Shown here: in pieces, positions 1-35,909 of the stretch | How positions within the stretch are numbered: the stretch's first letter is position 1 | How the letters are laid out: each line of letters opens with the position of its first letter | IMG/VR virus record: IMGVR_UViG_3300013122_000008 | Location: 1 to 35,909 of that record | DNA length: 35,909 bases | Strand: one strand, 5' to 3' | DNA from: a virus | Translations under genes and position numbers: made by a program | The notes under the pieces: model-generated | What the model was told of the DNA's origin: nothing | The model's input: only the letters and a program-made list of their open reading frames with translations | The model's database searches: none

Positions 1-34
1 ATGACCTAAATACTTATCTACATCTAGTTTCTGC

Positions 35-62
35 TAGACAGGGAGTATGATCCCGAAGTCTA
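35..62. other. Hairpin near left edge
   Basis: TAGAC and GTCTA arms enclose an inner GGGA/TCCC stem with a six-base loop. The hairpin lies in non-coding DNA beyond the last leftward gene, next to the terminator at 71-98. I see no gene in bases 1-140. Its role is unknown; it may add to the end-of-operon structure. Confidence 0.4.
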
Positions 63-70
63 ATTGCAAA

Positions 71-98
71 AGAGCACTCACAACGGGTGCTTTTTTGT
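71..98. terminator. Bidirectional rho-independent terminator
   Basis: An AGCAC/GTGCT stem with a nine-base loop is flanked by six T on the plus side. An A-rich flank on the other side gives a T-rich tail on the minus strand (CTCTTTTG). It lies just past the HNH gene, the last gene of the long leftward operon, so it probably ends late transcription and could also stop rightward transcripts entering from outside. Confidence 0.6.
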
Positions 99-140
99 AT
101 TATCACGCCAGTCCTCTCTGGCTCGCCTCATACTTTCTTC

Positions 141-503
141 TTATGTAGATACTCCATTAAAAATTACTCCTTTTCGCCACTCGTCTTTGGAGTGATCAAC
201 TGTAATTTCGAGGTATCTTTTTGCCACATCTGGCACTAATTCCTGATAAAAAATCCTTGATTCGTGTCGATGTATTTCTGTATGGCATTTTCGGCAAACT
301 ACCTGTAAATTAGCTAAACTTTTTATAACCTCTAAACTCAAACAAGGGTTCTCTCTGGCAAACCATATAGCGATTAAGTGGTGTGCGGTGAAGGGATTAT
401 CTTTGGTTTCAGGTTCTCCGCAGACTTCACAAACCAAGGCATTTTTAATCGCCTCATATTTTAGCTTGGGGTCAAATTCGTAAGGCGTTCTGCCCGAGTT
501 CAC
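141..503 (-). CDS. HNH endonuclease-like protein
   Basis: 120 aa. A zinc-binding pair CEVCG (residues 25-29) and a second pair CRKCH (about 70-74) flank the HNH signature: AHHL for the first histidines, the Asn of LANLQVVC, and the final His of CHTEIHRH. This is the His-Me finger/HNH nuclease layout, with metal-dependent DNA nicking or cleavage expected. The start is GTG with an AAGGGA Shine-Dalgarno a few bases upstream, overlapping the previous gene by 32 bases. Phage HNH proteins often assist terminase in packaging, but this one is far from the terminase at the end of the late operon. It could be a packaging cofactor or a free-standing homing-type nuclease. Confidence 0.85.
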   Translation of the reverse strand: MNSGRTPYEFDPKLKYEAIKNALVCEVCGEPETKDNPFTAHHLIAIWFARENPCLSLEVIKSLANLQVVCRKCHTEIHRHESRIFYQELVPDVAKRYLEITVDHSKDEWRKGVIFNGVST

Positions 504-663
504 CTGTTCCCTTCTGTTTCCAAGCTTCTATTGGCTCTATTCCTTTCTCAAGACCAAGTTTGGCATCTTCTAAGGTTAGAAGATGATAATAATAAACTGC
601 TAAATAATAATCGATTTCAAGCTCTGTTTTTTCTTCTGGATTTCTAAAGATTTCTTTATTCAT
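472..663 (-). CDS. Small hypothetical protein
   Basis: 63 aa, acidic and tyrosine-rich in its first half (EIDYYLAVYYYHLL), predicted helical. I do not recognise a family. It sits between the membrane protein at 664-1080 (directly abutting) and the HNH gene, which overlaps its 3' end in another frame. Co-transcription with the lysis-region genes is likely. No signal peptide is visible. Confidence 0.6.
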   Translation of the reverse strand: MNKEIFRNPEEKTELEIDYYLAVYYYHLLTLEDAKLGLEKGIEPIEAWKQKGTGELGQNALRI

Positions 664-1080
664 CTATTCAACAACCTTAAAAGATTGTGTTTCAAAAAAG
701 TGTTGTTTGGTAATGCCCATTAAATCAAACTCAACAATACCTTGCAAATAATAAATATCTGGTGGCAAGCAGATATTTTCCCAAGAAGCTTTAACCTTTT
801 TCCATTTATTTACTGGTAAAACAACAATATCATAACTTCTATTTAACACTGGTGAGCCATCAATAATTCTCTCTGTAACCCTTGCTCTCAATGGCAAAAA
901 AGATTTCCTGTACATTGTCCAACTGATAGTTTCACAAGTTCTATAAACTTCTTTATCTGTTTTTATAGGGTTTTCTTTCCAAGAATAAATTAAGTTTGTC
1001 GGTATAAAATGAGCCACAATATATGGCAACATCATAAATAAGATTGCAAAAAATATTCTTAAAGTAATTTTGTCATTCAT
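664..1080 (-). CDS. Membrane-anchored protein with extracytoplasmic domain
   Basis: 138 aa from the ATG at 1080, preceded by AAGGAAAATAAA; a longer frame reaches 1128 but would overlap the upstream gene. Residues about 7-25 form one hydrophobic segment (LRIFFAILFMMLPYIVAHF) after a short charged N-terminus, so it is an uncleaved anchor or signal peptide. The rest looks beta-rich, with a probable disulfide (C...C, about residues 49 and 102). Its position among the small membrane proteins downstream of the lysin makes a spanin- or lysis-related role possible. No family is recognised. Confidence 0.6.
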   Translation of the reverse strand: MNDKITLRIFFAILFMMLPYIVAHFIPTNLIYSWKENPIKTDKEVYRTCETISWTMYRKSFLPLRARVTERIIDGSPVLNRSYDIVVLPVNKWKKVKASWENICLPPDIYYLQGIVEFDLMGITKQHFFETQSFKVVE

Positions 1081-1081
1081 T

Positions 1082-1276
1082 TTATTTTCCTTTTGATCTA
1101 AAAGCGTCAATAAATAAGTAACCAGCAATAGCTGACATCATCAAAGAAATAGAATTATCTACTTTATAATCTAAGTTTATAAGAGGCATTATTATTGTTG
1201 AAATAACCCAAACGATCAATACAGCAATCGCAAAAATACTTCTTAATTGTTTTGTATCAAACCCATTAAATGACAT
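1082..1276 (-). CDS. Small two-TM membrane protein (lysis region)
   Basis: 64 aa with two hydrophobic segments (about residues 12-31 and 42-58) separated by a short polar turn (NLDYKVDNS) and ending in basic residues. This is class II holin-like size and topology. It begins a few bases after the stop of the 42-aa membrane protein and ends two bases before the next start. A holin or antiholin is plausible from context but not from a recognised family. Confidence 0.6.
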   Translation of the reverse strand: MSFNGFDTKQLRSIFAIAVLIVWVISTIIMPLINLDYKVDNSISLMMSAIAGYLFIDAFRSKGK

Positions 1277-1277
1277 A

Positions 1278-1406
1278 TTAGATACCTAACTTTTTTTTTA
1301 TTCCCTTTCGTATTAAACAATAGGTATCTAAAATCATTCCAAAAAAGACTCCAATAAGAAAAGCTGTCAGGTGAGTTGCAAAGATTTCAATTCCCATACT
1401 TTGCAT
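1278..1406 (-). CDS. Very small single-TM protein
   Basis: 42 aa, start at 1406 in a TAATG stop-start overlap with the upstream gene, with GAGGAAAG as ribosome binding site. One hydrophobic segment (about residues 8-30) is followed by a strongly basic tail (RKGIKKK), giving N-out/C-in or anchor topology. It lies in a run of four small membrane proteins downstream of the lysin. It may be a holin or antiholin component. Confidence 0.55.
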   Translation of the reverse strand: MQSMGIEIFATHLTAFLIGVFFGMILDTYCLIRKGIKKKLGI

Positions 1407-1606
1407 TATTTTTTTCTTTCCTCTAATTCTTCTTCTGGTTTTTTTTCATCTCTCTTTGCAAAATAAGCCGAGATAATTATTGAAGCGATTGTCAAATATT
1501 GCTCGCCAGTAACTTTACCTAAAAACAAACCTAAACTTAGAGCAAAAACCACAATTACAACTGCGATTGACCTTGTTGATTTCATAAAAGCGAAGATATT
1601 TTGCAT
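1406..1606 (-). CDS. Small membrane protein, holin candidate
   Basis: 66 aa with two closely spaced hydrophobic stretches (about residues 13-31 and 37-49) and a highly charged C-terminal tail (KRDEKKPEEELEERKK). Small size, hydrophobic hairpin and charged tail fit phage holins. The Shine-Dalgarno is AAAAAGGA. It is the first gene after the putative lysin, the usual place for a holin. The 72 bp between it and the lysin gene hold nothing I can call. Confidence 0.55.
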   Translation of the reverse strand: MQNIFAFMKSTRSIAVVIVVFALSLGLFLGKVTGEQYLTIASIIISAYFAKRDEKKPEEELEERKK

Positions 1607-1678
1607 TAGTCCTTTTTTATTTTTATATTACCTGTTAGCAGTCGTTGGTCTATTTTGCGATTTTACTTATCGTGTTAT

Positions 1679-2638
1679 TTAGCTTGGTCTGCGGGCATAA
1701 TTCAATGTCGTGGTAACCCCGTCTTTTACTATTGTTTCAGTCTTGCCATTTAATACCCAATTTTGATCGTCCTCTTTTATAACATTTGTAGGCTTATTTT
1801 CTAACTCTTTAATTTTTTTATTTAATCCCTCAATTTGATACTCGCATTGTTTGTCTAAAACTGCTTTTTGATTAGCCAGTTCCCTCGCTTTTTCTATCTC
1901 TTTTTGTGCTAAAGCAGTTTCTAAATCTTTAATACGTTGCTCTTTTGATTTCTTATCGCTAGCAATAGCGTCAAACATACGTCCTAAGCAAGCCTGATCC
2001 TCTAAAATCGTGTTTTCTGGTTTATTCTTATCATCTCCCCATTCAATATCTGATTTGTGTTTTCTGTAGGCTTCTATAAACTTTTGATAAAATTGCTCAA
2101 ATGTCATTTTGTTCCCTTCCGTATTATCTATTATAACTTTTTTTACTCTAAATATTCTCAAGCTTAAAATATTACCAAAGCTTCCGTATCTTGTAGTAAC
2201 TTTCTGATTGCTCAAACCACCCCAAAGATCATCAATGAAAGTCATTGTAATTTTGCCATTATCTATCGCTACTTGTCTAATTAAAACAAAATGTTGACCA
2301 GTTCCACTAATCCCTTTTGCACTAACCTCGCCAATCACAATATAATCCTTGTTTGATAAATAGTTTATTAAGTTAGCGTCATTCCAAGCTTCTTTTCTAC
2401 TTTCTGAAAATATGTTGGGTAATTTAACAGCTAGATCAGGAGCAGATATTGAAGTTGGATTTGCTTGGGTATAAACTCCACTAGACTTTAATAAATCATT
2501 CCACTGGCTAACAGAAAAAGCATAATCTCTGTCTAATAAGCCTTGCAGAATACAGATAGAAAAACACCCATGACTAGCAATGGTCAAAGTATCGCTAAAC
2601 CCTAATTTAATACTTGGGTATGATCTTTGGTTTAGCAT
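1679..2638 (-). CDS. C39-like cysteine peptidase, candidate endolysin
   Basis: 319 aa. The N-terminal domain (1 to about 165) has the papain-like/C39 pattern: a Cys in SHGCFSICI (about residue 25), a His in GQHFVLIRQ (about 117) and an Asp in the following strand (IDDLWG, about 135). Proteins opening with this NQRSYPSIKLG-like start are found as phage and bacterial peptidoglycan-acting peptidases. Residues about 180-215 form a helical linker and 215-290 a coiled coil rich in E, K and Q. The C-terminal 30 residues may be a small beta tip. Located between tail fibre and small membrane genes, it is the best lysin candidate. A virion-associated role is an alternative. Confidence 0.65.
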   Translation of the reverse strand: MLNQRSYPSIKLGFSDTLTIASHGCFSICILQGLLDRDYAFSVSQWNDLLKSSGVYTQANPTSISAPDLAVKLPNIFSESRKEAWNDANLINYLSNKDYIVIGEVSAKGISGTGQHFVLIRQVAIDNGKITMTFIDDLWGGLSNQKVTTRYGSFGNILSLRIFRVKKVIIDNTEGNKMTFEQFYQKFIEAYRKHKSDIEWGDDKNKPENTILEDQACLGRMFDAIASDKKSKEQRIKDLETALAQKEIEKARELANQKAVLDKQCEYQIEGLNKKIKELENKPTNVIKEDDQNWVLNGKTETIVKDGVTTTLNYARRPS

Positions 2639-2642
2639 TTTA

Positions 2643-3866
2643 TTATCCTACAAAGTTATTGATAATAGAGCCAGCAACTGACAAAAATTGCATTTGAATT
2701 AGTCTTGCGTTTATATATGGTGGTTCTTGATTTTCTGTGCTTGTGTCAACTGATATTGAGCTAGTAGAAGAATTAGAGCCAGCACTTGTTGTTCCAGCGT
2801 GTGAATGAGAGCCAGACATCCCATTACTTCCACCGTTTCTATATGCCCCTGTATAAGTCGCTGTTGAAGAAGAATAAGAGTGAGTATGTGATGATCCAAC
2901 GTGAGAATGAGTCAGAGCAGAATGTGTGTGAGTATTACTGCCACCAGTAGATAATGCACCACCGCTTGTCTGACCTTTGATATAAATATTGCTATACCCA
3001 AGATCAGTCCAGCCTATAGGTAAAACACTTTCTGTATATAAGGCTATATCGCCTACTTTCGGGATAGAATTACTTGTTATTTTCCAAAAATGCATTTGTC
3101 TATACGCTACGTCTTGAGTAACAGATGATAGATTATCACTATTACTAACAGTTTCCGAGTGCGAACCAAAATAAATATCGTGCGAATGTTGTCTAATAAT
3201 AATGCTATCTGTTTCACCACCGCCAAGAGCAAAACTAGAAACATTGCCACAATTAGCTCCTGCGTGTTCGTGATATAAAGTGTGCGAGTGACTAGACGAG
3301 TGATTATGCGTACTTACAGATGCATTACCGCCAGCATTTTGACCAGTTCCAGCTCCTTTCATATATTTGCCATTTAAGCTATCAAAATGAGTTGAGTTTT
3401 CTCTGTTACTAGTATCGTTTCTAATTGCGATCCCATTTATCGGATACAAATTGTACTTATCGCTTTTAATAAAAATTAACTCATATCTAGATAATTCATT
3501 AGTAGCTGTTCCAATAGTCAGACTTGACGAGCTACAAGTTTGACCAGTCATACCGCCAGAAGTTACAGAGGCGTGTTCGTGAGGTGAGGGATAAACGTCA
3601 TAAGGTGGTGCGTCCTTGTGTCTTCCGTCTGTTTTTACTGTGTTTCCACCGCTAATTGTGCCTGTTGAATGAGTGTGTCCGTTAGATGAGAAAGTATGAG
3701 AGTGAGCAGAATTAGTGTGTGTGTGAGTAGTTGCACCACCAGTACTAGCCCAATTAGAAGTAGTTATTTTTGGGTATTTTCCATCAAATCTAGTGTCTCT
3801 ACTCCACCCGCTAGGAATGTCTGCGTGATTGCCGTCAAAGGGAATTACAATATTGGGGCTAAGCGT
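2643..3866 (-). CDS. His-rich tail fibre/collar protein with apparent ACG start
   Basis: 407 aa if translation starts at ACG (3866-3864). The frame is open from there down through the first ATG at 3551, and an AAAAGGAG Shine-Dalgarno sits five bases before the ACG; there is no in-frame ATG, GTG or TTG start in between. The 105 extra residues match the rest in style. Three repeated modules, each with a GG or AGG segment followed by clusters of HxH (THTH, HSHT, THNH), occur at about residues 40-65, 180-205 and 325-350. Modules 1 and 3 carry a GW lead-in. In T4 gp37 such HxH clusters bind iron along the fibre. The C-terminal EPPYINARLIQMQF is typical of phage tail-collar domains. It probably mediates host recognition. 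Confidence 0.75.
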   Translation of the reverse strand, partial: TLSPNIVIPFDGNHADIPSGWSRDTRFDGKYPKITTSNWASTGGATTHTHTNSAHSHTFSSNGHTHSTGTISGGNTVKTDGRHKDAPPYDVYPSPHEHASVTSGGMTGQTCSSSSLTIGTATNELSRYELIFIKSDKYNLYPINGIAIRNDTSNRENSTHFDSLNGKYMKGAGTGQNAGGNASVSTHNHSSSHSHTLYHEHAGANCGNVSSFALGGGETDSIIIRQHSHDIYFGSHSETVSNSDNLSSVTQDVAYRQMHFWKITSNSIPKVGDIALYTESVLPIGWTDLGYSNIYIKGQTSGGALSTGGSNTHTHSALTHSHVGSSHTHSYSSSTATYTGAYRNGGSNGMSGSHSHAGTTSAGSNSSTSSISVDTSTENQEPPYINARLIQMQFLSVAGSIINNFVG

Positions 3867-3868
3867 AT

Positions 3869-4045
3869 TTACTCCTTTTCAATTACCTGACTAACTCTAT
3901 AAAACTTCTTGTTGATATATTTTTTTGCTTTCTCTAATGCCTCTTGTTCAGTCTTAGCGTAAACTTCAAGAGTACAAACATCAGTCAATCTTTGATCTAC
4001 TTGGCTTTGTTCCTCATAGCCTTGGATTATAAAAATTGTTTTCAT
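3869..4045 (-). CDS. Small hypothetical protein between tail genes
   Basis: 58 aa, start at 4045 with GGAG eight bases upstream. It has a beta-alpha layout: a hydrophobic strand (KTIFIIQGY), a second strand (CTLEVYA) and a helix (TEQEALEKAKKYINKKF). Its last codons carry the AAAAGGAG ribosome binding site of the fibre gene, so the two are translationally coupled. I do not recognise a family. Confidence 0.65.
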   Translation of the reverse strand: MKTIFIIQGYEEQSQVDQRLTDVCTLEVYAKTEQEALEKAKKYINKKFYRVSQVIEKE

Positions 4046-4047
4046 TT

Positions 4048-4878
4048 TTAGTACTCCTTTCCAGCAAGATATCCGTTATAAGTGGCTGTACCTGTTTTCT
4101 CTATTACAAAATCAGTAATATCATTAGCACCAACCGCCAAAGTAGTATCTGGGCTTAACCAAGTAATGCCACTAAACCAAGTTATTGTCCTATTACCTGT
4201 TGCGTCTTGTATCGCTGTGAGTTTCAACATATCGCCAATTTCCATATTCGTAGGAGCTGAAATTGTCGGGCTACCAGTCATAACTACTTTTTGTTTTGCT
4301 CCATCTAGAAAATTGATTGCAAGAGGTGAAGCATAAGTAAGAGTATAAATTGGGGTGGGTGATTGTAAAAACACTCTTTGACTAGTATTTGTTATATTGG
4401 CGTCTGAAATACCAGTAGCACCATTAGCAACGTAGACATCTGCTAATCTTAAAAATGGATTGCCAGCACCAATAGCCGATTGAATAGCCGAGTCATCTGG
4501 AGTAGTCGGTGATCCAGCAGGCGAGCCATTGACCGTATCAAAAAAAGCTACATCATCACCACCATCGTTAGCACCTGGGGTAGCTGACAAATCTAAATAA
4601 ACCACCACCGCAGTATATCTAGGATTGCCACTAGAGTTAGCGTCAATTTCAACATCGGTTGCGACTGTGTTTCTAACTGGGTAGGCATTAGTATCTGTAC
4701 CTTTCAAAAAACAATGACCAGCACCAACACTAACATTTAATCCAGATGTAGGTTCGGTTACTAAAAAATCGGTTGAGGGAGTAATTAAACCGCCTTTTTT
4801 AACCAGATCAGTAAAACCTTGTAAAACTGATGTTTCTGGATGATTTGTAACTCCCGATCTTTGCGAAAATAATGCCAT
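4048..4878 (-). CDS. Tail/baseplate-associated structural protein
   Basis: 276 aa. The N-terminal half (about 20-175) resembles phage proteins that supply a beta-rich baseplate or fibre-attachment domain (GHCFLKGTD, PRYTAVVVYLDLS, FLRLADVYV). The C-terminal part has repeated beta-strand segments ending GYLAGKEY. It is rich in T, S, G, A and N with no cysteines or membrane segments, as expected of a virion protein. It lies between the collar protein and the His-rich fibre and starts after AAAAAAGGAG. The exact role (upper baseplate, fibre adaptor) cannot be set from sequence alone. Confidence 0.65.
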   Translation of the reverse strand: MALFSQRSGVTNHPETSVLQGFTDLVKKGGLITPSTDFLVTEPTSGLNVSVGAGHCFLKGTDTNAYPVRNTVATDVEIDANSSGNPRYTAVVVYLDLSATPGANDGGDDVAFFDTVNGSPAGSPTTPDDSAIQSAIGAGNPFLRLADVYVANGATGISDANITNTSQRVFLQSPTPIYTLTYASPLAINFLDGAKQKVVMTGSPTISAPTNMEIGDMLKLTAIQDATGNRTITWFSGITWLSPDTTLAVGANDITDFVIEKTGTATYNGYLAGKEY

Positions 4879-4919
4879 TTTTTACTCCTTTTTTATCTAT
4901 AATCTATTATACAAGTTTT

Positions 4920-5471
4920 CTACGCTGTCCTTTTCCAAAAATAACAAGTTATATAGGGTTGTAAACTAGATTTTGTTGAAGTGTATCCCACCACTTGTGT
5001 ATAATGAGAAAACGATCCGTTACTTCCAAATCCAGAGGCAGACCCGGGTACTGAATATGTATAGTTTCCTTGACTAGAACCAGTATTAGGATTAACTGCA
5101 TTTGTTGCTATAAAACCAAGCCGACTAGCATCTCCACTCGGAGAGCCGATAGTTGCTCTCAAATCTCCACTTGTTTCTCCACTATCTGCATCCCCATACC
5201 CTTTGTGTTTATGAGTTTTCGCACCGCCAGTTTTTTCTGCTGAATTAAAATCATCATCGCCAGAGTTATAACCAGTCATCACTTTACCAGCCCCAAAAGC
5301 TGACCATGTTCCAAATCCTAAAAGTGTTTCAGGATTTGTTGAATTTGTTGCATTAACATAAATTGAACCAACTGGGTATACCTCGCTTAAACTAAGAGCA
5401 GTTTTTTCTACAATTCCTATTCTATCCTCAAGCTGTTTAATATAATCTAATACGTTTGGTTGGCTAGGCAT
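4920..5471 (-). CDS. Phage tail collar domain protein
   Basis: 183 aa from the ATG at 5471, which overlaps the end of the hub gene by eight bases; a TTG two codons earlier is the alternative. A short N-terminal coiled coil (about 7-30) precedes the collar signature: YPVGSIYVNATNSTNPE, then GTWSAFGAGKVMTGYNSGD, then TGGAKTHKH. The protein ends SLQPYITCYFWKRTA. This is the standard form of phage tail-collar/baseplate fibre tips. It is probably part of the adsorption apparatus with the adjacent fibre proteins. Confidence 0.8.
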   Translation of the reverse strand: MPSQPNVLDYIKQLEDRIGIVEKTALSLSEVYPVGSIYVNATNSTNPETLLGFGTWSAFGAGKVMTGYNSGDDDFNSAEKTGGAKTHKHKGYGDADSGETSGDLRATIGSPSGDASRLGFIATNAVNPNTGSSQGNYTYSVPGSASGFGSNGSFSHYTQVVGYTSTKSSLQPYITCYFWKRTA

Positions 5472-6507
5472 AATCAAAACTCAAGTCTACTTGAGCCTCT
5501 CCACTTCTTTGTATTTGAATAGTACGCTTATCAATTCTTAAATCTTGATTAAATCCTAGCTCGGCAATCTTAACTTTTAACGTATCACCTACGTTATAAC
5601 TTGTGATTAGAGGATTACGATCATTAACTCTAACGGATACTACGTCACTTGGCTCTTTGATCTGAGTTAGTAACCTATTGCCCTTGTCTGTTAGATTTGC
5701 ACTTGTAGTCGTATCCTTTTCGCTTAGCATTGTTTCTTGCAAGTACCAATCGTCCATTAAAGACGTATCTTCTACCATTTCTGAAACAATATCATCACCA
5801 GTACCACCGCCTTGTACTATTACCCTATTTGCAATCTTGCCTGTCAATCCTCTGTTATTAGTCCAAGAGATAATATTAAAATCATCTAGTATTAAATTGG
5901 TTTGGGCTGTTCCTTTTGTAGCGTAGATATTAAAAACTTTCAAAGGCGTCATTTCCCAATCATAGCCATTAGCCACGTTTGCATTGCTCATTTTCTTAAT
6001 CACATCTAAGATATTATCATATCTGCACGTTCTATCCCTATCAGTACAGTTGGGATGTAAACCTCTGGTAATTCCAACATCGCCATAAGTTGAACTATCA
6101 TTTTGTGTTTGATCTATTAAATCCCAAGCAATATCCGCACTATCAGTAGCAGAATACGCCCAATCGCCAGCATTACCAGTGTAGCGATTAGCCAGTAAAG
6201 CCTCATAACCTGCAAAATTGACCGAGTAACTAGTAGCTTGAGACTTACTACCTGCTATTTTCCTATGTAACAAAATACCTGCATAAAATAGTGTGTCGTC
6301 TTTATATAATTTCCATTCCCTATAAGTATTGCCCAATATTGCGTCTGGTGTCGTGCTTAATTCGTTAGCGTATCTTTTCAAAGCTAAATAATTGATATTC
6401 AAATTACCTGTAACTCCCACGTTTAATTCTTCGCTTAAATTGATATTCTCAAAGGGTATTACCCAAACATCAGAGCCAGCCTTATTATAAACTTTGAAAG
6501 TGTACAT
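5464..6507 (-). CDS. Tail hub / tail-associated protein
   Basis: 347 aa from the ATG at 6507; upstream in-frame ATGs lie inside the Dit gene. The position just after Dit and the fold-like features (REWKLYKDDTLFYAGILLHR, a DYDNILDVIKKM-like helix, EWMTPLKVFNI-like segments, late RVNDRNPLITSYNVGDTLKVKI) fit the gp27-like hub family of siphovirus baseplates, including ReqiPepy6 gp37-like proteins. It would form the trimeric hub below Dit. It lacks any obvious peptidoglycan hydrolase domain. The family call rests on context and weak similarity. Confidence 0.65.
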   Translation of the reverse strand: MYTFKVYNKAGSDVWVIPFENINLSEELNVGVTGNLNINYLALKRYANELSTTPDAILGNTYREWKLYKDDTLFYAGILLHRKIAGSKSQATSYSVNFAGYEALLANRYTGNAGDWAYSATDSADIAWDLIDQTQNDSSTYGDVGITRGLHPNCTDRDRTCRYDNILDVIKKMSNANVANGYDWEMTPLKVFNIYATKGTAQTNLILDDFNIISWTNNRGLTGKIANRVIVQGGGTGDDIVSEMVEDTSLMDDWYLQETMLSEKDTTTSANLTDKGNRLLTQIKEPSDVVSVRVNDRNPLITSYNVGDTLKVKIAELGFNQDLRIDKRTIQIQRSGEAQVDLSFDYA

Positions 6508-6511
6508 ATTT

Positions 6512-7354
6512 TTATATATTCCTGTAGCTATCGTGCCAAGAAACAGAGGCATAACCAGTATCACTACCATCACTACTTGATATTCTCAAGCTATTAGAGC
6601 CACGACCCAAATAAACCCAGTCGCCAGTAATACTACCTAAAACTGATGTTGCTCCGTCAAGTGTAGCTGTTCTGTAATAAGTATCTATCGTAATGTAATG
6701 ACCTGTCTCTAATCCACCAGTATAAACTAAAGTATCGCCAGTTGTATCGTTAGTGATAGTAAAATCGTCATCAAATACACCATGTACTGTAATTATCGGG
6801 TAGGATAAAGCATTGCCCGAATTGAGGGCAATTAGTGGCTCACCCACTGGATTATTAGCCATATTCATAGGTATAGGCATAGGAATTGCCATACCGCCCA
6901 AGCTCAATAACACCAAATTGCCAGTCTTAGTTGTTCTTGAAGTCAAAAACTCTAACTCTGAAACTGCACTTAAAGTAACAAAAGAGTGATTGACGTTATC
7001 ACCACTTATCTCGTTATTAACCCTAGAAAATAACACGTCAATTTCTTTAATTACCCCATTTGTTAGCTCAAAGCCCAAAGTTTTTAGATAGTTACTAGGT
7101 GTTTCATTGTTAGAAAAGTAACCGATAAAGCGTTCTAGGTTAGAGATAAAGTTATCTGAACTATTGCCTTTAACAAACCAACCCATATTGATAGTCATTC
7201 CCCGATAAAGCGGTCTTGATAGGATTTGTCCTGATGTTCCACCCCTTTGGTAGTCTGCAAACTCCACTTCCGCACTTCCTGCACTACCTACTTTTTGCAG
7301 TCTCAAGTTTTCATCGTTTACTTGTATTCCGTCAATAAATACGTTTTTTATCAT
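6512..7354 (-). CDS. Distal tail protein (Dit)
   Basis: 280 aa. It opens as siphovirus Dit proteins do (a strand pair with an IDGIQVND-like turn) and follows the tape measure directly. The C-terminal galectin-like half carries the usual run: a strand with YPIITVHG, a TGDTLVYTG turn, DTYYRTATLDG, GDWVYLGRGSNSLRI and a final SVSWHDSYR. Dit hexamers link the tail tube to the hub. The gene ends five bases before the hub start. Confidence 0.75.
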   Translation of the reverse strand: MIKNVFIDGIQVNDENLRLQKVGSAGSAEVEFADYQRGGTSGQILSRPLYRGMTINMGWFVKGNSSDNFISNLERFIGYFSNNETPSNYLKTLGFELTNGVIKEIDVLFSRVNNEISGDNVNHSFVTLSAVSELEFLTSRTTKTGNLVLLSLGGMAIPMPIPMNMANNPVGEPLIALNSGNALSYPIITVHGVFDDDFTITNDTTGDTLVYTGGLETGHYITIDTYYRTATLDGATSVLGSITGDWVYLGRGSNSLRISSSDGSDTGYASVSWHDSYRNI

Positions 7355-7356
7355 AA

Positions 7357-9108
7357 TTAAACCCTAGCAAAAGCTAATTGCTCACCTAAGATATTACCCA
7401 AAGTCAATGCGTCAAGAGGTGTATTGATAATTGCATTTACATTTATTGGCTGTTGATAATTATTGTTATTTGTAACACTACTCGGCATAGAAGATTTGCC
7501 ATTTAACATATCTTTGCTAATCACGTATTCCCCTTGATGTACCATAGCCAATCCGGTATTTTTTACCCAGCCACCTTTTTCGTACCAGTCAACATTAAAC
7601 TTCGGATATTTTATGTCTTTGCCCATTATGTTTACTGAACCCTCGCCAATGTTCAAGTGAGGAAACTTAATTGATCTCAAAGCGTTTGTAATTCCCTCTG
7701 CCAATGCCTTAAACTTATCAATAATTGCGTCTTTAAAACTAGAAACTTTAGAAGACATAGCGTCTAACTTATCACCAAACTTTTCATGTACATAATTTAT
7801 AGCTGTCTCAACCACACTTTTTATTGTGTTGAAGATAAGCACAAAGCTATTTTTTAGATTTTCTAATACTGTTTTTATATGATTAAACATAGCTTCAAAA
7901 ATGGCTTTTGCAACCACAAACATTGTTTCAAGAATAGTTTTTAACACATTAAACATAAAAGTATAAATAGCAATCATTAAGTCAATAAACCACTTATGCT
8001 TTTGATACCATTCATCTACTTTTGTTACAATTAGATTTTTGATGTATTCAAATACTTCTGTAAACTTCAACCAAATACTATTTAAAAACTCCATAATTTG
8101 ATCTCGCCATAAGAAAAAAGCAACAGCAAGCAGACCGATCACAACAATCACTCCGCCAATGGTCAAAATAATACCGCCAAATGCTGTACTAGCGATAATT
8201 CCCACCGCAAAAATAATAGTTCCAAGAGCAGTTATTGCTACGCCAACAACCCCAATAGTAAGCCCTAAAGCAATTAACATCGTTAGTAATTTTGGATGTT
8301 CTTGAGCAAAATTGCCTATCTTTTCTATTACTATTGCTAATTTATCAATAAATTGGTTTACTATTGGCAATAATTGTTCACCCATAGTATTTTTTAACAT
8401 TGTAATTTTGTCATTGAGGTTTGAAAGTTGACCTGCGGTAGTTAGAGACTGGTTATACATCATATCGTGAAAACGCCCACCCTCTGCTGTTACTGACATA
8501 AAAGCATTTTTTACATCTTCAAAACTAACTTCACCATTGCTGACCATTTCCATTAAAGCCCCATTGGTTACACCCATTGCGTCTGCTAGATTAAAACCAG
8601 CCTCTGTAAGTTGTCTAAGTTCTGTTCCCATTAACTGACCTCTAGCTTGTATTTGACCAAAAGCTAAAACTAATTGAGGTAGTTTTTCCATACCAACACC
8701 ACTTGCGACATCACCTAAAGCCCTAAATACAGGAATTAAATCACCTGCGGAAGTTCCCATAGCCATTAACCGCTTGGATTGTTCTAGTATTTGGGGTATT
8801 TCAAAAGGGGTTTGTGCAGCAAATTGAACCAAATCATTTAATGTTTTTTGTCCTAATTCCATACTGCCAGTTAGAGTATTAAAAGCTACTGATTGTTGCT
8901 CAAAACTTGAGGCAGTTTCTACTAAACTTTTGGTTAGCAATGCTGTACCTGCACCGATAGCAGTAAATCCAGCACCGATCTTAACCATTGAAGACCCAAA
9001 ATCTTGTATATTTTTTCCAGATACTTGAGATAATTTATCACCAAATTGCTGTAGTGTTTTGCTCGCCTCGTCCTTTAGTCTCAAGATATAGGAAAGTTCG
9101 TTAGTCAT
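7357..9108 (-). CDS. Tape measure protein
   Basis: 583 aa. The N-terminal half has the TP901-type tape measure core (LVETASSFEQQSVAFNTL, TPFEIPQILEQSKRL, GQIQARGQLMGTELRQLTEA). A cluster of hydrophobic helices at about 270-335 is followed by long amphipathic helical repeats. The C-terminus is a beta segment near GGWVKNTGLAMVHQGEYVI. Tape measure length sets tail length. At roughly 0.15 nm per residue this predicts a short tail of about 80-90 nm (rule of thumb). It lies between the chaperone genes and Dit as in other siphoviruses. Confidence 0.9.
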   Translation of the reverse strand: MTNELSYILRLKDEASKTLQQFGDKLSQVSGKNIQDFGSSMVKIGAGFTAIGAGTALLTKSLVETASSFEQQSVAFNTLTGSMELGQKTLNDLVQFAAQTPFEIPQILEQSKRLMAMGTSAGDLIPVFRALGDVASGVGMEKLPQLVLAFGQIQARGQLMGTELRQLTEAGFNLADAMGVTNGALMEMVSNGEVSFEDVKNAFMSVTAEGGRFHDMMYNQSLTTAGQLSNLNDKITMLKNTMGEQLLPIVNQFIDKLAIVIEKIGNFAQEHPKLLTMLIALGLTIGVVGVAITALGTIIFAVGIIASTAFGGIILTIGGVIVVIGLLAVAFFLWRDQIMEFLNSIWLKFTEVFEYIKNLIVTKVDEWYQKHKWFIDLMIAIYTFMFNVLKTILETMFVVAKAIFEAMFNHIKTVLENLKNSFVLIFNTIKSVVETAINYVHEKFGDKLDAMSSKVSSFKDAIIDKFKALAEGITNALRSIKFPHLNIGEGSVNIMGKDIKYPKFNVDWYEKGGWVKNTGLAMVHQGEYVISKDMLNGKSSMPSSVTNNNNYQQPINVNAIINTPLDALTLGNILGEQLAFARV

Positions 9109-9129
9109 ATCTTATTATACCTGTTTTTG

Positions 9130-9348
9130 CTACTTCCTTGAGCTTTTTCTATTATTCTTTTTCATCTCAAACTCGTCATATTCACTTTTTACAGATAAGT
9201 AAAATATCATTTTACTAACCCATTCTTCGGGCTGTTTATCAAGTTCGGTTTTGGATAAATTGAGAGAAATACAGAGATATTGTTCATCAAATTCTTCTGG
9301 CAATCTGCCATGCCCTGCGAAGAATTGCCACAAGGCATGGCGGTTTAG
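9130..9348 (-). CDS. Tail assembly chaperone GT extension (made by -1 frameshift)
   Basis: This frame has no convincing start of its own (TTG at 9333, no Shine-Dalgarno). It is read by -1 slippage from the gene at 9345-9680. After slippage translation continues from C9348 as LNRHALWQFFAGHGRLP, adding 72 residues and making a fusion of about 183 aa. GPEEF/EEWVSKMIFYLSVKSEYDEFEM fits the T domain of G/GT chaperones, which coats the tape measure during tail assembly. It ends in a basic tail (KKNNRKSSRK). Confidence 0.85.
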   Translation of the reverse strand, partial: LNRHALWQFFAGHGRLPEEFDEQYLCISLNLSKTELDKQPEEWVSKMIFYLSVKSEYDEFEMKKNNRKSSRK

Positions 9349-9354
9349 TTTTTT
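9307..9354 (-). promoter_or_regulatory. Programmed -1 ribosomal frameshift signal
   Basis: The mRNA reads GC A AAA AAC TAA. The heptamer A AAA AAC (9354-9348) is in the right phase and sits directly before the 0-frame stop. Six bases after it begins a perfect eight-base-pair stem, GCCATGCC (9341-9334) with GGCATGGC (9314-9307), enclosing 19 bases. Heptamer, spacer and stem match classical -1 frameshift sites, and the location between tail tube and tape measure is where G/GT frameshifts occur. Confidence 0.88.
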
Positions 9355-9680
9355 GCTATTTTTGAAGTAGTAAGCGTATCAGTAACCACTTTATAAACTG
9401 CGTCTGCGTCATCATTCGGCATTTTAGTACCAACGAAGTCAAACAAGTTTTCTGTTACAGCTACGCCCTCTTTATTCTTAATTTCAAGCAAGATTATTTT
9501 TAATAACTCATCTTGAGCCTCAAAAATAATACTGGCTTTCATATCCAGATTGCCTTGTGTCTTGGCATTGATTGAAGTGGAAGATAGAAAAGCCTTTTGC
9601 ACTAACCTTTTATCTCGGTAGGTTAGATCAGCCTCATCTTTGAAAGTTACAACATACCCAGAGGGAGTAGTTATTTGCAT
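9345..9680 (-). CDS. Tail assembly chaperone (G-like)
   Basis: 111 aa, starting MQITTPSGYVVTFKDEADLTYRDKR. The N-terminal beta hairpin and central helices are like phage tail assembly chaperones placed between tail tube and tape measure. The last codons GCA AAA AAC before TAA form a slippery heptamer, so a fraction of ribosomes make a longer GT product. The G form is normally in excess. The assignment rests on position plus the frameshift signal. Confidence 0.85.
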   Translation of the reverse strand: MQITTPSGYVVTFKDEADLTYRDKRLVQKAFLSSTSINAKTQGNLDMKASIIFEAQDELLKIILLEIKNKEGVAVTENLFDFVGTKMPNDDADAVYKVVTDTLTTSKIAKN

Positions 9681-9709
9681 TTGTTTGTCCTTAGTAATTA
9701 CCTACTAAT

Positions 9710-10663
9710 TTAGTATGCGTCTTGTGTATTGATTAACTCTACTTTAATTAAACCATTTGTAGCGTCTTCTGCACCCTCAAAATCGGCTTCTAAAGCTACA
9801 TACTCCGTATCAATCGGGTGTTTGTAGCTAGATAATACCACTTTTGAAAGAGTAATGGTCAAAGAGTTATTAGAGCCATTACCAATCGTCTCATCACCAA
9901 TGATAGTTATGATTAACTCTTGAGCAGTGGTGTTTTCAAATGCTGTTTGTTGAGCAATCAAATTACTGTCTAAGTATCCAGATATTTTGCCCTTAACTTC
10001 GCTTGATTTGATATACAAATTGCTTGGTTCTGGTTGTGAGCATAGACCATGAAAATTATTGAGATCATTGGTATATTCAATGGATAGCTCCTTAATAGCA
10101 CACTTAATATCAGTTCCACCTAGAGTGATTGATTGTATATCAGTCCAATCAAATACTTTTGTGGTTTCGTAAGTACCTGAAATGGCTGTCTCACTAGCGT
10201 GGCTCAATGCTTTTCCCTCAAAAGAGAGCTTGCAAGGTTCGCCTACATTGATTGAAAGTGTAAAACCACCTGCTGTAAAGCCTGCGTATCTCTCTGTAAT
10301 ACCGCCTGTTCTTTGTTCCAAAGTCAAACTGGGCTTAGTAACTGTCTCTGTAATGGTGTGTTTATAAACTGTCGTTTCAGAGCCATACAAAGCAGATGAA
10401 GTGTCACCAAGAGCCGAGTTTAATACATAGCCCATAGCTACTGGGTAAGCGTTCATTTCAAAAGAGCCGTTATATTCTCTAATTCCAGATACAAAGTCTT
10501 TGTTTTTGGCTGGGCTTCCATTGATACCCTCAACCGCTACGGGTTCTTGCTCAATCACAACGCCATCACTGGGTAATACTGCAATAGAAACACTAGGCGT
10601 TACTGCTGTACCCACCACAGACTCTGCACCCAGTGAGATTTGATCCAATATGCCTTCTGACAT
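9710..10663 (-). CDS. Major tail (tube) protein
   Basis: 317 aa, beta-rich, no cysteine cluster or membrane segment. It begins SEGILDQISLGAESVVGTAV, the common opening of siphovirus tail tube proteins, followed by EVGINGSPAKNKDF-like and strand-rich segments (SFEMNAYPVAMGYVLNSALG, GFTLSINVGEPCKLSFEGKA) and a late beta domain. It sits immediately before the chaperone pair. Its size suggests an added C-terminal domain beyond the minimal tube fold. Confidence 0.85.
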   Translation of the reverse strand: MSEGILDQISLGAESVVGTAVTPSVSIAVLPSDGVVIEQEPVAVEGINGSPAKNKDFVSGIREYNGSFEMNAYPVAMGYVLNSALGDTSSALYGSETTVYKHTITETVTKPSLTLEQRTGGITERYAGFTAGGFTLSINVGEPCKLSFEGKALSHASETAISGTYETTKVFDWTDIQSITLGGTDIKCAIKELSIEYTNDLNNFHGLCSQPEPSNLYIKSSEVKGKISGYLDSNLIAQQTAFENTTAQELIITIIGDETIGNGSNNSLTITLSKVVLSSYKHPIDTEYVALEADFEGAEDATNGLIKVELINTQDAY

Positions 10664-10857
10664 TATTTGCTCCTTTTTTTGATATGTTTACTTTTTTTTT
10701 CCTTAATTCCTAAGTTCTCTTGTTCTATGTATTCTCTAAAGTTCGGATTATTGATAAATAAATCTGTTTCTATGACCTGACCAGATGTAACTACTCCATA
10801 ACCCTTTAAAGTAATTTCCACCTTTCCTGTATAAACGTATTTACTCATATACTCCAT
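10663..10857 (-). CDS. Small protein upstream of tail tube
   Basis: 64 aa, or 61 aa if the second ATG (10848) is used; ATG GAG TAT ATG offers both, and the GGAG could serve the second. An N-terminal beta part (YVYTGKVEITLKGYGVV) is followed by a strongly basic tail (KEKKSKHIKKRSK). The TGA/ATG junction overlaps the tail tube start. Small basic proteins occur at this place in other siphoviruses. Function is not known. Confidence 0.65.
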   Translation of the reverse strand: MEYMSKYVYTGKVEITLKGYGVVTSGQVIETDLFINNPNFREYIEQENLGIKEKKSKHIKKRSK

Positions 10858-10862
10858 TATAC

Positions 10863-11279
10863 CTAAAATCTGTTATATCTTTTTCTGCATTGGTACGTTA
10901 TCTCACAAAAATATAATTTACTTTCCTTTTGCTCAAAAATATATTGACCCCTTGTTAGTCTTGAGCTATCAACTAATCCATCAAGAGTAATATTATCCTG
11001 ATCGCCTAGTATCTCTCTAACACTTGCCACAATATCTCTTAATTGCCTCTGTGAAGTTAGCCTGTCGGCTTCTAATTGAATAAATACTGTAATAATAAAC
11101 TCGTGAATATCAGTCGTATCTCTTAAATCGCCCCATTCTTCTACCCAATTATTAGGCTGTATAGTTACTGCTGGGAATTGAGTAGGGTATTCAGGTACAC
11201 CATCATAGACCACTTTTACATTGGTAGCAGTCTTTATTAAATCTTGTAGTTTTTCTGTTACGGCTTGTTCGTCAAACAT
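10863..11279 (-). CDS. Tail terminator-like protein
   Basis: 138 aa. A helix at the start (EQAVTEKLQDLIKTATNVKVVYDG) is followed by strands (FPAVTIQPNNWVEEWGD, EFIITVFIQLE) and a helix (RQLRDIVASVREILGD). This alpha-beta order and size fit tail terminator/completion proteins that cap the tail tube. It overlaps the 3' end of the gp10-like gene by eight bases and precedes the tail tube. Confidence 0.7.
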   Translation of the reverse strand: MFDEQAVTEKLQDLIKTATNVKVVYDGVPEYPTQFPAVTIQPNNWVEEWGDLRDTTDIHEFIITVFIQLEADRLTSQRQLRDIVASVREILGDQDNITLDGLVDSSRLTRGQYIFEQKESKLYFCEITYQCRKRYNRF

Positions 11280-11739
11280 TTAATAAACCCTTTATATCAT
11301 TATACAATTTTGTTTCTATTTCCTTAAACTTATTGACCAAAAACTCTGACCCTTTTTTCATAAACCATTTGCCCCTAACACCTTTAACACGTCTAGCGTA
11401 AACATAATCACCCGACTTGACCTTAAATCTTAAAAACTTGCTACGCTTTGGAGTAATATACGTTCCTCTTTTACCATAAATCCCTGTGCCTTCTTCTTGA
11501 TACAAAGCATAATCGGTCTCGGCTTTGATTTCTGCTTGTGAGCCATCAGGTTGCACTTTATACTTGATATTACGTCTTAGATTTCCTGTGTCTACTGGGG
11601 CTTCTCTTTTTGACTGGTTAGAAAAGAGCAGAGAGGCGTTAGTAAGACAACCTACCTTAGCTGATCTTAAAAGATTAGGGTTAGCAAGTAAACCCATTAT
11701 CCTTTTTGTATTAGAAGTTACTTCTAGTGAGATTTCCAT
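11272..11739 (-). CDS. HK97 gp10-like neck/tail completion protein
   Basis: 155 aa with the gp10 family signature: a helix followed by SNQSKREAPVDTGNLRRNIKYKV, then DYALYQEEGTGIYGKRGTYI and a beta region with RFKVKSGDYVYARRVKG. The central V-D-T-G-x-L-R and the Y-x-x-x-x-E-x-G motif are diagnostic. It participates in head-tail joining. It lies between the stopper and tail terminator in the usual order. Confidence 0.88.
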   Translation of the reverse strand: MEISLEVTSNTKRIMGLLANPNLLRSAKVGCLTNASLLFSNQSKREAPVDTGNLRRNIKYKVQPDGSQAEIKAETDYALYQEEGTGIYGKRGTYITPKRSKFLRFKVKSGDYVYARRVKGVRGKWFMKKGSEFLVNKFKEIETKLYNDIKGLLNV

Positions 11740-11745
11740 AATGAC

Positions 11746-12081
11746 TTAGTTTTTAGCTTTGTAACAAAGACCAGATAAATAATTTTTACCGCCAATATGT
11801 TGTCTTTTGGTCTGCGTTACAGTTATAAACTCGTCATCTTCTTCAAAACTTGACCACTGGCTATCTACCACTATAAACTTTGCTTGCTCTGTAATGTTGG
11901 GAATATCATCGCTGATTATTCTAAAAGAGTATGATTGTCCTTGGGGTAGATTATCATATAATGCCACTGCCTCATTACTGGCTGGGATAATCCAAGTCTT
12001 TACGTTCTCATAAACTAACTCATACTCCCTATCGGTATTAGCACCAGATAACTCATAGATATTTACAAAGGTTTCCATCAT
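11746..12081 (-). CDS. Head-tail stopper-like protein
   Basis: 111 aa, beta-rich (WIIPASNEAVALYD, YSFRIISDD, AKFIVVDSQW, DEFITVTQTKRQHIGG). The size and position between the connector and gp10-like genes match the SPP1 gp16/HK97 stopper group, which seals the portal channel. The start ATG overlaps the TGA of the connector gene (ATGATGG). The call is mainly positional. Confidence 0.65.
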   Translation of the reverse strand: MMETFVNIYELSGANTDREYELVYENVKTWIIPASNEAVALYDNLPQGQSYSFRIISDDIPNITEQAKFIVVDSQWSSFEEDDEFITVTQTKRQHIGGKNYLSGLCYKAKN

Positions 12082-12665
12082 ATCTCAAAATTGGTATATC
12101 TAAATATAATTTCTTCCTTTTCTTTTTTAAATCCAGCTAAGTCAAAGTTCTGGCTCAAAGCGTCAAAATTCATATTGCTAATTGCTACCCCCGCATTTTC
12201 GCTGTTCAAGTACTCAAAAGCTACCCATTTAATCAGTAAATTAACTACATCTTCACCCCAAAACTTCTGTATATCGTACTCAATTTTGACAGCGTTATAT
12301 GGATAAGTAGCACCCACCACTGGGCTAGTGAATATGATTGTATTTTCATAAATAAAGTAATTGGTATTCAAGGTATATAAACTCGTCTTTTTAACCCCAT
12401 CAATATAGATGTCTTTTAAACTATTAATCGGGGTATTTTTCAACATCACTTGAGTAAATCCACTATTGAAAGTTTCAAAATAAACCTTAGAAGTATCAAA
12501 GTTCCTGTTACACTTAACCACTAATTCTGACTCAATCCTAGTAATTAAATCTTCCACTAGGGCTGTATCGGCAGTAGTAAATGATCTTTTGAGATAACTT
12601 GCAACCTGTGCGGGTGTAATTTCGCTATATCCTGAATAAAACAATTTACCATTAATTGCTGACAT
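12078..12665 (-). CDS. Head-tail connector (adaptor) protein
   Basis: 195 aa. The N-terminal helices (PAQVASYLKRSFTTADTALVEDLITRIESELVVKCNRNF) fit gp6/gp15-type adaptors that dock on the portal. A beta insertion (YIYIDGVKKTSLYTLNTNYFIYENT-like) precedes a C-terminal helix bundle (DVVNLLIKWVAFEYLNSE). Such an insertion is normal for connector proteins of this class. It follows the capsid and a small protein. Confidence 0.78.
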   Translation of the reverse strand: MSAINGKLFYSGYSEITPAQVASYLKRSFTTADTALVEDLITRIESELVVKCNRNFDTSKVYFETFNSGFTQVMLKNTPINSLKDIYIDGVKKTSLYTLNTNYFIYENTIIFTSPVVGATYPYNAVKIEYDIQKFWGEDVVNLLIKWVAFEYLNSENAGVAISNMNFDALSQNFDLAGFKKEKEEIIFRYTNFEI

Positions 12666-12666
12666 T

Positions 12667-12885
12667 TTATTCCTTATCGTTATTTAATATCGCAACATTT
12701 CTAACTTTGGCTCTCTTGCGTTTATGCTTTCTTTTGCTTTTTAGCTCGTCTAATGGCTCATTTTCGTCTTTGTTGTCTAATTCCGCAATATACCTGTTAC
12801 TAATCCCTATCGGCTGTCCTTGATAGATTACATTCGGTTGAAACAATAAATTATTAACAAAGACTCTCTGGGTAACTTTAAACAT
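12667..12885 (-). CDS. Small basic protein after the capsid gene
   Basis: 72 aa. The beta-like N-terminus (KVTQRVFVNNLLFQPNVIYQGQPIG) is followed by a Lys/Arg cluster (KSKRKHKRKRAKVRN). The Shine-Dalgarno GGAAAGG is four bases from ATG. The N-terminal part resembles small proteins found between capsid and connector genes in HK97-like phages. The role is unknown; nucleic acid or head binding is possible from charge. Confidence 0.65.
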   Translation of the reverse strand: MFKVTQRVFVNNLLFQPNVIYQGQPIGISNRYIAELDNKDENEPLDELKSKRKHKRKRAKVRNVAILNNDKE

Positions 12886-12927
12886 TTTACCTTTCCATAA
12901 TTTCTTAGTCTTGTAGTCTGTTCATTT

Positions 12928-12950
12928 CAGGGGGTAGGCAATACCCCCTG
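12928..12950 (-). terminator. Perfect hairpin after the capsid gene
   Basis: CAGGGGGTA and TACCCCCTG form a perfect nine-base-pair stem with a five-base loop, in the 76 bp between the capsid stop and the next start. Outside it, GTCTG and CAGAC can pair as well. No T-tract follows, so it may be a partial terminator, an RNA-processing or stability element that raises capsid mRNA relative to downstream genes, rather than a strong terminator. Confidence 0.55.
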
Positions 12951-12961
12951 TGATCAGCAGA

Positions 12962-14113
12962 CTAGCTGGCTGATGTTTCCATTCTGACAAAAGCTTTGTC
13001 GGCTTCTGCGAGTTGGATATCAATTCTTTCAGTGACTCTAACCGCCACCATATCTTGTTCAAACAAGTTGACAGTGGTTTGTCCATCACTAGAGGTAACA
13101 GTCGCTTCCTTAGAAAACTCTAGGGTAACTTTGCGTCTATCACCAATCATCAAGTAACGAGGATCATAGACTGCCATGAATGGAGCGTCAGCTTGAGATT
13201 GAGCTGTTCTCTTTGGCATAACTGTAGATTTGATATAAGGCAAATCCCAGATCGTCTTTGGTTGGCTACCTGCTGGAGCTTGTAGGATATATTGACCATT
13301 GTCGTCTTTCAATCCTCTAAAGTGATTAAGCATAGAGAATGACATTAGCCATTTCATGTTATCAACTACAGCGTCATCGGCTAAATCTAGAGACAGTCTC
13401 AAATCTTCTAGATCAGAACTTGCAAAGGTAACATCACCAGAGCCTAAAGTGTAAACTGGTACGCTGGCATTTCTGAAAATACCCTCAGTTCCAGTAATAC
13501 CCAAGAAAGCCCATTGATCTTCAACTTTGGCGATTGCTTCACCAGAAAGTTGAGCAATCCAGTTGAGAATATCAACATTAGCATCCTCAATCGCTTCAGT
13601 CGTACAGATCACCATTCCAGCTACTTTTTTAGCTGTGAATGTTAGATTGCCAGTGGCAGGTGAGCTGGCGGTGATAGCACCTTTTTCATCGGTTCGATAA
13701 CCAGTTACACTACCCATGGTAGGCAAGGTAAAAGTCTTACCGGGGAGAGCAATAACTCTGCTATTTTGGCGAGCTACACCGTATTGACCAGCAATGCGGA
13801 TAACTTCACTACCAAAATATTCAGGCACTAATTCAGCACCGCTAGTAGCAGTTCCAGTATCTAAATCTTTGGTAACTTTACCCAAGATGTCTTTGTGATA
13901 CTGTGCTTTGAAAGCTTTTACTGCTTCCTCTGCTTGAGCTTTTTCATCACCCTCTGGCTGTTTAACCTCTTTGAGTTGTTTCTCAACATTGGCTAACACG
14001 TCTTTGGTTACCGCACCTGCGATAGACTCTCTTAACTCTGTTACAATTTCGCCTTTCAGACCTGCCTTGACTTCCTCAAGAGCCTGTTTGGCTTGTTCGT
14101 TTAATTCTGGCAT
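12962..14113 (-). CDS. Major capsid protein, HK97 fold
   Basis: 383 aa. Residues 1 to about 90 are charged and helical (ELNEQAKQALEEVKAGLKGEI..., EGDEKAQAEEAVKAFKAQYHK), the delta/scaffold domain normally removed by the protease. The capsid fold follows: ATSGAELVPEYFGSEVIRIA, GKTFTLPTMGSVTGYRTDEKG, ICTTEAIEDANVDILNWIAQ, and DNMKWLMSFSMLNHFRGL near the A domain. It ends in a beta segment of the P/A domain. No separate scaffold gene is seen, in keeping with the N-terminal delta domain. The ribosome binding site is AAAAAAGGAG. Confidence 0.95.
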   Translation of the reverse strand: MPELNEQAKQALEEVKAGLKGEIVTELRESIAGAVTKDVLANVEKQLKEVKQPEGDEKAQAEEAVKAFKAQYHKDILGKVTKDLDTGTATSGAELVPEYFGSEVIRIAGQYGVARQNSRVIALPGKTFTLPTMGSVTGYRTDEKGAITASSPATGNLTFTAKKVAGMVICTTEAIEDANVDILNWIAQLSGEAIAKVEDQWAFLGITGTEGIFRNASVPVYTLGSGDVTFASSDLEDLRLSLDLADDAVVDNMKWLMSFSMLNHFRGLKDDNGQYILQAPAGSQPKTIWDLPYIKSTVMPKRTAQSQADAPFMAVYDPRYLMIGDRRKVTLEFSKEATVTSSDGQTTVNLFEQDMVAVRVTERIDIQLAEADKAFVRMETSAS

Positions 14114-14114
14114 T

Positions 14115-15059
14115 TTATTGCTCCTTTTTTAAACTAGTTACTAATAAATTAAAAGCTTTTAAAGACTTTCCTGACTCTTGGTTCTGTTGTTGTAGCTCTT
14201 GCCTAATGGCAGTGAGGGCTAACAAAACTTCGTCATCGGCTTTGTCTTCATCGGCTTTTACTTCTTCTGTGTTCAAATTCAAAAACTCTTTAACCTTACT
14301 ATCAATTATACCAGTTATAAACTCAACAAACTTTTGATCTTTGCTAAGAGCCTCAAAATCAAATTGCTTTGTTTCTGGTTTTTCTTCATTTTCTGTATCG
14401 CTTTCTTTTTTATCTTCTACTTTGTCGGCTTCGTCATCTTCACTTGAGATATGTACACCCTTTTCTTCCTCTTTATTCTCGGCTACAACCTCGTCATTTG
14501 CCTCATTTTCGGCTTTGTTTTCCTTATCCACTGTTTCTTCCATACTTTTAACCAAAGTAATAAAAGAATTGACCATTTCTTGTTGCTTTGGCTCTAAAGA
14601 GTTCAATAATGCGTTGGGGTTAGCAGGAATACCCACTAAACTTAATTCTAATAACTCCATTTTCTCAATCGTATAATCACTGCCAGCTTTTGCCCATTCT
14701 AAGACCATAAAGCCCACTGACCAAGCTTTCATAATGCCCTCTTTAACTAATCCATAGGCTTGTTTGGCTAGTTCCAAAGTCTTAGAAAATTGAATATCAA
14801 AAACTAATTGATTGTCTTTGCGTTTCACGCTGATAGCTTTACCAATCGGGAATTGGCTGTAGTTATGGTTCAACATAATTACAGGGTTTTTCTTAAAGTT
14901 ATCTAAAACCCAACCTTTGGGATTGATCTTGTCACCATGACGATCAAGACTATCATCACTTCCCACCACACCTCTAACAATCATTTCCTCATCGTCAACA
15001 CTTTTAAAAGTAAATAACGCCTCTAAGTTCAAGTTTTTATTTTTTTGCATATACTCCAT
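14115..15059 (-). CDS. Prohead protease (S78 family) with acidic tail
   Basis: 314 aa. The N-terminal 155 residues are the HK97 prohead serine protease domain: a VRGVVGSDDSLDRHGDKI start, a catalytic His in MLNHN (residue 65), the Ser in AWSVGF (114) and the conserved ELSLVGIPANPNA (138-150). The C-terminal half is low-complexity and very acidic (E, D, K repeats), then a coiled coil. Such tails can act as internal scaffold. It abuts the capsid gene. Two starts three codons apart (ATG GAG TAT ATG) are possible. Confidence 0.93.
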   Translation of the reverse strand: MEYMQKNKNLNLEALFTFKSVDDEEMIVRGVVGSDDSLDRHGDKINPKGWVLDNFKKNPVIMLNHNYSQFPIGKAISVKRKDNQLVFDIQFSKTLELAKQAYGLVKEGIMKAWSVGFMVLEWAKAGSDYTIEKMELLELSLVGIPANPNALLNSLEPKQQEMVNSFITLVKSMEETVDKENKAENEANDEVVAENKEEEKGVHISSEDDEADKVEDKKESDTENEEKPETKQFDFEALSKDQKFVEFITGIIDSKVKEFLNLNTEEVKADEDKADDEVLLALTAIRQELQQQNQESGKSLKAFNLLVTSLKKEQ

Positions 15060-15080
15060 TATATCTTTTTTTACAAATTA

Positions 15081-17123
15081 TTATAAATTAGGTAACCCCA
15101 AAATTGTGCAAGTGCAATTTGGATGTACTGGTTCGCTATCGTGTCCTGATGGAAACATTTTATCTATTTCCACAATCTTTCCACAGTTCATTTGACAAGT
15201 CGGGCAAGGTTCAGACCCACATAACCACTCAACCCTAGTAACACCATTTTCTAGGTATGTTTTGCGTTCAGCTTCGCCATAAGCCCAAGACAGCTCTGTT
15301 CTAGCTATCTGATCTACTTTCCATTGCTTTTGATCTTTCAAAATATTAACTATCTTTTCCTTAATTTTCTTTAAATCAGTCTCGCCATTGCTTACGCTAT
15401 CTTTAACCACTTTTCTGATCTCTTTTAATACAGTATCGCCCACTGATTTTGAAGATGCCTTTGCACGATTGCTAATATAAGACTTTAAAGACTCTGATAG
15501 TTCATCGCTAACCTTGTAACCAACCGCCTCTTTTAACTGCTTTAAGGCGGTTAGATATACCTGTTGTGTAGCTTCATAAAGCATTAGAAATAATAATATT
15601 TTCCACTGGTTTAATTTCTTGTCATCGGGGAGCAACTTATCCTCTACCATTTCAGGGGATAGTTCAAATTGTTCTTCTGGTGTTAGATCTGGATTGTCAT
15701 TAGATACGTTTGACTTTACGTTTACTTTCTTTAAATCCCTAATCATAAAAGCAAAATGCTGTGAAAGTTTGAGACTTAACTGGTTTTCTTTATATGTAAA
15801 ATACTTATTTTTACGCCTGATATACTCTTGATTAGCTTTTCTCTTGGTATCTGTTGGCTTGGGCTGACCCTCTTTTGTACAGCTTGTACACTCACTTATT
15901 TTTTTTTTACCCTCGTCTTTATCCTCTTTGTCTTTGTCGTTTTCTTCTTCTTGGTTGTCTTCATCTGGTGAGCTTGCTTTCTCTGGCATTTTTAACTCAT
16001 CACCACCCTCTAAAGGTTCTAATCCCTCATCTGCTCTAATCTCGTTTACAGTTTTCCAAACATTGACCGCTGAGTTTTTGTGATCTAACGAATATTCTTT
16101 ATCATCTGGCACTGGGTTTTTATATTTTAATTGATATTGGTTTAGATCAAGACCGAAAAATGGCAATAGAAACTTGTTTAACTTGTCAAAAATTAACTCT
16201 GCTCTAGGCTTAATTACACTTCTCATGAAAGTAGAATACTCAACATCTGCTGTAGCTTTATTAACCGAGTCTGATACTGCAACAATAGTTTTTGGTGTCT
16301 TAAATATTGCTAGTATCTGATCTCTGTTTAATTTACGTTGTGCAATGTATTCCATGTCTTTTTGTGTTGAGCTAGTTTGAGTATATTTAAAGCCATGAGT
16401 TAGAAACATCAACCTAAAAAAGTTCTCTGCGCCCTCGTATTGTTGCTTGATCTTAGACTTTAACTTTTGAAACACATCAGCATTTAATTCTTTATCCGTA
16501 CTAATAACACCCCCGGGAATTGCTCCATTTTTATAAAACGAGTTGTTGTAATTGAGACTGTTCACTTCGTTTGTACCCTCGTATCTAGCCATTTGGATAG
16601 TAGATAAGCCTAGATATTGTTTGAATGGGTTTGATCTTAAAACGTTGATAATTTCTTCTCTTTTGTAGGTATAAATCTTTCCATTGCTTGTATATTTATA
16701 TTTTGCTGGATAATCATTTTCATCTGGCTCAACAACCACATTATTCGGATTGAGTATTTTTAACTCAATGATATTTCTTGACTCTAAAGCGGTACGAACA
16801 GGAACAATAAAACTATTGCCGTGTGTATCAATGTGTGTAGAAATTAAATACATAAAATCAGTAAAAGTGTGAAAGGAGTTTGGGTTTTCTAATAACTCAA
16901 TTACTGGGTGATCTTCAAGTTTATTCCACTCGTTGCCTTTCTTTTGATATAACCCCCACTCAACATCAGATACGGCGTTAGCAATGGCGTCAATACAAGA
17001 ATAGACAATCCCAAAATATAATTCTTGGGGTGTATTTGTATGACTATCGCTACCTAAAATTGAGAAAGTATCAGACCAAACGGACTTTGTTACTAAACTA
17101 TTGAAAAATGATTTTATACTCAT
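15081..17123 (-). CDS. Portal protein fused to a MuF-type head protein
   Basis: 680 aa, much longer than a usual portal (about 400-500 aa). Residues 1 to about 385 are a portal (LYFGIVYSCIDAIANAVSDVEW, LIENPNSFHTFTDFMYLI-like, a channel-lining region near FDKLNKFLLPFFGLDLN). A charged linker (about 388-425, many E, D, K) leads to a C-terminal domain. There QIARTELSWAYGEAERKTY and CPTCQMNCGKI..FPSGHDSEPVHPNCTCTI show the Mu gpF/SPP1 gp7 pattern with its Cys and His positions. Portal-MuF fusions exist but separate genes are commoner. No separate MuF gene is seen here. Confidence 0.88.
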   Translation of the reverse strand: MSIKSFFNSLVTKSVWSDTFSILGSDSHTNTPQELYFGIVYSCIDAIANAVSDVEWGLYQKKGNEWNKLEDHPVIELLENPNSFHTFTDFMYLISTHIDTHGNSFIVPVRTALESRNIIELKILNPNNVVVEPDENDYPAKYKYTSNGKIYTYKREEIINVLRSNPFKQYLGLSTIQMARYEGTNEVNSLNYNNSFYKNGAIPGGVISTDKELNADVFQKLKSKIKQQYEGAENFFRLMFLTHGFKYTQTSSTQKDMEYIAQRKLNRDQILAIFKTPKTIVAVSDSVNKATADVEYSTFMRSVIKPRAELIFDKLNKFLLPFFGLDLNQYQLKYKNPVPDDKEYSLDHKNSAVNVWKTVNEIRADEGLEPLEGGDELKMPEKASSPDEDNQEEENDKDKEDKDEGKKKISECTSCTKEGQPKPTDTKRKANQEYIRRKNKYFTYKENQLSLKLSQHFAFMIRDLKKVNVKSNVSNDNPDLTPEEQFELSPEMVEDKLLPDDKKLNQWKILLFLMLYEATQQVYLTALKQLKEAVGYKVSDELSESLKSYISNRAKASSKSVGDTVLKEIRKVVKDSVSNGETDLKKIKEKIVNILKDQKQWKVDQIARTELSWAYGEAERKTYLENGVTRVEWLCGSEPCPTCQMNCGKIVEIDKMFPSGHDSEPVHPNCTCTILGLPNL

Positions 17124-17140
17124 ACTTTATTATACCTAAA

Positions 17141-18814
17141 TTATAGAAAATCAATGATAGGCTCACCACCAAATTGGGCTGATAACTGAATGGCAAGCGT
17201 AAGACTATCGCAGGTATCGTCAAACTGTCCATAAGGTAAAGCTAATAACTCTTGCTTTAACTCTAACATATCACTGGCTATAAATACCTTTCCATTCTCG
17301 AAGTGAGGGGCTAATTCTACTCTAAACTTCTCAATCTTATTTTTGATTGTCTTAATTCCTACTATTGGGAGATTGGTTTGTTTCTTCAATGTATTAACTG
17401 TATCATACTGAAACACGTTTTCCTCAACACCTATTGCTAAAGGGTTGTATCTGTTGCCTAAGCTAACAATTGCTTTTAACCTTTCGGCAAACTCAATTCT
17501 AGCTTTGAAGATATCTAGTACATAAATCTTTAGCGTTTCACCCTCTTTAATTACTCTAATTGTTGCTCCTGCTGTAGAATCACCACTCCCGACATCTTTA
17601 CCTACGCTTAAATCCCAAGCTTGAAACACATCACCATAATCTGGGGCTACTGTATATGTCTTAATCCATTCTGGCTTGATAATCTCACCCATAGCTTCAA
17701 GAGGTATATTGCGATACTCTTTGAGCCAATACCTCTCACCAAATTGGCTACTCATATCGGCTTTGACTTTCATCAAGTCGTCCCAAGAAAATAACTCAGG
17801 AGCTAACACCTGTTTCTTTTCTTCACTCACAATAGCGTCTAGCGTTTCACAATGAAAATCATCTGGCAACCTGTTATACAAATCGTCTTCACGCTGTATT
17901 GTGCCAATAACAATAATTTTCTTATCTTCACCTGCTTTTGTAATCATCGGGTACACATCGGAGTAAAACTTGCGAATAGCTTTATCATTTTTAACATCAG
18001 AATAAATCACTTGTTGGTCTATCACGTCATCAAGTACGATAATATCGGGGTGTTTTCCAACTATTCCAGAGCCAAAACTACTGGCTGTCAGTGTTGTTCC
18101 GTCCATTAACCGCAATGCACCATCTTTCCAATTTTTAGCCTCATCAATCTTGATTGTTTGTGAAAATACAGGATTGCGTTCAATAATTGACTGAATTAAC
18201 CTGACTTTTTCAATGGCTATGTCTTTACTTAAATGCAAGTATATAATTTCTAAGGGATAATCTCTCTCAAAAATACGTCTAACAAGATACTGGCAAACTG
18301 TCGTAGTCTTTAGATGTTCTCTGGGAGCAACAATCCTTGACTTTGGGTGCTTGTCCCAAACGTCAAAATAGTGTTGTTGTATTTGCGGTACTTGCCAATT
18401 CTTAAAATTGGCTTCCTCGTCATAATCTAAAATAAAACTTTTTATAAAACGCTTAAAGGTGATATTTTTTGAAATTGTAACTATTTCTTTCAAAAACTCG
18501 TCTGCTTTTTTTTCGTGATCATCTTTATCTAAATATTTATCAAACTCTTCTTTATCAAACACCCAAGACATATCCTCAATAATGCTTTTTCTTACTTCGT
18601 AGATGTTTTTTACATTGTCCATTTTTTTAATCTCGCTAAAGCTAAAGCCATCAATTAACCTTGAAACTACTTTTTTTTTAACTCCTGTAAAGTTGCCTAA
18701 AAAGACTTCCTTTTCTAGATCGTTATAATACTGATCTTCGTACTCAACCGCTGGCAAACTCCCTGACCTACATTCGTCAATGGGTATGGTGTGAGCAAGC
18801 CATTTTAATTTCAC
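17141..18814 (-). CDS. Terminase large subunit
   Basis: 557 aa. The ATPase part has a Walker A-like APREHLKTT (163-171) and Walker B IIVLDDV (258-264). The RNase H-like nuclease part has AWDLSVGKD (Asp 401), GVEEN (Glu 464/465) and FDDTCD (532-536), which are the acidic metal ligands. About 100 residues precede the ATPase. It powers DNA packaging through the portal and cuts concatemers. It overlaps nothing but follows the small subunit by five bases, upstream of the portal. Confidence 0.95.
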   Translation of the reverse strand: MKLKWLAHTIPIDECRSGSLPAVEYEDQYYNDLEKEVFLGNFTGVKKKVVSRLIDGFSFSEIKKMDNVKNIYEVRKSIIEDMSWVFDKEEFDKYLDKDDHEKKADEFLKEIVTISKNITFKRFIKSFILDYDEEANFKNWQVPQIQQHYFDVWDKHPKSRIVAPREHLKTTTVCQYLVRRIFERDYPLEIIYLHLSKDIAIEKVRLIQSIIERNPVFSQTIKIDEAKNWKDGALRLMDGTTLTASSFGSGIVGKHPDIIVLDDVIDQQVIYSDVKNDKAIRKFYSDVYPMITKAGEDKKIIVIGTIQREDDLYNRLPDDFHCETLDAIVSEEKKQVLAPELFSWDDLMKVKADMSSQFGERYWLKEYRNIPLEAMGEIIKPEWIKTYTVAPDYGDVFQAWDLSVGKDVGSGDSTAGATIRVIKEGETLKIYVLDIFKARIEFAERLKAIVSLGNRYNPLAIGVEENVFQYDTVNTLKKQTNLPIVGIKTIKNKIEKFRVELAPHFENGKVFIASDMLELKQELLALPYGQFDDTCDSLTLAIQLSAQFGGEPIIDFL

Positions 18815-18819
18815 AGTGT

Positions 18820-19233
18820 TTATTCACTACTTTTTTTATCTTCTAACTCATCTAGTAATCCTCTTGAGAGTTCTAAGACGGTTTTTAATAGTCTTGGATC
18901 GTCTCTAACACTTAAATCTTTTCCGTCTTTTCCTGTACTTTCAACTCTTAAACTAAACTCATCTTTTTTCTTACGTTCTAAATACCACTTGGCACTATCT
19001 GTTTTTTCTAAGTCATCAATTACTGTTTTTCTTGCTTTCAAAATTGGTGATAATTTTAACCTGTCTCTTTCCTCCGCAAACTCGGGGTGACGTTTGAGGT
19101 AGTCATAAAATGTTGTCGTAGGTACATTCGCATAAGCAATCGCTTCTTCATCGGTACAACCAAAAGCGAATGCACTTCTTAATTTTTCTAAAATTATTGT
19201 GTCAAAAACTTCTGGTCTGCCAATTTTAGCCAC
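18820..19233 (-). CDS. Terminase small subunit
   Basis: 137 aa. The N-terminal helix-turn-helix (GRPEVFDTIILEKLRSAF, DEEAIAYANVPTTTFYDYLKRHPEF) is followed by a helix pair (LKARKTVIDDLEKTDSAKWYLERKKKDEFS), the standard layout of small terminases with a DNA-binding head and an oligomerisation part. It ends in an acidic tail. It follows the transporter gene with no gap and precedes the large subunit. Confidence 0.9.
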   Translation of the reverse strand: MAKIGRPEVFDTIILEKLRSAFAFGCTDEEAIAYANVPTTTFYDYLKRHPEFAEERDRLKLSPILKARKTVIDDLEKTDSAKWYLERKKKDEFSLRVESTGKDGKDLSVRDDPRLLKTVLELSRGLLDELEDKKSSE

Positions 19234-19869
19234 TTACTTTCTTTCTCCTGGTACAAGATAAATACCCGGTATAGAAATAATAGTCATTAACCCTTTTACT
19301 ATTATGTTGGCAATAATGATACTCCCTACAACACTCATTGGCAACACACCAGCAAATGCTACCATTGCAAATACGATACTATCTATTGGTATTGCTAGGG
19401 CGTTAGAAAATAATACTCTCGCCCATTGGAATTTTTTACTAATTTTGTCAATAAAAAATTGATATGCCTCTGTATCAATTAGCTCTGATACTATTTCAGC
19501 TAAGATTGAAGCAAATACAATTCTCCATAGTGGTCCTAGTATTGTTGCAAACTGTTCTTGTAAACCCCAACTTGGGTCAGCAGGCAACCAAATAATAAAC
19601 TGAAACAATAAAGCCATAAAAAGATTGATAGCTCCAGCAGTAACAATTAACTGCCTAGCGATCTTTTTACCCCATGCTTTGTGAACCATGTCTCTTAATG
19701 TAAAAGTTAGTGGATAAATAAAAGTACCACCATCAATTGATAAACTATTAATTAATGCAATTTTTGTTGAAGTAATATCAGCGAGTATTTGTGAGGTAAT
19801 ATATCCAGCTACACTGAACATCTTAAAAAAAGACTCATTGCTCTTTATCATTGTTTGAAGGTTTTTCAT
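19234..19869 (-). CDS. YhhQ/QueT-type queuosine precursor transporter
   Basis: 211 aa with about six hydrophobic segments. It carries features of the Vut_1/DUF165 family: an early SQILADITSTKIALI helix, ALGGTFIYPLTFTLRDMV-like loop (here DGGTFIYPLTFTLRDMV), then KIARQLIVTAGA and a late ALAIPIDSIVFAMVAFAG. In bacteria YhhQ imports 7-deazaguanine precursors of queuosine (preQ0/preQ1). It is directly downstream of a DpdA-like gene, so it likely supplies the base that gene uses. This is a rare cargo for a phage. Family call is strong; substrate is inferred. The RBS is AAGGA, six to seven bases before ATG. Confidence 0.82.
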   Translation of the reverse strand: MKNLQTMIKSNESFFKMFSVAGYITSQILADITSTKIALINSLSIDGGTFIYPLTFTLRDMVHKAWGKKIARQLIVTAGAINLFMALLFQFIIWLPADPSWGLQEQFATILGPLWRIVFASILAEIVSELIDTEAYQFFIDKISKKFQWARVLFSNALAIPIDSIVFAMVAFAGVLPMSVVGSIIIANIIVKGLMTIISIPGIYLVPGERK

Positions 19870-19900
19870 AGGTTATCCTTAACTATTACTACATTTTATT

Positions 19901-19929
19901 ATCATATACTTTTATTGTTATATTTTCAA
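19901..19929 (-). promoter_or_regulatory. Sigma70-like promoter before transporter and packaging genes
   Basis: TTGAAA (19929-19924), a 17-base spacer and TATGAT (19906-19901) on the minus strand, ahead of the transporter, terminase and head genes. The -35 overlaps the stop codon of the DpdA-like gene. A good late or middle promoter candidate. Confidence 0.5.
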
Positions 19930-20681
19930 GTCAAAATGTCTAAAAATTGTTGATATTTTATCCACTCTTTAACGTTATAATCTGCCATATTTTTATATAT
20001 ATTTTTGAAATTTCTTAAACTCTTGTATTGCTTCATTCTATTTACTTCAAACTTATCTATTTTTCCAAATCGCCTGAACATACCCCAACTGCTACTATCA
20101 ACACTATCAAATTTGTGCCTGTATAAATCTGATCTAGTATAACCAAATCCGTGAACCAAAGCTCCGTTGTCGTGTGCCATCTTAATAAATGTATCAATAT
20201 ATTTTATTGGTACTTCATTTTCACCAGTTTTGTCCTCAACAAAGCCAGAGAAGCCAATATATTTATATTTCTTTGTCATATATTTTAAATAATCAAATCC
20301 TCGTTCTCTATGCCAAACAACAATTGGCTCAATGCCTGTTTCTTTGTATATTTGATCTCTGTACTTTTCAACCAATGACATACCTATTTTGTTCTCAACA
20401 TCAAGCTCAACAATATAATCAATATATCGTTTATACTCGTTGATAAACTTTATATATTCAAAAACAAACTTTTCATAATCAACCTCTTTTCCTGGTTTTT
20501 GCAAAGTGTGAGCGCCACTGTCAATAAATACTTCACCTTTAACACTTAAATAGTCTACCTTGTTTGTTCTGCCTCTTAAATTGTAATAAGAATATAAATA
20601 ATATTTGCAGTTTAAATCAATACATTGATTAAAACCTATATCTTTAGTAGTACACTCTGTAGCTGAGATAAACAACTTCAT
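19926..20681 (-). CDS. DpdA-like DNA 7-deazaguanine transglycosylase
   Basis: 251 aa, a TGT-fold protein of the phage DpdA type. Key segments in order: VFIDSGAHTL (51-60, catalytic-type Asp54), IVELDVEN (90-97), VVWHRERG (121-128), YIGFSGFVE (141-149), LVHGFGYT (175-182) and FDSVDSSSWG (191-200). These follow the tRNA-guanine transglycosylase barrel, but the SVDSSSW and HGFG forms are those of phage DpdA proteins. I see no C-terminal CxCxxC zinc site, and the protein is shorter than bacterial TGT. It would exchange guanine in DNA for a 7-deazaguanine. The gene has no clear Shine-Dalgarno. Neighbours are a ParB-like gene upstream and a precursor transporter downstream. Confidence 0.82.
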   Translation of the reverse strand: MKLFISATECTTKDIGFNQCIDLNCKYYLYSYYNLRGRTNKVDYLSVKGEVFIDSGAHTLQKPGKEVDYEKFVFEYIKFINEYKRYIDYIVELDVENKIGMSLVEKYRDQIYKETGIEPIVVWHRERGFDYLKYMTKKYKYIGFSGFVEDKTGENEVPIKYIDTFIKMAHDNGALVHGFGYTRSDLYRHKFDSVDSSSWGMFRRFGKIDKFEVNRMKQYKSLRNFKNIYKNMADYNVKEWIKYQQFLDILT

Positions 20682-20687
20682 CTATTT

Positions 20688-20714
20688 TTGAAGTTTTGTA
20701 TAGGTTGACTTCAA
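20688..20714 (-). promoter_or_regulatory. Hairpin at the DpdA-like gene start
   Basis: TTGAAGT and ACTTCAA, a perfect seven-base-pair inverted repeat with a 13-base loop, spans the stop of the ParB-like gene and ends six bases before the DpdA-like ATG. No Shine-Dalgarno is visible there. It could tune translation of the transglycosylase or be a weak terminator. Confidence 0.4.
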
Positions 20715-21313
20715 CTATTTTCAAGCAACCTTAATAAGATTAAACCCTCGTCATCATCTTCACTTTGTTTGTTGTCTTTAATCAACTTATAAAGTTTATT
20801 AGCTGTTTCTTTTGTTGTCATTATCCTAATTAATTCTTTGTCTTGATTATCTTTTAAATATTGTTCAAAATCTTGTTCACTTGGTGTCTGATTGCTTTGA
20901 TTATTTATACTATGAAAATCAAACTTCATAAAATTATCAAGAGTAACATTACTTGATAAATCAAGTTTATACATTTCCAAATCTAAATTGGGAGCTTTTA
21001 ATATCAGTTCTTTAATTTTATCTTCAACATAATAACCAGCCCGATCATTATCTGCTAAAGCATAAGCTAGTTTTTCTTCTAATGTATCAGCTTTAACTAT
21101 TGAACAAGGTACATCTTCAATACCCAAATCTTGACAAGCCCTGTACCTTTGATTTCCACCTAATATTGTTCCGTCTTGAGTAATTAGAAATGGTTTAAAC
21201 AAATCTAACTTTTTAATCAAACTCTTTAACCTGTCTAAATCAACCTCATCAATTGCTCTTGGGTTATCTTTCCATAATATAAGTTTTGATAATTTTCTAA
21301 CTTCGTAAATCAT
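20711..21313 (-). CDS. ParB/Srx-like domain protein, possible DpdB-like partner
   Basis: 200 aa. The N-terminal ParB/sulfiredoxin-like domain shows LILWKDNPR (11-19), the loop LFKPFLITQDG and the signature GGNQRYRACQDLG (52-64), followed by DVPCSIV. The C-terminal part is helical and charged. In the bacterial Dpd system a ParB-like protein, DpdB, works with DpdA to insert the base. Here the gene ends 29 bp before the DpdA-like start and begins with an ATGA overlap with the glycosyltransferase upstream. An alternative role is a general phage ParB-like protein next to terminase. No ATPase motif is visible. Confidence 0.75.
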   Translation of the reverse strand: MIYEVRKLSKLILWKDNPRAIDEVDLDRLKSLIKKLDLFKPFLITQDGTILGGNQRYRACQDLGIEDVPCSIVKADTLEEKLAYALADNDRAGYYVEDKIKELILKAPNLDLEMYKLDLSSNVTLDNFMKFDFHSINNQSNQTPSEQDFEQYLKDNQDKELIRIMTTKETANKLYKLIKDNKQSEDDDEGLILLRLLENS

Positions 21314-22041
21314 TTTTTAACTTTGCAATCAATATTTTGCTTTATACCAGAGTACTTTTTGTAATGTCTAACGTGATCAAACTTGTTGCCAATTGACTGT
21401 TGTATATTATTCCTTATTCGGTCGCTCCAGTCAATGGACAAACCACTTTTTTCAAATCCGATATAGTTTTTTGCCACTCTAAACTTCAACCCATTTTCAA
21501 CACTCACTTTGCCACTTTCAGATAATGTTGTGCTAGTAAATGCTAAATGCTCAACCAAACTTGGAGCTGTTACATAAACTGGCTTGTTCACGTACTCCAA
21601 AAACATACTCATTCGCACATCATCGGCAATTATGTCATCTTTAACTAAAACGTCAAAATCAAGGTACTGGCTCACTAATTTGGCTGGTATTATGTAACAA
21701 GGCAAGCCCCAAGCACGATCTAACACTCCCCAATGTCTACCTGCTCTTAATGCTTCTGTTGTAACGTCATAAGCACTAAATAACGATATAAAATTACTCG
21801 GTCTTAACTTGATCAATTCTCTAGCAGTAGCAACCAAATCTTTACAAGGTAAAACGTCATCTTGAATAACCATTAAATGCGAATGATCTTCAATCTTAGA
21901 AAAACATTTTTTCATTCCACTAACGCTACTAACTATATCTTCTATCACTAAGTAACTATCTGCTTTTTCTTTATCAAGAAACGTGAGCAATAATTTTAAA
22001 TGTCTAACTCGGCTTGGGTGATGTTGAATACAAACCATCAT
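21310..22041 (-). CDS. Glycosyltransferase-like protein (GT-A, GT25-like)
   Basis: 243 aa. Features of the GT25/LPS-glycosyltransferase kind: an N-terminal HPSRVRHLKLLLTFLD, a DxD-like acidic site VIQDDVLPCKDL (residues about 78-89), WGVLDRAWGLPCYIIPAKLV (donor/acceptor region) and DDIIADDVRM. The start at 22041 overlaps the stop of an upstream glycosyltransferase remnant (ATGATG). It in turn overlaps the ParB-like gene by four bases, so it is co-translated with the modification genes. Target may be modified DNA, virion proteins or cell surface sugars. Confidence 0.65.
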   Translation of the reverse strand: MMVCIQHHPSRVRHLKLLLTFLDKEKADSYLVIEDIVSSVSGMKKCFSKIEDHSHLMVIQDDVLPCKDLVATARELIKLRPSNFISLFSAYDVTTEALRAGRHWGVLDRAWGLPCYIIPAKLVSQYLDFDVLVKDDIIADDVRMSMFLEYVNKPVYVTAPSLVEHLAFTSTTLSESGKVSVENGLKFRVAKNYIGFEKSGLSIDWSDRIRNNIQQSIGNKFDHVRHYKKYSGIKQNIDCKVKK

Positions 22042-22247
22042 AGCTCATTAAACCTACTTATCCAATCTGTACCGATTGCTAGATGACCGCTTGCTAAGTG
22101 AGTGGCAAGACTACAAACAGGAGAAAATAAATTAACACCACTAATCATTAACTTACTCCACATAATCCAATCGTGCTGACCAAAATAAAAGTCATCTACA
22201 TATTTATCAAACACTTCTTTTTTAACTGCAAAAGTATGCGTTGTTAT
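22038..22247 (-). pseudogene. C-terminal remnant of a third glycosyltransferase
   Basis: The region between two glycosyltransferase genes is open for 69 codons with no ATG at its head, being preceded by TGA. It reads THTFAVKKEVFDKYVDDFYF, then GQHDWIMWSKLMISG, then ATHLASGHLAIGTDWISRF, like the end of a GT-A domain (large-residue helix with the D-W-x-M-W motif). Its stop codon overlaps the next start in the ATGATG form typical of an operon, so the end is native and the front was lost. Neither a -1 nor a +1 shift joins it to the upstream gene. Internal GTG or ATG starts exist but lack a ribosome binding site. Confidence 0.6.
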
Positions 22248-23662
22248 TCAATATTTTTTCTTATTGTATTTTCTACTGGCGATATATCATCACTTGGATA
22301 TAGTTTTTTGTATTCTTTAACATCATTTTGCACCATTAACCAAAAGTCTTTTTGCGGTACTTTTTCACCTGATTTGCTGATATGATGATAAATTATAACA
22401 CGAATATCATACATAAAATTTCTGGCATACTGACTTATTACGTTATCCCCGCACCAGTGGACTAATTGCTTTGGCAAGGGGAAGACTTTATCTGCAAACT
22501 CACGGCTAAGCATAAAACAAGCACCTCTAATGTTTAATCTAAACAAAAAATCCTCGTGAGGTGGTTTCATATATGGTTTGTTATAAACTCGGTCATTTTG
22601 ATAAGGATTGACCAGTTCATATCCTAAGTCTATATTTTCAATCAAATAGTCGTCCCATTCTTCGGTTTCAAACTCTATGTCTGAATTGATAATAGCAATG
22701 TAATCGCCAGTGGATAATTTAACTCCCTTGTTCCAGTTGTGTGTACAAAACTTTTGCTTAGAGTTTCTAATAACTGTTACATTCAAAAACTCCTGACTTA
22801 ATTTATCCTCAATTTCTTTTAGATAATCGTTGCCAAACTCAGTGGAGCAATCATCAACAACTATGATTTCGTACTTATGCAAAGTATTTTTGAGTAAGCT
22901 ATTTATAGTTTGATCTACATATTTTTTACAGTTCCAGACAGGCATAACTATTGAAAGTCTTTTTTTTCTAAATCTTGACTTAACTCTTTTACCTTGATGT
23001 AGAAAATTAGTATCCCAGTATTCAAAATTGCTACGTCTTTTTTCAAAAGCACTGGTATCATCTCTTAACTTTTTATATGATCTTTGATAGGTAGCGTCAT
23101 TTTCCGCTTTTTTATTTATAAAATGATTATGTTTAATTGTTACGCTTGTATCTACTTTGATACAACCTCTTGACCAAGCCACCTGCTCTAACTCAATGTC
23201 GCAATGATAATGTTGGTAACAAGTGTTATAAATAATTCCCTTTTGACCCATACAAGAGCCTTGTTTTTCAACATAGGATCGTCTAATTAGAGGGTAAGAG
23301 ATATGAGCCTCACTTTGAGAGATAACCCAATCATCAACTCCACCAGTTACGTGTATATTTTGATCTTCAAAGTTTTTTAGAAGTTTCACGTCCCAGTCTT
23401 TGGTAAACTCAATATCATCAGCTCCACAAAATATAAATGGCTCTTTGGTGTGCTTGTAGCCATAGTTTATAGCTTCAACATACTCACCGCTAACTACAAA
23501 GTAGTTTAATTTCTTGCTTTTGAGCCATTCTATGGTGTCAAAATCGGTAGTTTCTGCAATAAAGTATAGATTGCTCACCTTTGAGTATTTGAAGAAGTTT
23601 TTAACCAGTCCTTGCAACTTGTGCGTTCTTTGAAACGTTGGGATAAGGCAAGCAATTTGCAT
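22244..23662 (-). CDS. Bidomain GT-A glycosyltransferase
   Basis: 472 aa with two glycosyltransferase domains. Domain 1 (1 to about 215): ACLIPTFQRTHKLQGLV and GADDIEFTKDWD (DxD-like, about 75-86). Domain 2 (about 235-472): LSIVMPVWNCKKYVDQTINS, EIIVVDDCSTEFG, GDYIAIINSDIEFE (NSD motif) and a late RGACFMLSREFADKVFPL plus HWCGDN. This is GT2-type architecture. No signal peptide or membrane segment is seen. Acceptor could be DNA with modified bases, phage proteins or host glycans. Confidence 0.82.
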   Translation of the reverse strand: MQIACLIPTFQRTHKLQGLVKNFFKYSKVSNLYFIAETTDFDTIEWLKSKKLNYFVVSGEYVEAINYGYKHTKEPFIFCGADDIEFTKDWDVKLLKNFEDQNIHVTGGVDDWVISQSEAHISYPLIRRSYVEKQGSCMGQKGIIYNTCYQHYHCDIELEQVAWSRGCIKVDTSVTIKHNHFINKKAENDATYQRSYKKLRDDTSAFEKRRSNFEYWDTNFLHQGKRVKSRFRKKRLSIVMPVWNCKKYVDQTINSLLKNTLHKYEIIVVDDCSTEFGNDYLKEIEDKLSQEFLNVTVIRNSKQKFCTHNWNKGVKLSTGDYIAIINSDIEFETEEWDDYLIENIDLGYELVNPYQNDRVYNKPYMKPPHEDFLFRLNIRGACFMLSREFADKVFPLPKQLVHWCGDNVISQYARNFMYDIRVIIYHHISKSGEKVPQKDFWLMVQNDVKEYKKLYPSDDISPVENTIRKNIE

Positions 23663-23685
23663 TATATTTTATTATAATTATTTAT

Positions 23686-23805
23686 TTATTTTTGGCTAGA
23701 CTCAATCATGGCTTTTTTAATCACAATCTTAACCAGCCACCAAAAACCAAAACTTGCTATGCAAGCTCCATAATATGCGATCTTTTCAGGTGTTGATAAT
23801 TTCAT
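23686..23805 (-). CDS. Very small single-TM protein
   Basis: 39 aa, below common length cut-offs. Shine-Dalgarno GGAAAG lies at normal distance from ATG (23805), overlapping the stop of the upstream gene. Sequence has one hydrophobic segment (about 9-28, with FGFWWLVKIVI) and a charged C-terminus. Function unknown; could be a small membrane effector expressed before the glycosyltransferases. Confidence 0.5.
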   Translation of the reverse strand: MKLSTPEKIAYYGACIASFGFWWLVKIVIKKAMIESSQK

Positions 23806-23993
23806 AATTTCTTTCCTTTCGTTTTTTCTTTAATCTCAACTAATCTTTCTTTGCCAGACTTAAAAATTCCCATTCCATCCTGCTTGAATAACCACTGCAT
23901 GGCTTTCAAATAGCTTCCATGTTCTTTAATGGCAGAGTTTTCGTCAAACATTAGTTCTGGGTCAAAATCTATTTCAATAATTGCTGTTTTCAT
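23802..23993 (-). CDS. Small hypothetical protein
   Basis: 63 aa from the ATG at 23993, with GGAAAG six bases upstream; a longer frame exists but lacks a good start. It opens MKTAIIEIDFDPELMFDEN and has a helical middle and a Lys-rich end (KEKTKGKK). It overlaps the next gene by four bases. No family recognised. Confidence 0.55.
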   Translation of the reverse strand: MKTAIIEIDFDPELMFDENSAIKEHGSYLKAMQWLFKQDGMGIFKSGKERLVEIKEKTKGKKL

Positions 23994-24007
23994 TTCTTTC
24001 CTTCCAG

Positions 24008-24163
24008 TCAATCGTTGGTAACCTTTACCTCAATTTTGGTCACCTTCTCAACTAACTTCTCGGTTAATTCTTTGGCAATTTCCAGCTCCTTTTCGTTATC
24101 TGCCTGCACCGATAATTTGAACCCATCTGCCTGCTGGCTGTTAATTGTAAGCATGAATTTCAT
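24008..24163 (-). CDS. Small hypothetical protein
   Basis: 51 aa, start 24163. Reading MKFMLTINSQQADGFKLSVQ then a helix with ELEIAKELTEKLVEKVTKI. It looks like a beta-hairpin plus helix. The ribosome binding site is AAAGGA from the preceding LNQMKG-type boundary element. No family recognised. Confidence 0.5.
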   Translation of the reverse strand: MKFMLTINSQQADGFKLSVQADNEKELEIAKELTEKLVEKVTKIEVKVTND

Positions 24164-24167
24164 AAGT

Positions 24168-24599
24168 TTATCCTTTCATTTGGTTAAGTTTGGTAATGAG
24201 TTTGGCAAGATGTTTCAATTTGCTGTTCTGTATTGCATTCTCAACATTTGGATCATCACTCTCAAATCCGTGTGGCGTTAGTTGGTTGGTCGTTAGTTTC
24301 TCCACATCATCAATTACTCTTTGGCGTTCATCGGCTATAAGCTCTGTTAGTCGGTTGATCCAAATATCAGGGTCAAGCTCTACAGGCATTAGAGGAGAAT
24401 TCAACAACATTCTGAGGTCGTTAATAAAATCTTGCATCTCTATTGACACTGTCTGTATTTGTTCGACCTCGATGCAATCGCATGGTTTTTTACATTCATC
24501 GCAAATCCAGTATACGGTTTGACCTCTGCTAGCGTTTGGGTCACTTATTCTGTAAGTGCTTTTACAGCATTTGCTCACTGTCTGTATTTGTTTAGTCAT
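24168..24599 (-). CDS. Zn-ribbon small protein with shared helix and LNQMKG end
   Basis: 143 aa from ATG 24599, which overlaps the upstream stop as ATGA; an earlier in-frame ATG (24635) has no Shine-Dalgarno. SKCCKSTYRI and WICDECKKPCDCIE (up to residue about 45) suggest zinc binding. Then ADERQRVIDDVEKL, a helix shared with two neighbours, and a C-terminus KLNQMKG. It belongs to the cassette-like array of genes with repeated boundaries. No known function. Confidence 0.6.
   Translation of the reverse strand: MTKQIQTVSKCCKSTYRISDPNASRGQTVYWICDECKKPCDCIEVEQIQTVSIEMQDFINDLRMLLNSPLMPVELDPDIWINRLTELIADERQRVIDDVEKLTTNQLTPHGFESDDPNVENAIQNSKLKHLAKLITKLNQMKG
24299..24329 (-). repeat. 31-bp direct repeat, copy 1
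   Basis: Identical to 24730-24760 over 31 bases. It encodes RQRVIDDVE in the gene at 24168-24599. A degenerate third version lies near 25363-25388. Confidence 0.85.
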
Positions 24600-24976
24600 T
24601 GTGTTCCTTTCATTTGGTTGAGTTTGGCTTTGCATTTTTCTACTATGGCGTTTGCTAATTCAACATCCATTTCTTTACGACTGTTTTCTTTTGTAGTCCA
24701 GCCACCAGCAACGGCTTCTACCAACCAACTCTCCACATCATCAATTACTCTTTGGCGTTCTTGTTTTCTAGCCTCAGCAGTTGCGGTGGCTATCATTTTT
24801 TGTATTTCACTTACTAGCGGTTCAATTCTCCAGTCATAAATCCCACAACCTCCACATTGTTTGCACTTGTTTTCGCCATTCATGCCACCACCAGTACACT
24901 TGTCACACACTAGACCCCACATATTTTTCTTAATCATTTCTTCAATTTTCACTTCTTCCGTCAACTCATTTGGCAT
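24596..24976 (-). CDS. DnaJ-type zinc-finger small protein with LNQMKG end
   Basis: 126 aa from ATG 24976 (AAAGG at correct spacing); the ATG at 24988 would carry its own Shine-Dalgarno inside the gene. CDKCTGGGMNG and CKQCGGCG give a CxxC...CxxC zinc pair with DnaJ-like glycines (about 17-38). A later helix ARKQERQRVIDDVESWL is shared with 24168-24599, including an identical 31-bp DNA stretch. It ends CKAKLNQMKGTQ. Confidence 0.6.
   Translation of the reverse strand: MPNELTEEVKIEEMIKKNMWGLVCDKCTGGGMNGENKCKQCGGCGIYDWRIEPLVSEIQKMIATATAEARKQERQRVIDDVESWLVEAVAGGWTTKENSRKEMDVELANAIVEKCKAKLNQMKGTQ
24730..24760 (-). repeat. 31-bp direct repeat, copy 2
   Basis: Second identical copy, encoding the same RQRVIDDVE helix in the gene at 24596-24976. 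The pair could support homologous recombination that deletes or exchanges the intervening cassette. Confidence 0.85.
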
Positions 24977-24984
24977 TTGACCTT

Positions 24985-25263
24985 TCATTTGGTTGAGACA
25001 ACTTCAATTTTAACTAATTGATACTCTCTAGCTCCATCAAATTCGTGTTCTATACTTCCTCCCAAAAAAGTGTTGCCAGTCCATTGAAAAGTGCATATCG
25101 TGCTTATTGGCGATTTCATTAAATCAGCGTTGTTTTTACTACCAAAAATACTGTAAGCCTGAATTGGTTGAGACATCGCTAAACTAAACTCTTTCCCTGT
25201 TTCCTCTGGGACTTCCATTACTCCGTTTAGCTTGTTGTTGAATGCTCTTAGAACTATTTTCAT
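24985..25263 (-). CDS. Small hypothetical protein
   Basis: 92 aa, start at 25263 overlapping the upstream stop (ATGA). It is mixed alpha-beta (MKIVLRAFNNKLNGVMEVPE, ISTICTFQWTGNTFLGG, QLVKIEVVSTK). No cysteine pair. Its end carries the same 17-bp boundary element as its neighbours but in a different reading frame (ends VVSTK). No family recognised. Confidence 0.6.
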   Translation of the reverse strand: MKIVLRAFNNKLNGVMEVPEETGKEFSLAMSQPIQAYSIFGSKNNADLMKSPISTICTFQWTGNTFLGGSIEHEFDGAREYQLVKIEVVSTK

Positions 25264-25511
25264 CTTACCCCTTTCATTTGGTTAAGAACTCCAATTAATC
25301 TGTTGAGAATATATTCTTTCGTTACTCCAAACTCACCAAAGTTTTCAATGTGCTTTTCTAACACTCCAATTACTCTTTTGCGTTCTTGTTCCACCCTTGC
25401 GTCTTTAGCCTCGTTGATCTTGTTCCAAACGTCTTTGCCATTTGGGAGACGATAGACTTCGGTACAGCACCAGTCCCATAAATCTTCCATTGAATAATTT
25501 TGTTTTGTCAT
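25260..25511 (-). CDS. Small protein of the LNQMKG array
   Basis: 83 aa, start 25511 in an ATGA overlap. N-terminal helix (SMEDLWDWCCTEVYRL), then ARVEQERKRVIGVLEKHIE, a degenerate version of the helix in 24168-24599 and 24596-24976, and a C-terminal LNRLIGVLNQMKGVR-type end. Probably a divergent relative with the Zn part replaced. Function unknown. Confidence 0.6.
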   Translation of the reverse strand: MTKQNYSMEDLWDWCCTEVYRLPNGKDVWNKINEAKDARVEQERKRVIGVLEKHIENFGEFGVTKEYILNRLIGVLNQMKGVR

Positions 25512-25792
25512 TTTGATCCTTTCATTTGGTTGAGTTCTGATTCGATTTCCGATAACCCATAAGGTTCAATTCCTCCAATTAGGTATTTGTCAAAGTAATA
25601 ACCAAAATCATGCACGAGGGACTTTGCTAGTATCTCGGCTCGTTCTAGAAAGAAACGTCTATATTCGGGCGATCTATCTTGATCATGGTAATTGCGAAAA
25701 GCATTGGTTATTAAGATTGCTTTTTCCTCCAAACGTCCGAGGTCTGCTGGTTGTAGTTCTTCCTTTGGTTGTAGTTCTTCCTTTTTGTTCAT
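25508..25792 (-). CDS. Small helical protein of the LNQMKG array
   Basis: 94 aa. N-terminus has an exact six-residue duplication (KEELQP twice), encoded by an 18-bp tandem repeat (25749-25784). The rest is helical (LGRLEEKAILITNAFRNYHD, RFFLERAEILAKSLVHDFGYY). It ends ELNQMKGSK. The next gene's start overlaps its stop. No family recognised. Confidence 0.6.
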   Translation of the reverse strand: MNKKEELQPKEELQPADLGRLEEKAILITNAFRNYHDQDRSPEYRRFFLERAEILAKSLVHDFGYYFDKYLIGGIEPYGLSEIESELNQMKGSK

Positions 25793-25948
25793 TTATCCTT
25801 TCATTTGGTTGAGTTTACTCTGGTCGCACGTTTTTATTTTCTTATATAATTTTCTCAATTCAACACTTTGGTTTATTTCTAACTCTCCAAAAATATATTC
25901 TATTTCTTTTTTAAATTTTTCAAAAGATAATCCTGATTTTTCGTTCAT
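25793..25948 (-). CDS. Small protein of the LNQMKG array
   Basis: 51 aa, start 25948 with GGGAGGAC; overlap ATGA with the upstream gene. Contains EKFKKEIEYIFGELEI and RKLYKKIKT, a helical charged protein, ending SKLNQMKG. Below usual ORF cut-offs but well supported by ribosome binding site, gene spacing and the shared end. Confidence 0.55.
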   Translation of the reverse strand: MNEKSGLSFEKFKKEIEYIFGELEINQSVELRKLYKKIKTCDQSKLNQMKG

Positions 25949-26121
25949 AAGTCCTCCCGATATTTTTCTATAAAACTGATAAGCAGGTCTACCGCTTCAA
26001 CTCTTTTGTCTGGATCACCCAAGACATCTGGATACATCTCATCAAGCAGAGGCTCATTTTCAGAGATGATAATTTCATCCACCATTTCGCTAAGTATCTT
26101 TATCATTCTTGAGCCTGTCAT
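25945..26121 (-). CDS. Small acidic protein
   Basis: 58 aa from ATG 26121; reads MTGSRMIKILSEMVDEIIIS then ENEPLLDEMYPDVLGDPDKR and a helix VEAVDLLISFIEKYRED. Acidic and helical. Its stop overlaps the next ATG by the ATGA rule. No family recognised; it precedes the LNQMKG array. Confidence 0.55.
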   Translation of the reverse strand: MTGSRMIKILSEMVDEIIISENEPLLDEMYPDVLGDPDKRVEAVDLLISFIEKYREDL

Positions 26122-26142
26122 AATTTATTCCGTCCTAAACAG

Positions 26143-26343
26143 TTATTCAGATAACACTTTTAGCTTTATCAAATATCTCTCTCCCAGTTTCGCAAGCACC
26201 ACTTTCGCTCCTTGGTCAGTTATTTCATAATTTGCTGTGCTTTTAAATACATCTTTAACGTAACTAACTAAATTACTCTCGAGAATATCTAATATCTCGT
26301 TCGCATTTTTTTGTTTGTTTGTGCGTGGCTTTTCTTTCATCAT
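26143..26343 (-). CDS. Small hypothetical protein
   Basis: 66 aa. Basic N-terminus (MMKEKPRTNKQKN), then ANEILDILESNLVSYVKDVF and a C-terminal strand-rich part (YEITDQGAKVVLAKLG, YLIKLKVLSE). A winged-helix-like pattern is possible (helices then two strands), but not certain. It overlaps the coiled-coil gene by four bases. Confidence 0.6.
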   Translation of the reverse strand: MMKEKPRTNKQKNANEILDILESNLVSYVKDVFKSTANYEITDQGAKVVLAKLGERYLIKLKVLSE

Positions 26344-27368
26344 AGAGTTTTTGCTTTCTCTCTGATGTAACCAGTCATTTTGCCAATCATTGCCTCTGTG
26401 GCTCTGATCACCGCCATTGCTTCTTTGCTTGAGACTGCTGGTAGATTAAAATTGTCTAAACTTAAAGCAAGTTCTAGCAATTTTTCTTTATCAGGAGCAA
26501 GTAACTTTTTTCTAGCTTCTTCTTCAATTCTTTTCTTTTCAGCCTCAACTTTAGCTAATTCTTCAGCTTCTTTTTTTAATTGAGCCTCTTTTTGTTGTCT
26601 CAATTTTTCTTCTAAGTCTCTTTGTTTTTTCTGTTCTGCTTCTAACTTTTTTTGTTGCTCTGCTCTTTCTTTGGCTAGTTTTGCTTCTCTGATTGCATTT
26701 TCTTTTGCGATCTTTTCACGTTCTTTGGCTAATTCTTTTTCTCTTTTTTCAGCCTCAATCTTGAGTTTGGCATTCTCTTGTCTAATTCTTTCTTGTTCTA
26801 TCCTGTCAGCTTCAATTTGAGCCAACCTTGCCTTTTCTGCGTCTTCTTCTGCTTTTTTTCTAGCCTCAAAAGCTAATCGTGAGTTTTCTAACAGCTTGCT
26901 AAAAGTTTCTTCACTCATCAGATCAGGGTGTAAACTGTAATTTTCCGCACCTTCAACAAACTTTGACAACTGATTTATTCTTTCAGCTTCAACCTTGGCT
27001 TTTCTTTCAGTCTCTAATCTTTCCGCAAACTTTTCTTGGTTTTCCAAGTATTCCTCGGCTGGCACAATTAAAGCCTTGATCACGTTTGATATGCCGTCAA
27101 TTGCTTTATTTTCTCTGATTGATTGCTCTTTAAGTTGTTTTCTAGTCTTTTCAACCTCTACCCTAATGTTTTTTAATTCTAATCTTGTCTCTCTAGCTTT
27201 TCTCATTTCTTCAACTTGTGAAATATCGCTAACAACAATTTCTTTCGCCTGTTTAACTTTCTGTCTGGCTTCACTGAAATAATTGCCAAAGCTAGATAAA
27301 AGCTGTTTGCTTTTTTCCTCTGCCAAGCCTGCTTGATTGGTTATAACTAATAATTGATTGTCTGTCAT
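26340..27368 (-). CDS. Long coiled-coil protein
   Basis: 342 aa. Residues about 30-125 and 165-300 are long charged helices (EKREKELAKEREKIAKENAI, then many KA, EA, EQ repeats), with a conserved-looking N-terminal part (DNQLLVITNQAGLAEEKSKQ) and a C-terminal globular part (LLELALSLDNFNLPAVSS...RATEAMIGKMTGYI). Phages often carry such coil-containing proteins near recombination genes; function is not established. No ATPase motif or nuclease is visible, which separates it from SbcC/RecN. Confidence 0.7.
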   Translation of the reverse strand: MTDNQLLVITNQAGLAEEKSKQLLSSFGNYFSEARQKVKQAKEIVVSDISQVEEMRKARETRLELKNIRVEVEKTRKQLKEQSIRENKAIDGISNVIKALIVPAEEYLENQEKFAERLETERKAKVEAERINQLSKFVEGAENYSLHPDLMSEETFSKLLENSRLAFEARKKAEEDAEKARLAQIEADRIEQERIRQENAKLKIEAEKREKELAKEREKIAKENAIREAKLAKERAEQQKKLEAEQKKQRDLEEKLRQQKEAQLKKEAEELAKVEAEKKRIEEEARKKLLAPDKEKLLELALSLDNFNLPAVSSKEAMAVIRATEAMIGKMTGYIREKAKTL

Positions 27369-27401
27369 TTTGTCCTTTCTATTGTTATTTTTATTAAGTT
27401 C

Positions 27402-27454
27402 TTAGAGGTGGTGGGGGGTTTTTGCCTGCCCAACTACTAATCCCCCACCTCTAA
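27402..27454 (-). terminator. GC-rich long hairpin between RlpA-like and coiled-coil genes
   Basis: TTAGAGGTGG, a three-base insert and GGGGG pair with CCCCCACCTCTAA, giving about a 13-bp interrupted stem with a 20- to 24-base loop. It fills most of the 90 bp between two genes. There is no T-tract at either end, so strong intrinsic termination is not certain; attenuation or RNA protection is possible. Confidence 0.5.
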
Positions 27455-27458
27455 AAAC

Positions 27459-28133
27459 TCATAACACTTCTATTTTAATTTCTGATACGTCTGTCTTTGC
27501 TTCTATTGCTTGATAGAGCCCAAGTGATAAGTCTGCAATCCGATTGTATTTACCAAATCCACCTGTATCATTGACCTTGGCTAATACCGCAATCCCATTG
27601 TCTAAGTTTGTAACTCTAACTTTAGTTCCCATTGGTATCTCTTTTCGCCATTCAGCTGGTATTGCTAGTGTCATTGCGTTCTCGTCAAACTTCTCACCTG
27701 ACGCAGTAGTTTGATTATCACCGCAACCCAAACAGCCTGAATGGGAGTAATAAGATACTTTGCCTTGTTTAACGACACTAGGGGTAGGTGAGGGAGTAGC
27801 GGTCAAGGTAGGCTCAGGCACTACTTGAGTTTCCCTTGTTGTGGATAGCTCTTTTGCTACTCCCTCTCGTTTCTCTATCAAAACTGGACTTCTTAAAATA
27901 ATTGGTGATTGCCAAACGAGCCTGTTGTTATCAAACCACTTTGAGATTAGAATTACTGCTGTCATAAAAAATATAACTGACAACATAACTTTGACTATTT
28001 GCCATTCGTTCTTGGTCAAAAATGGCTTTGTGCTGTATTTGTTTGGCTTTGGTTTCTTCATGTTCTCTTTTTGCCTATCTTCAAAAAACTTGTTGCCTAT
28101 TTTTATCTGTTCATTAAACTCCTTAGCGGACAT
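27459..28133 (-). CDS. Membrane-anchored RlpA-like double-psi beta-barrel protein
   Basis: 224 aa. Residues 47-66 form one transmembrane helix (VKVMLSVIFFMTAVILISKW) with a basic cytoplasmic N-terminus. A Thr/Pro-rich linker (about 104-120) leads to an RlpA-type DPBB (about 124-222). It has KVSYYSHSGCLGCGDNQTTA (two Cys likely disulfide), a SGEKFDENAMTLAIP segment, GTKVRVTNLDNG, NDTGGFGKYNRIADLS with the conserved Asp 189. RlpA in bacteria is a septal lytic transglycosylase; DPBB proteins without the catalytic residues only bind glycans. In a phage it may act on peptidoglycan during lysis or entry. Confidence 0.75.
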   Translation of the reverse strand: MSAKEFNEQIKIGNKFFEDRQKENMKKPKPNKYSTKPFLTKNEWQIVKVMLSVIFFMTAVILISKWFDNNRLVWQSPIILRSPVLIEKREGVAKELSTTRETQVVPEPTLTATPSPTPSVVKQGKVSYYSHSGCLGCGDNQTTASGEKFDENAMTLAIPAEWRKEIPMGTKVRVTNLDNGIAVLAKVNDTGGFGKYNRIADLSLGLYQAIEAKTDVSEIKIEVL

Positions 28134-28266
28134 TTGGCTCCTTTCCGATAAGTTCTAGAGTAAATCTTAATATGCTTTCATTATATTTTGCTTCTTGTTG
28201 ATGTCTTTTAAACATCTCTTGTAATTTTATTTTTTCTGGGTTTAATCTTGATTTTGCCTTATTCAT
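28123..28266 (-). CDS. Very small basic protein
   Basis: 47 aa, start 28266 after AAGGAG. Reads MNKAKSRLNPEKIKLQEMFK, then RHQQEAKYNESILRFTLELIG, a two-helix protein. Its 3' end overlaps the RlpA-like gene start in another frame, and its AAGGAG near the end serves that gene. No family recognised. Confidence 0.5.
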   Translation of the reverse strand: MNKAKSRLNPEKIKLQEMFKRHQQEAKYNESILRFTLELIGKEPNVR

Positions 28267-28276
28267 ATTTTGCTCC

Positions 28277-28417
28277 TTATTTTTCATTCATTGCTTCTAA
28301 TATTATTGCTCCGATTGCCCCTTGTAAATCTGACTGGGTAAACTCCTCTTTATTTTCAACAATTTCTAAAATCTTGTCTGTTAGTTCCATCATTTTGATT
28401 GTCTGTGAGTATTTCAT
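28277..28417 (-). CDS. Very small helical protein
   Basis: 46 aa, start 28417, first gene after the promoter at 28453-28486, with Shine-Dalgarno AAGGAAA. Sequence begins MKYSQTIKMMELTDKILEIV and ends with a hydrophobic stretch (IGAIIL). No family recognised. It may be a short regulator. Confidence 0.5.
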   Translation of the reverse strand: MKYSQTIKMMELTDKILEIVENKEEFTQSDLQGAIGAIILEAMNEK

Positions 28418-28452
28418 ATTTTTTTCCTTATTTGTACTTGTTACTGTTTATT

Positions 28453-28486
28453 ATTATAAACTATTTTTTATCATTGTAAATAGGCA
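28453..28486 (-). promoter_or_regulatory. Promoter module A (TGCCTA-TTTACA-N16-TATAAT)
   Basis: Minus strand: TTTACA (28480-28475), a 16-base spacer, TATAAT (28458-28453), with TGCCTA just upstream. Same arrangement as modules B and C. It starts right after the stop of the DUF2958 gene and drives the small genes and RlpA-like gene. Confidence 0.75.
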
Positions 28487-28488
28487 GT

Positions 28489-28809
28489 TTACTCAAGTGG
28501 CTTAAAAGTCTTAACGCATTGACTTAGTGGTTTTTCCTCAAAGTATAAGTCTCTCTCAATTTTCATGCCTAAAGGTAATTTAATTTCTTCTAGTTCTTCT
28601 AATGAAAAAGTACCAAACTCATCATTCCAATCACTGAATATTGACACATAGCCAAAAAATACTTTTTCATCTTCCCCGTATTCAGTAGCAAACCAAGTAC
28701 CAGCCCCAATTGGATTAAAAAACTTAGCAACTACAATGGGGTCTTTTACTTTTTCTTGATAACCAACTTCTCTAAATCTTTTAATAAGTTCTTTTGTAAG
28801 TAATTTCAT
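28489..28809 (-). CDS. DUF2958-like protein
   Basis: 106 aa. The order LLTKELIKRFREVG..., DPIVVAKFFNPIGAGTWFATEY, then FFGYVSIFSDWNDEFGTFSLEELEEIK and GMKIERDLYFEEKPL is the DUF2958 pattern. These proteins are widespread on plasmids and phages beside ArdC-like genes. The exact role is unknown. It is the second gene of the pair with the ArdC-N-like gene, from promoter B. Confidence 0.82.
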   Translation of the reverse strand: MKLLTKELIKRFREVGYQEKVKDPIVVAKFFNPIGAGTWFATEYGEDEKVFFGYVSIFSDWNDEFGTFSLEELEEIKLPLGMKIERDLYFEEKPLSQCVKTFKPLE

Positions 28810-28810
28810 T

Positions 28811-29116
28811 TTAATTTTCCTTTACAGCTACTAATACCTCTGTTTGATCTAGATTAAAAACATGAGCAAATCCTAATGGAGCTGAATAATTTTTAATCTT
28901 ATTATCAACTTTGTCTAATTCAGAAAACTCTTGAAAACCTCTAAAAACAGATATTGATTTGCTACCTTTTTTGATCTTTAATCCTGAGTTTCTAGCCTGC
29001 AAAAATGTCAACCAAGCGTCTGAATTAAAATTAAACTTATGTTTAGCACTCATTAAATCCACTTGATTTTGTCCTTGATATTCTTTTTTAGTGATGTAAT
29101 TGTATTGTTTGTTCAT
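28811..29116 (-). CDS. ArdC N-terminal-like ssDNA-binding protein
   Basis: 101 aa. SDAWLTFLQARNSGLKIKKG, then SKSISVFRGFQ..., and C-terminal APLGFAHVFNLDQTEVL follow the N-terminal ArdC domain (TFLQA.. G..VKKG.K...V). Full ArdC also has a C-terminal metallopeptidase, absent here, so this is a stand-alone N-domain or truncated relative. ArdC of plasmids counters type I restriction and binds ssDNA; DUF2958 next door is typical. CGAAAGGCAAAT RBS precedes ATG. Confidence 0.75.
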   Translation of the reverse strand: MNKQYNYITKKEYQGQNQVDLMSAKHKFNFNSDAWLTFLQARNSGLKIKKGSKSISVFRGFQEFSELDKVDNKIKNYSAPLGFAHVFNLDQTEVLVAVKEN

Positions 29117-29148
29117 ATTTGCCTTTCGTATTTTTAATTACAACATCA

Positions 29149-29183
29149 ATTATATATTAAAATTTACGATTGTAAATAGGCAA
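29149..29183 (-). promoter_or_regulatory. Promoter module B (TTGCCTA-TTTACA-N16-TATAAT)
   Basis: Minus strand: TTTACA (29176-29171), 16-base spacer, TATAAT (29154-29149), TTGCCTA just upstream, and further upstream an ATTGATATAT stretch shared with module C. The transcript leader carries ACGAAAGGCAAAT before ATG, nearly the same as module C. Drives the ArdC-N-like/DUF2958 pair. Confidence 0.8.
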
Positions 29184-29217
29184 TATATATATAACAATAT
29201 ATCAATTATAGTCAATT

Positions 29218-29592
29218 TTAATATTCAACCGTCAATTTAACTAAACTATTTTTGATTTCCTGCGAATATTTATCCTCAAGGAGTCTAAACTTTATTTTCC
29301 ATGTTGGAGTAGCGGTTATTTTACTTTTGATCTCTATAAACTCTTTTGTATCGTCAAGATGAATAACCAAAAAATCACAATAATAGCTACAAATCTTTGT
29401 GCCATTTTGCCCAAACAACTCCTCTTTAACCTGTTTTTGATAAGATTTAATCTGCTTTGCTTTGATTAATTGATCTAATTCCCAAGCTTTACGAGCTTCT
29501 TTTTTTGAGTCATATATATAACCGCCATAATTTTGCTTTACTGCTTTGTATTTGTTTCCTGACCCTCTTGTTTGCCAAGTTTTGGAATACAT
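29218..29592 (-). CDS. DUF1064 endonuclease-like protein
   Basis: 124 aa. GGYIYDSKKEARKAWELDQLI (helix), IKSYQKQVKEELF and YYCDFLVIHLDDTKEFIEIKSK with conserved acidic and Lys residues (D-x-L...E-I-K-S-K) fit the DUF1064/phage PD-(D/E)XK nuclease-like group related to T7 endonuclease I type resolvases. It may resolve branched DNA during replication or recombination. It follows the small HTH-like gene. Confidence 0.82.
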   Translation of the reverse strand: MYSKTWQTRGSGNKYKAVKQNYGGYIYDSKKEARKAWELDQLIKAKQIKSYQKQVKEELFGQNGTKICSYYCDFLVIHLDDTKEFIEIKSKITATPTWKIKFRLLEDKYSQEIKNSLVKLTVEY

Positions 29593-29594
29593 TT

Positions 29595-29816
29595 TTATAC
29601 CCCATAGAGACTGTGTAAAATGTTTAAAATGTTCTCACCAGAGATGTATCTCGTTGCTTCTGGTTTTTCTTGCACAATGTATTTTTTTGGAATTGATTTG
29701 TCTTTTAATTTATTTTCAAACCAAATCTTTGAACTAGGCAGACCCAAGATTTCCATAAACTTCAAGCACTGATTAATAGTATAAAATCTGTTTGGGTTGA
29801 TATCTGGCATTTTCAT
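29595..29816 (-). CDS. Small putative DNA-binding (excisionase/MerR-like) protein
   Basis: 73 aa. RFYTINQCLKFMEILGLPSSKIWFENKL is a helix-turn-helix-like stretch, followed by YIVQEKPEATRYISGENILNIL with a strand-turn typical of wing-like MerR/Xis folds. No strong Shine-Dalgarno is seen near the start (29816 or 29810). A TAAACTATAGTTTA palindrome lies just upstream and could be its operator. It sits between SSB and DUF1064 genes. Confidence 0.55.
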   Translation of the reverse strand: MKMPDINPNRFYTINQCLKFMEILGLPSSKIWFENKLKDKSIPKKYIVQEKPEATRYISGENILNILHSLYGV

Positions 29817-29818
29817 AA

Positions 29819-29832
29819 TAAACTATAGTTTA
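29819..29832. promoter_or_regulatory. Perfect 14-bp palindrome, possible operator
   Basis: TAAACTATAGTTTA in the 28 bp between SSB and the HTH-like gene, three bases upstream of the latter's ATG. The perfect symmetry suggests a dimeric regulator site, possibly autoregulation; sequence alone does not show binding. Confidence 0.35.
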
Positions 29833-29844
29833 ACATACTTTACT

Positions 29845-30246
29845 CTAGAATGGTACATCTGTGTCATTTTCAGCCAAAGTATTTTCTACGCTTTCTTTTG
29901 TTACTCCTGTATTTTTGTTACCTGAAAGCACAATTACCTTTTCGGCGTTTACTTCTGTTGCATAATACTTTTTGCCCTCGTGTTCCCAGTTTCTTTTGAC
30001 AATTTTGCCTTGTATGGCACATTTTGTACCCTTTTTGAGATAATCCACAACACTTTCCCCAAGTTTACCCCAAACAATAATATCGTGAAATGTTGGCACA
30101 CTTTCCCATTGTTCGCCTTTTTTGACACTTTCGTTGGTAGCCATTCCAAACTTGACCACTGACTTACCGCTTTTGGTCTGCTTTAACTCGGCATCTCTTG
30201 TAACATTCCCTGCCAAAAAAATTGTGTTTATATTAAACATTGACAT
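29845..30246 (-). CDS. ssb: Single-stranded DNA-binding protein
   Basis: 133 aa. OB fold with NTIFLAGNVTRDAELKQTKSG (starting strands), KFGMATNESVKKGEQWESVP, FHDIIVWGKLGESVVDYLKKG and a final strand, then an unstructured tail ending DTDVPF, the acidic tip that binds partners such as host SSB-interacting proteins. The full residues fit bacterial-type SSB. Shine-Dalgarno AAAGGAG with good spacing. It works with the Rad52-like protein and nucleases of the same operon. Confidence 0.95.
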   Translation of the reverse strand: MSMFNINTIFLAGNVTRDAELKQTKSGKSVVKFGMATNESVKKGEQWESVPTFHDIIVWGKLGESVVDYLKKGTKCAIQGKIVKRNWEHEGKKYYATEVNAEKVIVLSGNKNTGVTKESVENTLAENDTDVPF

Positions 30247-30257
30247 AATAAACTCCT

Positions 30258-30305
30258 TTATTCTTCTTTTTCTACTAAAAAATACCTAACAATGTATAGT
30301 TTCAT
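30258..30305 (-). CDS. Possible 15-aa peptide
   Basis: Reads MKLYIVRYFLVEKEE, start 30305 in ATGA overlap with the nuclease gene and preceded by AAAGGAAAAAAT, a good ribosome binding site. It ends just before the AAAGGAG of SSB. It could be a leader peptide coupling translation, the short remnant of a gene, or chance. Confidence 0.35.
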   Translation of the reverse strand: MKLYIVRYFLVEKEE

Positions 30306-30841
30306 ATTTTTTCCTTTAAATATTCTTGACACTCATCATAAATCTCACTAGCAAAAGTGATAACCCAATCAATCGCAGTATTTCTCACTTCGTCATTGAT
30401 AGCCACTACTGACCAATCAGCCCGCCTAAAAAGATGATTGTAATGCAATATATAGCCCTCATTAGCTTTCTCATACAATAAGCCGTAAACGGGCAACTGT
30501 AGGGCGTTGGCGTAGGCTTGCGATAATGTGTTGCCAACCTTATAATCGTAAATCTTATCCTCATCAATCAAATCAATCACTCCAACAAGCTGTAGCCACT
30601 CATCCAACCATTTTTCTATTTTAACTTCTGTTCTGGGATTTTGAAGTTTTTTACTGCCAAACTCTTTTGGTAGTCGCTTTGTTTTGATAACTTCTTCTTC
30701 AAATAATTTATGATAGCGTTTTCCCACCTCCATAGCCTCGGTTATAAATGTTGGCTCGTGCTTGAGCATTTTGATAACATCGTCTTTACAACCAAGTGAC
30801 CAAAAATTGAGCATTGTGTAACTTGTGCGTAAGTATTTCAT
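30302..30841 (-). CDS. PD-(D/E)XK nuclease (RecB/Cas4-like)
   Basis: 179 aa. Contains GKRYHKLFEEEVIK (helix with His), then QLVGVIDLIDEDKIYDYKVGN, where Asp of GVID and Asp/Lys of DYK supply the PD-(D/E)XK active site, then QAYANALQLPVYGLLYEKANE with the conserved Gln and Tyr of the RecB family motif. Length is that of single-domain phage exonucleases. It probably processes ends for annealing by the Rad52-like protein. Located four bases before SSB micro-ORF. Confidence 0.85.
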   Translation of the reverse strand: MKYLRTSYTMLNFWSLGCKDDVIKMLKHEPTFITEAMEVGKRYHKLFEEEVIKTKRLPKEFGSKKLQNPRTEVKIEKWLDEWLQLVGVIDLIDEDKIYDYKVGNTLSQAYANALQLPVYGLLYEKANEGYILHYNHLFRRADWSVVAINDEVRNTAIDWVITFASEIYDECQEYLKEKI

Positions 30842-30849
30842 AATTTTAT

Positions 30850-31284
30850 TTATTTAATATCCATAAGTCGCAATGATACTTTTTTCTCTCGGTCTGGCAT
30901 TGACACGCCATTTGGAATAATTCCAAACTCGTCAAAGTAGGTTTCGAGTTCATCAGCGTTTGCCTTGTATTTTTTGTCTACGCTATAAAACTTGTTCGGG
31001 ATTTCATTGACCATTTGAGGATCAATAACATATTTTTCCCCATATTGTCTGTAATAAATCCTAACCCGTCCTGCTTTGCTAAGTAATGGCGTTGATCCCA
31101 TTTCCTTTTCGGCTTTGTCAAGTAACTTGGCAATTTCAATTTTTGCTTGTGCCTCAAGCTCAAGTAGCGTTTCTTTTGCCTCAAGTAACTTTTCCATTTG
31201 TTCTTGGCTTTCTCTGGTTAGAGTAGCCATACCGTCAGCAATTTCTACTTTTAAATCACTTAGATCAATGTTAGCTCTTAGCAT
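30850..31284 (-). CDS. Gp157-like phage protein
   Basis: 144 aa. Helical N-terminus (residues 10-75, TRESQEQMEKLLEAKETLLE and alpha-helical AQAKIEIAKLLDKAEK), then strand-like VRIYYRQYGEKYVIDPQMVNE and VSMPDREKKVSLRL near the end. This helix-plus-beta layout, with a late P-x-G-V-S..R-E-K, resembles siphovirus Gp157-type proteins found between Rad52-like and nuclease genes, but identity is moderate. Overlaps the Rad52-like gene by 14 bases. Function in the family is not settled. Confidence 0.55.
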   Translation of the reverse strand: MLRANIDLSDLKVEIADGMATLTRESQEQMEKLLEAKETLLELEAQAKIEIAKLLDKAEKEMGSTPLLSKAGRVRIYYRQYGEKYVIDPQMVNEIPNKFYSVDKKYKANADELETYFDEFGIIPNGVSMPDREKKVSLRLMDIK

Positions 31285-31906
31285 TTTTTAACTCCTTTGC
31301 TTTCAAAATTGCTATTGTCGCCTCTGCCATTGAGATATCATCTGCAAACTCCACTCCTAATTCGGTCATCTCTAGCTTTTGTTGCTTGGTCGCCAATGAC
31401 TTTTCAGCGATAACTTCCCTTTTGATTTCCATAAACTCATTTTTGCCGTAAATATCTGACGCTATGCCTAACTCTGAGGCACATTTTTTCAATGCATCTG
31501 TACTTGCACTTTTCAGATCATTACCATAATCTAAGGGGGTTTGTGTGCCTTTTTTCATTTTAATGTCAGCCCTGCCAAATTGTTCTTTGACAATCTTTTT
31601 TCCGTTGGTTAGTTCAACTGTCAATTTTCCCTGTACCCAGACTAAATCGCCCTCACGTCCTTTGTCTACAATCTCAAAACTCCAAAGCCAACCAAAAGCG
31701 TAATTGAGTACCTTTTTAACATAAACCCCAGTAACATAATCCCAAGTACCACCACCCTTTGCTGGTCTTGAGTAGATATGACTTGCTGGTGTTGCCTGCA
31801 TAATGTGCAATATTTGCTCTGGCTTTAATCCTGCCTCGACCAATTGCGGATTGACAACTGCTAAAGTCTGATTGCCTTTTTGGATTTCAATTTTGTTTGT
31901 TTGCAT
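31271..31906 (-). CDS. Rad52-family single-strand annealing protein
   Basis: 211 aa. The Rad52/22-like signature is visible: TWDYVTGVYVKKVLNYAFG, WLWSFEIVDKGREGD, VWVQGKLTVELTNG, and DYGNDLKSASTDALKKCASE followed by LGIASDIYG. It would anneal complementary ssDNA for recombination-dependent replication, with the PD-(D/E)XK nuclease and SSB encoded next to it. A short charged tail ends the protein. No RecA homologue acts in this gene set except the ATPase at 32947-33840. Confidence 0.88.
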   Translation of the reverse strand: MQTNKIEIQKGNQTLAVVNPQLVEAGLKPEQILHIMQATPASHIYSRPAKGGGTWDYVTGVYVKKVLNYAFGWLWSFEIVDKGREGDLVWVQGKLTVELTNGKKIVKEQFGRADIKMKKGTQTPLDYGNDLKSASTDALKKCASELGIASDIYGKNEFMEIKREVIAEKSLATKQQKLEMTELGVEFADDISMAEATIAILKAKELKNAKS

Positions 31907-32184
31907 TAAATACCCCTTCCTAATTCTTCTTCAATTTCGTTTGCTTCGTCAATGGCGTTTTGTTCAGCCTCGGCTTGCATATCATCGTCTCTGATTTCTT
32001 GATATTTTTCTCTTAAAAACTTCACTTTCAAAAGCATTTTTGCCATGTCTTCAAGATCAGAGTTAGATAAATCCAGAGCAAAAACAATCTCATCGTTGGA
32101 ATATTTATCCGATTTGTAAAACAATGCTAAATCTTCAAAAGAAAAATCGGCTGTATATTTGCCGAATTTGGTGGTTTCTTCCAT
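31906..32184 (-). CDS. Small acidic protein
   Basis: 92 aa from the ATG at 32184 after GAAAGGCAAAT; the upstream ATG (32202) lacks spacing. Sequence TKFGKYTADFSFEDLALFYK, DLSNSDLEDMAKMLLKVKF and a highly acidic end (DDDMQAEAEQN). Helical. It overlaps the Rad52-like start by one base. No family recognised. Confidence 0.6.
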   Translation of the reverse strand: MEETTKFGKYTADFSFEDLALFYKSDKYSNDEIVFALDLSNSDLEDMAKMLLKVKFLREKYQEIRDDDMQAEAEQNAIDEANEIEEELGRGI

Positions 32185-32198
32185 ATTTGCCTTTCTTT

Positions 32199-32411
32199 TC
32201 AAATTACAAAAGTTCCAGTGTCGTGGTTTATCGCCAGATCGGTTAATTTGTTTATTTGCTCTGTGGACAAATTTTTATCAATGTCAGCAATGTCAAGAGA
32301 TCCGTTTTCATCGACAAAAAGCGCAATCTGTTTTCCTTCCTCGTTCCATGCTCCAAAATTAAATCCTTTTGTGTTTTCAGAACCCTCTTCGTGAATAAAT
32401 GTGACTTTCAT
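32199..32411 (-). CDS. Small hypothetical protein, first gene after promoter C
   Basis: 70 aa from ATG 32411 (the longer frame to 32492 has no Shine-Dalgarno and crosses the promoter). Begins MKVTFIHEEGSENTKGFNFG; beta-like with an ALFVDENGSLDIADIDKNLS segment and C-terminal helix. CGAAAGGCAAAC precedes ATG. No family recognised. Confidence 0.6.
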   Translation of the reverse strand: MKVTFIHEEGSENTKGFNFGAWNEEGKQIALFVDENGSLDIADIDKNLSTEQINKLTDLAINHDTGTFVI

Positions 32412-32445
32412 GTTTGCCTTTCGTATTATTTTTGTACTGAATATT

Positions 32446-32480
32446 ATTATATATTGTTTTTTGCGATTGTAAATAGGCAA
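32446..32480 (-). promoter_or_regulatory. Promoter module C (TTGCCTA-TTTACA-N16-TATAAT)
   Basis: Minus strand: TTTACA (32473-32468), a 16-base spacer, TATAAT (32451-32446), TTGCCTA upstream and an ATTGATATAT stretch further upstream as in module B. Leader ends in CGAAAGGCAAAC before ATG. Likely drives the recombination operon from 32411 leftwards. Confidence 0.8.
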
Positions 32481-32554
32481 ATTGTATATCAAAATATATC
32501 AATTATTTTAATAACCAATTACTAAATTGCTCGCTAGTATCGTTTTTGTGTTTG

Positions 32555-32821
32555 TTAGAAAATTGCCTCAACCACTTTTTTGCCATGCTCATCAAGTCTT
32601 TGCTTGCAAAAAATTTTATATTGAGTTCTTTGTTTTTTGAGTTTTTGTTTGATTGTTTCTGCATTTTTTTTGATTTCCTCTCTTGTGAAGAAATCTACTT
32701 GTTTATACTTTTTCCTCATAATTGCCAAAGATTGTTCCATCGCTTGTATTTCCATCAAGGCATAATCTCTTTTCTTCTTGCTGGCTTTGAGCAAGATACT
32801 GCTGTTCATTTCGTCTAGCAT
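32555..32821 (-). CDS. Small helical protein, overlapping reading frame
   Basis: Open for 88 codons; no start candidate (32821, or ATG at 32719) has a Shine-Dalgarno. Sequence is Lys/Glu-rich helical (MRKKYKQVDFFTREEIKKNA, KQKLKKQRTQYKIFCKQRL). It overlaps the 84-aa frame at 32703-32957 by 119 bases, so either it begins at 32719 by coupling, or it is the end of a single gene joined by a +1 shift near GAAGAAAAGAG. Function unknown. Confidence 0.45.
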   Translation of the reverse strand: MLDEMNSSILLKASKKKRDYALMEIQAMEQSLAIMRKKYKQVDFFTREEIKKNAETIKQKLKKQRTQYKIFCKQRLDEHGKKVVEAIF

Positions 32822-32957
32822 TTTCTAAAACCTCTCTTGCTAATTCTATGATCTTTTCTTGATACTTTTTCTTTTTGGCAATTATTCGTTTCATCAATAA
32901 TTTTATTTGCCTTTCTGTTGCGATCCGCTTTTGAAGTAAATTATTTTTATCGATCAT
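32703..32957 (-). CDS. Small coiled-coil protein
   Basis: 84 aa, start 32957 overlapping the ATPase stop by 11 bases, with a GGGGG Shine-Dalgarno. The N-terminal 60 residues are charged helix (LLQKRIATERQIKLLMKRII, KKKYQEKIIELAREVLENA); the last 25 (LCLDGNTSDGTIFGNYEEKV) lose helical character where the other frame stays helical. That change suggests that reading should move to the +1 frame near residue 60. Confidence 0.5.
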   Translation of the reverse strand: MIDKNNLLQKRIATERQIKLLMKRIIAKKKKYQEKIIELAREVLENARRNEQQYLAQSQQEEKRLCLDGNTSDGTIFGNYEEKV

Positions 32958-33840
32958 CTTTTCCCCCTATCGCATAAAAGTTACCAGTCTCCGCAAAATG
33001 TACTCTAAAGCCTAAGTGAGATTTTTCGGTGTATCTTGATTTGTCCACCCAGATCAAAATACGCCTTTCGTTATCATCAATCACCGACACGCCCAAATCT
33101 TCATCAACCTCAATCGGTCTATTTAAACTCATGACATAATCGCATTTTTGAGTTATCGCTTTGCTCCCAGCAATGTCTGTTCTTCTTAGTATTTTTTTGT
33201 TTGCCGCCGCACCGTTGGGCTGTGCATAAACCATTAGCCAGATATCTTGATATTCTTTACAAAGGTTTTGAAAGCATTTCGCCCAATTTTCAGTAACTTT
33301 CTGATTTCTTGAGTTGTCGTTAGCTCCAAATAACTCGTGAAGATGATCAAACTGGAATATCCTAAACCCAAGTTTGTAATATTCTTTGACCCAATTAGCA
33401 AAGTTTTCGGGGGTTTGTTTGCTTGTGTCCTCTGAATAGAAGTCATCAACTAAAATTACATCTTTTGACATTAACTCTATCGCCTCTTTTGGATTAACTC
33501 CACTTTCTAATTTTGCTTTGGTCAAGTCTGACCACTGCTGGAGTATGCGTTGTCTAACCATTTGCTCTGGCATTTCAAGAGAAAAGTAAATAGATGTTTG
33601 CTGATCGTGCCTGTAAAACATTCTAGCAAGCCATAAAGCAAACCAAGATTTGCCTGTACCTGGGTTTCCTAAAATAACGTAATAACCGCAAGGGAAGCCA
33701 AAGTCATTGTCAATGTAAGATATTCCTGTGTTGAGAGCATCTTTTTTTTCAACCTTGGTTAGTTCTTTAACAGACCTTGACGAATATAATTTTTCTGCAA
33801 TCTTTTCATCTGTGATTGTATTTTTGGTTTTTTTAATCAT
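32947..33840 (-). CDS. DnaB-like/RecA-superfamily ATPase, putative replicative helicase
   Basis: 297 aa from ATG 33840 after AAAGGAGCAAAT. Walker A GNPGTGKS (58-65), a sensor-type SLEMPEQMVRQRI, Walker B-like DVILVDDFY and RIFQFDHLHEL, then AQPN and a late FHVRHFAETGNFY-like end. This matches the DnaB C-terminal helicase domain, but the DnaB N-terminal primase-interacting domain is missing, so it may need a loader or be a different RecA-like ATPase. It follows the DUF4373 replication protein. No primase or polymerase is encoded nearby. Confidence 0.8.
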   Translation of the reverse strand: MIKKTKNTITDEKIAEKLYSSRSVKELTKVEKKDALNTGISYIDNDFGFPCGYYVILGNPGTGKSWFALWLARMFYRHDQQTSIYFSLEMPEQMVRQRILQQWSDLTKAKLESGVNPKEAIELMSKDVILVDDFYSEDTSKQTPENFANWVKEYYKLGFRIFQFDHLHELFGANDNSRNQKVTENWAKCFQNLCKEYQDIWLMVYAQPNGAAANKKILRRTDIAGSKAITQKCDYVMSLNRPIEVDEDLGVSVIDDNERRILIWVDKSRYTEKSHLGFRVHFAETGNFYAIGGKDDR

Positions 33841-33854
33841 ATTTGCTCCTTTTT

Positions 33855-34610
33855 TCAATATCCGCCCTTAAATCTACCCTCTTTCATCATTTTCACAATC
33901 CACTTGTCCTCATCAGTTGGCTTTGGTTTGGCTTTTTCTTTTTCCTCTGCTTGTTTGTCTGAAATTGTTTTTACATAGTGCCACCTAATTGAATTATTGA
34001 TCCACTTGTTGATTGTTGCCTCTACGTTTTGAATTTCAATGTTTTTCTCTGAAGACTTAGCTAACATATCCTCTAAACAATAGACAACATCTTTTTCTCT
34101 TATGTCAAACTTTTTGGCTAACTCCACAATTTTTGGATTATCCAATTCCTTGTTTTCAAAAAAAGAAAAAACAATTTTTTTATTTATTAAATAAATATTA
34201 TTTTCTTTCTTTTCCTTTCCTTTCCTTTCCTTTATAGTATTACTATCGTATTTTGATCGTAATACGTTCGTATTCTTTTTATTCCATCTCGCCATAACAG
34301 ACTCTTTTGCTTTTTGTGATTTTTCTATTCTTTTTTGCAATCTTTGATTGATTGAGTTGCTCCAAAAGTACGTTTTATCGTGCTCAAAACATACGCTAAT
34401 TATTTTTCGTAATACGTTCGTATCACAGCGCAAAGAAAATGCATAACTATTTAATTTGTCTAGTTTAAGTTTTCCATTTTCCTCATAAAGCATTTCAACA
34501 ATGCACCAAAAAATACCGATACCTTCCATTCCAAAAGTCATCAAAATATCTTGTAATTTAGTATCATTTCTAGCGTTGTAGTCGTGAGAAAAATAATAAC
34601 TATCTTTCAT
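33855..34610 (-). CDS. DUF4373 (Lin1244/Lin1753-like) replication protein
   Basis: 251 aa from ATG 34610 after AAAGATT; the earlier in-frame ATG lies in the upstream gene. SYYFSHDYNARNDTKLQDIL then GIGIFWCIVEMLYEENGKL and NSYAFSLRCDTNVLRKII are the DUF4373 N-terminal domain. A variable basic linker (about 110-140) contains a run of GGAAA repeats in the DNA. The C-terminal part has a DnaD-like helical region (KIVELAKKFDIREKDVVYCL, ...NKWINNSIRWHY). It probably loads the helicase or binds the origin. Confidence 0.8.
   Translation of the reverse strand: MKDSYYFSHDYNARNDTKLQDILMTFGMEGIGIFWCIVEMLYEENGKLKLDKLNSYAFSLRCDTNVLRKIISVCFEHDKTYFWSNSINQRLQKRIEKSQKAKESVMARWNKKNTNVLRSKYDSNTIKERKGKEKKENNIYLINKKIVFSFFENKELDNPKIVELAKKFDIREKDVVYCLEDMLAKSSEKNIEIQNVEATINKWINNSIRWHYVKTISDKQAEEKEKAKPKPTDEDKWIVKMMKEGRFKGGY
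34211..34230 (-). repeat. Pentanucleotide repeat (TTTCC)4 in a coding region
   Basis: Plus-strand TTTCC four times, so GGAAA on the coding strand, within the DUF4373 gene (encodes about KERKGKEKKEN). Five is not a multiple of three, so gain or loss of one unit would shift the frame. Confidence 0.75.
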
Positions 34611-34791
34611 AATCTTTCGTCCTTTCTTCCATTCGTCCATCAACTGGGATAAGTATCACCCCTTTATACTGTGAATTGCCACAAGTCGGACAAGGGTGCT
34701 TATCAAATCCCACCGTACCACGACCATTACAATTTGGGCAAATCTGCGCAACAAATTGTGGTTTTACTTTTATAGTTTGGATATTATCCAT
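34600..34791 (-). CDS. Small zinc-finger protein (DnaJ-type)
   Basis: 63 aa from ATG 34791 after GGAAGGAC; the longer frame to 34818 lacks a good start. AQICPNCNGRGTVGFD and HPCPTCGNSQYKG give a CxxC-CxxC zinc site with GxG as in DnaJ fingers. It overlaps the DUF4373 gene by 11 bases. May be an assembly or redox-related accessory protein; function unknown. Confidence 0.7.
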   Translation of the reverse strand: MDNIQTIKVKPQFVAQICPNCNGRGTVGFDKHPCPTCGNSQYKGVILIPVDGRMEERTKDYER

Positions 34792-35092
34792 CCGTCCTTC
34801 CTTTCTATTCAAACACAATTAAATACTATTTTTCATAAAAAATAAACTATCAAAATCTATAACAAACTATATTAAAATATATTGTCTTAAACTCAATTAA
34901 ACTTCTTTTTCTATATTTTGAAAATGGGCGTTTTTGGGCTAATTGTTTAGAAACAAGGGTTTCTACCTTTTCCATATTCTAAGCCGATTTTGAGGTATCT
35001 AAACGGCTTAGAAGCTATAATTTCTTAATGGGATAACAACGTACGCTGACGGATCAGTAACCTCGTTACCCTACTAAAAAATCATAATGAAA
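34792..35092. other. Structured non-coding region (candidate origin or RNA)
   Basis: No supported gene in 301 bp. It contains several perfect or near-perfect hairpins: TAGAAAC/GTTTCTA with a 4-base loop (34948-34965), TTCTAAGCCG/CGGCTTAGAA with a 17-base loop (34977-35013), a CTGA/TCAG stem with a UCCG loop and a GTAAC/GTTAC stem (about 35045-35075). The part at 34840-34910 is very AT-rich. It separates the two first early genes from the replication genes. Confidence 0.5.
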
Positions 35093-35395
35093 CTATTCTA
35101 CTTTTTCACCAAGCAATTCACAAATCCTGCCATAGATCAGAGGCGAGTAATAAAATCCAACTCTTTCTTTTATTAAAGCCATTTGATCTACTGTTAGATC
35201 AGCTTCGTCACTTTTCCATATTTTTAGACCAATTTGAAAAGCTTTATTTTTAATCTCAGTGGTTAGTCTATGTTCTTGATCCTCAGTGTTGATTGCATTT
35301 GAAATAATATCTCTTGCTTTAATTGGTTTTTTGTCTTGATCTAAAATAGGTTTGTTTTCAAAACTTAAGAGATCAACGTTTGTATTTATTTTCAT
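35093..35395 (-). CDS. Small early protein
   Basis: 100 aa. Starts MKINTNVDLLSFENKPILDQ, then KPIKARDIISNAINTED, helical KAFQIGLKIWK and TVDQMALIKERVGFYYSPLIYGRICELLG. Similar-looking proteins occur in the early regions of other phages, but no function is known to me. Upstream lie AGGATAAT then ATG, a weak Shine-Dalgarno. Confidence 0.65.
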   Translation of the reverse strand: MKINTNVDLLSFENKPILDQDKKPIKARDIISNAINTEDQEHRLTTEIKNKAFQIGLKIWKSDEADLTVDQMALIKERVGFYYSPLIYGRICELLGEKVE

Positions 35396-35450
35396 ATAAA
35401 ATATATTATCCTACTTCTTTACCAAAACACAAGATTACAAACTAGATCAA

Positions 35451-35714
35451 TTATTTAGCGTCCACAATAAACGCTTTAATGCTGGCTAATTCTGCCTCAA
35501 GTTCTGCCACTCTTTCGTCAAGAGCCTTCTTGGTCACAGCAGTCACCTCATCTGATAGTTGCTTTATTACAGGAGGAGTGACGGTATTATCCATCTCAAA
35601 CCGCTTCTCATAGATAGCGTAAGTGAGGGTTTCCTCACTCTCCTCGTTTGTTTTTTGGACTTTGTTTATGAGTCCTTTTTCTTTTTTATCTGCGTATTCT
35701 TTTAGGTTATACAT
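35451..35714 (-). CDS. Small early coiled-coil protein
   Basis: 87 aa with a near-perfect Shine-Dalgarno (AAAGGAGGTGA at 35722-35732). Basic N-terminus (YNLKEYADKKEKGLINKVQK), an acidic middle and a C-terminal coiled coil (KALDERVAELEAELASIKAF). First gene after the promoter at 35763-35790. No family recognised. Confidence 0.65.
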   Translation of the reverse strand: MYNLKEYADKKEKGLINKVQKTNEESEETLTYAIYEKRFEMDNTVTPPVIKQLSDEVTAVTKKALDERVAELEAELASIKAFIVDAK

Positions 35715-35762
35715 TTTTTATTCACCTCCTTTTAAGCTGATGTTAATAATGTTGTTGCTACA

Positions 35763-35790
35763 ATTTTACTCTTTAAATCCTCGTATGCAA
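35763..35790 (-). promoter_or_regulatory. Leftward early promoter
   Basis: Minus strand TTGCAT (35790-35785), a 16-base spacer and TAAAAT (35768-35763), upstream of the strong Shine-Dalgarno of the first leftward gene. Unlike promoters A-C it lacks TGCCTA. Confidence 0.55.
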
Positions 35791-35806
35791 GTCTGACATG
35801 TTGCGA

Positions 35807-35834
35807 GGTAACTCCCAATGTGTTACAGTGTTAC
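35807..35834. promoter_or_regulatory. Tandem GTGTTAC repeat, operator-like
   Basis: GTGTTAC occurs twice, one base apart (35820-35826, 35828-35834), and with GGTAAC at 35807-35812 also gives an inverted repeat. It lies between the leftward promoter and the divergent rightward gene, a natural place for a regulator of both. Confidence 0.4.
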
Positions 35835-35835
35835 C

Positions 35836-35909
35836 ATGCCAATAATAAATTGTGATGTCTGCCAAGAAACTTTTCACCGCAGACCATCCGCTGTAAATAA
35901 ACGGAACTA
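35836..35909 (+). CDS. Truncated rightward gene, zinc-finger/HNH-type N-terminus
   Basis: The only supported plus-strand gene. ATG at 35836 opens INCDVCQETFHRRPSAVNKR and runs off the window edge. A CxxC followed by F..RPS..K resembles the start of phage HNH or zinc-ribbon proteins. No clear Shine-Dalgarno (GAGG lies far upstream). Partial gene; family call is weak. Confidence 0.5.
   Translation, partial: MPIINCDVCQETFHRRPSAVNKRN

Follow-up and report, generated by a model that had tools for sequence, protein, structure and literature searches.

A tail fiber gene without any ordinary start codon at its beginning raises the question of where its protein starts. The gene lies in a 35,909-base virus record from IMG/VR, analyzed here as a whole and called the window, at 2643 to 3866 on the minus strand, a placement based on the stop-to-stop frame, full-length homologs, alignment, a structure model, and matches in BFVD. 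An in-frame TGA at 3881-3879 precedes the frame, which opens at 3878 and runs for 411 codons to the stop at 2643. Upstream of 3551 this frame has no ATG, GTG, or TTG, and none with a Shine-Dalgarno (SD) motif at usable spacing is found anywhere in it; the first canonical ATG (3549-3551, frame codon 110) is internal and has no SD. In start-codon position there is an ACG (3864-3866), set five bases after the SD sequence AAAAGGAG (3872-3879, minus strand) by the spacer TAAAT. Counted from the ACG, the fiber is 407 aa long, versus 302 aa for the ordinary ORF 2643-3551. Because the gene would begin at ACG, gene finders based on ATG, GTG, and TTG miss its first 105 residues, encoded at 3552-3866 with the start included. 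The original prediction had described this open frame, the ACG and its spacing, and a protein beginning hidden from ordinary gene callers, all of which we find as described. It had also said that neighboring genes have ATG at a like distance from an SD, as is true of both upstream genes (starts at 4878 and 4045).

Comparing the codon in related phages was one check proposed with that prediction, and all 7 close homologs have an ATG either at the ACG residue or one codon earlier, a count that leaves out L012, which has no N-terminal alignment. Five of them (L002, L004, L010, L018, and L019) have it at that very residue and two (L017 and L026) one codon upstream; L017, L018, L019, and L026 were found via the neighboring gene. 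From its ATG, L002 (IMGVR_UViG_3300031227_014724) reads MISPNIILPFDGNHADIP, and the window at the matching place reads TLSPNIVIPFDGNHADIP from ACG. The homologs in L004 (JAFRKQ010000021.1, a bacterial genome assembly titled as goat jejunum, lying in G001) and L010 (IMGVR_UViG_3300025018_000345) are full length at 410 aa and 411 aa, and over the eight N-terminal residues of the latter, MLSPNIVI, the window differs at residue 1 only. Annotated phage records gave no tblastn match to the fiber. Matches are present in 2 of 88 genomes from the order of G001 and in 3 of 379 from its phylum, those outside G001 being distant or part of larger proteins and left out of the census below. The alignment strongly supports the ACG as occupying the ancestral start-codon position. 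Since it sits at the start and the 105 residues are conserved in frame, we take the protein to be 407 aa and not 302, and because this gene model depends on homology, it stands even if the ACG proves to be a minor allele or an error.

The 105 residues have the character of coding sequence. Residues 1-105 have a homologous region, conserved in frame, in all seven relatives, and over residues 2-105 each of the seven pairwise comparisons finds conservation lowest at codon position 3 and highest at position 2, which strongly supports the earlier claim that these residues belong to the protein. That claim cited a His-rich module and the PPY end of a collar domain, and the region does contain THTHT..HSH..HTHS and APPY, in keeping with the build of the fiber as a whole, in which His-rich modules repeat and each is followed by a beta-rich knob segment. 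In the AlphaFold model, residues 1-40 have pLDDT values of 75-93 and the His-rich stretches are poor, for an overall value of 53. BFVD fold matches at E = 2.4e-13 to 2.6e-7 are to tail-collar and other phage proteins, with phiAsp2 Pas28 and Pas29 and an uncultured Caudovirales "tail collar domain" protein having a fold like that of the window fiber. Profile matches to tail-fiber chains in PDB (9qgo, 9nxk, and 6ov6) cover the C-terminal half (E = 1e-8 to 4e-5); a PDB fold search with the model gave no significant match. Set against known tail collar and fiber proteins, the window fiber differs in that a Pfam and PHROG search finds no family reaching threshold. Its position, with the tape measure (7357-9108) and baseplate-type genes upstream, fits the placement of a tail fiber after the tape measure. 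A lysis gene would be expected to follow: the larger ORFs after the fiber in L004 and L010 look endolysin-like by eye, and for the window gene at 1679-2638 the one family match is weak and unconvincing.

Just upstream of the fiber is a 58-aa ORF, weakly DUF4288-like (3869-4045, minus strand), whose TAA (3871-3869) lies within the five-base spacer between AAAAGGAG and the ACG and ends two bases before the ACG. With this arrangement, the small ORF and the fiber are likely to be translationally coupled. Homologs of the small ORF stand in the same place in L002, L004, L010, L017, and L018, so that small ORF then fiber is a common gene order, and the small ORF could be a fiber-specific partner. The predicted anti-SD duplex energy of the window site is -8.2. 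On its minus strand the window has 17 copies of the motif AAGGAG: 10 have an ATG 4-11 bases further on that begins an ORF of 40 codons or more, 1 precedes the fiber ACG, and the remaining 6 have no ATG, GTG, or TTG opening such an ORF after them. The start region is less folded than its shuffles: of 200 shuffled versions, 194 fold as well or better. Since L017 pairs an identical AAAAGGAG with ATG, the strong SD need not be compensation for the ACG. A search for a phage-encoded initiator tRNA found no tRNA of any kind in the window.

Other genes of the window serve as a control. Of the 24 homologous frames compared with record G005, 21 begin with ATG or GTG where a start is expected or close to it, including two (1679-2638 and 7357-9108) that align C-terminally only and whose starts were judged by position. 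The 3 without a canonical start are the fiber, a frameshift product (9130-9378), and a remnant (22038-22247). In the gene family just upstream of the fiber, all 13 non-redundant members have an ATG start. By these comparisons, the window is not generally odd in its starts.

The two companions of the fiber in this group have features of their own. On the minus strand, the ORF 9345-9680 ends GCA AAA AAC TAA, containing the slippery heptamer A AAA AAC, and is joined by 9130-9378, a frame that lacks a start of its own and lies immediately ahead of the tape measure gene; the fusion would be 183 aa. G005 has an equivalent pair of overlapping frames, ending CCT AAA AAA AAA TAG. We take this to be a -1 frameshift of the lambda G/GT type. 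The frame at 22038-22247 (minus strand) has 69 codons, no start near its beginning, and a match to the C-terminus of a 234-aa G005 frame, and so looks like the remnant of a larger gene. Elsewhere, at 34210-34235 (minus strand), there are AAAGG units in tandem within a coding frame.

How unusual the ACG is within the fiber family can be put in numbers. A profile from eight homologs found 141 relatives in IMG/VR, of which 80 were kept; with the window and L004, this makes 82 loci. Dropping 22 whose frame is open for at least 25 codons upstream, as parts of larger proteins, leaves 60 free-standing ones, and dropping 8 near-duplicates leaves 52 that are non-redundant. The start codons of these are 47 ATG, 2 GTG, 1 ACG (the window), 1 ATA (L043), and 1 left unassigned (L072). 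Thus, none of the 52 but the window has an ACG start, and the codon is not conserved in relatives.

The ATA case is L043 (IMGVR_UViG_3300038673_000739), whose fiber homolog appears to start with ATA behind AAAAAGGAGGTG (L043:2987-3003). It reads AAAAAGGAGGTGTAAC ATA ATA GCC CCC..., directly after the point where a small upstream ORF ends, an ORF that corresponds by position to the 58-aa ORF. An alternative start for this homolog is the in-frame TTG at 2971, nine codons upstream of the ATA; this TTG has no clear SD and does not fall at the conserved start position. In anti-SD duplex energy, L043 ranks first of the 52 and the window eighth. The SD is stronger before the 4 non-ATG starts than before the 47 ATG starts (Mann-Whitney p = 0.004, post hoc), and also before the ACG and ATA starts taken alone (p = 0.010, post hoc), in comparisons that have just four non-ATG cases, ignore shared ancestry, and assume one anti-SD for all hosts. 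Conceivably, near-cognate starts recur in this family at the same codon, behind reinforced SDs and beside a small-ORF stop, although we regard that generalization from the window and L043 as doubtful. Were it true, it would imply a low, coupled, IF3-sensitive fiber dose.

For the window itself, we lean, with some reserve, toward the reading that the ancestral ATG has genuinely changed, T to C, and that the resulting ACG is used as a weak start for the 407-aa fiber. The original prediction had posed a weak start and an ATG-to-ACG change as alternatives. The change is supported, because every close relative has ATG; the choice between the two falls away, because such a change would itself make a weak start. 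On this reading, an ancestor had ATG at 3866 and the T-to-C change gave ACG, which the initiator tRNA would still decode at low efficiency. AAAAGGAG would hold the ribosome in place at the ACG, ribosomes finishing the 58-aa ORF would reinitiate there, and full-length fiber would be made in an amount below that from ATG. Published work offers pieces of this scheme. Reinitiation is described as aided by SD sequences and short intercistronic distance (PMC2268962), weaker starts such as GUG and UUG as tending toward stronger SD sites (PMC5622118), natural AUA and AUU starts in S. aureus as having extended SDs (PMC13009471), and the GTC start of Streptomyces sigR as lying behind AGGAGGTG (PMC5472188). 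In an E. coli RFP reporter, ACG is given as 0.1-1.5% of ATG, the authors calling the effects highly context-dependent (PMC6925171), and the very low efficiency in at least this one reporter would be hard to reconcile with the needs of a structural protein.

Two other readings accept the ancestral ATG and place the ACG differently. The sole near-identical record, L007 (IMGVR_UViG_3300013138_000105), differs from the window by 5 mismatches in 16,269 bases without indels, and it ends at window position 8460, short of the fiber gene. Two of the differences, at 17877 and 17890, are within 14 bases of each other and change the terminase (Y313C and E309K). Exact-pattern scans found no second copy over the ACG, in a search that may omit the window's own or a very near record. 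The ACG might be real but a minor or mildly harmful allele in a population that is mostly ATG, with the consensus having taken the variant. The ATG of all close relatives is in keeping with this, as is a population polymorphic enough for two assemblies to differ at those 5 sites, two of them amino-acid changes, but a start-codon change is unlikely at that rate of polymorphism, and the other genes compared look intact but for the one remnant frame; we hold this reading to be unlikely, yet worth weighing. A one-base assembly or sequencing error in a phage that has ATG would likewise account for a base unlike that of all close relatives, in an unverified metagenome record with no second record over the base. 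Against it, the 24 pairs compared include no disrupted gene other than that remnant, the 16 kb shared with L007 are free of indels, and there is little prior chance of an error hitting a start codon precisely, so that we consider an error distinctly unlikely.

The readings that dispense with a start at this position fare worse than the preferred one, in which the ACG is a real change and a weak start. A gene caller would choose ATG 3551, the first canonical codon, and the 105 upstream codons could on that account be an untranslated remnant. There is no SD at 3551, though, Met occupies that column in just 2 of the 6 homologs covering it, the codons before it have homologs and are conserved in the manner of coding sequence, and truncation would lose the well-modeled first 40 residues; this start is rejected by homology and is very improbable. 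The ATT codons at residues 6 and 8 were rejected as well, being at least 20 bases from the SD and within the conserved N-terminal motif. Finally, a -1 frameshift out of the 58-aa ORF might yield the fiber with no need for a start codon, given that the fiber is in the -1 frame of the small ORF in the window, L002, and L004, and that this phage has a classic -1 site elsewhere. The -1 register is expected anyway from ATGA and TAATG overlaps, the overlap GAA AAG GAG TAA lacks an X XXY YYZ heptamer, and L002 and L004, both with ATG, have no slip site in common. Lacking a shared slippery site, a fusion with the upstream ORF was rejected, and we give it hardly any credence.

If it works, the fiber ACG would be a naturally occurring start of this kind among phage structural genes; titles and abstract openings from literature searches show no evident example, nor do the passages cited here. 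It would also mean that the start-codon rules of viral annotation can cut off the beginnings of proteins, here by 105 residues. The nearest comparisons are with cellular genes. According to two papers (PMC13009471, PMC5472188), infC of E. coli (AUU), infC of S. aureus (AUA), and pcnB (AUU) are like the fiber in having a codon near-cognate for AUG and low initiation. Their starts are proven and belong to host regulatory or housekeeping genes, whereas the fiber ACG is a predicted start, and it differs from the infC and pcnB codons in having its mismatch at the middle base. In Streptomyces sigR, the start is conserved across species and shown experimentally, whereas the fiber ACG is in one record only; like the fiber, sigR combines a very unusual start with a very strong SD and was missed by annotation (PMC5472188).

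Follow-up and report, generated by a model that had tools for sequence, protein, structure and literature searches.

The window, that is, the whole 35,909-bp stretch of DNA analyzed here, is an IMG/VR virus record classed as linear, in which the minus strand is the coding strand for all plausible genes and about 92% of the contig is coding. A non-coding gap of 274 nt without a convincing ORF is located at 34819-35092, ahead of the initiator and helicase genes, which agrees with the initial annotation of a non-coding region near replication genes. Its description of a genome with almost no other gaps holds for the high coding density and for most of the remaining clear gaps, which are shorter than 274 nt, but not for a 317-nt gap at 3552-3868, which may contain a missed ORF. 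The AT-rich stretch that had been reported was also found, as A+T reaches 88% across 34820-34879, at one end of the gap. Read along the minus strand, the ORF 35395-35093 is followed by the hairpins, the AT-rich linker, a Shine-Dalgarno site, the Zn-ribbon ORF, the Lin1244_N initiator, and the DnaB_C helicase (Table 1), beyond which lie genes for a Rad52-type annealing protein, a PD-(D/E)XK nuclease, and SSB. Thus, the order proposed earlier, from AT-rich DNA through hairpins to a helicase-loader-like gene, is not that of the transcript, where the hairpins precede the AT-rich linker, and the gene beside the hairpins (35093-35395) is not recognizable as a helicase loader.

Table 1. Features of the hairpin-bearing gap and the adjoining replication genes, in minus-strand order.
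Feature	Coordinates	Strand	Description	Basis
Gene upstream of leader	35093-35395	-	Co-directional; no family match	
H1	35015-35087	-	30 pairs, UCCG cap	Predicted fold, -28.0 kcal/mol alone
H1 tip	35046-35057	-	CUGA-UCCG-UCAG, UNCG-type tetraloop	Predicted fold and direct reading
H2	34977-35013	-	15 pairs (UUCUAAGCCG...CGGCUUAGAA)	Predicted fold, -14.5 kcal/mol alone
H3	34948-34965	-	7 bp, CCUU loop (UAGAAAC-CCUU-GUUUCUA)	Predicted fold, -4.5 kcal/mol alone
AT-rich linker	34800-34940	-	Weakly structured; between hairpins and Shine-Dalgarno/ATG at 34791	
Zn-ribbon gene	34600-34791	-	Small CxxCxGxG Zn-ribbon protein; first gene after leader	ATG 34791, GGAAGGA upstream
Replication initiator	33855-34643	-	Replication initiation protein	Lin1244_N; phrog_2562
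Iteron copy 1	34407-34423	-	ATACGAACGTATTACGA, inside initiator gene; candidate origin	Exact 17 bp
Iteron copy 2	34257-34273	-	ATACGAACGTATTACGA, then weaker 11-bp-spaced units to 34236	Exact 17 bp
AT-rich and purine tract	34160-34235	-	AAAGGAAAGGAAAGG...; candidate unwinding element beside iterons	
Replicative helicase	32947-33858	-	DnaB_C type	phrog_19, 6.5e-34

The Zn-ribbon ORF was matched by DnaJ_CXXCXGXG at 1.5e-4, below the cut-off, and its product also shows a weak likeness to anti-TRAP (NCBIfam RtpA, E 6.7e-6, below the cut-off) and to DnaJ Zn domains. A homologue with 54% identity is present in the related locus L058, and a Zn-ribbon-like gene stands immediately ahead of rep in locus L043. 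No Phage_integrase or Resolvase match, as would be looked for near an integrase attachment site, was found in the contig, which may be incomplete.

The gap contains a 41-aa ATG ORF at 34850-34975, a length that shuffled sequence reaches rather seldom (P 0.016). Its codon score is -0.13, compared with a null of -0.20 +/- 0.10 for ATG ORFs of the shuffled leader and +0.07 to +0.36 for the neighboring genes, and 24% of random ORFs of the same composition match it; neither a Shine-Dalgarno site nor a homologue was found for it. Because its codon usage resembles that of non-coding DNA, the ORF was rejected, and a gene has probably not been overlooked here.

Three hairpins occur within 143 nt of the gap. 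Four had been counted initially; the hairpins themselves are present, and the UCCG-loop stem, which had been correctly noted as resembling a stable RNA tetraloop, turned out to be the tip of H1. H1 is made up of 15 + 9 bp around one A-A mismatch, followed by 2 + 4 bp, and starts 5 nt past the stop codon of ORF 35093-35395. The minus strand of 34944-35087 folds with a dG of -48.6 kcal/mol (z -6.81; 0 of 200 dinucleotide shuffles as stable), with the MFE structure equal to the centroid, while the plus strand of the same segment reaches z -3.18; for the longer segment 34900-35092, z is -5.66. The hairpin region ranks first among 399 minus-strand windows of 193 nt across the contig and only seventh with 110-nt windows, indicating that the run of hairpins is unusual, while single hairpins of equal stability exist elsewhere. 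On these folding statistics, the predicted hairpin structure is real and beyond chance expectation. High scores are also seen in several coding stretches (z -4 to -6 in 110-nt windows), and the sense strand of 35551-35705, inside ORF 35451-35714, gives z -4.8 and -6.1 in such windows. As well, further long intercistronic hairpins without U-tracts are carried on the minus strand at 27385-27440 and 12880-12950.

Several known kinds of element were sought in the region. An intrinsic terminator was rejected, as no minus-strand terminator-like site is present in 33800-35909, and the tails behind H1, H2, and H3 are not U-rich and hold no U-tract. No Rfam family matched anywhere in the window at the gathering threshold, and at a relaxed threshold the best sub-threshold hits had E of about 0.6-1, far under the cut-off; no tRNA or tmRNA was detected. 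A promoter-like match lies at 35109-35081, overlapping H1, and such matches occur at chance level (11 found, compared with 8.5 +/- 2.8 expected). In its predicted fold, H1 presents a long, nearly continuous dsRNA stem between co-directional genes, as is looked for in an RNase III site.

H1 has six non-Watson-Crick pairs, each of which is G-U and none A-C when read as sense RNA, the A-C pairs falling on the opposite strand, whereas an inverted repeat serving a purpose in DNA would be expected to show both kinds of wobble equally often. This asymmetry (about 0.03, two-sided) is a modest signal, as the strand was picked after its better folding had been seen. Together with the UNCG-type loop and the composition-corrected difference between the strands (z -6.8 versus -3.2), it favors a role as RNA rather than as cruciform DNA, although the region also folds well with DNA parameters (z -4.1). 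The initial annotation had suggested an origin or a non-coding RNA, and it is the RNA half of this suggestion that these observations favor.

The origin half was not borne out for the gap, where no iterons or repeat array were found (34800-35092). GC skew shows no sign change, although none would be anticipated in a contig whose genes share a single strand. Instead, iterons were identified inside the initiator gene, flanked by a stretch of 88% A+T at 34160-34219, and a 16-mer repeat is rarely reached in shuffled versions of this rep gene (P 0.001). Related initiator genes share the core and contain ATGCGAACGCATTGC at comparable positions, usually around nt 131-159 and 338-385 of the coding sequence. 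With at most two mismatches, this motif was found at 27 sites inside rep (24 rep genes searched) versus one site outside in about 270 kb, so the direct repeats recur in related initiators and are almost missing from other sequence. The iteron family ATRCGAACGYATTRC is present in the rep of ten related loci (L125, L126, L128, L130, L133, L135, L138, L141, L143, and L145). The motif pattern was derived from part of the rep genes, and in the five loci that were not used for it (L125, L126, L133, L143, and L145) every match falls in rep. About ten of the related initiators lack the motif, which therefore marks a sub-group. Moreover, its inverted symmetry is kept via paired changes, with ATACG-AA-CGTAT in the window versus ATGCG-AA-CGCAT in the others, and several iteron arrays step by 11 bp, which is not a multiple of three, so that a protein repeat does not explain them.

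In phage lambda, the ori consists of iterons and an AT-rich/purine tract inside initiator gene O. The rep gene of the window has a similar layout, as it likewise holds iterons together with an AT-rich or purine tract, but differs in that the initiator is of the Lin1244_N / phrog_2562 type and the iteron is ATRCGAACGYATTRC, with units of about 11 bp. With the repeats lying in rep, an origin in the gap was dropped as the leading idea, and the predicted replication origin is likelier to be rep-internal, lambda-O-like, at 34236-34423, about 700 bases from the hairpins. The conserved iteron in Lin1244_N/phrog_2562 initiator genes would thus predict the replication start site in such phages.

Relatives of the leader were searched for widely. 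About 100 related loci were collected with the terminase and Rad52 and 32 with the initiator, and among the relatives from the terminase, Rad52, rep, and Zn-ribbon scans, BLAST detected no leader homologue. A covariance model of the leader structure, a single-sequence model of short reach, had no match in 60 sources; a 17-mer scan of viral contigs with the leader gave three unrelated chance matches, and protein-guided scans using the flanking genes returned no relatives of the leader locus. Nothing meaningful was matched by the leader in phages and plasmids and nothing in genome contigs, among which no terminase relative was found either. Loci L043 and L058 keep the Zn-ribbon gene preceded by a non-coding leader, and the folding of these leaders exceeds chance only by a small margin (z of -1.77 and -1.83). 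Among 200 intercistronic gaps taken from about 40 related loci, 25 have a long stem (at least 18 bp), compared with 23 after shuffling, and this absence of enrichment gives no class-level support for processing hairpins, and no general class is claimed here. Long hairpins of unrelated sequence are carried in gaps of related phages (L053:9753-9890, L044:1060-1150, L049:6100-6170, and L074:9580-9690), those of L053 and L044 adjoining a Rad52-type gene.

The most likely role of the hairpin array is that of an ordinary phage expression element, serving in mRNA processing or as a leader. More specifically, and with somewhat less than an even chance, the gap may represent a structured intercistronic or 5'-leader RNA segment of an early/replication transcript read from the minus strand. 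Transcription would pass through the gap, and H1, modeled as 24 nearly uninterrupted base pairs or over two helical turns, is for this length a plausible RNase III substrate and probably an RNase III-type processing hairpin. It would separate the upstream gene from the replication module through RNase III-type processing, or at least protect the mRNA end, with RNase III or another nuclease acting on the hairpins. H2 and H3 could then form a stable 5' leader that caps or protects the 5' end of the replication mRNA, behind which about 120 nt of unstructured, AT-rich linker would extend as far as the Shine-Dalgarno site of the operon for the Zn-ribbon protein, initiator, and helicase. As H1 begins so close behind the stop codon, ribosomes that complete the upstream gene would occupy the base of this hairpin and may govern how it folds. 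The leader might tune the expression of the replication genes. If real, it would provide an uncharacterized phage lineage with a defined RNA element that precedes the replication genes.

In the early mRNAs of phage T7, the R-sites (R1.1 type) are hairpins processed by RNase III. Like H1, they are long imperfect hairpins between co-directional genes, exceed two helical turns, and lack a U-tract, while in the present phage, where the structure is known from a predicted fold, two more hairpins follow H1, and no sequence relation to the T7 sites was seen. The minimum dsRNA length reported for RNase III is about 11 bp in E. coli and greater in S. meliloti, whose enzyme cleaved a 30-bp duplex and not a 16-bp one (PMC6121014). 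HK022 put RNAs measure about 70 nt, comprise two stem-loops, and are located near early promoters (PMC9378689). The predicted leader shares with them the tandem arrangement of stem-loops upstream of early phage genes; it differs in spanning about 144 nt with three hairpins and in having no Rfam match. The gap resembles the RNA-based origins of mycobacterial prophages (PMC7157519) and ColE1 RNAII in being non-coding, presumably transcribed, and near replication functions, but the phage encodes an initiator and a helicase itself and carries rep-internal iterons, and no parABS cassette was seen beside the gap.

Other readings of the segment were weighed against that of a processing or leader RNA. 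It could be a cis-acting regulatory leader, such as a put-like antitermination RNA or an attenuator, governing read-through of the long early operon or the replication genes: it precedes the replication operon, a put-like RNA could correspond to H2-H3 or to the tip of H1, and a tertiary contact is conceivable between the H2 loop ACCUC and the complementary GAGGU in H1. However, Rfam offers no match even at the relaxed threshold, there is no terminator nearby to regulate, and a promoter directly ahead is not established, so we consider this reading unlikely. A free-standing sRNA of about 150 nt, either with its own promoter or cut from the operon mRNA and targeting RNAs of the phage or host in trans, would suit the compact and well-defined fold and could draw on the promoter-like match at 35109-35081; since such matches are at chance level and this one overlaps H1, and since no intrinsic terminator or homologue was found, this seems rather unlikely.

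An accidental fold in functionless, AT-rich non-coding DNA would fit with the absence of demonstrable conservation and with the coding stretches of high z mentioned above, yet the z of -6.8, not equaled in any shuffle, in the sole long clear gap of a compact genome, as well as the strand-specific wobbles, make such an accident improbable. The hairpins could also act in DNA, extruded beside the AT-rich unwinding stretch as a replication origin or single-strand initiation site. The 88% A+T stretch of the gap adjoins the initiator gene, the fold with DNA parameters is stable, and there are mycobacteriophages whose origins depend on RNA (PMC7157519); against this, the gap is without iterons, while those with the shared core are in the initiator gene with an 88% A+T stretch of their own, the wobble asymmetry favors RNA, and the skew does not change, which renders a DNA role distinctly improbable. 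A new phage structured-RNA class in replication control, for instance one priming or activating the rep-internal origin or sensing the initiator/helicase level, was given very little credence.

Finally, two further observations were made in the window. The small ORFs at 24168-25815 have common exact repeats of 14-31 nt (AACTCAACCAAATGAAAGGA at gene ends, and GAACGCCAAAGAGTAATTGATGATGTGGAGA) and look like diverged tandem paralogues. At 28489-29116, a DUF2958 protein adjoins an anti-restriction-like protein (phrog_7245), and the two are likely a counter-defense pair.
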